Of a DNA stretch of 39,809 nucleotides, positions 1 to 39,809 are shown piece by piece (position 1 is the first letter of the stretch; each line of letters starts with the position of its first letter). The position numbers and the translations under genes are program-made. This DNA is from Bacilli bacterium (GTDB lineage Bacteria; Bacillota_I; Bacilli_A; RFN20; CAG-826), in the NCBI GenBank assembly GCA_024695105.1, contig JAILIV010000085.1, forward strand, positions 1 through 39,809. Reading direction: 5' to 3'. The notes beneath the pieces were generated by a model, which was not told the origin of the DNA, ran no database searches, and saw only the letters and a list, made by a program, of their open reading frames with translations.

Positions 1-75
1 TAAACCCCGCGCCGCGTATTCGCAGGAGGCATAGAAACTCTTCAAGTCGATGACGGCGCAAACTTCCCTTCCCAT
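1..75 (-). CDS. Y-family DNA polymerase (DinB/UmuC-like), N-terminal 25 codons only, runs off window start
   Basis: Reverse complement from ATG at 75 reads MGREVCAVIDLKSFYASCEYAARGL, matching the N-terminal 'ID(L/M)xSFYASxE' catalytic motif of Y-family polymerases. Not in the ORF track because it is truncated. Confidence 0.8.
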   Translation of the reverse strand, partial: MGREVCAVIDLKSFYASCEYAARGL

Positions 76-230
76 ACTTTCATCGCAGGAGAAAACTCAT
101 TCAAAAAAGTCTTGCCAAAACGACCTCTCAAAACATGGTCGGAAGGCAAAAACCTTTTTCTTTCGATGGCCAAAAAAGAACCCCGATTTTCTTATACGCT
201 ATTCAAAGGGAACCCCTTGATTTTCTATGG

Positions 231-258
231 TTGACTTTCCCGTGTGGCTCGTTATGAT
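231..258 (+). promoter_or_regulatory. Promoter of T-box-metNIQ
   Basis: TTGACT (231-236), 16-nt spacer, TATGAT (253-258), just upstream of the T-box leader. Confidence 0.6.
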
Positions 259-267
259 TTGGCCATC

Positions 268-532
268 GGCAACGAAAGGGAAGAGTACGTTTGACCCTGG
301 CCTAAGAGAGAGTCCCCCATCGGCTGGAAGGGGATAGGCAAAGACAGACAGAACATGGCCCTGGAGCCGTCTAGGCGATAGGTAGTCTAGGCCGGGAGCG
401 CCCGTCAAAGCGCGAGGGTATATCCATCATTGGCGTACTCAGTAAGGTCCATCGCGGTGACGCGTGGATGAATCAAGGTGGTAACACGGGCTATTGCGTC
501 TCGTCCTTGAATGAACAGGATGGGACGTTTTA
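268..532 (+). promoter_or_regulatory. T-box leader (tRNA-Met sensing) upstream of metNIQ
   Basis: Stem I-like 5' part (aacgaaagggaagagtacg), putative specifier loop GAAC-ATG-GCC (ATG at 355-357), T-box core aaggTGGTaacacggg (475-490), then an intrinsic terminator. The specifier (Met) and the UGGU bulge (matching A73-CCA) agree with the downstream methionine transporter. Confidence 0.88.
497..532 (+). terminator. T-box intrinsic terminator
   Basis: CGTCTCGTCCT (497-507) pairs over 11 bp with AGGATGGGACG (517-527), followed by TTTTATTT. Confidence 0.85.
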
Positions 533-558
533 TTTACCCTCCTGTGGAAAGGAGGGCT

Positions 559-1554
559 ATGCCCGAAATCGAAATTCGGAACTTATGTAAGTCCTTTGGC
601 GACAAAACCATTTTGGACCATGTTTCGCTCGAAATCGAAAAAGGGGACGTCTATGGTGTCCTTGGTCTTTCTGGCGCGGGCAAATCCACGTTGGTGCGTT
701 GCATCAACGGCTTGGAGATTCCCGATGGCGGGGAGATTTATTACCGCGGTGAATTGCTCTGCTCGCCCTCAAAACGGATCGAGAAGCAGAAACGATCTAA
801 GATCGCGATGATCTTCCAGCAGTTCAACTTGTTAGAGCAACGCAGTGTTCTTGGTAACGTCTTGCTCGGCTTGGAAATCGTAAAATTCGGCGATCGAATG
901 CGCCGCAGGGAAAAGGCGATGGAATGTCTTAGGCGCGTGGGATTGGAAGATAAGGCCGACGCGTATCCGGCGAACCTCTCCGGCGGTCAAAAGCAACGCG
1001 TCGCCATCGCTAGGGCCCTCGCCCTCGATCCGGAGGTGATCCTCAGCGATGAAGCCACCAGCGCACTCGACCCCGAAACGACCCAGTCCATTCTTTCTTT
1101 ATTAAAAGAACTGAATAAGGAACTCGGCATCACCATCGTCATGATTTCGCACCAACTCGGCGTCATCGAATCCATCTGCAACAAAGTCGCGATCCTCGAT
1201 AACGCAAAGCTCGTTGAGCAAGGTGAACTCTCCGACGTATTCCTCAACCCGAAGACGGAAATCGCCCGTTCGCTCATCTACGCCGACCATGTCCATACGG
1301 CATTAAACGAGCATCACTTCATCCGTTTGCTCTTCGACGGGAACTCCGATGAGCCAATCATCGCCAACATCGTGCAGCAATGCTCGTTGCTCGTCTCCAT
1401 CGTTTACGCGTCGACCAAGGTCATCGACGGCAAAGTCTATGGCCAAACCGTCATCAAGCGCCCAAAGGAAGAGGCGGACCGCGAGAAACTCAAAAAATAT
1501 TTGCAGCTTCGTCACGTAAAGTTCGAGGAGGTGAAGTCCCTTGGGATGGAATGA
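559..1554 (+). CDS. metN: Methionine ABC transporter ATP-binding protein MetN (with C-terminal NIL domain)
   Basis: Walker A GLSGAGKSTLVRCIN, signature NLSGGQKQRVAIARAL, NIL-type C-terminus; T-box Met upstream; followed by metI and metQ. Start moved from 511 (inside the terminator loop) to ATG 559 preceded by AAGGAGGG. Confidence 0.95.
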   Translation: MPEIEIRNLCKSFGDKTILDHVSLEIEKGDVYGVLGLSGAGKSTLVRCINGLEIPDGGEIYYRGELLCSPSKRIEKQKRSKIAMIFQQFNLLEQRSVLGNVLLGLEIVKFGDRMRRREKAMECLRRVGLEDKADAYPANLSGGQKQRVAIARALALDPEVILSDEATSALDPETTQSILSLLKELNKELGITIVMISHQLGVIESICNKVAILDNAKLVEQGELSDVFLNPKTEIARSLIYADHVHTALNEHHFIRLLFDGNSDEPIIANIVQQCSLLVSIVYASTKVIDGKVYGQTVIKRPKEEADREKLKKYLQLRHVKFEEVKSLGME

Positions 1555-2212
1555 ATTCTTCTTGGCTCTAGGCGAGACCGTCGGCATGACGGTGATCGCC
1601 ACGATCCTCGCCTATTTGGTAGGCATGCCACTAGGCATATTGCTTTATATGACGGGCAAAAAGGGGCTAAAGCCCAACCGTGCGCTCAATTTCGTGATCG
1701 GTATCCTCGTCAACACGCTGCGCTCGGTGCCTTGCCTTATCCTCATCATCATCCTCATCCCGCTCACCCGCGGCGTATTCGGTAGGGCGACGGGGGCATG
1801 GTATACGATGATCATCCCCTTGTTCTTCGCCTCATTCGCCTATGTCGCTCGCGTCATTGAGACCTCGCTTAACGAGGTGGATCAAGGCGTCGTGGAAACC
1901 GCGCGAAGCATGGGTGCATCCACCTTCCAAATCGTGTGGAAGGTGCTCTTAAGAGAAGCGCGCCCCTCCCTGGTGCTCGGCCTATCCCTCTCCACCATCT
2001 CCATCCTCGGCTATACCGCCTTCGCCTTCGACTTCGGGGCGGGCGGATTGATCGCCAGGGCCTATAGCATCTACAACAACCATCCGATGAATTACCTAAG
2101 CCGACCGGACATCTGGGTGATTCTCATCCTCATTGTCATCGTCGTGCAGGTCATTCAGGAACTCGGACTCTACTGGTCCAAACAAATCGACAAAAGGAGA
2201 ATCGCAAAATGA
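1541..2212 (+). CDS. metI: Methionine ABC transporter permease MetI
   Basis: Multi-TM permease with EAA-like segment; overlaps metN and metQ in an operon. Confidence 0.93.
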   Translation: MGWNEFFLALGETVGMTVIATILAYLVGMPLGILLYMTGKKGLKPNRALNFVIGILVNTLRSVPCLILIIILIPLTRGVFGRATGAWYTMIIPLFFASFAYVARVIETSLNEVDQGVVETARSMGASTFQIVWKVLLREARPSLVLGLSLSTISILGYTAFAFDFGAGGLIARAYSIYNNHPMNYLSRPDIWVILILIVIVVQVIQELGLYWSKQIDKRRIAK

Positions 2213-3069
2213 AAAAACATACCTTATTCCTCTTCGCCGCCTTAGCCCCGTTGACTCTGGTCTCCTGCGGCGAAAACGGCAACACCATCACCTTCGCCGC
2301 GAGCGAATTGCCTCATGCGAAGATCTTAAACGAGGCCCTCGCCCCGGTGCTCAAAGAGAAAGGCTTCGACATCAAAGTCACGGTCTTGGATTGGACGCAG
2401 CAAAACGCCGCCGTGGCGCGCGGCGAATACGATGCGAACTATTTCCAGCACGAGCCTTACCTCAATTCCTATAACGCGGATGCGGGGGAAGACGGCGCTT
2501 TGAAATTGGTCGTGAAAGCCCACTTCGAAAAGCTTTGTCTCTACGCTTCCAACCCCCAAGACAAAACGTTGGACAATGGGGATTCCATCGAGATCGTGAA
2601 CGATATTTCGAACATCGAACGCGCTTTGCTTTTGTTGAAAGATAATGGGGTTTTGTCGGACATTTCGAAGAATTGCTATGACAAAGATGGCAATTTTGCG
2701 GAGTTTGACGTCAACCGTCCCAACGATTTCGTCACCTTCGCGGACGACTATTCCCGCTGCACGATCACCTGCATTAAGGAGAGCGCACTAGCTGCGTCCT
2801 TAGGCGATTACGATTTCGGCGTCTTGCCCGGCAACACGGCACTAAAAGGCCTAGGGGATGACTATGCCTCCCGCATCGTCTTCGGCGAAACCGTGACCGA
2901 GGAAGTCTTGTCGTTAAGGGCCAACGGCGTGGCCGTGAGACCCGCGGACGCGACGAACGAGAAAACCAAAGCCATCGTCGACGCCTTCGCCGATGCGCGC
3001 GTCTCCTCCTACATCCAAAAGACCTTCGGCGAGTCTGTCGTTTACCATTACGAAAACCTGTTGAAGTAA
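2209..3069 (+). CDS. metQ: Methionine ABC transporter substrate-binding lipoprotein MetQ
   Basis: Lipobox LTLVSCG; NlpA/MetQ-like sequence (HAKILNEALAPVLKEKGFDIKVTVLDWTQQNAAVARGEYDANYFQHEPYL). Confidence 0.94.
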   Translation: MKKHTLFLFAALAPLTLVSCGENGNTITFAASELPHAKILNEALAPVLKEKGFDIKVTVLDWTQQNAAVARGEYDANYFQHEPYLNSYNADAGEDGALKLVVKAHFEKLCLYASNPQDKTLDNGDSIEIVNDISNIERALLLLKDNGVLSDISKNCYDKDGNFAEFDVNRPNDFVTFADDYSRCTITCIKESALAASLGDYDFGVLPGNTALKGLGDDYASRIVFGETVTEEVLSLRANGVAVRPADATNEKTKAIVDAFADARVSSYIQKTFGESVVYHYENLLK

Positions 3070-3158
3070 ACCCACTCCGAATATTTGTCGCGCGTTTCCC
3101 CAATTCGCCTTTTCAAAGGTTAAATGGGGGCGCGCGTTGAGTATAATAATCGAGCCGT

Positions 3159-3234
3159 GGGGCATTAGCTCAGCTGGGAGAGCGCTTCGTTCGCATCGAA
3201 GAGGTCAGCGGTTCGAGCCCGCCATGCTCCACCA
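3159..3234 (+). tRNA. tRNA-Ala (anticodon CGC), CCA encoded
   Basis: GGGGCAT acceptor pairs with ATGCTCC; D-arm TAGCTCAGCTGGGAGAGC; anticodon arm CTTCG-TTCGCAT-CGAAG; T-loop TTCGAGC; ends ACCA then T-run. TATAAT at 3142-3147 upstream. Confidence 0.93.
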
Positions 3235-3261
3235 TTTTTTATCGATTGTCGTCGGCCAAAG

Positions 3262-3299
3262 CCGATCATCCGGAATCGCACGAACCCGATCATCCGGAA
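3262..3299. repeat. Two-copy direct repeat CCGATCATCCGGAA (24-bp period)
   Basis: CCGATCATCCGGAA at 3262-3275 and 3286-3299. Confidence 0.7.
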
Positions 3300-3401
3300 C
3301 CGAGCCGCCCGGCGGCCGACCATATAGACGGATCTGGCTATCGACCAGGTCCTTTTCTTTCGCCACAAACGAAAAAGAGCCGCGACCCGCGCGACCCTTG
3401 G

Positions 3402-3530
3402 CTAGCCCAGTATGTTAAGCACGAAGATCTCGGCCTCTGGGTATCGGGCGACGACCGCGTCGAGCTCGTCTTCGCGGACCATCATGTAGGTTACCCGACC
3501 GGCTTCGTGGATCGATATTTTGATGACCAT
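3402..3530 (-). CDS. Putative 42-aa small protein
   Basis: Reverse strand TTTTTGGAGGAACG-ATG gives MVIKISIHEAGRVTYMMVREDELDAVVARYPEAEIFVLNILG-stop. Strong SD, but short and no family recognised. Confidence 0.35.
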   Translation of the reverse strand: MVIKISIHEAGRVTYMMVREDELDAVVARYPEAEIFVLNILG

Positions 3531-3556
3531 CGTTCCTCCAAAAATCTGCAAAAAAG

Positions 3557-3670
3557 CCGCATGTTCGCGTGGGCGGTTTAGGCATCTCCATCGTTAAGAA
3601 GATCATGACGGATTGCGCCTACGACCATATCAATGGCAAGAACATTCTTGTCTTGAAGAAGACTTTCTAA
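3557..3670 (+). pseudogene. C-terminal fragment of a GHKL ATPase / RsbW-SpoIIAB-like anti-sigma factor kinase
   Basis: Frame reads PHVRVGGLGISIVKKIMTDCAYDHINGKNILVLKKTF-stop, resembling the G2-box C-terminus (GGLGI..VK.IMD...Y....G.N.L.L.K). No N-terminal ATPase domain upstream; in-frame stop at 3524. Confidence 0.6.
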
Positions 3671-3736
3671 CCCGGAAAGCCGTATGCGTTGGGCGCCCCT
3701 AAAAGGAATCTTTGCCGGAAGAAGCATTACGGCGCT

Positions 3737-3787
3737 TAAGGGCAGGGCAACATTAAGGGCAGGGCAACATTAAGGGCAGGGCAACAT
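3737..3787. repeat. Perfect tandem repeat, 3 x 17 bp (TAAGGGCAGGGCAACAT)
   Basis: Three consecutive identical 17-mers at 3737-3753, 3754-3770, 3771-3787. Confidence 0.95.
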
Positions 3788-3821
3788 AGAAAAAAAGAAG
3801 GCACCTGCTACCATTATCCTT

Positions 3822-4460
3822 ATGAAGTTCTTTGTGTTCGCCATCGACGATGGAACCGTCTTTGATAAGAACGTCATCGCCATCTTCAACAAATATGGAA
3901 TCAAGGCGACGTTTAACCTCAACAGCGGTCTCCAGGATTTCGTGTGGTTTAAGGATTGGCTGGAGGTTCGCCGGCTAAGGTTAGAAGAGAATAAAGATAT
4001 TTACGATGGCCACGAGGTGGCCTCTCATTCTTTGACTCACCCATTTTTGACTTCGTTGTCCGATGAAGGCATCTATCGCGAAGTCAAAGAAGACATCGAT
4101 AACCTACGGAACATATTTCAACGTGACATCACGTCCTTCTCCTTCCCTTTCGATGGCTTTGACGAACGGTCCATCGGCATCATCAAGAACCTCGGGATCA
4201 CGCATATCATTCTCCCTGCGATCGATGACTCCTTCCGCCGTCCCGCGGACACGTATCACATCAAAGTGACTTCGTGGGACATCGATGACGCATTAGTAAA
4301 GGCGAAGAGATTTATTGAGGATGACCAAGCGGAGATGTTCGTCTACCTTTCTCATTCTTATGACTATGAATACGCTGGCAACTACGACAAATTGGAAAAG
4401 CTTTGTCAAATCGTAAGCGGAAACCAGGACATTAAGATCATTAACGTTAAGGACATTTAG
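3822..4460 (+). CDS. Polysaccharide deacetylase (NodB/CE4-like) family protein
   Basis: FAIDDGT...FNKYGIKATFNLNS...HEVASHSLTHPFL...FSFPFDGF matches CE4 motif order. Confidence 0.8.
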   Translation: MKFFVFAIDDGTVFDKNVIAIFNKYGIKATFNLNSGLQDFVWFKDWLEVRRLRLEENKDIYDGHEVASHSLTHPFLTSLSDEGIYREVKEDIDNLRNIFQRDITSFSFPFDGFDERSIGIIKNLGITHIILPAIDDSFRRPADTYHIKVTSWDIDDALVKAKRFIEDDQAEMFVYLSHSYDYEYAGNYDKLEKLCQIVSGNQDIKIINVKDI

Positions 4461-4536
4461 CAGGCAATGGGCCCGCGATGCCTTCAAGCGAAAAAAAGCA
4501 CAGGCGTGCATGCGCTTTTTGCAATGGCTTTTTGGA

Positions 4537-4878
4537 TTAACCAAACGTGATGGCGAGGAAAGCCATTAGTTCATCATTAGAGAGGAAACCGTTGATCTCG
4601 TAGAGGTATGGGCCGCAGTATTGGCGGATCTTATTTCCCTCCACCTCCGCGATGTAGTTGCCGCAATACCGACGCAGCCTTCGTCCATCGAATTCCAGAA
4701 GATACGGTCCGCAGTATTGCCGGATCTTATCTCCTTCGATTTGGTAGATTGAAGGCCCGCAGTAACGGCGCACCGTTTTCCCAGAAATCTCATAAAGGTA
4801 GGGTCCACAATAGTCTCGGATTTTGCCTCCGGTGATTTCCAAAATGTTGGGTCCACAGTATCTACGTATCGTTGCCAT
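4537..4878 (-). CDS. Small six-repeat protein, 16-aa repeats 'IRxYCGPYLYEIxGxK' (beta-flower-like)
   Basis: IRRYCGPNILEITGGK / IRDYCGPYLYEISGKT / VRRYCGPSIYQIEGDK / IRQYCGPYLLEFDGRR / LRRYCGNYIAEVEGNK / IRQYCGPYLYEINGFL, then SNDELMAFLAITFG. Confidence 0.8.
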   Translation of the reverse strand: MATIRRYCGPNILEITGGKIRDYCGPYLYEISGKTVRRYCGPSIYQIEGDKIRQYCGPYLLEFDGRRLRRYCGNYIAEVEGNKIRQYCGPYLYEINGFLSNDELMAFLAITFG

Positions 4879-4959
4879 ACGTGAATTGTACCACGAGGCG
4901 AGAATTCGCCCTTCGTTTTTCCACTTCTTGGATTATCATTATGCGGCGAGGTTTACGGT

Positions 4960-6378
4960 ATGCATTATGACGTTGTCCTCGTAGGTGCTGGACCTGCTGG
5001 TTATTTCGCGGCCTACGAACTGAACAAACTGAATCCAAATCTGAAGATTGCCTTAATCGATCGTGGCAACCCCATCGAGAAAAGACGCTGCCCCGTTTTG
5101 GAGCACAAGATCCAGAAGTGCCCCATGAATCCCAAAGGCTATGGCGGTTGCTCGCCCGCGTGCTCCATCACCAACGGCTTTGGTGGAGCAGGAGCCTATT
5201 CCGACGGCAAGTTCAACATCACCACCGAGTTTGGCGGATGGCTTACCGATTACATCAACGACGACGAGCTTTTGGACATCATTCGCTACGTGGATGAAAT
5301 CAATTTGAGCTTTGGGGCGACCGAAACCATTACGGATCCCGATGTTCCGGCGGTAAAACAGATCGAACGCCGCGCCATGGCGGCTGGATTAAAGCTTTTG
5401 CGGAGCAAAGTTCGCCATCTCGGTACCGAGGAGAATCTCAAAATCCTTACCCGCATCGCCGATTATCTGAAACCGCGCATCGACATGTTTTTTGGAATGA
5501 AAGTCCAAGACATCGTCGTGGAGGATGGCGCGGTCAAAGGCGTCGTCCTAGAAGACGGCCAGACTTTTGAAAGCGACTTCGTGTCCCTAAGCGTGGGCAG
5601 GGAAGGCAGCAAATGGCTTTCGGAGATCTTGGAGAAGCGCGGCGTGACCATGACCCAGAACCAAGTGGATTTGGGCGTCCGCGTCGAATGCCCCAACCTG
5701 GTCATGGAGGAAATCAATAACACCCTCTATGAAGGGAAGTTCATCTACCAAACCCAAAACGGGAATACCGTGCGCACGTTTTGCTCCAATCCGGGCGGTC
5801 ATGTCGTCGTGGAAAACTATGAGGGCGTAGTCAACGTGAACGGTCATTCTTATGGAGACCCGAAATTATCTTCCCCCAACACCAACTTCGCTTTGTTGGT
5901 ATCCCACCATTTCTCTGAGCCGTTTAAAGCTCCGAACGAATACGCGAAGAAAGTATCCTCCCTCGCCAATCAGTTGGCGTGCGGTGGCGTGCTTGTCCAA
6001 CGTTTTGGTGACATTAGGTTAGGTCGCCGTTCCACCGAGAAGCGCATCAAGGAGGGCTTCGTCCGTCCGACCCTTGCCGAAGCGGTCCCAGGCGATTTGA
6101 CCTTGTGCCTCCCGCATCGAACCATGGAGTCCATCATCGAGATGATCAACATCCTCGACAAGGTGACTCCGGGCATCGCCACCGAGCACACATTGCTTTA
6201 CGGCGTGGAGGCGAAGTACTATTCCGCCCACCCGGAAATCAGCAATGAACTGGAAGTGGCCTCAATCCATAACCTCTATGTCGGAGGGGACGGCGCGGGT
6301 CTTACCCGAGGCCTCGCCCAAGCGGGTGCTTCCGGCATCATGATTGCCCGAAATATCGCCAAAAAGATTGCAAAATAG
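4960..6378 (+). CDS. NAD(P)/FAD-dependent dehydrogenase (COG2509-like)
   Basis: N-terminal VVLVGAGPAGYFAAYEL dinucleotide-binding motif; Cys-rich CPMNPKGYGGCSPACSITNGFGGAGAYSDGKFN; C-terminal YVGGDGAGLTRGLAQAGASG. Confidence 0.85.
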   Translation: MHYDVVLVGAGPAGYFAAYELNKLNPNLKIALIDRGNPIEKRRCPVLEHKIQKCPMNPKGYGGCSPACSITNGFGGAGAYSDGKFNITTEFGGWLTDYINDDELLDIIRYVDEINLSFGATETITDPDVPAVKQIERRAMAAGLKLLRSKVRHLGTEENLKILTRIADYLKPRIDMFFGMKVQDIVVEDGAVKGVVLEDGQTFESDFVSLSVGREGSKWLSEILEKRGVTMTQNQVDLGVRVECPNLVMEEINNTLYEGKFIYQTQNGNTVRTFCSNPGGHVVVENYEGVVNVNGHSYGDPKLSSPNTNFALLVSHHFSEPFKAPNEYAKKVSSLANQLACGGVLVQRFGDIRLGRRSTEKRIKEGFVRPTLAEAVPGDLTLCLPHRTMESIIEMINILDKVTPGIATEHTLLYGVEAKYYSAHPEISNELEVASIHNLYVGGDGAGLTRGLAQAGASGIMIARNIAKKIAK

Positions 6379-6397
6379 GGACAACCAAAACGAAATT

Positions 6398-6419
6398 CGC
6401 CAGGCAACTGGCGTTTTTT
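6398..6419 (+). terminator. Intrinsic terminator after FAD dehydrogenase
   Basis: CGCCAG-GCAA-CTGGCG followed by TTTTTT. Confidence 0.85.
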
Positions 6420-6544
6420 GTAAGCGGTTTACTTGGCTTGTTACGTCTTGCGAAAACGGCGGGGTTTTATAATATCGTGCGTATATTCCGAGCGCGTTTC
6501 TTTGATTTTTTTCAGCGTTGTCGGAAGCCATGAGGGGGAGAAAT

Positions 6545-7744
6545 ATGGCACGTTACGTAGGAACGGTATCCCGAGGAATTCGGGCACCGATCGTCCGAGA
6601 AGGGGACGACATCGTTTCCTTTGTCGTCGACGCGGTCACCAAAGCTTCGCAAGACGAAGAATGGGGATTCAAAGTCCGCGACAAGGACGTCATTTGCATC
6701 ACGGAGGCGATCGTCGGCCGGGCGCAAGGCAATTACGCCACGGTGGAAGACATCGCCGCTGACGTCAAAGCCAAGACCGGCGGAGGCACGGTAGGGGTGG
6801 TGTTCCCCATCCTTAGCCGGAACCGTTTCGCAATTTGCCTGCGCGGCATTGCCAAGGGCGTAAAGAAAATCGTCCTTCAACTCTCCTATCCTTCCGACGA
6901 AGTGGGCAACCAGCTCGTAGAACAGGAAGATGTGGATGCGTTAGGTCTCAATCCGTTTAGCGATATCCTGAGCCTCGAAGAATACCGTGAGAAGTTCGGC
7001 TTCAAGACACATCGCTTCACCGGGGTGGACTACGTCGCCTATTACGAGAACCTGATCAAGGAAACCGGGGCTGACGTGGAAATCATCTTTGGCAACGATC
7101 CCCGCGCCGTCTTAAAGAAAACCGACGTGGCTATCGCCGCCGACATCCATACCGCCCCGCGCACCAAACGGATGCTGAAAGAAGCGGGCGCTTCCATTGT
7201 GCTAGGGCTAGACGACATCCTTTCCGCCCCCGTTAATGGCAGCGGCTTTAACAAAGACTACGGTCTACTCGGTTCCAATAAGGCGACCGAAGACCGTGTG
7301 AAGCTTTTCCCTCGGGATGCTTTTGGCATCGTCGAATCCATCCAAAAGCGGATGCTGGAACAATTCGGCAAACACGTGGAGGTCATGATCTACGGCGATG
7401 GTGGATTCAAAGATCCCGTCTGTGGCATTTGGGAATTCGCCGACCCCGTAGTTTCGCCCTTCTATACCGAAGGGCTCGTCGGTGTCCCCAACGAATTGAA
7501 AATCAAATACCTGGCCGACAATGACTTCAAAGGGCTGTCCGGTTCCGAATTGGACAAGGCTATTTCCAAAGCCATCGCCCAAAAGCAGGGGAGCTTGGTG
7601 GGCAACATGGCCAGCCAAGGTACCACGCCCCGCCAGCTGACGGATTTGATCGGATCGCTTTCCGACCTTACTTCTGGCAGCGGAGACAAAGGCACCCCCA
7701 TCGTCTACATCCAAGGCTATTTTGACAACTACGCCACCGAGTGA
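6545..7744 (+). CDS. Coenzyme F420-0:L-glutamate ligase-like (CofE family) protein
   Basis: IRAPIVREGDDIVSFVVDAV...VRDKDVICITEAIVGRAQGNY resembles the CofE fold. ATG 6545 has SD GGGGGAG; the 518-codon-frame start at 6518 has none. Confidence 0.7.
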   Translation: MARYVGTVSRGIRAPIVREGDDIVSFVVDAVTKASQDEEWGFKVRDKDVICITEAIVGRAQGNYATVEDIAADVKAKTGGGTVGVVFPILSRNRFAICLRGIAKGVKKIVLQLSYPSDEVGNQLVEQEDVDALGLNPFSDILSLEEYREKFGFKTHRFTGVDYVAYYENLIKETGADVEIIFGNDPRAVLKKTDVAIAADIHTAPRTKRMLKEAGASIVLGLDDILSAPVNGSGFNKDYGLLGSNKATEDRVKLFPRDAFGIVESIQKRMLEQFGKHVEVMIYGDGGFKDPVCGIWEFADPVVSPFYTEGLVGVPNELKIKYLADNDFKGLSGSELDKAISKAIAQKQGSLVGNMASQGTTPRQLTDLIGSLSDLTSGSGDKGTPIVYIQGYFDNYATE

Positions 7745-7762
7745 ATCCAAGGAGGAAAACCA

Positions 7763-8743
7763 ATGGAAAACCAAATCCGCGATCCGAACATGAAACGGAT
7801 CACCACGCCTGAGCTTGCGAAAGTCTTCATCGAAAAGCAAGTCGCAAACATTCGCCGCACCGTCGGGGACAAGAAAGTTCTTCTCGCTCTCTCTGGTGGC
7901 GTGGATTCTTCCGTCGTCGCTGCCTTGTTGATCAAGGCCATTGGGCAGAATCTCGTCTGCGTCCATGTAAACCATGGGCTTCTTCGTAAGGGCGAATCCC
8001 AATCCGTCATCGACGTGTTCCAGAAGCAGTTGGGGGCCACGCTTATCTACGTGGACGCCCAAGACCGCTTCCTCGATGTCTTGGTGGGCGTGGAAGACCC
8101 CGAGCAAAAACGCAAGATCATCGGCAAGATCTTCATTGACGTTTTCGCCGAAGAGGCCGCAAAGCTTGAAGGCATCTCCTTTTTGGCCCAAGGAACCATT
8201 TATCCTGACATCACCGAATCCAAGGGAATCAAGGCCCACCATAACGTCGGAGGTTTGCCTCCTGAGTTAAACTTCGAGCTCGTTGAGCCCGTCAAGTTCT
8301 TGTACAAGGACGAAGTCCGCGTCGTGGGCGAAACACTTGGCCTGCCTCATTCCATGGTGTACCGCCAACCCTTCCCAGGGCCTGGCCTTGGGGTGCGTTG
8401 CCCGGGCGCCATTACGCGTGAGCGCCTTGAAAAAGTCCGCGAATCCGACGCCATTTTGCGCGAAGAATTCGCCAAGTGTGGGTTAGAAGGCAAAGTGTGG
8501 CAATACTTCACCATCGTCCCGCCGTTCCGTTCCACGGGCATCAAAGACGGCAAACGCACGTTTGACTACATGGTCGTCCTTCGCGCGGTGAATTCCGTCG
8601 ACGCGACCAGCGCCAGCGTGGAAGAGATTCCCTATCCCGTTTTGTTCCATATCCGCGACCGCATCTTGGCGGAAGTCCCGGGAGTCAATCGCGTGCTCGT
8701 GGATATTTCGCCGAAGCCGATCGCCACGATCGAGTGGGAGTGA
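7763..8743 (+). CDS. guaA: GMP synthase ATP-pyrophosphatase subunit only (no glutamine amidotransferase domain)
   Basis: LLALSGGVDSSVVAALL P-loop, CVHVNHGLLRKGE, HHNVGGLP, YRQPFPGPGLGVR, C-terminal dimerisation domain ending KPIATIEWE. SD AAGGAGG upstream. 326 aa, no GATase. Confidence 0.93.
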   Translation: MENQIRDPNMKRITTPELAKVFIEKQVANIRRTVGDKKVLLALSGGVDSSVVAALLIKAIGQNLVCVHVNHGLLRKGESQSVIDVFQKQLGATLIYVDAQDRFLDVLVGVEDPEQKRKIIGKIFIDVFAEEAAKLEGISFLAQGTIYPDITESKGIKAHHNVGGLPPELNFELVEPVKFLYKDEVRVVGETLGLPHSMVYRQPFPGPGLGVRCPGAITRERLEKVRESDAILREEFAKCGLEGKVWQYFTIVPPFRSTGIKDGKRTFDYMVVLRAVNSVDATSASVEEIPYPVLFHIRDRILAEVPGVNRVLVDISPKPIATIEWE

Positions 8744-8745
8744 CC

Positions 8746-9315
8746 ATGAAAAACATCGAAGAACGTATCCTTCGCGATGGGCAGGTCATTGACAATGACA
8801 TCCTGAAGGTGGATTCCTTTTTGAACCATCAGGTGGACATCGCTTTCCTCCAAGAGTTTGCCCAAGGGGTTCGCAAGGCGTTGCCTGACGTCCGTGTGGA
8901 CAAGGTTTTGACCATCGAGACCAGTGGCATCGCCGTGGCCTATGCCCTATGTGAAGCGTTTGGCTGCCCCTCGTTGGTCTTCGCCAAAAAATCCAAGTCC
9001 AAGACCGTGGGGGATGACGTGTTCAAAACCCAGATCCATTCGTTTACCCGTGGCTTTAGCTGTGAGGTCACCGTCTCCAACAAATATCTCCGTGAAGGGG
9101 AGAACGTTTTGATCGCCGATGACTTCCTTGCCTTAGGCAATGCTTCGTTGGGGTTGCTGGATTTATGCGCCCAGGCAGGTGCCCATCCCGTCGCGGTCGC
9201 CGTGGTGATCGAAAAGCTTTTTCAAGGCGGCAGGGAAAGGATCGAAGCGAAGGGCGTCCCCGTCTTTTCGGGCGCGGGCGTTAAGGCTTTCGTGGACGGA
9301 AAACCAGCTTTCTAA
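8746..9315 (+). CDS. xpt: Xanthine phosphoribosyltransferase
   Basis: MKNIEERILRDGQVIDNDILKVDSFLNHQVD..., PRPP motif VLIADDFLALGNA; typical Xpt length. Confidence 0.95.
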   Translation: MKNIEERILRDGQVIDNDILKVDSFLNHQVDIAFLQEFAQGVRKALPDVRVDKVLTIETSGIAVAYALCEAFGCPSLVFAKKSKSKTVGDDVFKTQIHSFTRGFSCEVTVSNKYLREGENVLIADDFLALGNASLGLLDLCAQAGAHPVAVAVVIEKLFQGGRERIEAKGVPVFSGAGVKAFVDGKPAF

Positions 9316-9398
9316 GTGGCGAAACCGCTTACATGTAGTCGGCTATTGATTCACGGAAATCGCCCGTCAATAATCGAAATGCCGGAAGCAAAACCGGC

Positions 9399-9463
9399 AT
9401 TCGTATAATTCCCTAATTTGGTGGGCAGTCTCTACGCTAGACCGTAAATCTAGCACTACGAAT
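9399..9463 (+). promoter_or_regulatory. Purine (guanine-type) riboswitch aptamer
   Basis: P1 ATTCGTA/TACGAAT (7 bp); ATAAT J1/2; L2 ATTTGG; J2/3 AGTCTCTAC; P3 GCTAGA-CCGTAAA-TCTAGC; J3/1 ACTAC with C at the specificity position. Lies upstream of a BMP nucleoside-binding lipoprotein. Confidence 0.9.
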
Positions 9464-9505
9464 CCCTTCTTTTCCTTGCATGTAAGACGGGTTTTGCAGA
9501 CAGAG

Positions 9506-9533
9506 GCTCCTATTAATAGGAGCTTGTTTTTTT
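9506..9533 (+). terminator. Riboswitch expression-platform terminator
   Basis: GCTCCTA-TTAA-TAGGAGC followed by TTGTTTTTTT. Confidence 0.88.
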
Positions 9534-9548
9534 CAGGGAGGTAAGTAA

Positions 9549-10784
9549 ATGAAGAAACAAACACGAATTCTCCTGGCCCTATCCGCTGGGCTCATTACGT
9601 TGGGCGCGGCAGGATGTGCCGGCGTCAACGGCGCCGTCTACACCCCGGGCAACCCTGTCAAAGTCGGCCTCATCTGCGTGCACAACGACCAGTCGACGTA
9701 TGACAAGAACTTTATCGATAGCATGACCGTCGCCGCCAAGAATCTTGGCAAAAAGATCGACGGCAATCCCATTATCAAAACCGACGTCGACGAGACCAAC
9801 GACTGCTATACCGCCGCGAAAGATTTGGTGAAGCAGGGCTGCAACGTCATCTTCGCCGACTCCTTTGGCCACGAAGACTTTATGCTCAAGGCCGCCAAAG
9901 AATGGCCGAGCGTCACCTTCTGCCACGCCACCGGCACCAAAGCCAAAGTCGCTGGCGTCGCCAATTACCATAACGCCTTCGCCTCCATCTACGAAGGCCG
10001 CTACCTCGCTGGCTATGCCGCTGGCTTGGATCTCCAGCGTCGCATCGCCGCCGGCGAACTCAAAGAATCCAACTATCGTGACGGCAACGTCATCCTCGGA
10101 TACGTCGGCGCCTTCCCGTATGCGGAGGTCGTTTCGGGCTACACCTCGTGGTTCCTCGGCGTTCGCGAGGTCGTCAAAAACGTCGTCATGGATGTCACCT
10201 TCACCAGCTCTTGGTATGACTTCAACGCGGAGAAGAACGGTGCCCGCACCCTCGCCGAACGTGGCGCGGCCCTCATCTCCCAGCACGCCGACTCCATGGG
10301 AGCCCCTGGCGAATGCGCGACGATGGGCGTCCCCAACATCACCTACAATGTCCCTACCCCGGAAGTTGGCAAAACCTATCTCGGCTATTCCAAGATCGAT
10401 TGGGCCCCGTATTACGAAAACGTGGTGAACTCCATGTTCGCGGGCAATGGCATCGAAGGCGAAACCAACAACAACTGGACCGGCACCGCCGGCACCGGAT
10501 CGGTGGTCTATGACTGCGTCAACGCCCAAGACAAGATCCTTGTCGAAGGCATCAAGGCCGAACTCGTCGCCGGCACCCGCAAGGTGTTTGACTGCGCCAA
10601 GTTCACCGTCGATGGCAAGCACTTGACTTCCTATTTGGCCGACGTGGACGACGATGGCACTTTCACCGGCGAAACCGAGGCGATCGTCACCCAGGGTGGC
10701 ATCACCTTCTTCAACGAATCCGCCTATCGCAGCGCGCCGTACTTCGACATTAAGATTGACGGCATCGCCCAATTGAACAACTAA
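9549..10784 (+). CDS. BMP-family (PnrA-like) purine nucleoside ABC transporter substrate-binding lipoprotein
   Basis: Signal/lipobox LGAAGCAG; KVGLICVHNDQSTYDKNFIDSM; CNVIFADSFGHEDFMLKAAKEWP. SD GGGAGG upstream. Confidence 0.9.
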   Translation: MKKQTRILLALSAGLITLGAAGCAGVNGAVYTPGNPVKVGLICVHNDQSTYDKNFIDSMTVAAKNLGKKIDGNPIIKTDVDETNDCYTAAKDLVKQGCNVIFADSFGHEDFMLKAAKEWPSVTFCHATGTKAKVAGVANYHNAFASIYEGRYLAGYAAGLDLQRRIAAGELKESNYRDGNVILGYVGAFPYAEVVSGYTSWFLGVREVVKNVVMDVTFTSSWYDFNAEKNGARTLAERGAALISQHADSMGAPGECATMGVPNITYNVPTPEVGKTYLGYSKIDWAPYYENVVNSMFAGNGIEGETNNNWTGTAGTGSVVYDCVNAQDKILVEGIKAELVAGTRKVFDCAKFTVDGKHLTSYLADVDDDGTFTGETEAIVTQGGITFFNESAYRSAPYFDIKIDGIAQLNN

Positions 10785-10794
10785 TCATTCATTC

Positions 10795-10823
10795 GGGGCT
10801 GGCGTCAAACCGTCAGCCCCTTT
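10795..10823 (+). terminator. Intercistronic hairpin between SBP and ATPase genes (attenuator or processing stop)
   Basis: GGGGCTGGCG-TCAAAC-CGTCAGCCCC (10-bp stem) followed by TTTCT. Confidence 0.7.
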
Positions 10824-10827
10824 CTCC

Positions 10828-12576
10828 ATGGACTGCATTCAACTCGAGCACATCACCAAGACCTTCGGGGACGTCATCGCCAACGACGACGTCTCTTTCG
10901 TGATTGAAAAGGGTGAAGTGCTTGCCATCCTTGGGGAAAACGGAAGTGGCAAGACCACGTTGCTGAACGTTCTCGGGGGCATTTATCGCCCCGACCATGG
11001 CAAGGTGCTTATCAACGGGGAAGAGGCCACCATCCTTTCGCCGAAGGATGCCTATTCCTATGGAATCGGGATGGTCCATCAGCATTACCAGTTGGTGGAA
11101 GCCTTCACCGCGATCGAAAACGTGGTTCTTGGATTATCCCGTAAGGAGCTTCTCGCCATTTATGACCGCTTCGAGGAAGGGCAAGAGCAACATGGGTTCC
11201 GTTGGTGCAGGCTTCGGGATTCCGCCAAACACATGCAGACGATGTGCGAACGTTATGGCTTTGCCCTCAATCCGAAGAAAACCGTCTCCGACATGTCCGT
11301 CGCGGAAAAGCAGACCTTAGAGATCGTCAAGGTGCTTTTCCGCGGGGTCGACACGTTGATTTTGGACGAACCTACGGCGGTCTTGACCCCGCAAGAGGCC
11401 GCCCACCTTTTCGATGTCATCCGCAACATGAAGCGCGATGGCAAAACCATCATCCTCATCACCCACAAGCTCAATGAGGTGAAGGAGATTTCCGATCGGG
11501 TCGTCATCATGCGCAAGGGGAAATACATCCAGACGATTCCCACCGCAGAAGCAAGCGAGAAAAGCCTTGCGGAAGCGATGGTGGGGGAATCGCTCAACTT
11601 AGACATTCCCCGTTCAGACATCCCCACCACGGGAGAGCGCCTCGAGGTACGTGGCCTAAGCGTGCGCAACCGTGAAGGACGTGCCGTGTTAAGCGATGTC
11701 TCCTTTACGCTTTATGGCAGCGAGATTTTGGGAATCGCGGGCGTCTCTGGTTCGGGACAACGTGAGTTGCTTGAGGCGATCGCCGGGCTTTGCCGCGACC
11801 GCGATGGCGACATCATCTTCCATAATCCCAAGAAAGACAAACCCGTCACCTTCTTCCATAAGAACATCAAACAAATCCGCGCCCTTGCCGCGGAGGGAAA
11901 GCTTTATTTCGAAGGCGGGAAACCTTGCGACCTCAGGCATTTCTCCAACAAAGAAATCGCCGATTTGGTGAACCAAGAGAAGATTCTGTTCTACGAAGAC
12001 GAAATCGTGGATTTTGCGACGAAAACGCCGTTAGAAATCCGCAATCTCGGCGCAAAACTCTCGTTTGTTCCCGAAGATCGTTTGGGCATGGGCTTAGTGG
12101 GGGACATGGATTTGATCGACAACGTTTTGCTGCGTAGCTACCGAAAAGGACGCGGCAAATTGCTCCACAAAGAGAAGTCGGAAGCCATCGCCCAAGAAAT
12201 CGTGACTGACCTTGAGGTGGCCACCCCCAGCCTTTCCACTCCCGTGCGCAAACTCTCGGGTGGCAACATCCAGAAGGTTTTGGTGGGCCGTGAGATCATG
12301 AGCCATCCCAAAATATTGATGGTCGCCTATCCCGTACGCGGTTTGGACATCAACGCCTCCTATACCATCTATCACTTGATCGATGAACAAAAGAAAGCCG
12401 GCACCGCCATCATGTACGTCGGCGAAGACCTCGACGCGATGCTTGGCCTTACCGACCGCATCCTGGTCCTTTGCGATGGCAAAGTCACGGGCATCGTGGA
12501 TTCCCGCGCGGTCACCAAGGAGCAAATTGGTTTGATGATGAGCGGCAAAACATATTCAGGGGAGGCGAACGCATGA
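10828..12576 (+). CDS. Nucleoside ABC transporter ATP-binding protein (two NBDs, NupA/YufO-like)
   Basis: NBD1 GENGSGKTTLLNVLGG..LILDEPTAVLTPQE; NBD2 GVSGSGQRELLEAIAG..VPEDR..LSGGNIQKVLVGREI..YPVRGLD. Confidence 0.93.
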   Translation: MDCIQLEHITKTFGDVIANDDVSFVIEKGEVLAILGENGSGKTTLLNVLGGIYRPDHGKVLINGEEATILSPKDAYSYGIGMVHQHYQLVEAFTAIENVVLGLSRKELLAIYDRFEEGQEQHGFRWCRLRDSAKHMQTMCERYGFALNPKKTVSDMSVAEKQTLEIVKVLFRGVDTLILDEPTAVLTPQEAAHLFDVIRNMKRDGKTIILITHKLNEVKEISDRVVIMRKGKYIQTIPTAEASEKSLAEAMVGESLNLDIPRSDIPTTGERLEVRGLSVRNREGRAVLSDVSFTLYGSEILGIAGVSGSGQRELLEAIAGLCRDRDGDIIFHNPKKDKPVTFFHKNIKQIRALAAEGKLYFEGGKPCDLRHFSNKEIADLVNQEKILFYEDEIVDFATKTPLEIRNLGAKLSFVPEDRLGMGLVGDMDLIDNVLLRSYRKGRGKLLHKEKSEAIAQEIVTDLEVATPSLSTPVRKLSGGNIQKVLVGREIMSHPKILMVAYPVRGLDINASYTIYHLIDEQKKAGTAIMYVGEDLDAMLGLTDRILVLCDGKVTGIVDSRAVTKEQIGLMMSGKTYSGEANA

Positions 12577-13673
12577 GCCAAAAACGTTCCTTCCCGTTAT
12601 ACGTCACCAAACGCATTGGTTTGGCCAAGTGGAAATACTGGTTGATCCGCGTGGGTGGTATCCTGCTTGCGTTTTTGATCGCGGGCATCGTCTGCACCAT
12701 GCTTAAACCTGGCTCTTTCCTTACCTTCTATTCGGAGATGTTCCGGGGGTGCTTCGATTTTTCCGACATCACCACGGTCATCGATTTGTTGGTCACGTTC
12801 TCTATATTGCTATTGATCGCGCTAACATTGACGCCCGCGTTTAAGATGAAGTTTTGGAACATCGGCGCCGAAGGCCAAATCCTCATAGGCGCGTTGGCTG
12901 CCGCGGGCGTGGCGAAGTTCGCCCCAAGCGAGTGGCCGAACATCCTCATTCTGGTTTTCGCTTTGTTTGCCGCGCAGGTCGCCAGCGCCATCTGGTGTTT
13001 GATTCCCGGATTATTCCGTGCCTATTTCCATACGAACGAAACCTTGTTCACCTTGATGATGAACTACATCGCGGCGGTTTTGGCCTCGATGATGATTTCG
13101 GTGTGGATCCCTAACGGCTCGCAGAAATTCGGCACGTTGACCCAAGGCATTTTCCCCACGATTCTGGGGCATTCGGGAACGTTGGTCATCATCTTCACTT
13201 TGGTGATTTTCGTGGGCATGTACTTTTACATCAACCACGGCAAATCCGGATTTGAGGTGGCGGTCATCGGGGAATCGGTCGACACGGCCCGTTATGCCGG
13301 CATCAACGTCAGCCACGTCACCCTGCGCGTCATGACCGTCTCGGGGCTTTTGTTTGGGGCGATCGGATTCTTCATCGTGTGTGGCATCCATCAATCCTTT
13401 AGCCCCACCATTGTGGCGGGAAAAGGCTTCACGGGTGTCCTAATTGCCTGGCTTGGTCACTTCAATCCGTTTGAGATCGCCTTGTTCGCCTTCTTAAGCG
13501 CGGTGATGGAATGTGGCACGACCACGGCCGCGACCGCGGTCAATATCTCCGCCAGTCGTTTCACCGCCATTTGCACCGGTGCCTTCTTCTTCATCATCAT
13601 CGCCTGCGAGTTCTTCTCGCGGTACCAAGTCCATATACGCGTTAAGGAAAAAGGGGAGGTAGAGGAAGCATGA
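12573..13673 (+). CDS. Nucleoside ABC transporter permease (NupB/YufP-like)
   Basis: BPD_transp_2-type permease: KFWNIGAEGQILIGALAAAG; start ATG 12573 with SD GGGGAGG. Confidence 0.92.
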   Translation: MSQKRSFPLYVTKRIGLAKWKYWLIRVGGILLAFLIAGIVCTMLKPGSFLTFYSEMFRGCFDFSDITTVIDLLVTFSILLLIALTLTPAFKMKFWNIGAEGQILIGALAAAGVAKFAPSEWPNILILVFALFAAQVASAIWCLIPGLFRAYFHTNETLFTLMMNYIAAVLASMMISVWIPNGSQKFGTLTQGIFPTILGHSGTLVIIFTLVIFVGMYFYINHGKSGFEVAVIGESVDTARYAGINVSHVTLRVMTVSGLLFGAIGFFIVCGIHQSFSPTIVAGKGFTGVLIAWLGHFNPFEIALFAFLSAVMECGTTTAATAVNISASRFTAICTGAFFFIIIACEFFSRYQVHIRVKEKGEVEEA

Positions 13674-14647
13674 GCTACGTCGTTTCTTTCCTTAGCCTCG
13701 CGATCAAGTTCGCGACCGTGTTCCTTTTCGGGGCGACGGGCGAAATCGTGAACCAGAAGTCCGGCCATTTGAACATGGGCACCCCTGGCATTATGTATTT
13801 GGGCGCCTTAGGCGGCATCGTCGGCGAACGGATTTATCTCTCCTCCATTCCCGCGGATGCTCCGCTTAACCCATTGCTTATCGTGTTCATCCCCGTCGTC
13901 TTCGCGATCATCTTCGGCGCCTTAGGCGGGGCGATCTTCTCCTTCTTCACCGTTACGCTTCGTTGCAATCAAAACGTCACGGGCTTGACACTTACGACCC
14001 TTGGCGTGGGTATCGCTTGCTATTTCATTGGCAGCATCGACACTTCCCGTATGGCGGAAGCCGGTTTATTGATGCAACACGCTTTCTCGGGGTATGAGGC
14101 CGCCGGATGGTTCGGCGAGATCTTCTTATCCCAAAGCTGGTTCACCTATTTGGGTGTCGTCATCGCGATCCTCGCCGCGGTCATCCTTCGCTATACTCGC
14201 GTTGGATTGAACTTGCGGGCGGTAGGGGAGAACGCCAGCGCGGCCGACCAAGCCGGCGTCAACGTTTCGGCTTACCGTTACGTCGCCACCATCATCGGCG
14301 GTGCGATCTCGGGCATCGGCGGTGCTTTCTATGAACTTGATAACGTGAAGGGCATGTTTAACGTCGCCGATGGCATCGACGCCTTTGGCTGGCTTGCCTT
14401 GTGCATCGTCATTTTCTCTTTGTGGCGTCCGACGATCGCCATCTTCGCTTCGTTCTTCTTCGCTTGCCTTTCCGTCGCGCCGACGTTCTTCGCCCCGTAT
14501 TTGGCGGGGGCGGGATACGTCCGGTATTTGCTCATGATGGTTCCCTACGTGGCGACGATCATCGTGTTGATCGTCACTTCGGTAGTGTCGAAAAAGGACC
14601 ATGCACCCGCCTCGTTGGGGGTGCCGTATTTCAGGGAGGACCGTTAA
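13670..14647 (+). CDS. Nucleoside ABC transporter permease (NupC/YufQ-like)
   Basis: GATGEIVNQKSGHLNMGTPGIMYLGALGG; overlaps the upstream permease. Confidence 0.92.
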   Translation: MSYVVSFLSLAIKFATVFLFGATGEIVNQKSGHLNMGTPGIMYLGALGGIVGERIYLSSIPADAPLNPLLIVFIPVVFAIIFGALGGAIFSFFTVTLRCNQNVTGLTLTTLGVGIACYFIGSIDTSRMAEAGLLMQHAFSGYEAAGWFGEIFLSQSWFTYLGVVIAILAAVILRYTRVGLNLRAVGENASAADQAGVNVSAYRYVATIIGGAISGIGGAFYELDNVKGMFNVADGIDAFGWLALCIVIFSLWRPTIAIFASFFFACLSVAPTFFAPYLAGAGYVRYLLMMVPYVATIIVLIVTSVVSKKDHAPASLGVPYFREDR

Positions 14648-14734
14648 GAGACCAGAAAAAACACGCAATGCCCACGCGTTTGGCCGAGAAACGACGTGGA
14701 TGTTCCCAATCGGATTTCTTAAAGGAGAGAAAGT

Positions 14735-16285
14735 ATGTCGAAAACCAATCTCGTCTACAACGTGGGAGACAAACCGTCCTGGGGTAAGACGATCCTCTTC
14801 GCGTTCCAACAGTTGTTGGCCATCTTGGCCGCAACGATCGCCGTTCCCGCGATCGTCGGGAATGGCATGAGCCCTGCCGCCGCCTTGTTTGGGGCGGGCG
14901 TGGGTACCATCGTCTATTTGCTGTTCACGAAGTTCAAGAGCCCGGTGTTCTTGGGCAGCTCGTTCGCGTTCATCGCCCCGATGAGCGCCGCCTTCGCGGG
15001 GGCCGTTTCCGCCGCCGCGGGCTATTTGGGCATCATCATCGGCGCCATCTTGGCCGGGTTGGTGTACGCCATCATCGCGTTGATCGTCAAATTGGCGGGC
15101 ACGGCGTGGATCAATAAGATCATGCCGGCCGTCGTCATCGGTCCGACCGTGGCCATCATCGGCTTATCGCTTGCGGGCAATGCCATCGGCGATTTACTCT
15201 CGGGTTCGTATTACGTCCCCTCTACCGCTAGCGCGATCGTCACCGACATCACGGGTTATTCCCTTGTGGGCGATCCCGTGTTGCTCGCTTCGGGTGAATA
15301 CGCGATCGTCTATAACACCAGCGTTGTGGCCACCAGCACCTGGATCGCCTTGGTGGTTGGCCTTATCACCTTGTTTGGCACCATCTTGCTTTCGGTCTTC
15401 GGCCTTGGCATGCAGAAGATGATTCCCTTCGTCATCGGCATTTTGTTCGGTTATGCCGCCGCGGCCATCTTCACCGGCATCGGCTGGGCCGCCAACAACG
15501 ATTCGCTGAAAGTCATTGACTTCGCCAAATTCCAAAACATCGAATGGGTCCCGAAGTTCGTCTTCATCGAGGCGTTCAACGGATTCCAATCTTTCACCAG
15601 CGCCGGACAGTTCTTTGAGTACTTCTCGGTGTTGGTCGTGGGCTACGTCCCCGTGGCCTTCGTCGTCTTCGCCGAGCACATTGCCGACCACAAGAACCTT
15701 TCTTCCATCATCGGAAACGATCTGTTGGAGAACCCGGGCTTGCACCGCACCCTCTTGGGCGATGGCGTGGGCTCCATCGCGGGCGCTTTCTTCGGTGGCT
15801 GCCCGAATACCACCTATGGCGAATCCGTCGGCACGGTCGCCATTTCCCGCAACGCCTCCATCCGCACGATCCTGGTCGCCGCGTTAATGGCCATCGTCTT
15901 GTCTTTCATCGGTCCGTTCGCGACTTTCCTATCCACCATCCCCTCCTGCGTCATGGGTGGCGTGTGCATCGCGCTTTATGGCTTCATCGCCGTCAGCGGC
16001 CTAAAGATGCTCCAGACCACCGACCTTGGGGACAACCGCAACCTGTTCGTCGTCTCTGTCGTCCTGATTTCGGGCATCGGCGGACTTGCCCTTACCATTG
16101 GCAAAATCAAGCTCACCACGGTTGCTTGCTCGTTGATCCTCGGCATCTTGGTCAACGCGTTGGTTAACATCAAGTCGTGGATGAACATCAAACCCATCCG
16201 CAAGATGAGCTCCCTTGGGCCTAGCGAAGAAACCCCGAGCGAAGAACCGCCCGCGGAGAATTCGGAAGAAGAGCCGAAGGAATAA
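14735..16285 (+). CDS. Nucleobase:cation symporter-2 family permease (uracil/xanthine, UraA-like)
   Basis: TM-rich NCS2 protein; GGCPNTTYGESVGTVAISR signature close to uracil permeases; SD AAAGGAGAG. Confidence 0.88.
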   Translation: MSKTNLVYNVGDKPSWGKTILFAFQQLLAILAATIAVPAIVGNGMSPAAALFGAGVGTIVYLLFTKFKSPVFLGSSFAFIAPMSAAFAGAVSAAAGYLGIIIGAILAGLVYAIIALIVKLAGTAWINKIMPAVVIGPTVAIIGLSLAGNAIGDLLSGSYYVPSTASAIVTDITGYSLVGDPVLLASGEYAIVYNTSVVATSTWIALVVGLITLFGTILLSVFGLGMQKMIPFVIGILFGYAAAAIFTGIGWAANNDSLKVIDFAKFQNIEWVPKFVFIEAFNGFQSFTSAGQFFEYFSVLVVGYVPVAFVVFAEHIADHKNLSSIIGNDLLENPGLHRTLLGDGVGSIAGAFFGGCPNTTYGESVGTVAISRNASIRTILVAALMAIVLSFIGPFATFLSTIPSCVMGGVCIALYGFIAVSGLKMLQTTDLGDNRNLFVVSVVLISGIGGLALTIGKIKLTTVACSLILGILVNALVNIKSWMNIKPIRKMSSLGPSEETPSEEPPAENSEEEPKE

Positions 16286-16300
16286 CAACCATGATGAATG

Positions 16301-16335
16301 CGCGTCCTTGCCCAAAGGGCGCGTTTTCATTTTTT
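16301..16335 (+). terminator. Intrinsic terminator
   Basis: CGCGTCCTT-GCCCA-AAGGGCGCG followed by TTTTCATTTTTT. Confidence 0.85.
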
Positions 16336-16376
16336 CGTTTTATCGGATAATGTAGTGGAGGAAGCAGAGGCGATTT

Positions 16377-17648
16377 ATGGAACCGTATTGGCTGGAAGTT
16401 GGCATTTGTAATGACACGTGGCATGGCCCTCGAAAATATGGCTATGTTTTCTTTTGGGATCAAAAGAAAGATGGGATGACGACGCTTCATAGCAAATGGG
16501 GCTACAGCAAGGATTGGATTCGGTTTCACCTTCGCGTTGATGAAGACGGGACCCTCTCATTAAATACCGGCGCCATGGCGGGGGATGGAATCCATTATTT
16601 GGATGCCCCCGTGACGGTGATGTTGCCTCCTGTAGGAGAGGCGCTGCATATAAAGGCTCCCGCCCATGAGCGGGATGACGACGAAAGGCTAGAGCTTTCT
16701 ATAAGCCCCCTCTCCACGGAGGAAGCATTTCGGCGAATGGGCCAAAAGGATCACCCATATGCTTTTATCGAAGAAGAAGCCAACCCCTTCTTGTCCTACC
16801 TTATCCAAGAGAAAAACAAAGCACCGGATAATGCTTTGCCCATCGCGCTTCGCTTTGCCTCGGACTTAATGCCTTACGTAAATGCGAGCCTAAACGGGTT
16901 GCCGGGGTTTGAAAACGAGAAAGATAATGCGCTGGCGGAAGCGCTTCTTCGCTTTCAGTCCAAAGAACTAAAAGAGATTTCCGCGCGTGGCGCGCTCCCG
17001 AAATTCGAAGATTGGGACGATGGCGTTGCGGAGTGGACGTACCGCCTGAAGAGCCTTTATGCGCTCAGACCAACCCGTCCCGTGGAGGTTCGGCATGGCT
17101 TTCGCTTACGGAATCCCTACCACGAAGACTACGAAAGGCATGCCGATTTTTGCGCAAAAACGTTCTTCTTCGCAGATCCGAATTACCACGATACCCTTGC
17201 CCGCGGCCTTTACGATATCTATGTCCTTCATACGACCGGCAAGGAACAGAAATGGCGCCACACTTATCGCCCCGGACCGTATGATTTCACGGACGAGGTC
17301 CAGCCTTGCATCACCCACGACAAAGAAATGCGCCAGGTGTTTTTGGAACAAACCGCGAAGGGCGTGGCGGCGTTTGCAATGCTTTTGTGTTATTGCGACT
17401 TGGAACAATATGAGCCTTCTTCCAAAGAAAAGGCGCTTTTCACTCCCGCGGAAAGGAGCGAGGCGCTACGCGCGTTGATGGAATATTCCATTGAGCGAAA
17501 GGACCCGTTGGGTTTGGTGATATGCGGGCATTGCTTCGCTTTGGGCAAGGGCACGGAGAAGAATATGGAGCGCGCAGAGAAGCTTTACGAGACCGCGAGA
17601 GCATGCGCCGACTTCGCGGTGCTTCCGATATACGCCTTGCGGGATTGA
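16377..17648 (+). CDS. Hypothetical protein with Sel1-like C-terminal repeat
   Basis: 423-aa ORF with SD (GGAGG) and BLAST-free reading only; C-terminus GLVICGHCFALGKGTEKNMERAEKLYETA resembles a Sel1 repeat. Confidence 0.7.
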   Translation: MEPYWLEVGICNDTWHGPRKYGYVFFWDQKKDGMTTLHSKWGYSKDWIRFHLRVDEDGTLSLNTGAMAGDGIHYLDAPVTVMLPPVGEALHIKAPAHERDDDERLELSISPLSTEEAFRRMGQKDHPYAFIEEEANPFLSYLIQEKNKAPDNALPIALRFASDLMPYVNASLNGLPGFENEKDNALAEALLRFQSKELKEISARGALPKFEDWDDGVAEWTYRLKSLYALRPTRPVEVRHGFRLRNPYHEDYERHADFCAKTFFFADPNYHDTLARGLYDIYVLHTTGKEQKWRHTYRPGPYDFTDEVQPCITHDKEMRQVFLEQTAKGVAAFAMLLCYCDLEQYEPSSKEKALFTPAERSEALRALMEYSIERKDPLGLVICGHCFALGKGTEKNMERAEKLYETARACADFAVLPIYALRD

Positions 17649-17725
17649 CGGATCATTCCTGAGGGAATCTTTTTGTTTGGACGCTTTGGGTTTTCGATAG
17701 GCAAGCGGTGGTTTACGATATGCTC

Positions 17726-18481
17726 ATGCATCCCGAACTGGCGAAAAAACGGAACATGCGCGACCTGAGCTATCTTTCCTTGCCCGATGGCAAGAAACTG
17801 AAGCCCGGCCTTTTCTATCGGGGCGCCGCGGTGCGCAAGATGGGCAGCGACCTCCAATGGCAGTTCTCCTCATTGGGCATTAAGACCATCGTGGATTTGC
17901 GGACCGCAGTGGAGCTACAACGCAAGCCCGACTTATGTTTTCCGGGCATTTCTTATGTGCATGTCCCCATTCTTTCGGAGCAGACCATGGGCATCACCCA
18001 CGAAAAAAGCGTCGTGGGGTTTTCTGCCCCTCCGGATATGCCCTCCCTTTACGCAGGCATGGTCACCGACCCTTCTTCCGTGGAGGCGATCAAACGCGTG
18101 CTGGAACTGATTTTCGACCCTAATAGGGAAGGGCCGATTTTGTGGCATTGCACTGAAGGGAAAGACCGATGCGGCATCGTATCCGCCTTGTTTTTATTGG
18201 CTCTAGGCTACGACAAGGATGACGTGGTGGCGGATTATACTTTCAACAATCCGCAGAGCGAGAAGAAGGGCCGCCTCTATAGCCGTTTGGTCAAATACGT
18301 CCTTTTCAAGCCCCATATGTCCCAAGCGGTGTACAAGGTGATGCTGGCGGTACCGGAGTATTTGGAATCCGCGTTGCACGCGATGGAAGAGCAATGCGGT
18401 AGCGTCTCCGCGTTTTTAGGGCAACGCCTTGGCTTAACGGCAGAAAAGATCGCCGATTTCAAACGTCGGTATATGGAATAG
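17726..18481 (+). CDS. Tyrosine/dual-specificity protein phosphatase (Tyr_phosphatase3-like)
   Basis: NMRDLSYL...[11 protein letters not shown]...IVDLRTAVE...[11 protein letters not shown] (CX5R loop). ORF opens at GTG 17708; ATG 17726 is preferred because it lies 6 nt after TACGAT. Confidence 0.85.
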
Positions 18482-18491
18482 GAGGCCTCTT

Positions 18492-19220
18492 ATGGACGCA
18501 CGGACCATTGCGCAAAACATCATCTCCTGGGCGAGTTGCCACTTCTATGGTGGGCGCTGCCTTTGCGACGAAGAGGCCGAAAGCCAATGTGACTTTGCCT
18601 CTTTCTTTGACCAAGCCATGAAGGATTTCCACGCGGATTATTCATTTGAGGATTTCAATAAGGCGCTCCCTTCCATCAAACAGGCTTTAGATGAAGATTT
18701 GGATGCGGCCTATAACGGGGATCCCGCGGCGAAAAGCAAAGAAGAGATCGTGCTTTCTTATCCTGGGTTTTACGCGATCATGGTGCACCGCGTAGCGCAT
18801 GAGCTTTATCGCGCGAAAGTGGATATCCTTCCCCGCATCATGAGCGAGATCGCCCATTCAGCCACTGGCATCGACATCCATCCGGGCGCGACGATCGGAA
18901 GGCGTTTCTTCATCGACCATGGCACGGGCATCGTCATCGGCGAAACCGCCGAAATCGGCAATGACGTTCGCATTTATCAGGGCGTGACGCTGGGGGCGAA
19001 ATCCTTGGAGCACGCGGATCGGCTTAGAGGCGTGAAACGTCATCCCACCGTGAAGGACCACGTCATCATTTATTCCGGTGCCTCCATCCTCGGTGGGGAT
19101 ACCGTCATTGGGAACAACGTGACCATCGGGTCCAACGTCTATATCACGTTCTCCGTCGACGACGACAAAATCGTCCGTTTCGAGAGCAAGAACTATTCGA
19201 TCATCGATAAGCGTTCCTAA
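18492..19220 (+). CDS. cysE: Serine O-acetyltransferase
   Basis: Left-handed beta-helix [50 protein letters not shown]. Confidence 0.9.
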
Positions 19221-19264
19221 TCAGGGCGAATGCGAAATCCGAAGAACCAGAGGGAGTAAACGAC

Positions 19265-20479
19265 ATGAGCGACATCGAATTCATTGCGAAGGCCTGTTTG
19301 ACCTGCCTCAACGCCCGTTGCCATGAAGCGTGCCCTTGCGGCAACGAAATCCCTTCGATCATCGCGGCGGTTAAACGGGGTGACATCGCCTCTGCCAAGG
19401 AAACCCTTAATTTGACCAATCCCTTCCCCGAGCTGACCTCGCTTTTATGCGACCACGAACGTCAGTGCCGTGGCCATTGCATCCGCGGCATCAAGGGTAC
19501 CCCAGTGGATTTCCCTGCCATCGAGCGTTATCTCGCTAATGACCGTCCGGCCGCGTTTGATGAGCCCCATGATTATTGTAACCCTAAAGTCGCCATCGTC
19601 GGCGCCGGGCCCGCTGGATTATCCGCGGCCTATTATCTTCGCCACGCTGGGGCGACCATCGACATTTTCGAAAAAAGAGAGGGGATTGGCGGGGCAATTT
19701 ACCACGGAATCCCTTCGTTTCGCTTCGATAAATCCTGTTTGGACAACATTCGGGATCGCTTGGAACTTGGCCTTGGCATGAGCATCAATCGTGATGAAAT
19801 CGACGACGGGATGCTACGTCGGCTTTCCCGCGATTACGATTACGTGCTCCTTGCCGTTGGGGCGGAGAAAAGCCGTCGCCTCGATTGTCCCAAAGTCCCA
19901 AATATCTCGGATGCGCTTGAGCTACTCGAAGATATGAACCTCAAGGATGACGATCATGGCCTATGCGATGGAAAGAACGTCTACGTCATGGGTGGGGGCA
20001 ACGTTGCGATGGACGTTAGCCGAAGTTTGGTTCGCCGTGGCGCGAAGGTCACGCTCATCTATAGGCGTAACGAAGAGTCCATGCCCGCTCAGAAACGAGA
20101 GATTCAAGAGGCCAAGGACGATGGCGTCATTTTCCAGACCCAGACCAACGCCACGGCGTTCCATCTTAATGATGATGGGTTCCTTGATTCGATGACCCTC
20201 GTGGATATGGGGTTAGGCGAGAAAGATGAATCGGGTCGCCCGAGTTTCTTCGTGGTTGAAGGATCGGAGCGCGTGGTTGCCTGCGATGCCTTCGTTATGG
20301 CCATTGGCGAGACCAGCGCCGCCTCCGAACTATTCCCTTCGCTGCCGGAGCTTCCCAACGTCCGTTTGGTCGGGGATTGTCGTTATGGGGCGAAAAACGT
20401 CGCCAGCGCGATCAAAGACGGCCGGGAAGCCGCCTTGGATATCCTTCGGGGTCTCATGGGGGACGACTTCGGTTTTTAA
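19265..20479 (+). CDS. GltD-like NAD(P)H/FAD oxidoreductase (glutamate synthase small-subunit family)
   Basis: N-terminal Cys-rich CLTCLNARCHEACPCGNEIP..CDHERQCRGHCIRG, AIVGAGPAGLSAAYYLRHAG, VYVMGGGNVAMDVSRSLVRRGA. Confidence 0.88.
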   Translation: MSDIEFIAKACLTCLNARCHEACPCGNEIPSIIAAVKRGDIASAKETLNLTNPFPELTSLLCDHERQCRGHCIRGIKGTPVDFPAIERYLANDRPAAFDEPHDYCNPKVAIVGAGPAGLSAAYYLRHAGATIDIFEKREGIGGAIYHGIPSFRFDKSCLDNIRDRLELGLGMSINRDEIDDGMLRRLSRDYDYVLLAVGAEKSRRLDCPKVPNISDALELLEDMNLKDDDHGLCDGKNVYVMGGGNVAMDVSRSLVRRGAKVTLIYRRNEESMPAQKREIQEAKDDGVIFQTQTNATAFHLNDDGFLDSMTLVDMGLGEKDESGRPSFFVVEGSERVVACDAFVMAIGETSAASELFPSLPELPNVRLVGDCRYGAKNVASAIKDGREAALDILRGLMGDDFGF

Positions 20480-20515
20480 CCTGATTCTTTTGTCTTGGTC
20501 CCGAACGCACTTGCG

Positions 20516-20544
20516 TTGAGTTTTCTTATGAAAAACCCTACAAT
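20516..20544 (+). promoter_or_regulatory. Promoter for the 89-aa gene
   Basis: TTGAGT, 17-nt spacer, TACAAT (20539-20544), 9 nt before ATG 20554. Confidence 0.65.
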
Positions 20545-20553
20545 CGAGACACG

Positions 20554-20823
20554 ATGAAAAACGTCACGATTGAAAAACGCGTCGGGGCTTTAGGCTGTTC
20601 CTCCGATGTCACGATTCTTTTTGATGAACGCCCTACAGCCATTCTGAAGGTGGACGAGAACGAAATCTCCATTCCCATCGGCGCGACGGAAGCCACGGTC
20701 CAAGCCGAAGTGGTGGTGGGGGGCCGCGCCTATCGTTCCAATGCCTATTTCGTGCTAAACGGCAAATGCCCGCGCCTTTACTTGCTGATCTCTGGGACCA
20801 AACTGGTTTTGTCGGTGAAATAA
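20554..20823 (+). CDS. Hypothetical 89-aa protein
   Basis: Open frame between promoter and an SD-led downstream gene; beta-rich sequence. Confidence 0.65.
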   Translation: MKNVTIEKRVGALGCSSDVTILFDERPTAILKVDENEISIPIGATEATVQAEVVVGGRAYRSNAYFVLNGKCPRLYLLISGTKLVLSVK

Positions 20824-20833
20824 GGAGAAACAT

Positions 20834-23581
20834 ATGAAATCCGGTGAGAATGTTATCTTGTGGGAAGGGAAACCCGTCGCGGACGGGGATAAGCCTCTTC
20901 GAAAGAAAATCGTCAAAGTCGCGAAGATGATCGGTGGGCCTTCTGGCTTGCTCAACAAGATCGACGCGAACGCCCCTGAGTACTATGCCCTCGCGGGTTC
21001 GGTCTCCGATGAGGAATGCGATTTCTTGCTAAGTCTTGGCCTTCGTAAAATCCGAACCGACGAGTACGTGAGCAAAAAATTGGGCTGGGATATGGAGCGC
21101 GTGCACCGCGTTGGCGCCCATCTTGGTTGGCTTGGCGTCATCCGCGAAGACCTGATCGAAGAGGATGGGCACTTTGAGTATTTCTGCCCCATCTTCGCCC
21201 CTGGCCTATTGGAAATCATGGTCATTTCCCCCAACGCCGAGCAGCATCCTGAGATTCGCCGCGCGTTTAATCAATATACCCATGACCGCCTTTCCACGAT
21301 GGGGCCGATGCTACCTAATGGATATGGTTTGATGCGCGTCATTCCTATCGAGCGCGCCCTGCCCAAAGGCGAGACCCCAGACCCTCGTGACACGCTTTCC
21401 TACTATTTGGACAAATACAATTACTTCTCCGTCGGCGAATGCTCTTGCCGCACCTGCCGCACCGAAATGGGAGAAGGGTGTGGCCACCTTGCCAAGGACC
21501 GTTGCTTGAAGTTAGGCAAGGCCGCGAAGTTCTTCGTCCGTACGGGCAAGGACCGTGAAATCACCCGTGAGGAGATCGAAAAGATCCTCCATGATTGCGA
21601 GGAAGAGGGTTTGATGCACTGCATCCCTTCCATCGAAGGACTAGGTGAAGGCAACACGACCGCCATCTGTGACTGCTGTGGCTGCGCGTGTTTTGGCCTC
21701 CGTCCCGTCGAGGAATTCAAAACCAATGAGGCCGTGGCGTCGAATTACCGTTGCGAAGTGAATACCGCCAACTGCGTCGCCTGCGGTAAGTGCGTCGAGT
21801 ATTGCCCCGTCAACGCGATTAAATTGGGCACCAAGTTGCCCCAAAAGGTCGCCCCGCGCATCAAGATGCAGAAGGCTTTAGGCTCCCATACCGTGGCCGC
21901 TGCCGAACGCAACGCCGATTACCGCTTCACCCGAAGTGACATTATCCAGGAGACCGGCACCGCCCCGTGTAAGACGTGGTGTCCTGCCCATATCGGGGTC
22001 CAAGGGTACATCCGCATGGCCGCGAATGGCCGTTATCGCGAAGCCTTGGCCCTCATTAAGCATGAGAACCCTTTCCCCGCCGTCTGTGGGCGCGTCTGCT
22101 ACCACCCTTGCGAATTGCACTGCACCCGTGGTTGCATCGACCAGGCGGTCGCGATCGACGACATCAAAAAGTTCATCGCGGAGCAAGAACTTCATGAGGA
22201 AACTCGCTTCATTCCGTGGAAACGCCATGACTATAGCGACAAGAAAATCGCCATCATCGGCGGTGGCCCCGCGGGCTTAAGCTGCGCCTATTACCTCGCC
22301 CAAGACGGCTACGACATCACCGTCTATGAAAAAGAGAACAAGGTGGGCGGCATGATGACGTTTGGCATCCCGGGATTCCGCCTCCAAAAAGATGTCGTTG
22401 ATGCTGAAATCGACGTCATTAAGCAGCTGGGCGTGAAGTTCGTCACGGGCGTCGAAGTAGGAAAAGACATCACGATTCCTGAACTCAAGAAACAAGGATT
22501 TGCAGGGTTCTTTGTGGCCGTTGGCGCGCAAAAGTCGCGCAAACTCGGTTTGGAAAACGAAGACCATCCCGATGTCGTGGGTGGTTTGGATTTCCTTCGC
22601 GACGCCAACTTGGGACATGGCAAAAAACTTCAAGGTGACGTCATCGTGGTCGGTGGCGGAAACGTCGCGATGGACGTGGCCCGTACCGCGTTACGCCAAG
22701 GGGCGAAGAAAGTCGACCTCTATTGCTTGGAACAACGTAACGAGATGCCTTCTTCCGAAGACGAGATCAAAGAGGCGGAAGAGGAAGGAATCATCATTCA
22801 TAACGGTTATGGACCGAAAGAGATTGTCTTGGAGGGCAAGAAACTCAAGGGCCTGCTCTTTAAGAAGTGCCTCTCGGTGAAAGACGCGAATGGGCGTTTC
22901 AACCCTACCTATGACGAGAACGATACGTTGATGGCGGAAGGCACCGCGATTCTTCTCGCAGTCGGCCAGGCGTTTGATTATGGGAAGCTTTTCGAAGGCA
23001 CTGGCGTCACTTTGGCTGGACGCGGCACCGTTTTGGCCGATCCTTCCACGCTGCAAACCGCCGACCCCGATATCTTCGTGGGTGGTGATTGCTACCATGG
23101 CGCCCGCTTTGCGATCGATGCCATCGCCACGGGCAAGCAAGCCGCTATCTCTTTGCACCGCCACGTGCAACCCGGACAACTATTGGAAGCCGGACGCAAC
23201 CTTCGCGACTTCAAGCAAATCGACGTGGATAACACCATTCTCACGGAAGAAGAGTTGGGCTTTGACCATACCCCACGGCAAGTTCCCGCGACCGGACCCG
23301 TGGACGTCCGTTCCTATAAAGATGGGCGCGGCATCTTGACCGAAGAACAAATCAAGAAAGAGGCGTCCCGTTGCCTTTCCTGCGGCCGTGCGGTGGTGGA
23401 TCCGAACCTTTGCGTCGGATGCGGCCAATGCGTCATTAAGTGTCAGTTCGACGCGGCACACCTGGTGAAGAAGACCAGCATCTACGGTAGCAGCTTCTCT
23501 TCCATCTTGCCTAAGGCCGCCGGGCATACGGTCAAGCGCGCGGTGAAGATTGCCTTGGGTGCTTTTAAGAAGGACGAGTGA
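20834..23581 (+). CDS. 915-aa multidomain 4Fe-4S / GltD-like FAD oxidoreductase
   Basis: N-terminal Cys-rich module (CSCRTCRTEMGEGCGH...CDCCGCACFG...CVACGKCVEYCP), central GltD module (GGGPAGLSCAYYLAQDGYDITVYE...VVGGGNVAMDVARTALRQGAKKV), C-terminal 4Fe-4S (CLSCGRAVVDPNLCVGCGQCVIKC). Confidence 0.88.
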   Translation: MKSGENVILWEGKPVADGDKPLRKKIVKVAKMIGGPSGLLNKIDANAPEYYALAGSVSDEECDFLLSLGLRKIRTDEYVSKKLGWDMERVHRVGAHLGWLGVIREDLIEEDGHFEYFCPIFAPGLLEIMVISPNAEQHPEIRRAFNQYTHDRLSTMGPMLPNGYGLMRVIPIERALPKGETPDPRDTLSYYLDKYNYFSVGECSCRTCRTEMGEGCGHLAKDRCLKLGKAAKFFVRTGKDREITREEIEKILHDCEEEGLMHCIPSIEGLGEGNTTAICDCCGCACFGLRPVEEFKTNEAVASNYRCEVNTANCVACGKCVEYCPVNAIKLGTKLPQKVAPRIKMQKALGSHTVAAAERNADYRFTRSDIIQETGTAPCKTWCPAHIGVQGYIRMAANGRYREALALIKHENPFPAVCGRVCYHPCELHCTRGCIDQAVAIDDIKKFIAEQELHEETRFIPWKRHDYSDKKIAIIGGGPAGLSCAYYLAQDGYDITVYEKENKVGGMMTFGIPGFRLQKDVVDAEIDVIKQLGVKFVTGVEVGKDITIPELKKQGFAGFFVAVGAQKSRKLGLENEDHPDVVGGLDFLRDANLGHGKKLQGDVIVVGGGNVAMDVARTALRQGAKKVDLYCLEQRNEMPSSEDEIKEAEEEGIIIHNGYGPKEIVLEGKKLKGLLFKKCLSVKDANGRFNPTYDENDTLMAEGTAILLAVGQAFDYGKLFEGTGVTLAGRGTVLADPSTLQTADPDIFVGGDCYHGARFAIDAIATGKQAAISLHRHVQPGQLLEAGRNLRDFKQIDVDNTILTEEELGFDHTPRQVPATGPVDVRSYKDGRGILTEEQIKKEASRCLSCGRAVVDPNLCVGCGQCVIKCQFDAAHLVKKTSIYGSSFSSILPKAAGHTVKRAVKIALGAFKKDE

Positions 23582-23925
23582 TGCACGAACTCGGCTACGC
23601 GATCGAAATCATCCGCACCCTCGAAGAGTTCATGGAGGAGAATAAGCTTTCAAGCATCTCTGAAGTGACGTTGACGGTAGGGGAAGCCACGGGCATCGTT
23701 CCGCGCTTTATGCAGGAATGCTGGCCTGCCGCGGTGGAAGATAGCGAGAAGATCCGAGACTGCAAACTGAGCATCAACTGGATTGAATCCATCGGGGAAT
23801 GCCATCAATGCGAGAAGCGGTTCCCGATTGCGAAAAGCCATCGTAAGTGCCCCTATTGCGGTTGTGAGGACTACGACACCAAGACGGGGTATGAATTCGA
23901 GATCACCGAAATCCGGGGCCATTGA
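23581..23925 (+). CDS. hypA: HypA-like nickel metallochaperone
   Basis: Starts MHELGYAIEII (HypA N-terminal MHE); zinc motif CHQC...CPYCGC; start overlaps the previous stop by 1 nt. Confidence 0.82.
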   Translation: MHELGYAIEIIRTLEEFMEENKLSSISEVTLTVGEATGIVPRFMQECWPAAVEDSEKIRDCKLSINWIESIGECHQCEKRFPIAKSHRKCPYCGCEDYDTKTGYEFEITEIRGH

Positions 23926-23955
23926 GTTCCTCATCGAAGAATAGGTAATTGGGAT

Positions 23956-24531
23956 ATGAGCATTTACGTGGTTCGTCATGGGCAAACCGATTGGAATAAA
24001 GCCGGCACCGTCCAAGGCCGTTATGACACGGAATTAAACGATGCGGGCAAAGCCCAAGCAAAGGAAGCAAAAGAAGCGGTGCGTGACGTCGTTTTCACAC
24101 GTTGCTTATGCTCCCCGCTTACCCGAGCCAGGCAAACCGCCGAGATTATCCTAGAAGGCAGGGACACGCCGATTACGTTCGATGATCGTTTGGTGGAAAT
24201 GGCGTATGGAATCTATGAGGGCACCAATTGGCGTGCGGGCCATTACCAAGAACTGCGCCGCATGTTGGCCAACCGCTATCCTGGCGGGGAGAGTTATTTG
24301 GACGTCGCACATCGGGCGTTCTCGTTCTTAGACGAAATCATGCCCCTTGCCGAAGAAGGGGATATCCTGATCGTTTCCCATGGTGGCATCGGGCGGGTCA
24401 TCCATAGCTATTTCGTCGATGACGTGGACAATGACGCGTTTGTTGACAATCTTTGCCCCAATGGTGGCGTGCGAAAATATGAACCCGTGAAGCGGTTTAT
24501 CCCTCCTGTCGTGCCTTTGCCAAAACCTTGA
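23956..24531 (+). CDS. Histidine phosphatase family protein (phosphoglycerate mutase-like)
   Basis: VVRHGQTDWNKAGTVQGRYDTELNDAG (RHG motif), later VSHGGIG. Confidence 0.92.
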   Translation: MSIYVVRHGQTDWNKAGTVQGRYDTELNDAGKAQAKEAKEAVRDVVFTRCLCSPLTRARQTAEIILEGRDTPITFDDRLVEMAYGIYEGTNWRAGHYQELRRMLANRYPGGESYLDVAHRAFSFLDEIMPLAEEGDILIVSHGGIGRVIHSYFVDDVDNDAFVDNLCPNGGVRKYEPVKRFIPPVVPLPKP

Positions 24532-24576
24532 GGGTTTTCCCACAAGGTGTATGATGAATTATCCCCATCAAGTCCC

Positions 24577-26253
24577 ATGAAACGAAGGAACTCCCTTTCC
24601 CTTAAGTTGACGCTTGTTCCCGTTATCACGGTCCTTTTGGCGTTTGGCGGCAGCGCGGCCGTCACGTTTTCCTTGTACAACGAGAGCCTTCGCACCAACG
24701 CGAAAAACTCCATTGCTTTGACCACCGAACGTGCAACCAAGCAAATCGATGACGCTTTCGTCACGGTCGAGAGCTCGGTGAAAACCGTCGAATACCTCGC
24801 CACCAAGATGTTCAACGACTTGTCGATATTCGATGACATTCATTCTCCCGGAAACGAATATTCGGCCGCCTTGGATGAATTGAAGGACCTTTTCGCCCTC
24901 AGCGCGGAAAAGACCCAATACGTCTGCGGCTATTGGATGATTTGCAGCCCTGAGGTTACTCATATGAGTGTGGATGATCCCCATGGCCAAGGATTCTTCG
25001 TCGTGAAGGAAACTCTCACTGACACGTTTGTGGAGAAGAATGTCACCAATGTCCTCAAATATGCGGACGATCCGTACAACGGCAACGTCATTTGGTGGAC
25101 GGCCCCTACGCAAGCGATGGCTCCTTCCTGGGTGGAACCTTATTACAACGACCCCGCGGCCCAAAACCTGGTTTCCTATGCCATCCCTGTTCGCATCGAG
25201 GATACGTTTATCGGCATCGTGGGTGTGGATTTGCGTTGGGACGAAATCGTGCCCGACATCAGAGCGGCGAACAAATACGCCACGGGCAAGCCCTTTTTGC
25301 TGAATGGAAACGGGAGGTGTTTGTCTCATCCCGACATCCAGACCATGGACGAGAACGGTCATTATGTTCCTTCGGACTATAATTTTGCCGACGTTTTGGG
25401 GCAGTCCGTCCTCGCTTCCCAAACCGGTGCGGTTTCCTATAACTATCAAGGCCAAGAACGCTTTGCCGCGACGACGACGCTTACGAACGGAATGGTATTC
25501 GGATTGTCCGTCTCTTCCGCCGAATTATTCCATGAACTCGCCTATTTGACGATTATCCCCGCTTCGATTTACGCCGCTTTGACCGTTGCGCTTTCCCTGT
25601 TCTTGTTCTTCTACTCCCGTCACTTGCTTCGTCCTTTGGGACGGCTTAAAGAGGCGGCGGAACAGGTAGAGTCGGGCGATTTGGACGTTTCGCTTCCCAA
25701 AGGAGGGAACGATGAGATTGGCGTTCTGACGGATTCCTTCGACTCCATGCTCGCTTCGCTTCGCTCCAACCAAGCCGCGATGAACGCGTTGGCGTTCCAA
25801 GACGGTCTTACTGGCGTAAAAAACAAAAACGCCCAAGAAGAGAAAATCGAAGAAATCAACACACAGATCAAACTTGGGATCGCGCGTTTCGCCGTCATCA
25901 TGTGCGACGTGGATGATCTAAAGACCATCAACGACGAGAAAGGGCACGGCGCGGGGGATGAAGCCATTCGTACCGCGTGCCTAGCTTTGTGCAAGGCCTT
26001 CGCCCATTCTCCCGTGTACCGCGTGGGTGGGGACGAATTCGTCGCCATCGCCGAAGGGGAGGATTACGACCGTCGCGAAGAGCTCTTCGCGGAAGCCTCC
26101 CGCTTGTCCGGGATTGGGAATGGATACCACTTCTCCATGGGCATGGCCACGTATCAGCAAGGCATCGACATGACCTTTGCCGCGGTTAGTTCGCGCGCCG
26201 ACAATCAAATGTACGCGGTGAAAAAACGGCGCAAATCCGGAACGGACAATTAG
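24577..26253 (+). CDS. Membrane dCache-HAMP-GGDEF diguanylate cyclase
   Basis: N-terminal TM, extracellular sensor, second TM, HAMP-like segment, VMCDVDDLKTINDEKGHGAGDEAI..YRVGGDEFVAI (intact GGDEF). Start uncertain: 24547 GTG or 24577 ATG. Confidence 0.88.
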   Translation: MKRRNSLSLKLTLVPVITVLLAFGGSAAVTFSLYNESLRTNAKNSIALTTERATKQIDDAFVTVESSVKTVEYLATKMFNDLSIFDDIHSPGNEYSAALDELKDLFALSAEKTQYVCGYWMICSPEVTHMSVDDPHGQGFFVVKETLTDTFVEKNVTNVLKYADDPYNGNVIWWTAPTQAMAPSWVEPYYNDPAAQNLVSYAIPVRIEDTFIGIVGVDLRWDEIVPDIRAANKYATGKPFLLNGNGRCLSHPDIQTMDENGHYVPSDYNFADVLGQSVLASQTGAVSYNYQGQERFAATTTLTNGMVFGLSVSSAELFHELAYLTIIPASIYAALTVALSLFLFFYSRHLLRPLGRLKEAAEQVESGDLDVSLPKGGNDEIGVLTDSFDSMLASLRSNQAAMNALAFQDGLTGVKNKNAQEEKIEEINTQIKLGIARFAVIMCDVDDLKTINDEKGHGAGDEAIRTACLALCKAFAHSPVYRVGGDEFVAIAEGEDYDRREELFAEASRLSGIGNGYHFSMGMATYQQGIDMTFAAVSSRADNQMYAVKKRRKSGTDN

Positions 26254-26265
26254 TTTTTAAATCAT

Positions 26266-27420
26266 TTAGGCGAGATAAGCGCCGCCTTGCCAACTAATCG
26301 TGCAGGCGATCATCAAAAGAAGCGTTGCGCCATAGACGGATAGGAAGCAAATGAGGTCTTCTTTGCTTGGCTTAAAGCTATGCCGCCACAAGGCCAAGAA
26401 ACCATAGTAACCAATGCCGAAGATACCGTAGATGAACCAAGGCAAGGCGCTGAGGACATAATTGGTGGAGTTTGGCAATAGCCCGCAGCATCCGACGACG
26501 AGGCCAATGGCTAAGGCCGCGCCGTGGGGGATGAGGCCAATCGTTTTGTTGCGTGCACCCCGGACGTTCGCGGTCTCACCCGTGGGATCGCCGATGAAGA
26601 AGTTGGCGATGGTGCAAATGATGCCCAAGGAGACAGTTAAGACGGATGTTCCCACAAGATGCGGGAATATCTCGTAATCTGCCGAGAACCCTGGCAAGGA
26701 GATGAAATAGCTAAGGATGCATGGGCCGATGGGACCAAAGCCATAGAGCAAAGAGAACTCGGCTCCCGCCACCTGGATATGGCCGACGGTGATGATGTAA
26801 AGGGCGGGTCCAAGAATGCAGAGGGACAGGAAAATATTGCCGAATAGCAACAAGCAGATCTGGTCGAAGACGTAGCTTCCAAGCGAGGCCAGAAAACAGT
26901 TGATGAAATATTCCGCCGTGACGAAAAGCAACAACAGCAAATACGCGACGCCAAATAAGCCGAAATTATAGTCTATGCGCACATAGGTGTAGGGGTTTCC
27001 GTGCATGGTTACTTCGCGCGTAAGAGGCGTGGATAGATAACGGATGCCATAAATCGCAAAGCCGATGATGAAGGCGATGGTGATCGAGGCGAGCAAGATT
27101 CCTAGGCCAATCAATGTACGGGCACGTTTGATGGTCGTGCTTTTGTAGGCGGCTTGGTAATAGGTATCCACGCTTTGCCTGCTGGTGCGGTAAGCGTAGA
27201 CGAACACCGCCATCACAAACGTAAGGAGCATCGCGGGAATGAAGATGGCAAGGAATGAAGGACCGTAACCGTAGGTCGCGTATGCGCCAGAGCCACTGGC
27301 GATGGTTGCGGTGGCGGCCTCGAGGCAGGTATAGCCAAACACCAAGGTCAGCGCCCCTCCGAAGATTCCAAGTAACGGCAGCCATTTCTTCAACTGCCAG
27401 ATGCAATAGTGTTTAAGCAT
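26266..27420 (-). CDS. ABC transporter permease-like multi-TM protein
   Basis: ~10 hydrophobic segments; overlaps ATPase gene in a GntR-ABC operon. Confidence 0.75.
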   Translation of the reverse strand: MLKHYCIWQLKKWLPLLGIFGGALTLVFGYTCLEAATATIASGSGAYATYGYGPSFLAIFIPAMLLTFVMAVFVYAYRTSRQSVDTYYQAAYKSTTIKRARTLIGLGILLASITIAFIIGFAIYGIRYLSTPLTREVTMHGNPYTYVRIDYNFGLFGVAYLLLLLFVTAEYFINCFLASLGSYVFDQICLLLFGNIFLSLCILGPALYIITVGHIQVAGAEFSLLYGFGPIGPCILSYFISLPGFSADYEIFPHLVGTSVLTVSLGIICTIANFFIGDPTGETANVRGARNKTIGLIPHGAALAIGLVVGCCGLLPNSTNYVLSALPWFIYGIFGIGYYGFLALWRHSFKPSKEDLICFLSVYGATLLLMIACTISWQGGAYLA

Positions 27421-28303
27421 TGTCGGAGCCTCCTTTCTTCGCTAGTAGCATTTCTAGGGCGACGACTTCGTCTGGTTCTAATGGCACGGGTTCGATGAAA
27501 AGCGGTTTTAGCGACTCTTTGATGGTCTGCGCGCTTTCCTTGCCACCCAAGATAACGAAGTGGGTGACCGATCCTACGACATGGAAGGACACGAGCTCAA
27601 AGCCAAGGCCTTCGATGTCCTTTTCGGTGATGGGTGCGGGGAAGGCGGCTTGGAACTTCACGAATTCCGCGCCCATGCCTTCGGCCTCTTCCTCCTTGGA
27701 TACGCGGCCATTGGCCACGACGACGAAACGGTCGACGAGTTTCTGCAACGCGAAGATATTGTGGGAGGAGATGACGATGGTTTTGCCGCTGGTCGAGGCG
27801 TCGATGATTTCGTTTTTGATCATGTCGACCACCAATGGATCCAGACCGTCAAAGGCTTCGTCCAGCAATAAGTGGTTGGCATTGACGGATAACGCGAGGG
27901 CGATGAACACTTGGCGTTTCATACCTTTGGAGAAGGTACCGATGGATTTGCCTAAGGGCAGACCGAATTTGGCGATGAGGGCATGGAAGCGTTCCGCGTC
28001 GATGTCAAAGAGCCCTTGGTAGAAGTCCAAGACCCCTTCGATGTTCGCGCCATGGGGCGCATAGGGGTCATCGGAGAGAAAGAAGACATCGGCCTTTCCT
28101 TCGGGTTCTAGGTTTGGCTTTCCGTCGATGTCGACGGTTCCCTCATCGGATTTGTAAATGCCGGCGATGACGCGGAACAGCGTGGATTTGCCCGCCCCGT
28201 TTTGGCCAACTAGGCCGGTGATGCCTTGGCCAAAGTTCACGCTGAGCCGGTCTACGGCCGCAAGATCGCCGAAACGTTTGGTTACGTCATGGACATGAAT
28301 CAT
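27413..28303 (-). CDS. ABC transporter ATP-binding protein
   Basis: VGQNGAGKSTLFRVIAGIYK, FSKGMKRQVFIALALS, LLLDEAFDGLDP. Confidence 0.93.
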   Translation of the reverse strand: MIHVHDVTKRFGDLAAVDRLSVNFGQGITGLVGQNGAGKSTLFRVIAGIYKSDEGTVDIDGKPNLEPEGKADVFFLSDDPYAPHGANIEGVLDFYQGLFDIDAERFHALIAKFGLPLGKSIGTFSKGMKRQVFIALALSVNANHLLLDEAFDGLDPLVVDMIKNEIIDASTSGKTIVISSHNIFALQKLVDRFVVVANGRVSKEEEAEGMGAEFVKFQAAFPAPITEKDIEGLGFELVSFHVVGSVTHFVILGGKESAQTIKESLKPLFIEPVPLEPDEVVALEMLLAKKGGSDNA

Positions 28304-28641
28304 GGACGTTCCTCCTTTGCTTTCGTTAAAGCGTTTTGGATTTGTTCTTCGGTATATCCTTTATCCAGCAACCCTTTTAGGGCTTTAAGAAGGAATTCCT
28401 CGGATGTTTGGGATTGGGTTTTCTTGACGAAATAGCCTTTCTTCGGAACGGATTCGACGATCCCTTCTTCACATAAAAGGGAATAGGCGCGTGCCACGGT
28501 GTTGGGGTTCACGCCTTCTCCAACGGCCACTTCGCGGACGGAGGGGAGGGCGTCGCCTTCTTTTAATACACCCATGGCGATCAACCTTCGGTAATAGTCG
28601 GCGATCGTTTCGAATATCGGTTTTTTCCCAAATGAATCCAT
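28300..28641 (-). CDS. GntR family regulator (YtrA-like, short)
   Basis: IADYYRRLIAMGVLKEGDALPSVREVAVGEGVNPNTVARAYSLLCEEGIVESVPKKGYFV wHTH; first gene of the ABC operon. Confidence 0.92.
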   Translation of the reverse strand: MDSFGKKPIFETIADYYRRLIAMGVLKEGDALPSVREVAVGEGVNPNTVARAYSLLCEEGIVESVPKKGYFVKKTQSQTSEEFLLKALKGLLDKGYTEEQIQNALTKAKEERP

Positions 28642-28658
28642 CTGTATTAACTGTATTA
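28642..28658. promoter_or_regulatory. Putative GntR operator: direct repeat CTGTATTA-a-CTGTATTA abutting the start codon
   Basis: Two 8-mers (28642-28649, 28651-28658) directly upstream of the gntR ATG. Confidence 0.45.
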
Positions 28659-28734
28659 GTATTCAACGCGAAATGCAAGGCATGCCCTTAAAAAGGGATG
28701 CGTAAATGAATACCAAGGCATAAACTTTGGCATC

Positions 28735-29127
28735 ATGAAAGTCCTCAGCACGATCGCATGGTATCTATTCGGTGGGATCTGGATGGCTCTCCTTTCCTTC
28801 GTGGAAGGGGCGATCTGCTGTGTGACCATTCTGTTCATCCCCTTTGGGTTAGATCTATTCAAGGTGGGCATGTTCTTCTTGCGGCCCACGGGGAAAGCGG
28901 TATTGCCTAAGGAAACCAATACGGGGACGTTCGTCCTTAACGTCGCGTGGTCCTTTTTGCTCGGGTGGGAGAATTTCTTAATCTTTTCCTTGTTCGGGAT
29001 CTTGTTCTGCATGAGCATCGCGGGCATTTCCTTTGGGCTGCAGTATTTCAAAATGGCCCGATTCGTTTTGGCTCCGTTAACGCATGAATTAACCGACCAT
29101 CCAGAAGAAAAGGTGCTAGAACGGTGA
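28735..29127 (+). CDS. YccF domain-containing membrane protein
   Basis: Two YccF-like halves: IAWYLFGGIWMALLSFVEGAICCVTILFIPFGLDLFKVG and a similar repeat (WSFLLGWENFLIFSLFGILFCMSIAGISFGLQYFKMA). Confidence 0.85.
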   Translation: MKVLSTIAWYLFGGIWMALLSFVEGAICCVTILFIPFGLDLFKVGMFFLRPTGKAVLPKETNTGTFVLNVAWSFLLGWENFLIFSLFGILFCMSIAGISFGLQYFKMARFVLAPLTHELTDHPEEKVLER

Positions 29128-29188
29128 AAATGAAGAAAACCGCCTGGGTTTTGCGCCAAGCGGATTCTTTTTGCGTGGTTGTTGCTTT

Positions 29189-29698
29189 TCAGCGTTTGTT
29201 CTTATTCCGATAGACGCATAGGCGGGTCGTATACCCATTGTCATTCATGGGGTCGCCTTGGCGAATGAGCTCGAAATCGGGATTCTCGTCGATGCGGTTG
29301 AAGAACACCTCGGCCTGCCCATCGGCGTCTACTTTGTTGAGCCACACCTCATCGACGTAAGGGAGGGTTTGATTGTAGATGGAAGCGCCACCGATGACGA
29401 ATACCGTGTCGTCTTCGCTTTCCTTCTTTAGCAACGCGACGAACGATGGGAAGTCATGGACGTTCACGCACCCTTCGTATTCGTGGGTTGGGTCATTGGA
29501 TAAAACGATGTTCTTTCGATTGGGCAAAGGTTTTTGCCGCGGGAAAGACAAAAGGGTGTTTTCGCCCATGGCGACGACGTGTCCCGTCGTAGAGAGGCGG
29601 AAAAAGCCCATGTCCCCCGGCAACTTGAAAAGCAGTCCGTTGCGTTTGCCGATGCCGTAGTTCTTGTCGCAGTTGAGGATGGAGATGATTTTGTTCAT
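29189..29698 (-). CDS. folA: Dihydrofolate reductase
   Basis: ISILNCDKNYGIGKRNGLLFKLPGDMGFFR...VVAMGENTLLSFP...VFVIGGASIYNQTLPYVDEVWL; overlaps thyA (ATGA). Confidence 0.93.
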   Translation of the reverse strand: MNKIISILNCDKNYGIGKRNGLLFKLPGDMGFFRLSTTGHVVAMGENTLLSFPRQKPLPNRKNIVLSNDPTHEYEGCVNVHDFPSFVALLKKESEDDTVFVIGGASIYNQTLPYVDEVWLNKVDADGQAEVFFNRIDENPDFELIRQGDPMNDNGYTTRLCVYRNKNKR

Positions 29699-30525
29699 AT
29701 GGCGACGGGGATTTTCTCCTCTAGGGGCTCGAACTCGTAGTCAATGAGCTTAAAGTCATCGACGGTGAAATCGTAGAAGTCGTGAATGTCTGGATTGATC
29801 CAAAGAAGCGGCGCCTTGTGGGTGGGCTTGGCGATGACCTTGCGCACGAGGGGCTCGTGACGGTCGTAGATATGCGCGTCTGCGATGACGTGGACGAGGG
29901 TTCCTGCCTTGAGCCCGCTGACTTGGGCGAACATATGCAAAAGGAGGGAATACTGAAGCACGTTCCAGTTATTCGCGGTGAGCATGTCGTTGCTGCGCTG
30001 ATTGAGGATGCCATTCAGCGTGTCTCCGGTGACGTTGAACGTCATGGAGTAGGCGCAGGGATAAAGGTTCATCTCGTGCAGGTCTTCGAAGTTATAGATG
30101 TTGGTGAGGATGCGGCGGGATTGGGGATTGTGCTTCAAATCGTAAAGGACACGGTCGACTTGGTCGAACTCGCCTTCGGGATAGATGGACTTTTTGGCGA
30201 GTTGATACCCATAGGCCTTGCCAATGGACCCAGTTTCGTCCGCCCAGGAATCCCAAATGTGGGAGTTGAGGTCGTGGATGTTGTTGGACTTCTTCTGCCA
30301 AATCCATAAAAGCTCGTCGAGGCAGCTTTTGATGGCGGTGCGGCGCACGGTGAGAATCGGCAGTTCTTCCTGGAGGTTATAACGGTTCACCACCCCGAAG
30401 AGTTTCTTCGTGTGGGCGGGGGTTCCATCTTCCCAATGCGGGCGCACGGGAAGGTTTTCGTCCGAGAATCCATGTTCCAGGATATCGGTCATGTTTTGGA
30501 TAAAGATGTCGTCTGCTTTGCTCAT
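29695..30525 (-). CDS. thyA: Thymidylate synthase
   Basis: IWQKKSNNIHDLNSHIWDSWAD...GYQL...YPCAYSMTFNVTGDTLNGILNQRSNDMLTANNWN. Start ATG 30525 lies 7 nt after TATACT. Confidence 0.93.
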   Translation of the reverse strand: MSKADDIFIQNMTDILEHGFSDENLPVRPHWEDGTPAHTKKLFGVVNRYNLQEELPILTVRRTAIKSCLDELLWIWQKKSNNIHDLNSHIWDSWADETGSIGKAYGYQLAKKSIYPEGEFDQVDRVLYDLKHNPQSRRILTNIYNFEDLHEMNLYPCAYSMTFNVTGDTLNGILNQRSNDMLTANNWNVLQYSLLLHMFAQVSGLKAGTLVHVIADAHIYDRHEPLVRKVIAKPTHKAPLLWINPDIHDFYDFTVDDFKLIDYEFEPLEEKIPVAI

Positions 30526-30596
30526 GAGAAAGAGTATAAGGCCAAAGCGCTTCGCGCGCACGCCTGAAACACGGAAGATGTGGTAGTATTTTCCCG

Positions 30597-31286
30597 ATGG
30601 AATTCTCTGGTTTGGAAAAATTGTCGCTCGTCGACTATGACGATAACCTGACCGCCACCCTTTTCATGGCGGGTTGCCCGTTCCGTTGCCCTTTTTGCCA
30701 TAACGCGGATTTGGTCTTGCACCCAGAGAAGGCGGAGGTGATTCCCTTTGCCACGATTATGGATTACCTCCAAAAGCGTCAGGGCGTGCTGGACGCGGTG
30801 TGCATCACCGGTGGGGAGCCGACGTTAATGCCTGACCTTGAGGAAAAGATCCGCGCCATCCGCGCGTTGGGGTACAAGATTAAGTTAGACTCGAATGGTT
30901 TCCGTCCCACCGTCCTACGTGACCTTATTGGCAAAGGGTTATTGGATTACGTGGCGATGGACATCAAAAACTCCCCCGAGAAGTATTCGTTGACCGCTGG
31001 GGTGGAAGTGGATATCTCCGCGATTGAGGAATCGGTTTCCCTATTGATGAATAGTGGCATTGCCTATGAGTTCCGCACCACGTCGGTGCAAGAGTTCCAT
31101 GACTATTCCGACTTTGTGAAGATCGGAAAATGGATCGCGGGGGCGAATCGCTATTTCATTCAGCATTATGTGGATTCTGAGTACTGCATTCAGCGTCATT
31201 TCCACGAACTAAGCCCGCAAAAAGCGCAGGAATGTCTGAAAATCGTGCAGGAATATGTTCCTTCCGCGCAGTTACGAGGATATTGA
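30597..31286 (+). CDS. nrdG: Anaerobic ribonucleoside-triphosphate reductase activating protein (radical SAM)
   Basis: FMAGCPFRCPFCHNADLVL (CX3CX2C), VCITGGEPTLMPDLEEKI. Confidence 0.88.
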   Translation: MEFSGLEKLSLVDYDDNLTATLFMAGCPFRCPFCHNADLVLHPEKAEVIPFATIMDYLQKRQGVLDAVCITGGEPTLMPDLEEKIRAIRALGYKIKLDSNGFRPTVLRDLIGKGLLDYVAMDIKNSPEKYSLTAGVEVDISAIEESVSLLMNSGIAYEFRTTSVQEFHDYSDFVKIGKWIAGANRYFIQHYVDSEYCIQRHFHELSPQKAQECLKIVQEYVPSAQLRGY

Positions 31287-31299
31287 GAGAAGAAAAAAA

Positions 31300-31327
31300 C
31301 CCTTCCGTTAGGTAGAAGGGGATTTTT
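31300..31327. terminator. Bidirectional terminator between nrdG and trxB
   Basis: CCCTTC-loop-GAAGGG flanked by A7 on the left and TTTTT on the right; genes are convergent. Confidence 0.75.
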
Positions 31328-31328
31328 C

Positions 31329-32234
31329 TTAGCGGGCCATGTTGTTCGCGGCGTGGATGGCCGCGATGGCGCCGTCGGAGATGGCGGTGACGACTTGGCG
31401 CATAACCTTCTGTCGGCAATCACCCACGGCATATAGCCCTTTCGTTGCGGTCATCATGTTGGCGTCTACCACGATGAACCCTTTTTCGTCTAACTCAACG
31501 AGGTTCTTGAAGGGCTCGTTATGCGGCTCTTGGCCCACGGCGATGAAACAACCTTTCGCGGGGATGGTGACCTCTTCGCCGGTCTTGGTGTCTTCAAACC
31601 GCACCGCCTCAAGCTCCTTCTCGCCGATGTATTCTTGGGCGGAGAGGTTGTGGCGGAACTGGATGTTGGGGATCTTCTTCATCCGCTCGACCAGGATTTC
31701 GTCGGCGAAGAACTTGTCGAACAAGGTCGCGATAAAGACGGAACGGCAGATGTCGGAGAGACTGATCGCGTATTGCAGGGCGGTATTCGCATCGCCAATG
31801 AGCAAGACGTCTTGGTCTTTGTAGAAGCTGCCATCGCAGACGGCGCAATAGGAGATGCCCCGTCCGGTGAGCTCTTCTTCCCGCGGCAAACCCAAATGAC
31901 GATGGGTGCACCCCGCGGCGATGATGACGGACTTCGCGTCGTAAAGGTTGAAGTTGGTCTTTACGCGGAACACGTCCACGTCCTTCGTTATTTCGGTGAC
32001 GTCTTCCAATTCGAACTCGGCGCCAAGCTCTGTCACTTGGTCGAAGAGTTGGTCGCTCCAATCCGAGCCCGAGATGGATTTGACGGTCGGATAATTCTCT
32101 AGGCGAGGGGATTTGGCGATTTGCCCGCCGATGGAGTCTTTCTCCAAGAGCAGGACGGTCTTTCCCGCGCGTAGGAGGTATAAGGCGGCGGTCATGCCAG
32201 AAGGCCCACAGCCCACGATGATGCAGTCGTACAT
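31329..32234 (-). CDS. trxB: Thioredoxin-disulfide reductase
   Basis: IIVGCGPSGMTAALYLLRAGKTVLLLEKDSIGGQI, redox CAVCDG, GLYAVGDCRQK; SD AAAGGAG. Confidence 0.93.
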   Translation of the reverse strand: MYDCIIVGCGPSGMTAALYLLRAGKTVLLLEKDSIGGQIAKSPRLENYPTVKSISGSDWSDQLFDQVTELGAEFELEDVTEITKDVDVFRVKTNFNLYDAKSVIIAAGCTHRHLGLPREEELTGRGISYCAVCDGSFYKDQDVLLIGDANTALQYAISLSDICRSVFIATLFDKFFADEILVERMKKIPNIQFRHNLSAQEYIGEKELEAVRFEDTKTGEEVTIPAKGCFIAVGQEPHNEPFKNLVELDEKGFIVVDANMMTATKGLYAVGDCRQKVMRQVVTAISDGAIAAIHAANNMAR

Positions 32235-32307
32235 GATGGTTCTCCTTTAGAGGAAGAAGGCCCCTTTTCGAGGAGCCTTCTGGTTGTTTTGTCTTTTTCG
32301 CTAAGAC

Positions 32308-34692
32308 TTAGCGGTCGGTTTTGGTGGCCTCGATGAAGCCTTTGATGAGGGAGGCGTTCTCGTAGCGGCGGAAGCTCGAACCCTCGGGGACGATGAGGGT
32401 CGGGGCCTGGTGGATGTCGAATTTCTCCACGAGGTCACGGTTGCTGGCCGCGTCGATGGCGGTGTAGGCGATGCCCGCTTTGTCTAGGAGCATCTTGGCC
32501 ATCTTGCAGTTGGGGCAAGTGGGGGAAGTGAACAGCATCAAGCCAGTCACTTCCGGGGCCTCGACGGCGGGGGCTTCCGGACGGAGCTCGGGGGTGGCGT
32601 TCACGCCATGGGGCTCCTGGTTTTCGTCGATGACGTATTCCTTACGCATGTTGAATTCCTGGACCTTACCGGCGTTCCAGTTTTTCACGGGGCGGTAGTA
32701 GCCAGTGATGCGGGAGTAGACTTCGGTCTCTTTGCCACAGGTGGGGCAACGGTATTGTTCGCCGGTGATGTAACCATGGTCCGCGCAGATGGAGTAGGTC
32801 GGGGACATCGTGTAGTAGGGAAGCTTGTAGTTGTAGGCGATCTTGCGCACCAACTTCATGCAGGATTCCCAGTTGGGGAGACGCTGGCCGAGGAAGGTGT
32901 GGAAGACGGTGCCAGAGGTGTAGAGGGTCTGGAAGCGGTCTTCGATGTCTAACGCGGCGAAGATGTCTTCGGTATAGCCAACGGGGAGGTGGCTGGAGTT
33001 GGTGTAGTATGGGGTCTCTCCGGTCTTGGAGGCGCAGATGATGTCGGGGAAGCGCTGCTTGTCGTGCTTGGCCAAACGGTAGGAGGTGGACTCGGCCGGG
33101 GTGGCTTCGAGGTTGTAGAGGTCGCCATATTGCTCTTGGTAGTCGGAGAGGCGCTCCCTCATGTGGTTGAGCACTTCCTCGGTGAAGTCCTGAGCCTCTT
33201 TGTGGGTGAGGTCCTTGCCGATCCAACGGGCATTGAGGCAGGTTTCGTTCATGCCGACCAAGCCGATGGTGGAGAAGTGGTTGTTGAAGGTGCCAAGGTA
33301 ATGCTTGGTGTAGGGGTATAAACCAGCGTCCAAGAGCTTGGTGACGGTCTGACGCTTCACCTTAAGAGAGCGGGCGGAGATGTCCATCAAGCGATCCAAA
33401 CGGGCGTAGAAGTCCTCTTTGTCGGTCGCAAGGTAGGCGATGCGCGGCATGTTAATGGTGACGACGCCGATGGAGCCGGTGGATTCGCCCGACCCGAAGA
33501 AGCCGCCGGATTTCTTACGGAGCTCACGAAGGTCGAGGCGGAGGCGGCAGCACATGGAACGCACGTCGCTGGGCTTCATGTCGGAGTTGATGTAGTTGGA
33601 GAAGTAGGGGGTGCCGTATTTGGCGGTCATCGTGAAGAGAAGCTTGTTGTTCTCGGTAGGGGACCAGTCAAAGTCGCGGGTGATGGAATAGGTCGGGATC
33701 GGGTATTGGAAGCCACGGCCATTCGCGTCGCCTTCGATCATCGTTTCGATGAAGGCGCGGTTGACCATCGCCATCTCTTCGGCGCAGTCGGCGTAGGTGA
33801 AGTCCATTTCCTCACCGCCGACGAGGGCGGGAAGGTTGGCCATGTCATCGGGGACGGTCCAGTCCAACGTGATGTTGGTGAAGGGGGATTGGGTGCCCCA
33901 ACGGGACGGGGTGTTGACGCCATAGATGAAGGACTGGATGCACTGTTTCACCTCTTTGTAGGTGAGGCCGTCCTTCTTGACGAAGGGGGCGAGGTAGGTG
34001 TCGAAGGAGGAGAACGCCTGAGCGCCGGCCCACTCGTTCTGCATGATGCCCAAGAAGTTGACCATTTGGTTGCAAAGGGTCATCAAGTGACGGGCGGGGG
34101 AAGAGGTGATCTTGCCCACGACGCCGCCTAGGCCTTCTTTAATGAGCTGTTTGAGGGACCAACCAGCGCAGTAGCCGGTAAGCATGGAAAGGTCATGGAT
34201 GTGGATATCGGCGTTGCGGTGGGCGTCGGCGATTTCCTTGTCGTAGACTTCCGAGAGCCAGTAGTTGGCGGTGACGGCGCCCGAGTTGGAAAGGATCAAG
34301 CCACCGACGGAATAGGTGACGGTGGAGTTTTCCTTCACGCGCCAGTCGGCGACGCGGAGATAGGAATCGACGACGTTTTTGAAGTCGAGATTCGTGTTTT
34401 TCACCGTGCGCATCGCCGCGTGCTTTGCGCGGTAATCCATATAGGATTTGGCGACCTCGACGTAACCGGTCTGGATCAAGACGATTTCGACGGCGTCCTG
34501 GATGTCTTCCACCCCGACGGTCTCATTCTTGATTTTCTTGTTGAGGGCGCTGGTGACGCGCAGGGCGAGTAACTCAATGACGTCGGCGGTGACTTCCTGA
34601 TGCTCGGCCTTAAAGGCGCGCTCGATGGCAGATTCGATCTTCTTGAGGTCGAAGGCGACCATGGTGCCATCGCGTTTTGAGACTTGTAACAT
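32308..34692 (-). CDS. nrdD: Anaerobic (class III) ribonucleoside-triphosphate reductase with C-terminal glutaredoxin/thioredoxin-like domain
   Basis: ATP-cone start MLQVSKRDGTMVAFDLKKIE; glycyl-radical region CPTCGKETEVYSRITGYYRPVKNWNAGK; C-terminal redoxin LMLFTSPTCPNCKMAKMLLDKAGIAYTAIDA. Start corrected to 34692 (SD GGAGG). Confidence 0.93.
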   Translation of the reverse strand: MLQVSKRDGTMVAFDLKKIESAIERAFKAEHQEVTADVIELLALRVTSALNKKIKNETVGVEDIQDAVEIVLIQTGYVEVAKSYMDYRAKHAAMRTVKNTNLDFKNVVDSYLRVADWRVKENSTVTYSVGGLILSNSGAVTANYWLSEVYDKEIADAHRNADIHIHDLSMLTGYCAGWSLKQLIKEGLGGVVGKITSSPARHLMTLCNQMVNFLGIMQNEWAGAQAFSSFDTYLAPFVKKDGLTYKEVKQCIQSFIYGVNTPSRWGTQSPFTNITLDWTVPDDMANLPALVGGEEMDFTYADCAEEMAMVNRAFIETMIEGDANGRGFQYPIPTYSITRDFDWSPTENNKLLFTMTAKYGTPYFSNYINSDMKPSDVRSMCCRLRLDLRELRKKSGGFFGSGESTGSIGVVTINMPRIAYLATDKEDFYARLDRLMDISARSLKVKRQTVTKLLDAGLYPYTKHYLGTFNNHFSTIGLVGMNETCLNARWIGKDLTHKEAQDFTEEVLNHMRERLSDYQEQYGDLYNLEATPAESTSYRLAKHDKQRFPDIICASKTGETPYYTNSSHLPVGYTEDIFAALDIEDRFQTLYTSGTVFHTFLGQRLPNWESCMKLVRKIAYNYKLPYYTMSPTYSICADHGYITGEQYRCPTCGKETEVYSRITGYYRPVKNWNAGKVQEFNMRKEYVIDENQEPHGVNATPELRPEAPAVEAPEVTGLMLFTSPTCPNCKMAKMLLDKAGIAYTAIDAASNRDLVEKFDIHQAPTLIVPEGSSFRRYENASLIKGFIEATKTDR

Positions 34693-34807
34693 AAGTTCTT
34701 CCTCCAATAGCGGCTCCTGCAACGGGGTTTTAAAAACCACCGTTAACGCACTCGTGGCGTTCTATGGCGGGGAGCGAACAGACCCTCCCTTGGGTCCGGC
34801 GTCGATA

Positions 34808-34835
34808 ATAATAAGCGCGGTCAAGCAAAAATCAA
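34808..34835 (-). promoter_or_regulatory. Putative nrdD promoter
   Basis: Minus strand TTGATT, 16-nt spacer, TATTAT. Confidence 0.45.
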
Positions 34836-34960
34836 CGGGAATACTCATGCGCGCGTTTTCTTAAAGAAAATAGGCGCTTGTAAAAACGGAATTGTTTGAA
34901 GACCCTAGAAAACATCGAAAAAATCGGGTTTCGACTAGTAGTTATTTAGTGCGTTGAGAC

Positions 34961-34996
34961 AAGAAAAAAGGCCGATTGCTCAGCCTTCTTTTTCTT
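34961..34996. terminator. Terminator downstream of CvpA-like gene
   Basis: AAGAAAAAAGGC-cgattgctca-GCCTTCTTTTTCTT; U-tract on both strands. Confidence 0.75.
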
Positions 34997-35030
34997 ACAG
35001 TGTATAGGAAAGGGTGATTTTCTCCCGACG

Positions 35031-35846
35031 TTACTTGATAACGAAGGAGATAATCGCGTTGTATCCTAGGTCGAGTTGGCACAGCCACTTGCCCAAGGTC
35101 CACGCATTGGGATCGTCATACTGCATGACGGCTTTTAGATGCACGGATACGTCGTTATCCATCATCATCAGGACGTTAAGCACCAAGCAACCGGCCCAAA
35201 CGATGCCCGCCGCGATGGCAAGTCCCGCCACGGCGCCCACGACTCGGGAAATGATGGAGGGTTTGGGGTGGGCAAGTTTGGCGATTCCGCGGATGATCGC
35301 GACGAGGATGGCGCCCACGATCCAGGTCCCGATGAAGAGAATCACAAAGGAGATGACGTAGCAGGTTCCGTTGGTGAGGATGTCCGCCAAAGGCTGCGCA
35401 AGCACAAATGGCGAACCACCGTAAGCGGCGATGGCGTCATGGAGCAAGCCGTCCACCGTGGCATAAAGTGCCGCGGGAAGGGAGACGTTTTGGTACGCGA
35501 GATGCAAGACATCGAAGTTCGGGTCGGCGTAGTAGACTTTGCCAGCGGCGGTCATGGCGTTTAGTTCCGCTTCTGTGATGGATGTGTTGCCGGTGACATG
35601 GTAGACGCCCGCCACGTCGAAGTCGATCTTGCCCGCCAAGAAGGTGAAAAACGTCTGGTTCAGGCTTGTGCCTACTGGCCCTGAGAGGAATGCATTCGCA
35701 AGCAGTTTCGAGAAGAATACGGCCACGAGGATCGCCGCGGCCAAAATGGCGATGCCAGAGAGCATGTTGAAGCCACCCCGGATGAATCCAATCAGGATCC
35801 CTAGGGCCAGTATCACGATGATCGCTAGCGTGATGTAGTCAAACAT
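35031..35846 (-). CDS. CvpA-like membrane protein
   Basis: MFDYITLAIIVILALGILIGFIRGGFNMLSGIAILAAAILVAVFFSKLLANAF; start ATG 35846 with SD GGAGGT rather than ORF start 35951. Confidence 0.65.
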   Translation of the reverse strand: MFDYITLAIIVILALGILIGFIRGGFNMLSGIAILAAAILVAVFFSKLLANAFLSGPVGTSLNQTFFTFLAGKIDFDVAGVYHVTGNTSITEAELNAMTAAGKVYYADPNFDVLHLAYQNVSLPAALYATVDGLLHDAIAAYGGSPFVLAQPLADILTNGTCYVISFVILFIGTWIVGAILVAIIRGIAKLAHPKPSIISRVVGAVAGLAIAAGIVWAGCLVLNVLMMMDNDVSVHLKAVMQYDDPNAWTLGKWLCQLDLGYNAIISFVIK

Positions 35847-36065
35847 ATTGGTTACCTCCGCCATAAGCATACGCCCTGAAAGGTGTTGTTGAAATGGCGT
35901 CCAGAAGCAAAGACTTACGCGAGGAAACGGCGGAATTGCGCATTTTGACAAAGAATTGCAGGTTTTATTGGTCGTTAATGCCCATTCTGCTTTGTTTGGC
36001 TTCTTATTGAATTAGATTACGCGCACGCTACAATTACCTTGATTCTTCAGGAGGTAATTATTCAA

Positions 36066-36782
36066 ATGGCAAAACTTACGAAAGAAGAAAAAGCCGCCCG
36101 CAGAGCGGAACGCAAGAAAGCGGGCAAGGGACTCTGGGTTGAATTCCGGGAGTTCATCAACCGCGGCAACGCGTTCATGCTGGCCGTCGGCGTCGTCATC
36201 GGCGGCGCGTTCTCCGCGATCGTCAACGCGTTCGTCAACATCTTGACCTCGCTCGCCACCTGGCCGGTTCCTGGTGGTCTCGCTGGCCTGGTCACCCCGC
36301 TTCCCGCCGCGACCGACGTGCAGCGTGGTTTGGGCGCTGGCGCGCACCTCGACATTGGTCTTGGCCAGACCTTCAGCGCGTCCGACTTGATGACCATGAC
36401 CGAAAAGCTGGCCACCAAGCTCTATGGCGCGGGCTATTCCGACGTCGAGTTCGTCGACGCCAAGAACACGCTCACCAGCAACTACACCCTTTACGGCACG
36501 ACTTATTACTACAAGCAAACCGCCATCATCAACTGGGGCGTCTTGCTCAACGCGATCATCGCCTTCATCATCATCGCCATCGTGCTCTTCATCATCGTCA
36601 AGGTGGTGAACGCCGCCGCCGCGAAGAAGGCCGCCGCCGAAGCCAAGGCCCGCGAAGCCTATTATCAAAAGCACCCCGAAGAGCGTCCCGTCGAACCTGA
36701 GCCCGAAGCTCCGAAGCCGACCCAGGAAGAGCTCCTCACCGCGATCCTTGCCGAACTAAAAAAACAAAACGCGGCAAAGTAA
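36066..36782 (+). CDS. mscL: Large-conductance mechanosensitive channel MscL with enlarged extracellular loop
   Basis: EFREFINRGNAFMLAVGVVIGGAFSAIVNAFV (TM1) and INWGVLLNAIIAFIIIAIVLFIIVKVVN (TM2); SD AGGAGG. Confidence 0.88.
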   Translation: MAKLTKEEKAARRAERKKAGKGLWVEFREFINRGNAFMLAVGVVIGGAFSAIVNAFVNILTSLATWPVPGGLAGLVTPLPAATDVQRGLGAGAHLDIGLGQTFSASDLMTMTEKLATKLYGAGYSDVEFVDAKNTLTSNYTLYGTTYYYKQTAIINWGVLLNAIIAFIIIAIVLFIIVKVVNAAAAKKAAAEAKAREAYYQKHPEERPVEPEPEAPKPTQEELLTAILAELKKQNAAK

Positions 36783-36796
36783 GGCAATCCCTCTAG

Positions 36797-36823
36797 GCGG
36801 ATCATTCCAATGGTCCGCTTTTT
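36797..36823 (+). terminator. Intrinsic terminator after mscL
   Basis: GCGGATCA-TTCCAA-TGGTCCGC followed by TTTTT. Confidence 0.85.
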
Positions 36824-36849
36824 CATATCCTCATGTAGAATCTTCCCGT

Positions 36850-37929
36850 ATGTATCAAACGATTGAGAATTTCCGCGACCTCGGCGTCTACGATTGCGCC
36901 TATGGGAAGATGACCCCTGGCGTTGTCTATCGTAGCGGCACCCTTTCTTACGCCAGTGAAGAAGAGTTGGCCAAAGTAAAGCAACTCGGCATAAAGACGA
37001 TCATTGATTTGCGTGGGGAGCCTATCCGCTCTAGATGCCCGCATCCTTTGTCGAAAGACGATTCCATCAAAATCATCGATGTGGAAGTGCCCCACGGCGA
37101 GGACTTTGCCCACAAAGAGGAAGACGTTCCGAATTGGTATTTAAAGTTCGTGAGCAGTCCGTATGTTTCCCGCATGTTTTTCCATTCCCTCCTGAATGCG
37201 CGGAAACCTGTGCTGATCCATTGCGAGGCAGGTAAGGACCGGACGGGTGTGTTTTCCGCCTTGCTATTGCTTGCCAATGGCGTTTCCAAAGAGGACGTGT
37301 GCAAAGATTACACGCTTTCTTACGATGGCCGTCTGGCGAAAACGGAGCGACGCACGCTAGAGCGCGTTCCGACATTAGAGGACTTCGTGTTTCATCCGAA
37401 TCCTTCCACGTTTGCCGGTTTCATTGATTTGTTCTTTGAGACGTTTGGTTCCATGGAAGGGTATTTCGAGGCCATGGAATTCGATGAAGACGAGGCCAAT
37501 GGGATTTGCAATCTCTTTGGCGTCCAGGAGATTTCCGCAGGCGCCGTGGTGTTTCAGGGGACGAAAGTGCTGATTGAACACATGGCGCAAGGACACTATT
37601 CAATGCCGAAAGGGCACGTGGAGGAAACGGACGAAGACCTTCGCGCCACGGCGCGTAGGGAGATTTTGGAAGAAACGGGTTTATCGGTGCATTTTGACCC
37701 AAAGTTTGAGACACGTACCTTCTTTTCCCCTCGTCCTGGCCACATCAAAGAGGTCGTTTGGTTCCTCGCTTTTGTGGAAAGTGGCACGTTAAAACCCCAA
37801 AAAGAAGAAGTCTCGGATTGCTACTTCCTGAGCCTTGAAAACGCGATGATGACCTTAAGCCATAACAGCGATCGGCGCGTTTTGCAGACGGCGGCCGTTG
37901 GCCTTTGGGCGTCCAGCGCGAGGAAATAA
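36850..37929 (+). CDS. Fusion: tyrosine phosphatase (N) plus Nudix hydrolase (C)
   Basis: N: NFRDLGVYDC..VVYRSGTLS..IIDLRGEPIRSR..LIHCEAGKDRTGVFSALLL. C: AGAVVFQGTKVLIEHMAQGHYSMPKGHVEETDEDLRATARREILEETGL (Nudix box with one extra residue). Confidence 0.9.
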   Translation: MYQTIENFRDLGVYDCAYGKMTPGVVYRSGTLSYASEEELAKVKQLGIKTIIDLRGEPIRSRCPHPLSKDDSIKIIDVEVPHGEDFAHKEEDVPNWYLKFVSSPYVSRMFFHSLLNARKPVLIHCEAGKDRTGVFSALLLLANGVSKEDVCKDYTLSYDGRLAKTERRTLERVPTLEDFVFHPNPSTFAGFIDLFFETFGSMEGYFEAMEFDEDEANGICNLFGVQEISAGAVVFQGTKVLIEHMAQGHYSMPKGHVEETDEDLRATARREILEETGLSVHFDPKFETRTFFSPRPGHIKEVVWFLAFVESGTLKPQKEEVSDCYFLSLENAMMTLSHNSDRRVLQTAAVGLWASSARK

Positions 37930-37931
37930 AA

Positions 37932-37957
37932 AACCAGCGGCACGTTGTCCGCTGGTT
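37932..37957. terminator. Bidirectional terminator between convergent genes
   Basis: AACCAGCGG-loop-CCGCTGGTT with A-run on the left (U-tract for the minus strand). Confidence 0.8.
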
Positions 37958-37964
37958 CGTCGAG

Positions 37965-38873
37965 TTATTTGACGCGGTAGATTTCGTTGAAGATGTGGGC
38001 GGCGTATTTTTCCGCGACGTTGATGCCCGTGACCTCTTCCGCCCCTTTGAAGAAGGCATTGGAGTTCACTTCACATAGGATGGGCTCTTCGCGGATTCCC
38101 GATTCGAGGAAGTCGATGCCACAGTAATCGAGTTTCATCGCCCGGGCGATACGCTCGGCGGTATCGATTTGGAAAGGGCTCATGGTGTGCTCCACACCAA
38201 TCCCTCCCACGGAGAGGTTGCTACGGAAGTCCCCAGTGATGGACCTTCTCTTATAACCGGCGACGAATTTGCCACCGACGATGATCAAGCGGTAGTCGAA
38301 GCCCTTGGACGCTTCGATGAATTCTTGGTACAAACGCGGACGGTAGGTAATCTGCGACTCGATTTCGCGTAGCTCATCCATGTTGTTTGCCAGGAAGACG
38401 CCTTGACCTTGGGAACCGTAATTGGTTTTCACGACGATCGGGAAGGGGATGACGTTCACGAGGTTGTTAAGGAAGTCCTCGTTATCCAAAAGGGAATAGT
38501 GGAGAGGGCCCGTGACGGTCTTGGGCATGTGAATGCCAAAGTGCATGAGGTTCATGTAGGTCAGCATCTTGTCGTCGCAGGCTTCGATGGCGCGCGCCGA
38601 GTTGAAAAGGCGCATCCCGGATTCTTCAAGGAGATGGGAAATGTAGCGATCTTTGTCGAGGAACAAAACAAAGTCGTAGGGGAGGTCGACGGAGTAAAGT
38701 TCCCCATCGCTTCCGATGAAAGCGTAAATCTCGGCGGTGTTTTTCACGTCGAGTTCGATGTCGAGGTTTTTGAATTCAAAGGCCATGCGGTCGATGAAAT
38801 GCTGGATCGAAGGCAAAACGTCATAAGCGTTGACCACGACCAGACCGCGATGGTGCATACCAGACCTAAGCAT
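37965..38873 (-). CDS. RimK-like ATP-grasp ligase
   Basis: FPIVVKTNYGSQGQGVFLANN...YQEFIEASKGFDYRLIIVGGKFVAGYKRRSITGDFRSNLSVGG...LCEVNSNAFFKG. Confidence 0.88.
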   Translation of the reverse strand: MLRSGMHHRGLVVVNAYDVLPSIQHFIDRMAFEFKNLDIELDVKNTAEIYAFIGSDGELYSVDLPYDFVLFLDKDRYISHLLEESGMRLFNSARAIEACDDKMLTYMNLMHFGIHMPKTVTGPLHYSLLDNEDFLNNLVNVIPFPIVVKTNYGSQGQGVFLANNMDELREIESQITYRPRLYQEFIEASKGFDYRLIIVGGKFVAGYKRRSITGDFRSNLSVGGIGVEHTMSPFQIDTAERIARAMKLDYCGIDFLESGIREEPILCEVNSNAFFKGAEEVTGINVAEKYAAHIFNEIYRVK

Positions 38874-38879
38874 GGAATG

Positions 38880-38885
38880 ATTATA
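38880..38885 (-). promoter_or_regulatory. Extended -10 box of ATP-grasp gene
   Basis: Minus strand TGATATAAT, 6 nt before ATG 38873. Confidence 0.6.
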
Positions 38886-38977
38886 TCATTGCTCCGACAA
38901 AGTCGCGCCTTTTCTTCAAGGGCATGTTCCAAATGTCGTAACGAAGGGTAAAATAAGGCAAACCAGAGGAGAGAAAA

Positions 38978-39190
38978 ATGGCTGATGCAAAAAAGGTTTA
39001 CCACGTATCCAAACGCGCCGAAGACGGCAAATGGGTCATCAAGTTCGCCGGCGGCGAGAAGGTGATCAAGACCTTCCCGACCAAAGAGGCCGCCCTCGCT
39101 TATGCGGACCAGCTTGCCGCCAACCAGGGCGGAACCGTCCTTTTCCACGCTTCCAAAGGCGCCAAGGCCGGCAAAATCCAAAAGCGGTAA
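38978..39190 (+). CDS. DUF2188-like 70-aa protein
   Basis: KKVYHVSKRAEDGKWVIKFAGGEKVIKTFPTKEAALAYADQLAANQGGTVLFHASKGAKAGKIQKR; SD GGAGAG. Confidence 0.82.
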   Translation: MADAKKVYHVSKRAEDGKWVIKFAGGEKVIKTFPTKEAALAYADQLAANQGGTVLFHASKGAKAGKIQKR

Positions 39191-39204
39191 TTCCCGAAAA
39201 AGGG

Positions 39205-39234
39205 AAAAGGGCGCGCACGTGCCCTTTTCTTTTG
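39205..39234 (+). terminator. Intrinsic terminator
   Basis: AAAAGGGC-GCGCACGT-GCCCTTTT followed by CTTTT. Confidence 0.85.
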
Positions 39235-39279
39235 CCTCATTTTACCCATTGGGAAGTGAAATGGTTTATCATGTGTGAC

Positions 39280-39645
39280 ATGCAGAAACCAACGAAGTCC
39301 CAAGAAGATTTCCTAGAGGCGCTTTTGATGCTGGAAGGCCAGGAACAGCCTTTGGAGACCACTCGCGTCGCCAAGCTTTTGGGTATTTCCAAACCTGCGG
39401 TACATCAAATGGGCCACGAACTCATCGACCGCGGATGGATTACGCGCAAGGACTACGGGGCGATGAAGTTGACCGATGAAGGCCGGGAAATCGCGGAGAT
39501 GGTTTTGCATCGCCACCACGTCATTAAGGAATTCTTGCTGCAGCTTGGCGTCAGCGAGGAAAACGCGGAGAAAGATTGTTGTCTGATGGAACACATCCTT
39601 TCGGATGAAACGTTCCAGGCGATGGAAAAGAAAATCGGGAAATGA
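39280..39645 (+). CDS. DtxR/MntR-like metal-dependent transcriptional regulator
   Basis: KSQEDFLEALLMLEGQEQPLETTRVAKLLGISKPAVHQMGHELIDRGWITRKDYGAMKLTDEGREIAEMVLHRHHVIKEFLLQLGVSEENAEKDCCLMEHILSDETF. The ORF-track frame extends upstream to 39031; start is 39271 or 39280. Confidence 0.88.
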   Translation: MQKPTKSQEDFLEALLMLEGQEQPLETTRVAKLLGISKPAVHQMGHELIDRGWITRKDYGAMKLTDEGREIAEMVLHRHHVIKEFLLQLGVSEENAEKDCCLMEHILSDETFQAMEKKIGK

Positions 39646-39683
39646 AAACGCATCATGGGATTTGAACCAATGATGCGTTTTTC

Positions 39684-39809
39684 CTATTTCTTCGTGGGAT
39701 CGACGCGTTTGAATAGCTCGTCGTTGGAGCGGACGATGGGAATCATCATGTGCGTGCGGATACGTTCAATGGCTTTGCGGACATCCGTGTCGGTGCTGCG
39801 GTCGTCCAC
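39684..39809 (-). CDS. C-terminal end of an unidentified protein, runs off window end
   Basis: Minus strand reads VDDRSTDTDVRKAIERIRTHMMIPIVRSNDELFKRVDPTKK-stop, open to the edge; convergent with the DtxR-like gene across a hairpin (AACGCATCAT...ATGATGCGTT, 39646-39680). Confidence 0.5.
   Translation of the reverse strand: MDDRSTDTDVRKAIERIRTHMMIPIVRSNDELFKRVDPTKK

Follow-up and report, generated by a model that had tools for sequence, protein, structure and literature searches.

The window, a stretch of 39,809 nt on contig JAILIV010000085.1 (assembly GCA_024695105.1), encodes on its minus strand a small protein of 113 amino acids, which consists of Met-Ala followed by six 16-residue units (residues 3-98) and a 15-residue tail (residues 99-113) (Table 1). 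The protein lacks an apparent signal peptide and its charge is near neutral, with 15 basic versus 12 acidic residues. Both neighbouring genes, encoding a polysaccharide deacetylase (3822-4460, gap of 76 bp) and a FAD-dependent protein (4960-6378, gap of 81 bp), are located on the plus strand, and an extended -10 element precedes the start codon, in agreement with a first-pass annotation of the DNA that described a gene standing alone with its own -10 box. The element is missing from the output of a consensus promoter scanner because the scanner also demands a -35 element. As the -10 element ends 6 nt before the ATG, the mRNA of the six-unit gene may be leaderless or nearly so; TATAAT is found at a similar distance from the start in the homologues L066-L068, and several other homologues contain Shine-Dalgarno-like sequences instead. 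An inverted repeat, GGCGAGAATTCGCC (4897-4910), directly upstream of the -10 element is labelled terminator-like on the plus strand by the scanner and could possibly serve as an operator. Furthermore, positions 3736-3787, directly ahead of the polysaccharide deacetylase gene, hold a perfect 17-bp tandem repeat (TTAAGGGCAGGGCAACA, 3.1 copies).

Table 1. Location of the six-unit gene, its repeat units and its promoter element in the window.
Feature	Coordinates	Strand	Basis
Six-unit protein gene, 113 aa	4537..4878 (stop codon included)	-	ORF, homologues, dN/dS
Unit/blade 1, TIRRYCGPNILEITGG, Arg type	4825..4872	-	Unit comparison
Unit/blade 2, KIRDYCGPYLYEISGK, acidic/polar type	4777..4824	-	Unit comparison
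Unit/blade 3, TVRRYCGPSIYQIEGD, Arg type	4729..4776	-	Unit comparison
Unit/blade 4, KIRQYCGPYLLEFDGR, acidic/polar type	4681..4728	-	Unit comparison
Unit/blade 5, RLRRYCGNYIAEVEGN, Arg type	4633..4680	-	Unit comparison
Unit/blade 6, KIRQYCGPYLYEINGF, acidic/polar type	4585..4632	-	Unit comparison
Tail, LSNDELMAFLAITFG; helix residues 101-112, proposed barrel plug	4540..4584	-	DSSP of model, conservation
Extended -10 element TGgTACAAT, 6 nt from ATG	4885..4893	-	Sequence

The periodicity of the protein is far above chance, with self-identities of 37/82 at a lag of 16 and 41/66 at a lag of 32 residues, whereas none of 20,000 shuffles gave more than 19 matches at any lag. The stronger signal at lag 32 indicates that the blades come in pairs, forming a 32-residue super-repeat. 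Neither this super-repeat nor the nature of the tail as a conserved helix had been noticed in the first-pass annotation. Its reading of six 16-residue repeats, each with a Cys, holds, as YCG is present in all six units; its term "near-perfect" overstates the likeness of the units, which are 38-81% identical at the amino acid level. At the nucleotide level the units share 46-67% identity, and the array is absent from the output of Tandem Repeats Finder. Where units have the same residue, they use the same codon at a frequency no higher than in synonymous shuffles (0.348 versus 0.363, z = -0.6; z between -1.7 and 2.4 across 20 genes), and dS between units is mostly saturated. Both results argue against an origin of the symmetry in recent gene conversion or tandem duplication, and the codon comparison makes recent gene conversion unlikely. 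This bears out the earlier statements that the repeat nucleotide sequences differ and that the repetition is maintained at the protein level. The symmetry could be accounted for by selection acting on every blade or by an ancient amplification whose synonymous sites have since become saturated. Units within one protein are slightly more alike than the same blade across proteins (0.593 versus 0.566). The gene thus illustrates how a protein can stay internally symmetric after its DNA repeats have become saturated with changes. The pairing of blades is also apparent at the residue preceding YCG, which is Arg in blades 1, 3 and 5 (31, 17 and 34 of 38 proteins, respectively) and Glu, Gln or Asp in blades 2, 4 and 6 (36, 24 and 37 of 38), with the alternation being loosest in blades 3 and 4.

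Standalone homologues comprise 47 distinct proteins, 39 of which are exactly 113 amino acids long and the others 114-123. Counting the repeats in homologues, as the first-pass annotation had suggested, yielded six units, aligned together with the tail, in 47/47 proteins. With anchored paralogues and a small number of fragments counted in, homologues were detected in 16 of 61 near genomes, 16 of 392 genomes across the phylum and 63 of 196 genomes within the family; they are also present in named gut and rumen Bacilli assemblies. The dN/dS ratios range from 0.03 to 0.20 in the closest pairs, with a median of 0.24 over 83 pairs. The six-unit ORF is a real gene that is maintained by purifying selection and occurs sporadically in uncultured gut Bacilli. 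Four decayed copies, partial matches broken by stop codons, were identified (G330:C4:352340, G028:C4:15270, G540:C22:16750 and G539:C10:17661), in line with repeated gene loss. One further copy (L028:832-1173) is located on a short contig labelled Candidatus Colimorpha enterica (Bacteroidota), representing either a transfer or a mis-binned contig.

A survey of the genomic context, likewise suggested by the first-pass annotation, covered about 46 loci and revealed a conserved gene order within two genera only, with neither a functional hint from the neighbours nor a consistent partner gene. The patchy distribution, the neighbours that vary between genera and the existence of broken copies could be read as signs of a mobile or accessory gene spread by transfer, for example one involved in phage defence. 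We regard this as very improbable, as the six-unit protein had no match in 50,697 phage and 72,556 plasmid records and no confirmed match in viral contigs, the gene holds a stable position in the conserved gene order of the two genera, and a consistent partner gene is lacking.

On its own, the window protein scores below every Pfam cut-off. Its match to Bflower_3 ("6-fold beta flower protein") reaches 16.2 bits with a cut-off of 34 (E = 0.01), and the below-cut-off matches to SPATA2_PUB, RK-1 defensin, a paramyxovirus zinc finger and zf-CGNR were dismissed as noise. A homologue (L012) that is 35% identical over its full length and in register (E = 1.1e-20) exceeds the cut-offs of both Bflower_2 (46.8 versus 38 bits) and Bflower (27.8 versus 25 bits). 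Since repeat proteins can score by periodicity alone, nine control versions of this homologue were made in which the column order was shuffled inside the units while period, composition and tail were kept, none of which (0/9) matched any Bflower model. Among 27 members, ten match Bflower_3 and four match Bflower_2 at E ≤ 0.001, and a single member matches LOR (PF04525) weakly (E = 0.00098). Beta-flowers consist of 8, 10 or 12 strands in four- to six-fold petals with a [DNEQ]XXG tip motif, often carry a C-terminal hydrophobic helix and have been grouped with Tubby C-terminal domains, which are phosphoinositide binders or scramblases (Durairaj et al. 2023, PMC10584680). The tips of blades 2, 4 and 6 (DYCG, QYCG and QYCG) contain the complete motif, and RYCG of blades 1, 3 and 5 fits its XXG part only. 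The protein is, with high confidence, best placed among the six-fold beta-flowers (Pfam clan CL0395). The proposal of a six-bladed beta-flower in the first-pass annotation is thus supported by the family matches of the homologue, the failure of its shuffled controls, the modelled strands and helix and the constant number of six units.

AlphaFold2 with ten aligned sequences predicted 12 short strands with YCGP loops (pLDDT 87.4, pTM 0.80) and a C-terminal helix at residues 101-112 (pLDDT about 86-91) that is conserved among homologues; two of the five alignment-based models failed. Neither a Foldseek search of the alignment-based model against the PDB and viral models (nothing significant) nor sequence and profile searches of the PDB retrieved a convincing relative, and for other flowers the founding paper likewise obtained no PDB match by Foldseek (PMC10584680). 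Prediction from the single sequence resulted in longer strands, two-residue turns and a poorly placed helix (pTM 0.66), and the best Foldseek match of this model was the open single-layer sheet of 4bxp (TM 0.65). An open structure, which the first-pass annotation had named as evidence against its ring, was therefore obtained in one of the two types of prediction, whereas the alignment-based model contains the expected strands and helix.

The protein could accordingly be an open single-layer beta-meander scaffold resembling the TCP10/G-box domain or MORN repeats, with a tail helix that is free or binds a partner, as the single-sequence model and its match to 4bxp would imply. We give the open model less weight in view of its badly positioned tail helix and of a pTM below that of the alignment-based model, which has a confident helix and does not match 4bxp. 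The number of repeats usually differs among open repeat arrays, whereas the homologues invariably contain six units, and the sequence relation to the Bflower families also argues against an open meander, which we consider to have little likelihood. A ring is preferred to an open sheet in view of the homology, the constant presence of six units and the conservation of the hydrophobic helix; we think it likely, with slightly less confidence than the family assignment, that the six units close into a ring, and the tail helix would then be enclosed by the barrel.

The Cys residues set the subfamily apart. Six Cys are present in 35 of the 47 homologues, five in one (L094), four in one (L061) and none in ten. 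In the clade of 37 Cys-containing members, which share a mean identity of 60%, Cys occupies 219 of 222 positions (99%) and is surpassed in conservation only by the following Gly, and the residue after this Gly varies. The Cys-equivalent position of other flowers is variable, with the top residue accounting for 43%, and members without Cys carry Ser, Tyr, Gly, Asn or Ala there. Val, Ala or Leu is tolerated at single Cys positions in L061 and L094. One member (L057) has Met at all six places, retains position-specific features of blades 4, 5 and 6 (LEF, AE and the final F) and groups with the Cys proteins even when the Cys columns are removed, with moderate support and many forks unresolved. Judging from these alignments, the six tip positions behave as a set that is constrained in the Cys clade. 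The Cys residues themselves are dispensable for the architecture, because one member is all-Met and nine others of the same architecture lack Cys.

Possibly, the six Cys bind metal or form disulfides. According to one alternative explanation, the protein is primarily a Cys-ring device, in which six thiols at one mouth bind Cu(I), Zn or Fe or switch by disulfides and the fold serves only as a scaffold. The near-invariance of Cys in a clade of this divergence, its all-or-none distribution and the fact that the only replacement of the whole set introduced Met, another ligand of soft metals, would fit such a device. However, fold and tail persist without Cys, single positions tolerate Val, Ala or Leu, and a rough estimate for a 12-strand barrel places the tips approximately 10 Å apart, a long distance for disulfides or for a metal shared between them; moreover, no metal-handling or redox gene recurs as a neighbour. 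Overall, this explanation seems improbable to us. A more specific variant, to which we assign a marginally lower likelihood still, is that the tip Cys are coupled as one symmetric site for a soft metal, redox chemistry or a small ligand at the mouth of the flower, kept or exchanged as a set via per-blade selection without gene conversion. If true, this six-thiol ring would represent the first defined activity of a beta-flower.

The explanation that we favour as a whole, at somewhat better than even confidence, is a small cytosolic six-bladed beta-flower that has a plug helix and docks at the membrane face. This overall confidence is a compromise among a high one in the fold family, a nearly as high one in ring closure and a low one in the docking role. 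Each 16-residue unit would form one beta-hairpin, consisting of a strand ([KR]I[KR]x), the tip YCGP, a second strand (YLYEI) and a tight turn (DG), and six hairpins would assemble into a shallow closed 12-strand barrel, the channel of which may be plugged by the hydrophobic C-terminal helix as in Tubby C-terminal domains. The alternation of Arg-type and Glu/Gln/Asp-type blades would create three blade pairs, and we infer that charge pairing holds neighbouring blades together. With the six Cys at equivalent hairpin tips on one mouth, the tips could form one symmetric packed or ligand-contacting surface. The most likely job of the protein would be docking at the cytosolic side of the membrane, with lipid headgroups or a partner protein as ligand, in the manner of Tubby-like domains; the cytosolic location and ligand binding are themselves inferred.

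The genome that contains the window also encodes a paralogue of 259 amino acids (L002:1036-1815, G000:C68) in which two hydrophobic stretches and an acidic linker precede a C-terminal flower-like domain; this domain lacks the Cys and ends in a helix resembling that of the window protein. Many relatives encode related proteins of about 240-277 amino acids. The combination of hydrophobic stretches and a flower-like domain suggests that such domains are placed at a membrane, and this membrane-anchored paralogue together with the Tubby link leads us to favour docking at the cytosolic membrane face, a role that we propose by analogy and only tentatively. Electrostatic membrane binding of the window protein is not obvious, as its net charge is near neutral. 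Because the YCG subfamily is small, highly symmetric and sharply conserved at one residue in each of its six tips, and because all-Cys, all-Met and mixed variants occur naturally, it could be a convenient test case for beta-flower ligands. The beta-flower fold was first described from predicted models; no experimental study of it was found in the literature searched.

Among the known systems with which the protein can be compared, LH2-gamma of Rhodopseudomonas palustris (7zcu chain S) contains six 16-residue repeats with one pigment-binding Ser each (PMC9618040). It shares this repeat architecture with the window protein, and the ligand Ser is in register with the Cys, but LH2-gamma forms an extended ribbon instead of a ring and has no Bflower match. 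The comparison of the two proteins gave an E value of 0.43 and an hhalign probability of 37%, against a background in which 16-residue repeat proteins score too high with one another (up to 51 bits for permuted repeats), and kinship was set aside, as 156 of 3000 column permutations scored as high or higher. The TCP10/G-box domain of CPAP (4bxp), which the single-sequence model resembles, is an open single-layer sheet of eukaryotic origin with 7% identity, unmatched by the alignment-based model. Members of the Tubby C-terminal/LOR (PF04525)/scramblase superfamily belong to the same Pfam clan and form a 12-strand barrel around a hydrophobic helix, as proposed for the window protein; they differ in that their strands and loops are longer and one strand is circularly permuted (PMC10584680), and no structural match to them was found here. 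The closest likeness is to the beta-flowers PF21786 (Bflower_3, six-fold), PF21785 and PF21784, with tandem beta-hairpin units, a G-containing tip motif, a predicted 12-strand flower, a C-terminal hydrophobic helix and homologues above the family cut-offs. Unlike known beta-flowers, the YCG subfamily scores below these cut-offs, has a Cys at each of the six tips and switches between Arg and Glu from blade to blade. While the kind of fold is thus already known, the all-or-none six-Cys subfamily, the Arg/Glu blade alternation and the membrane-anchored paralogue are new.
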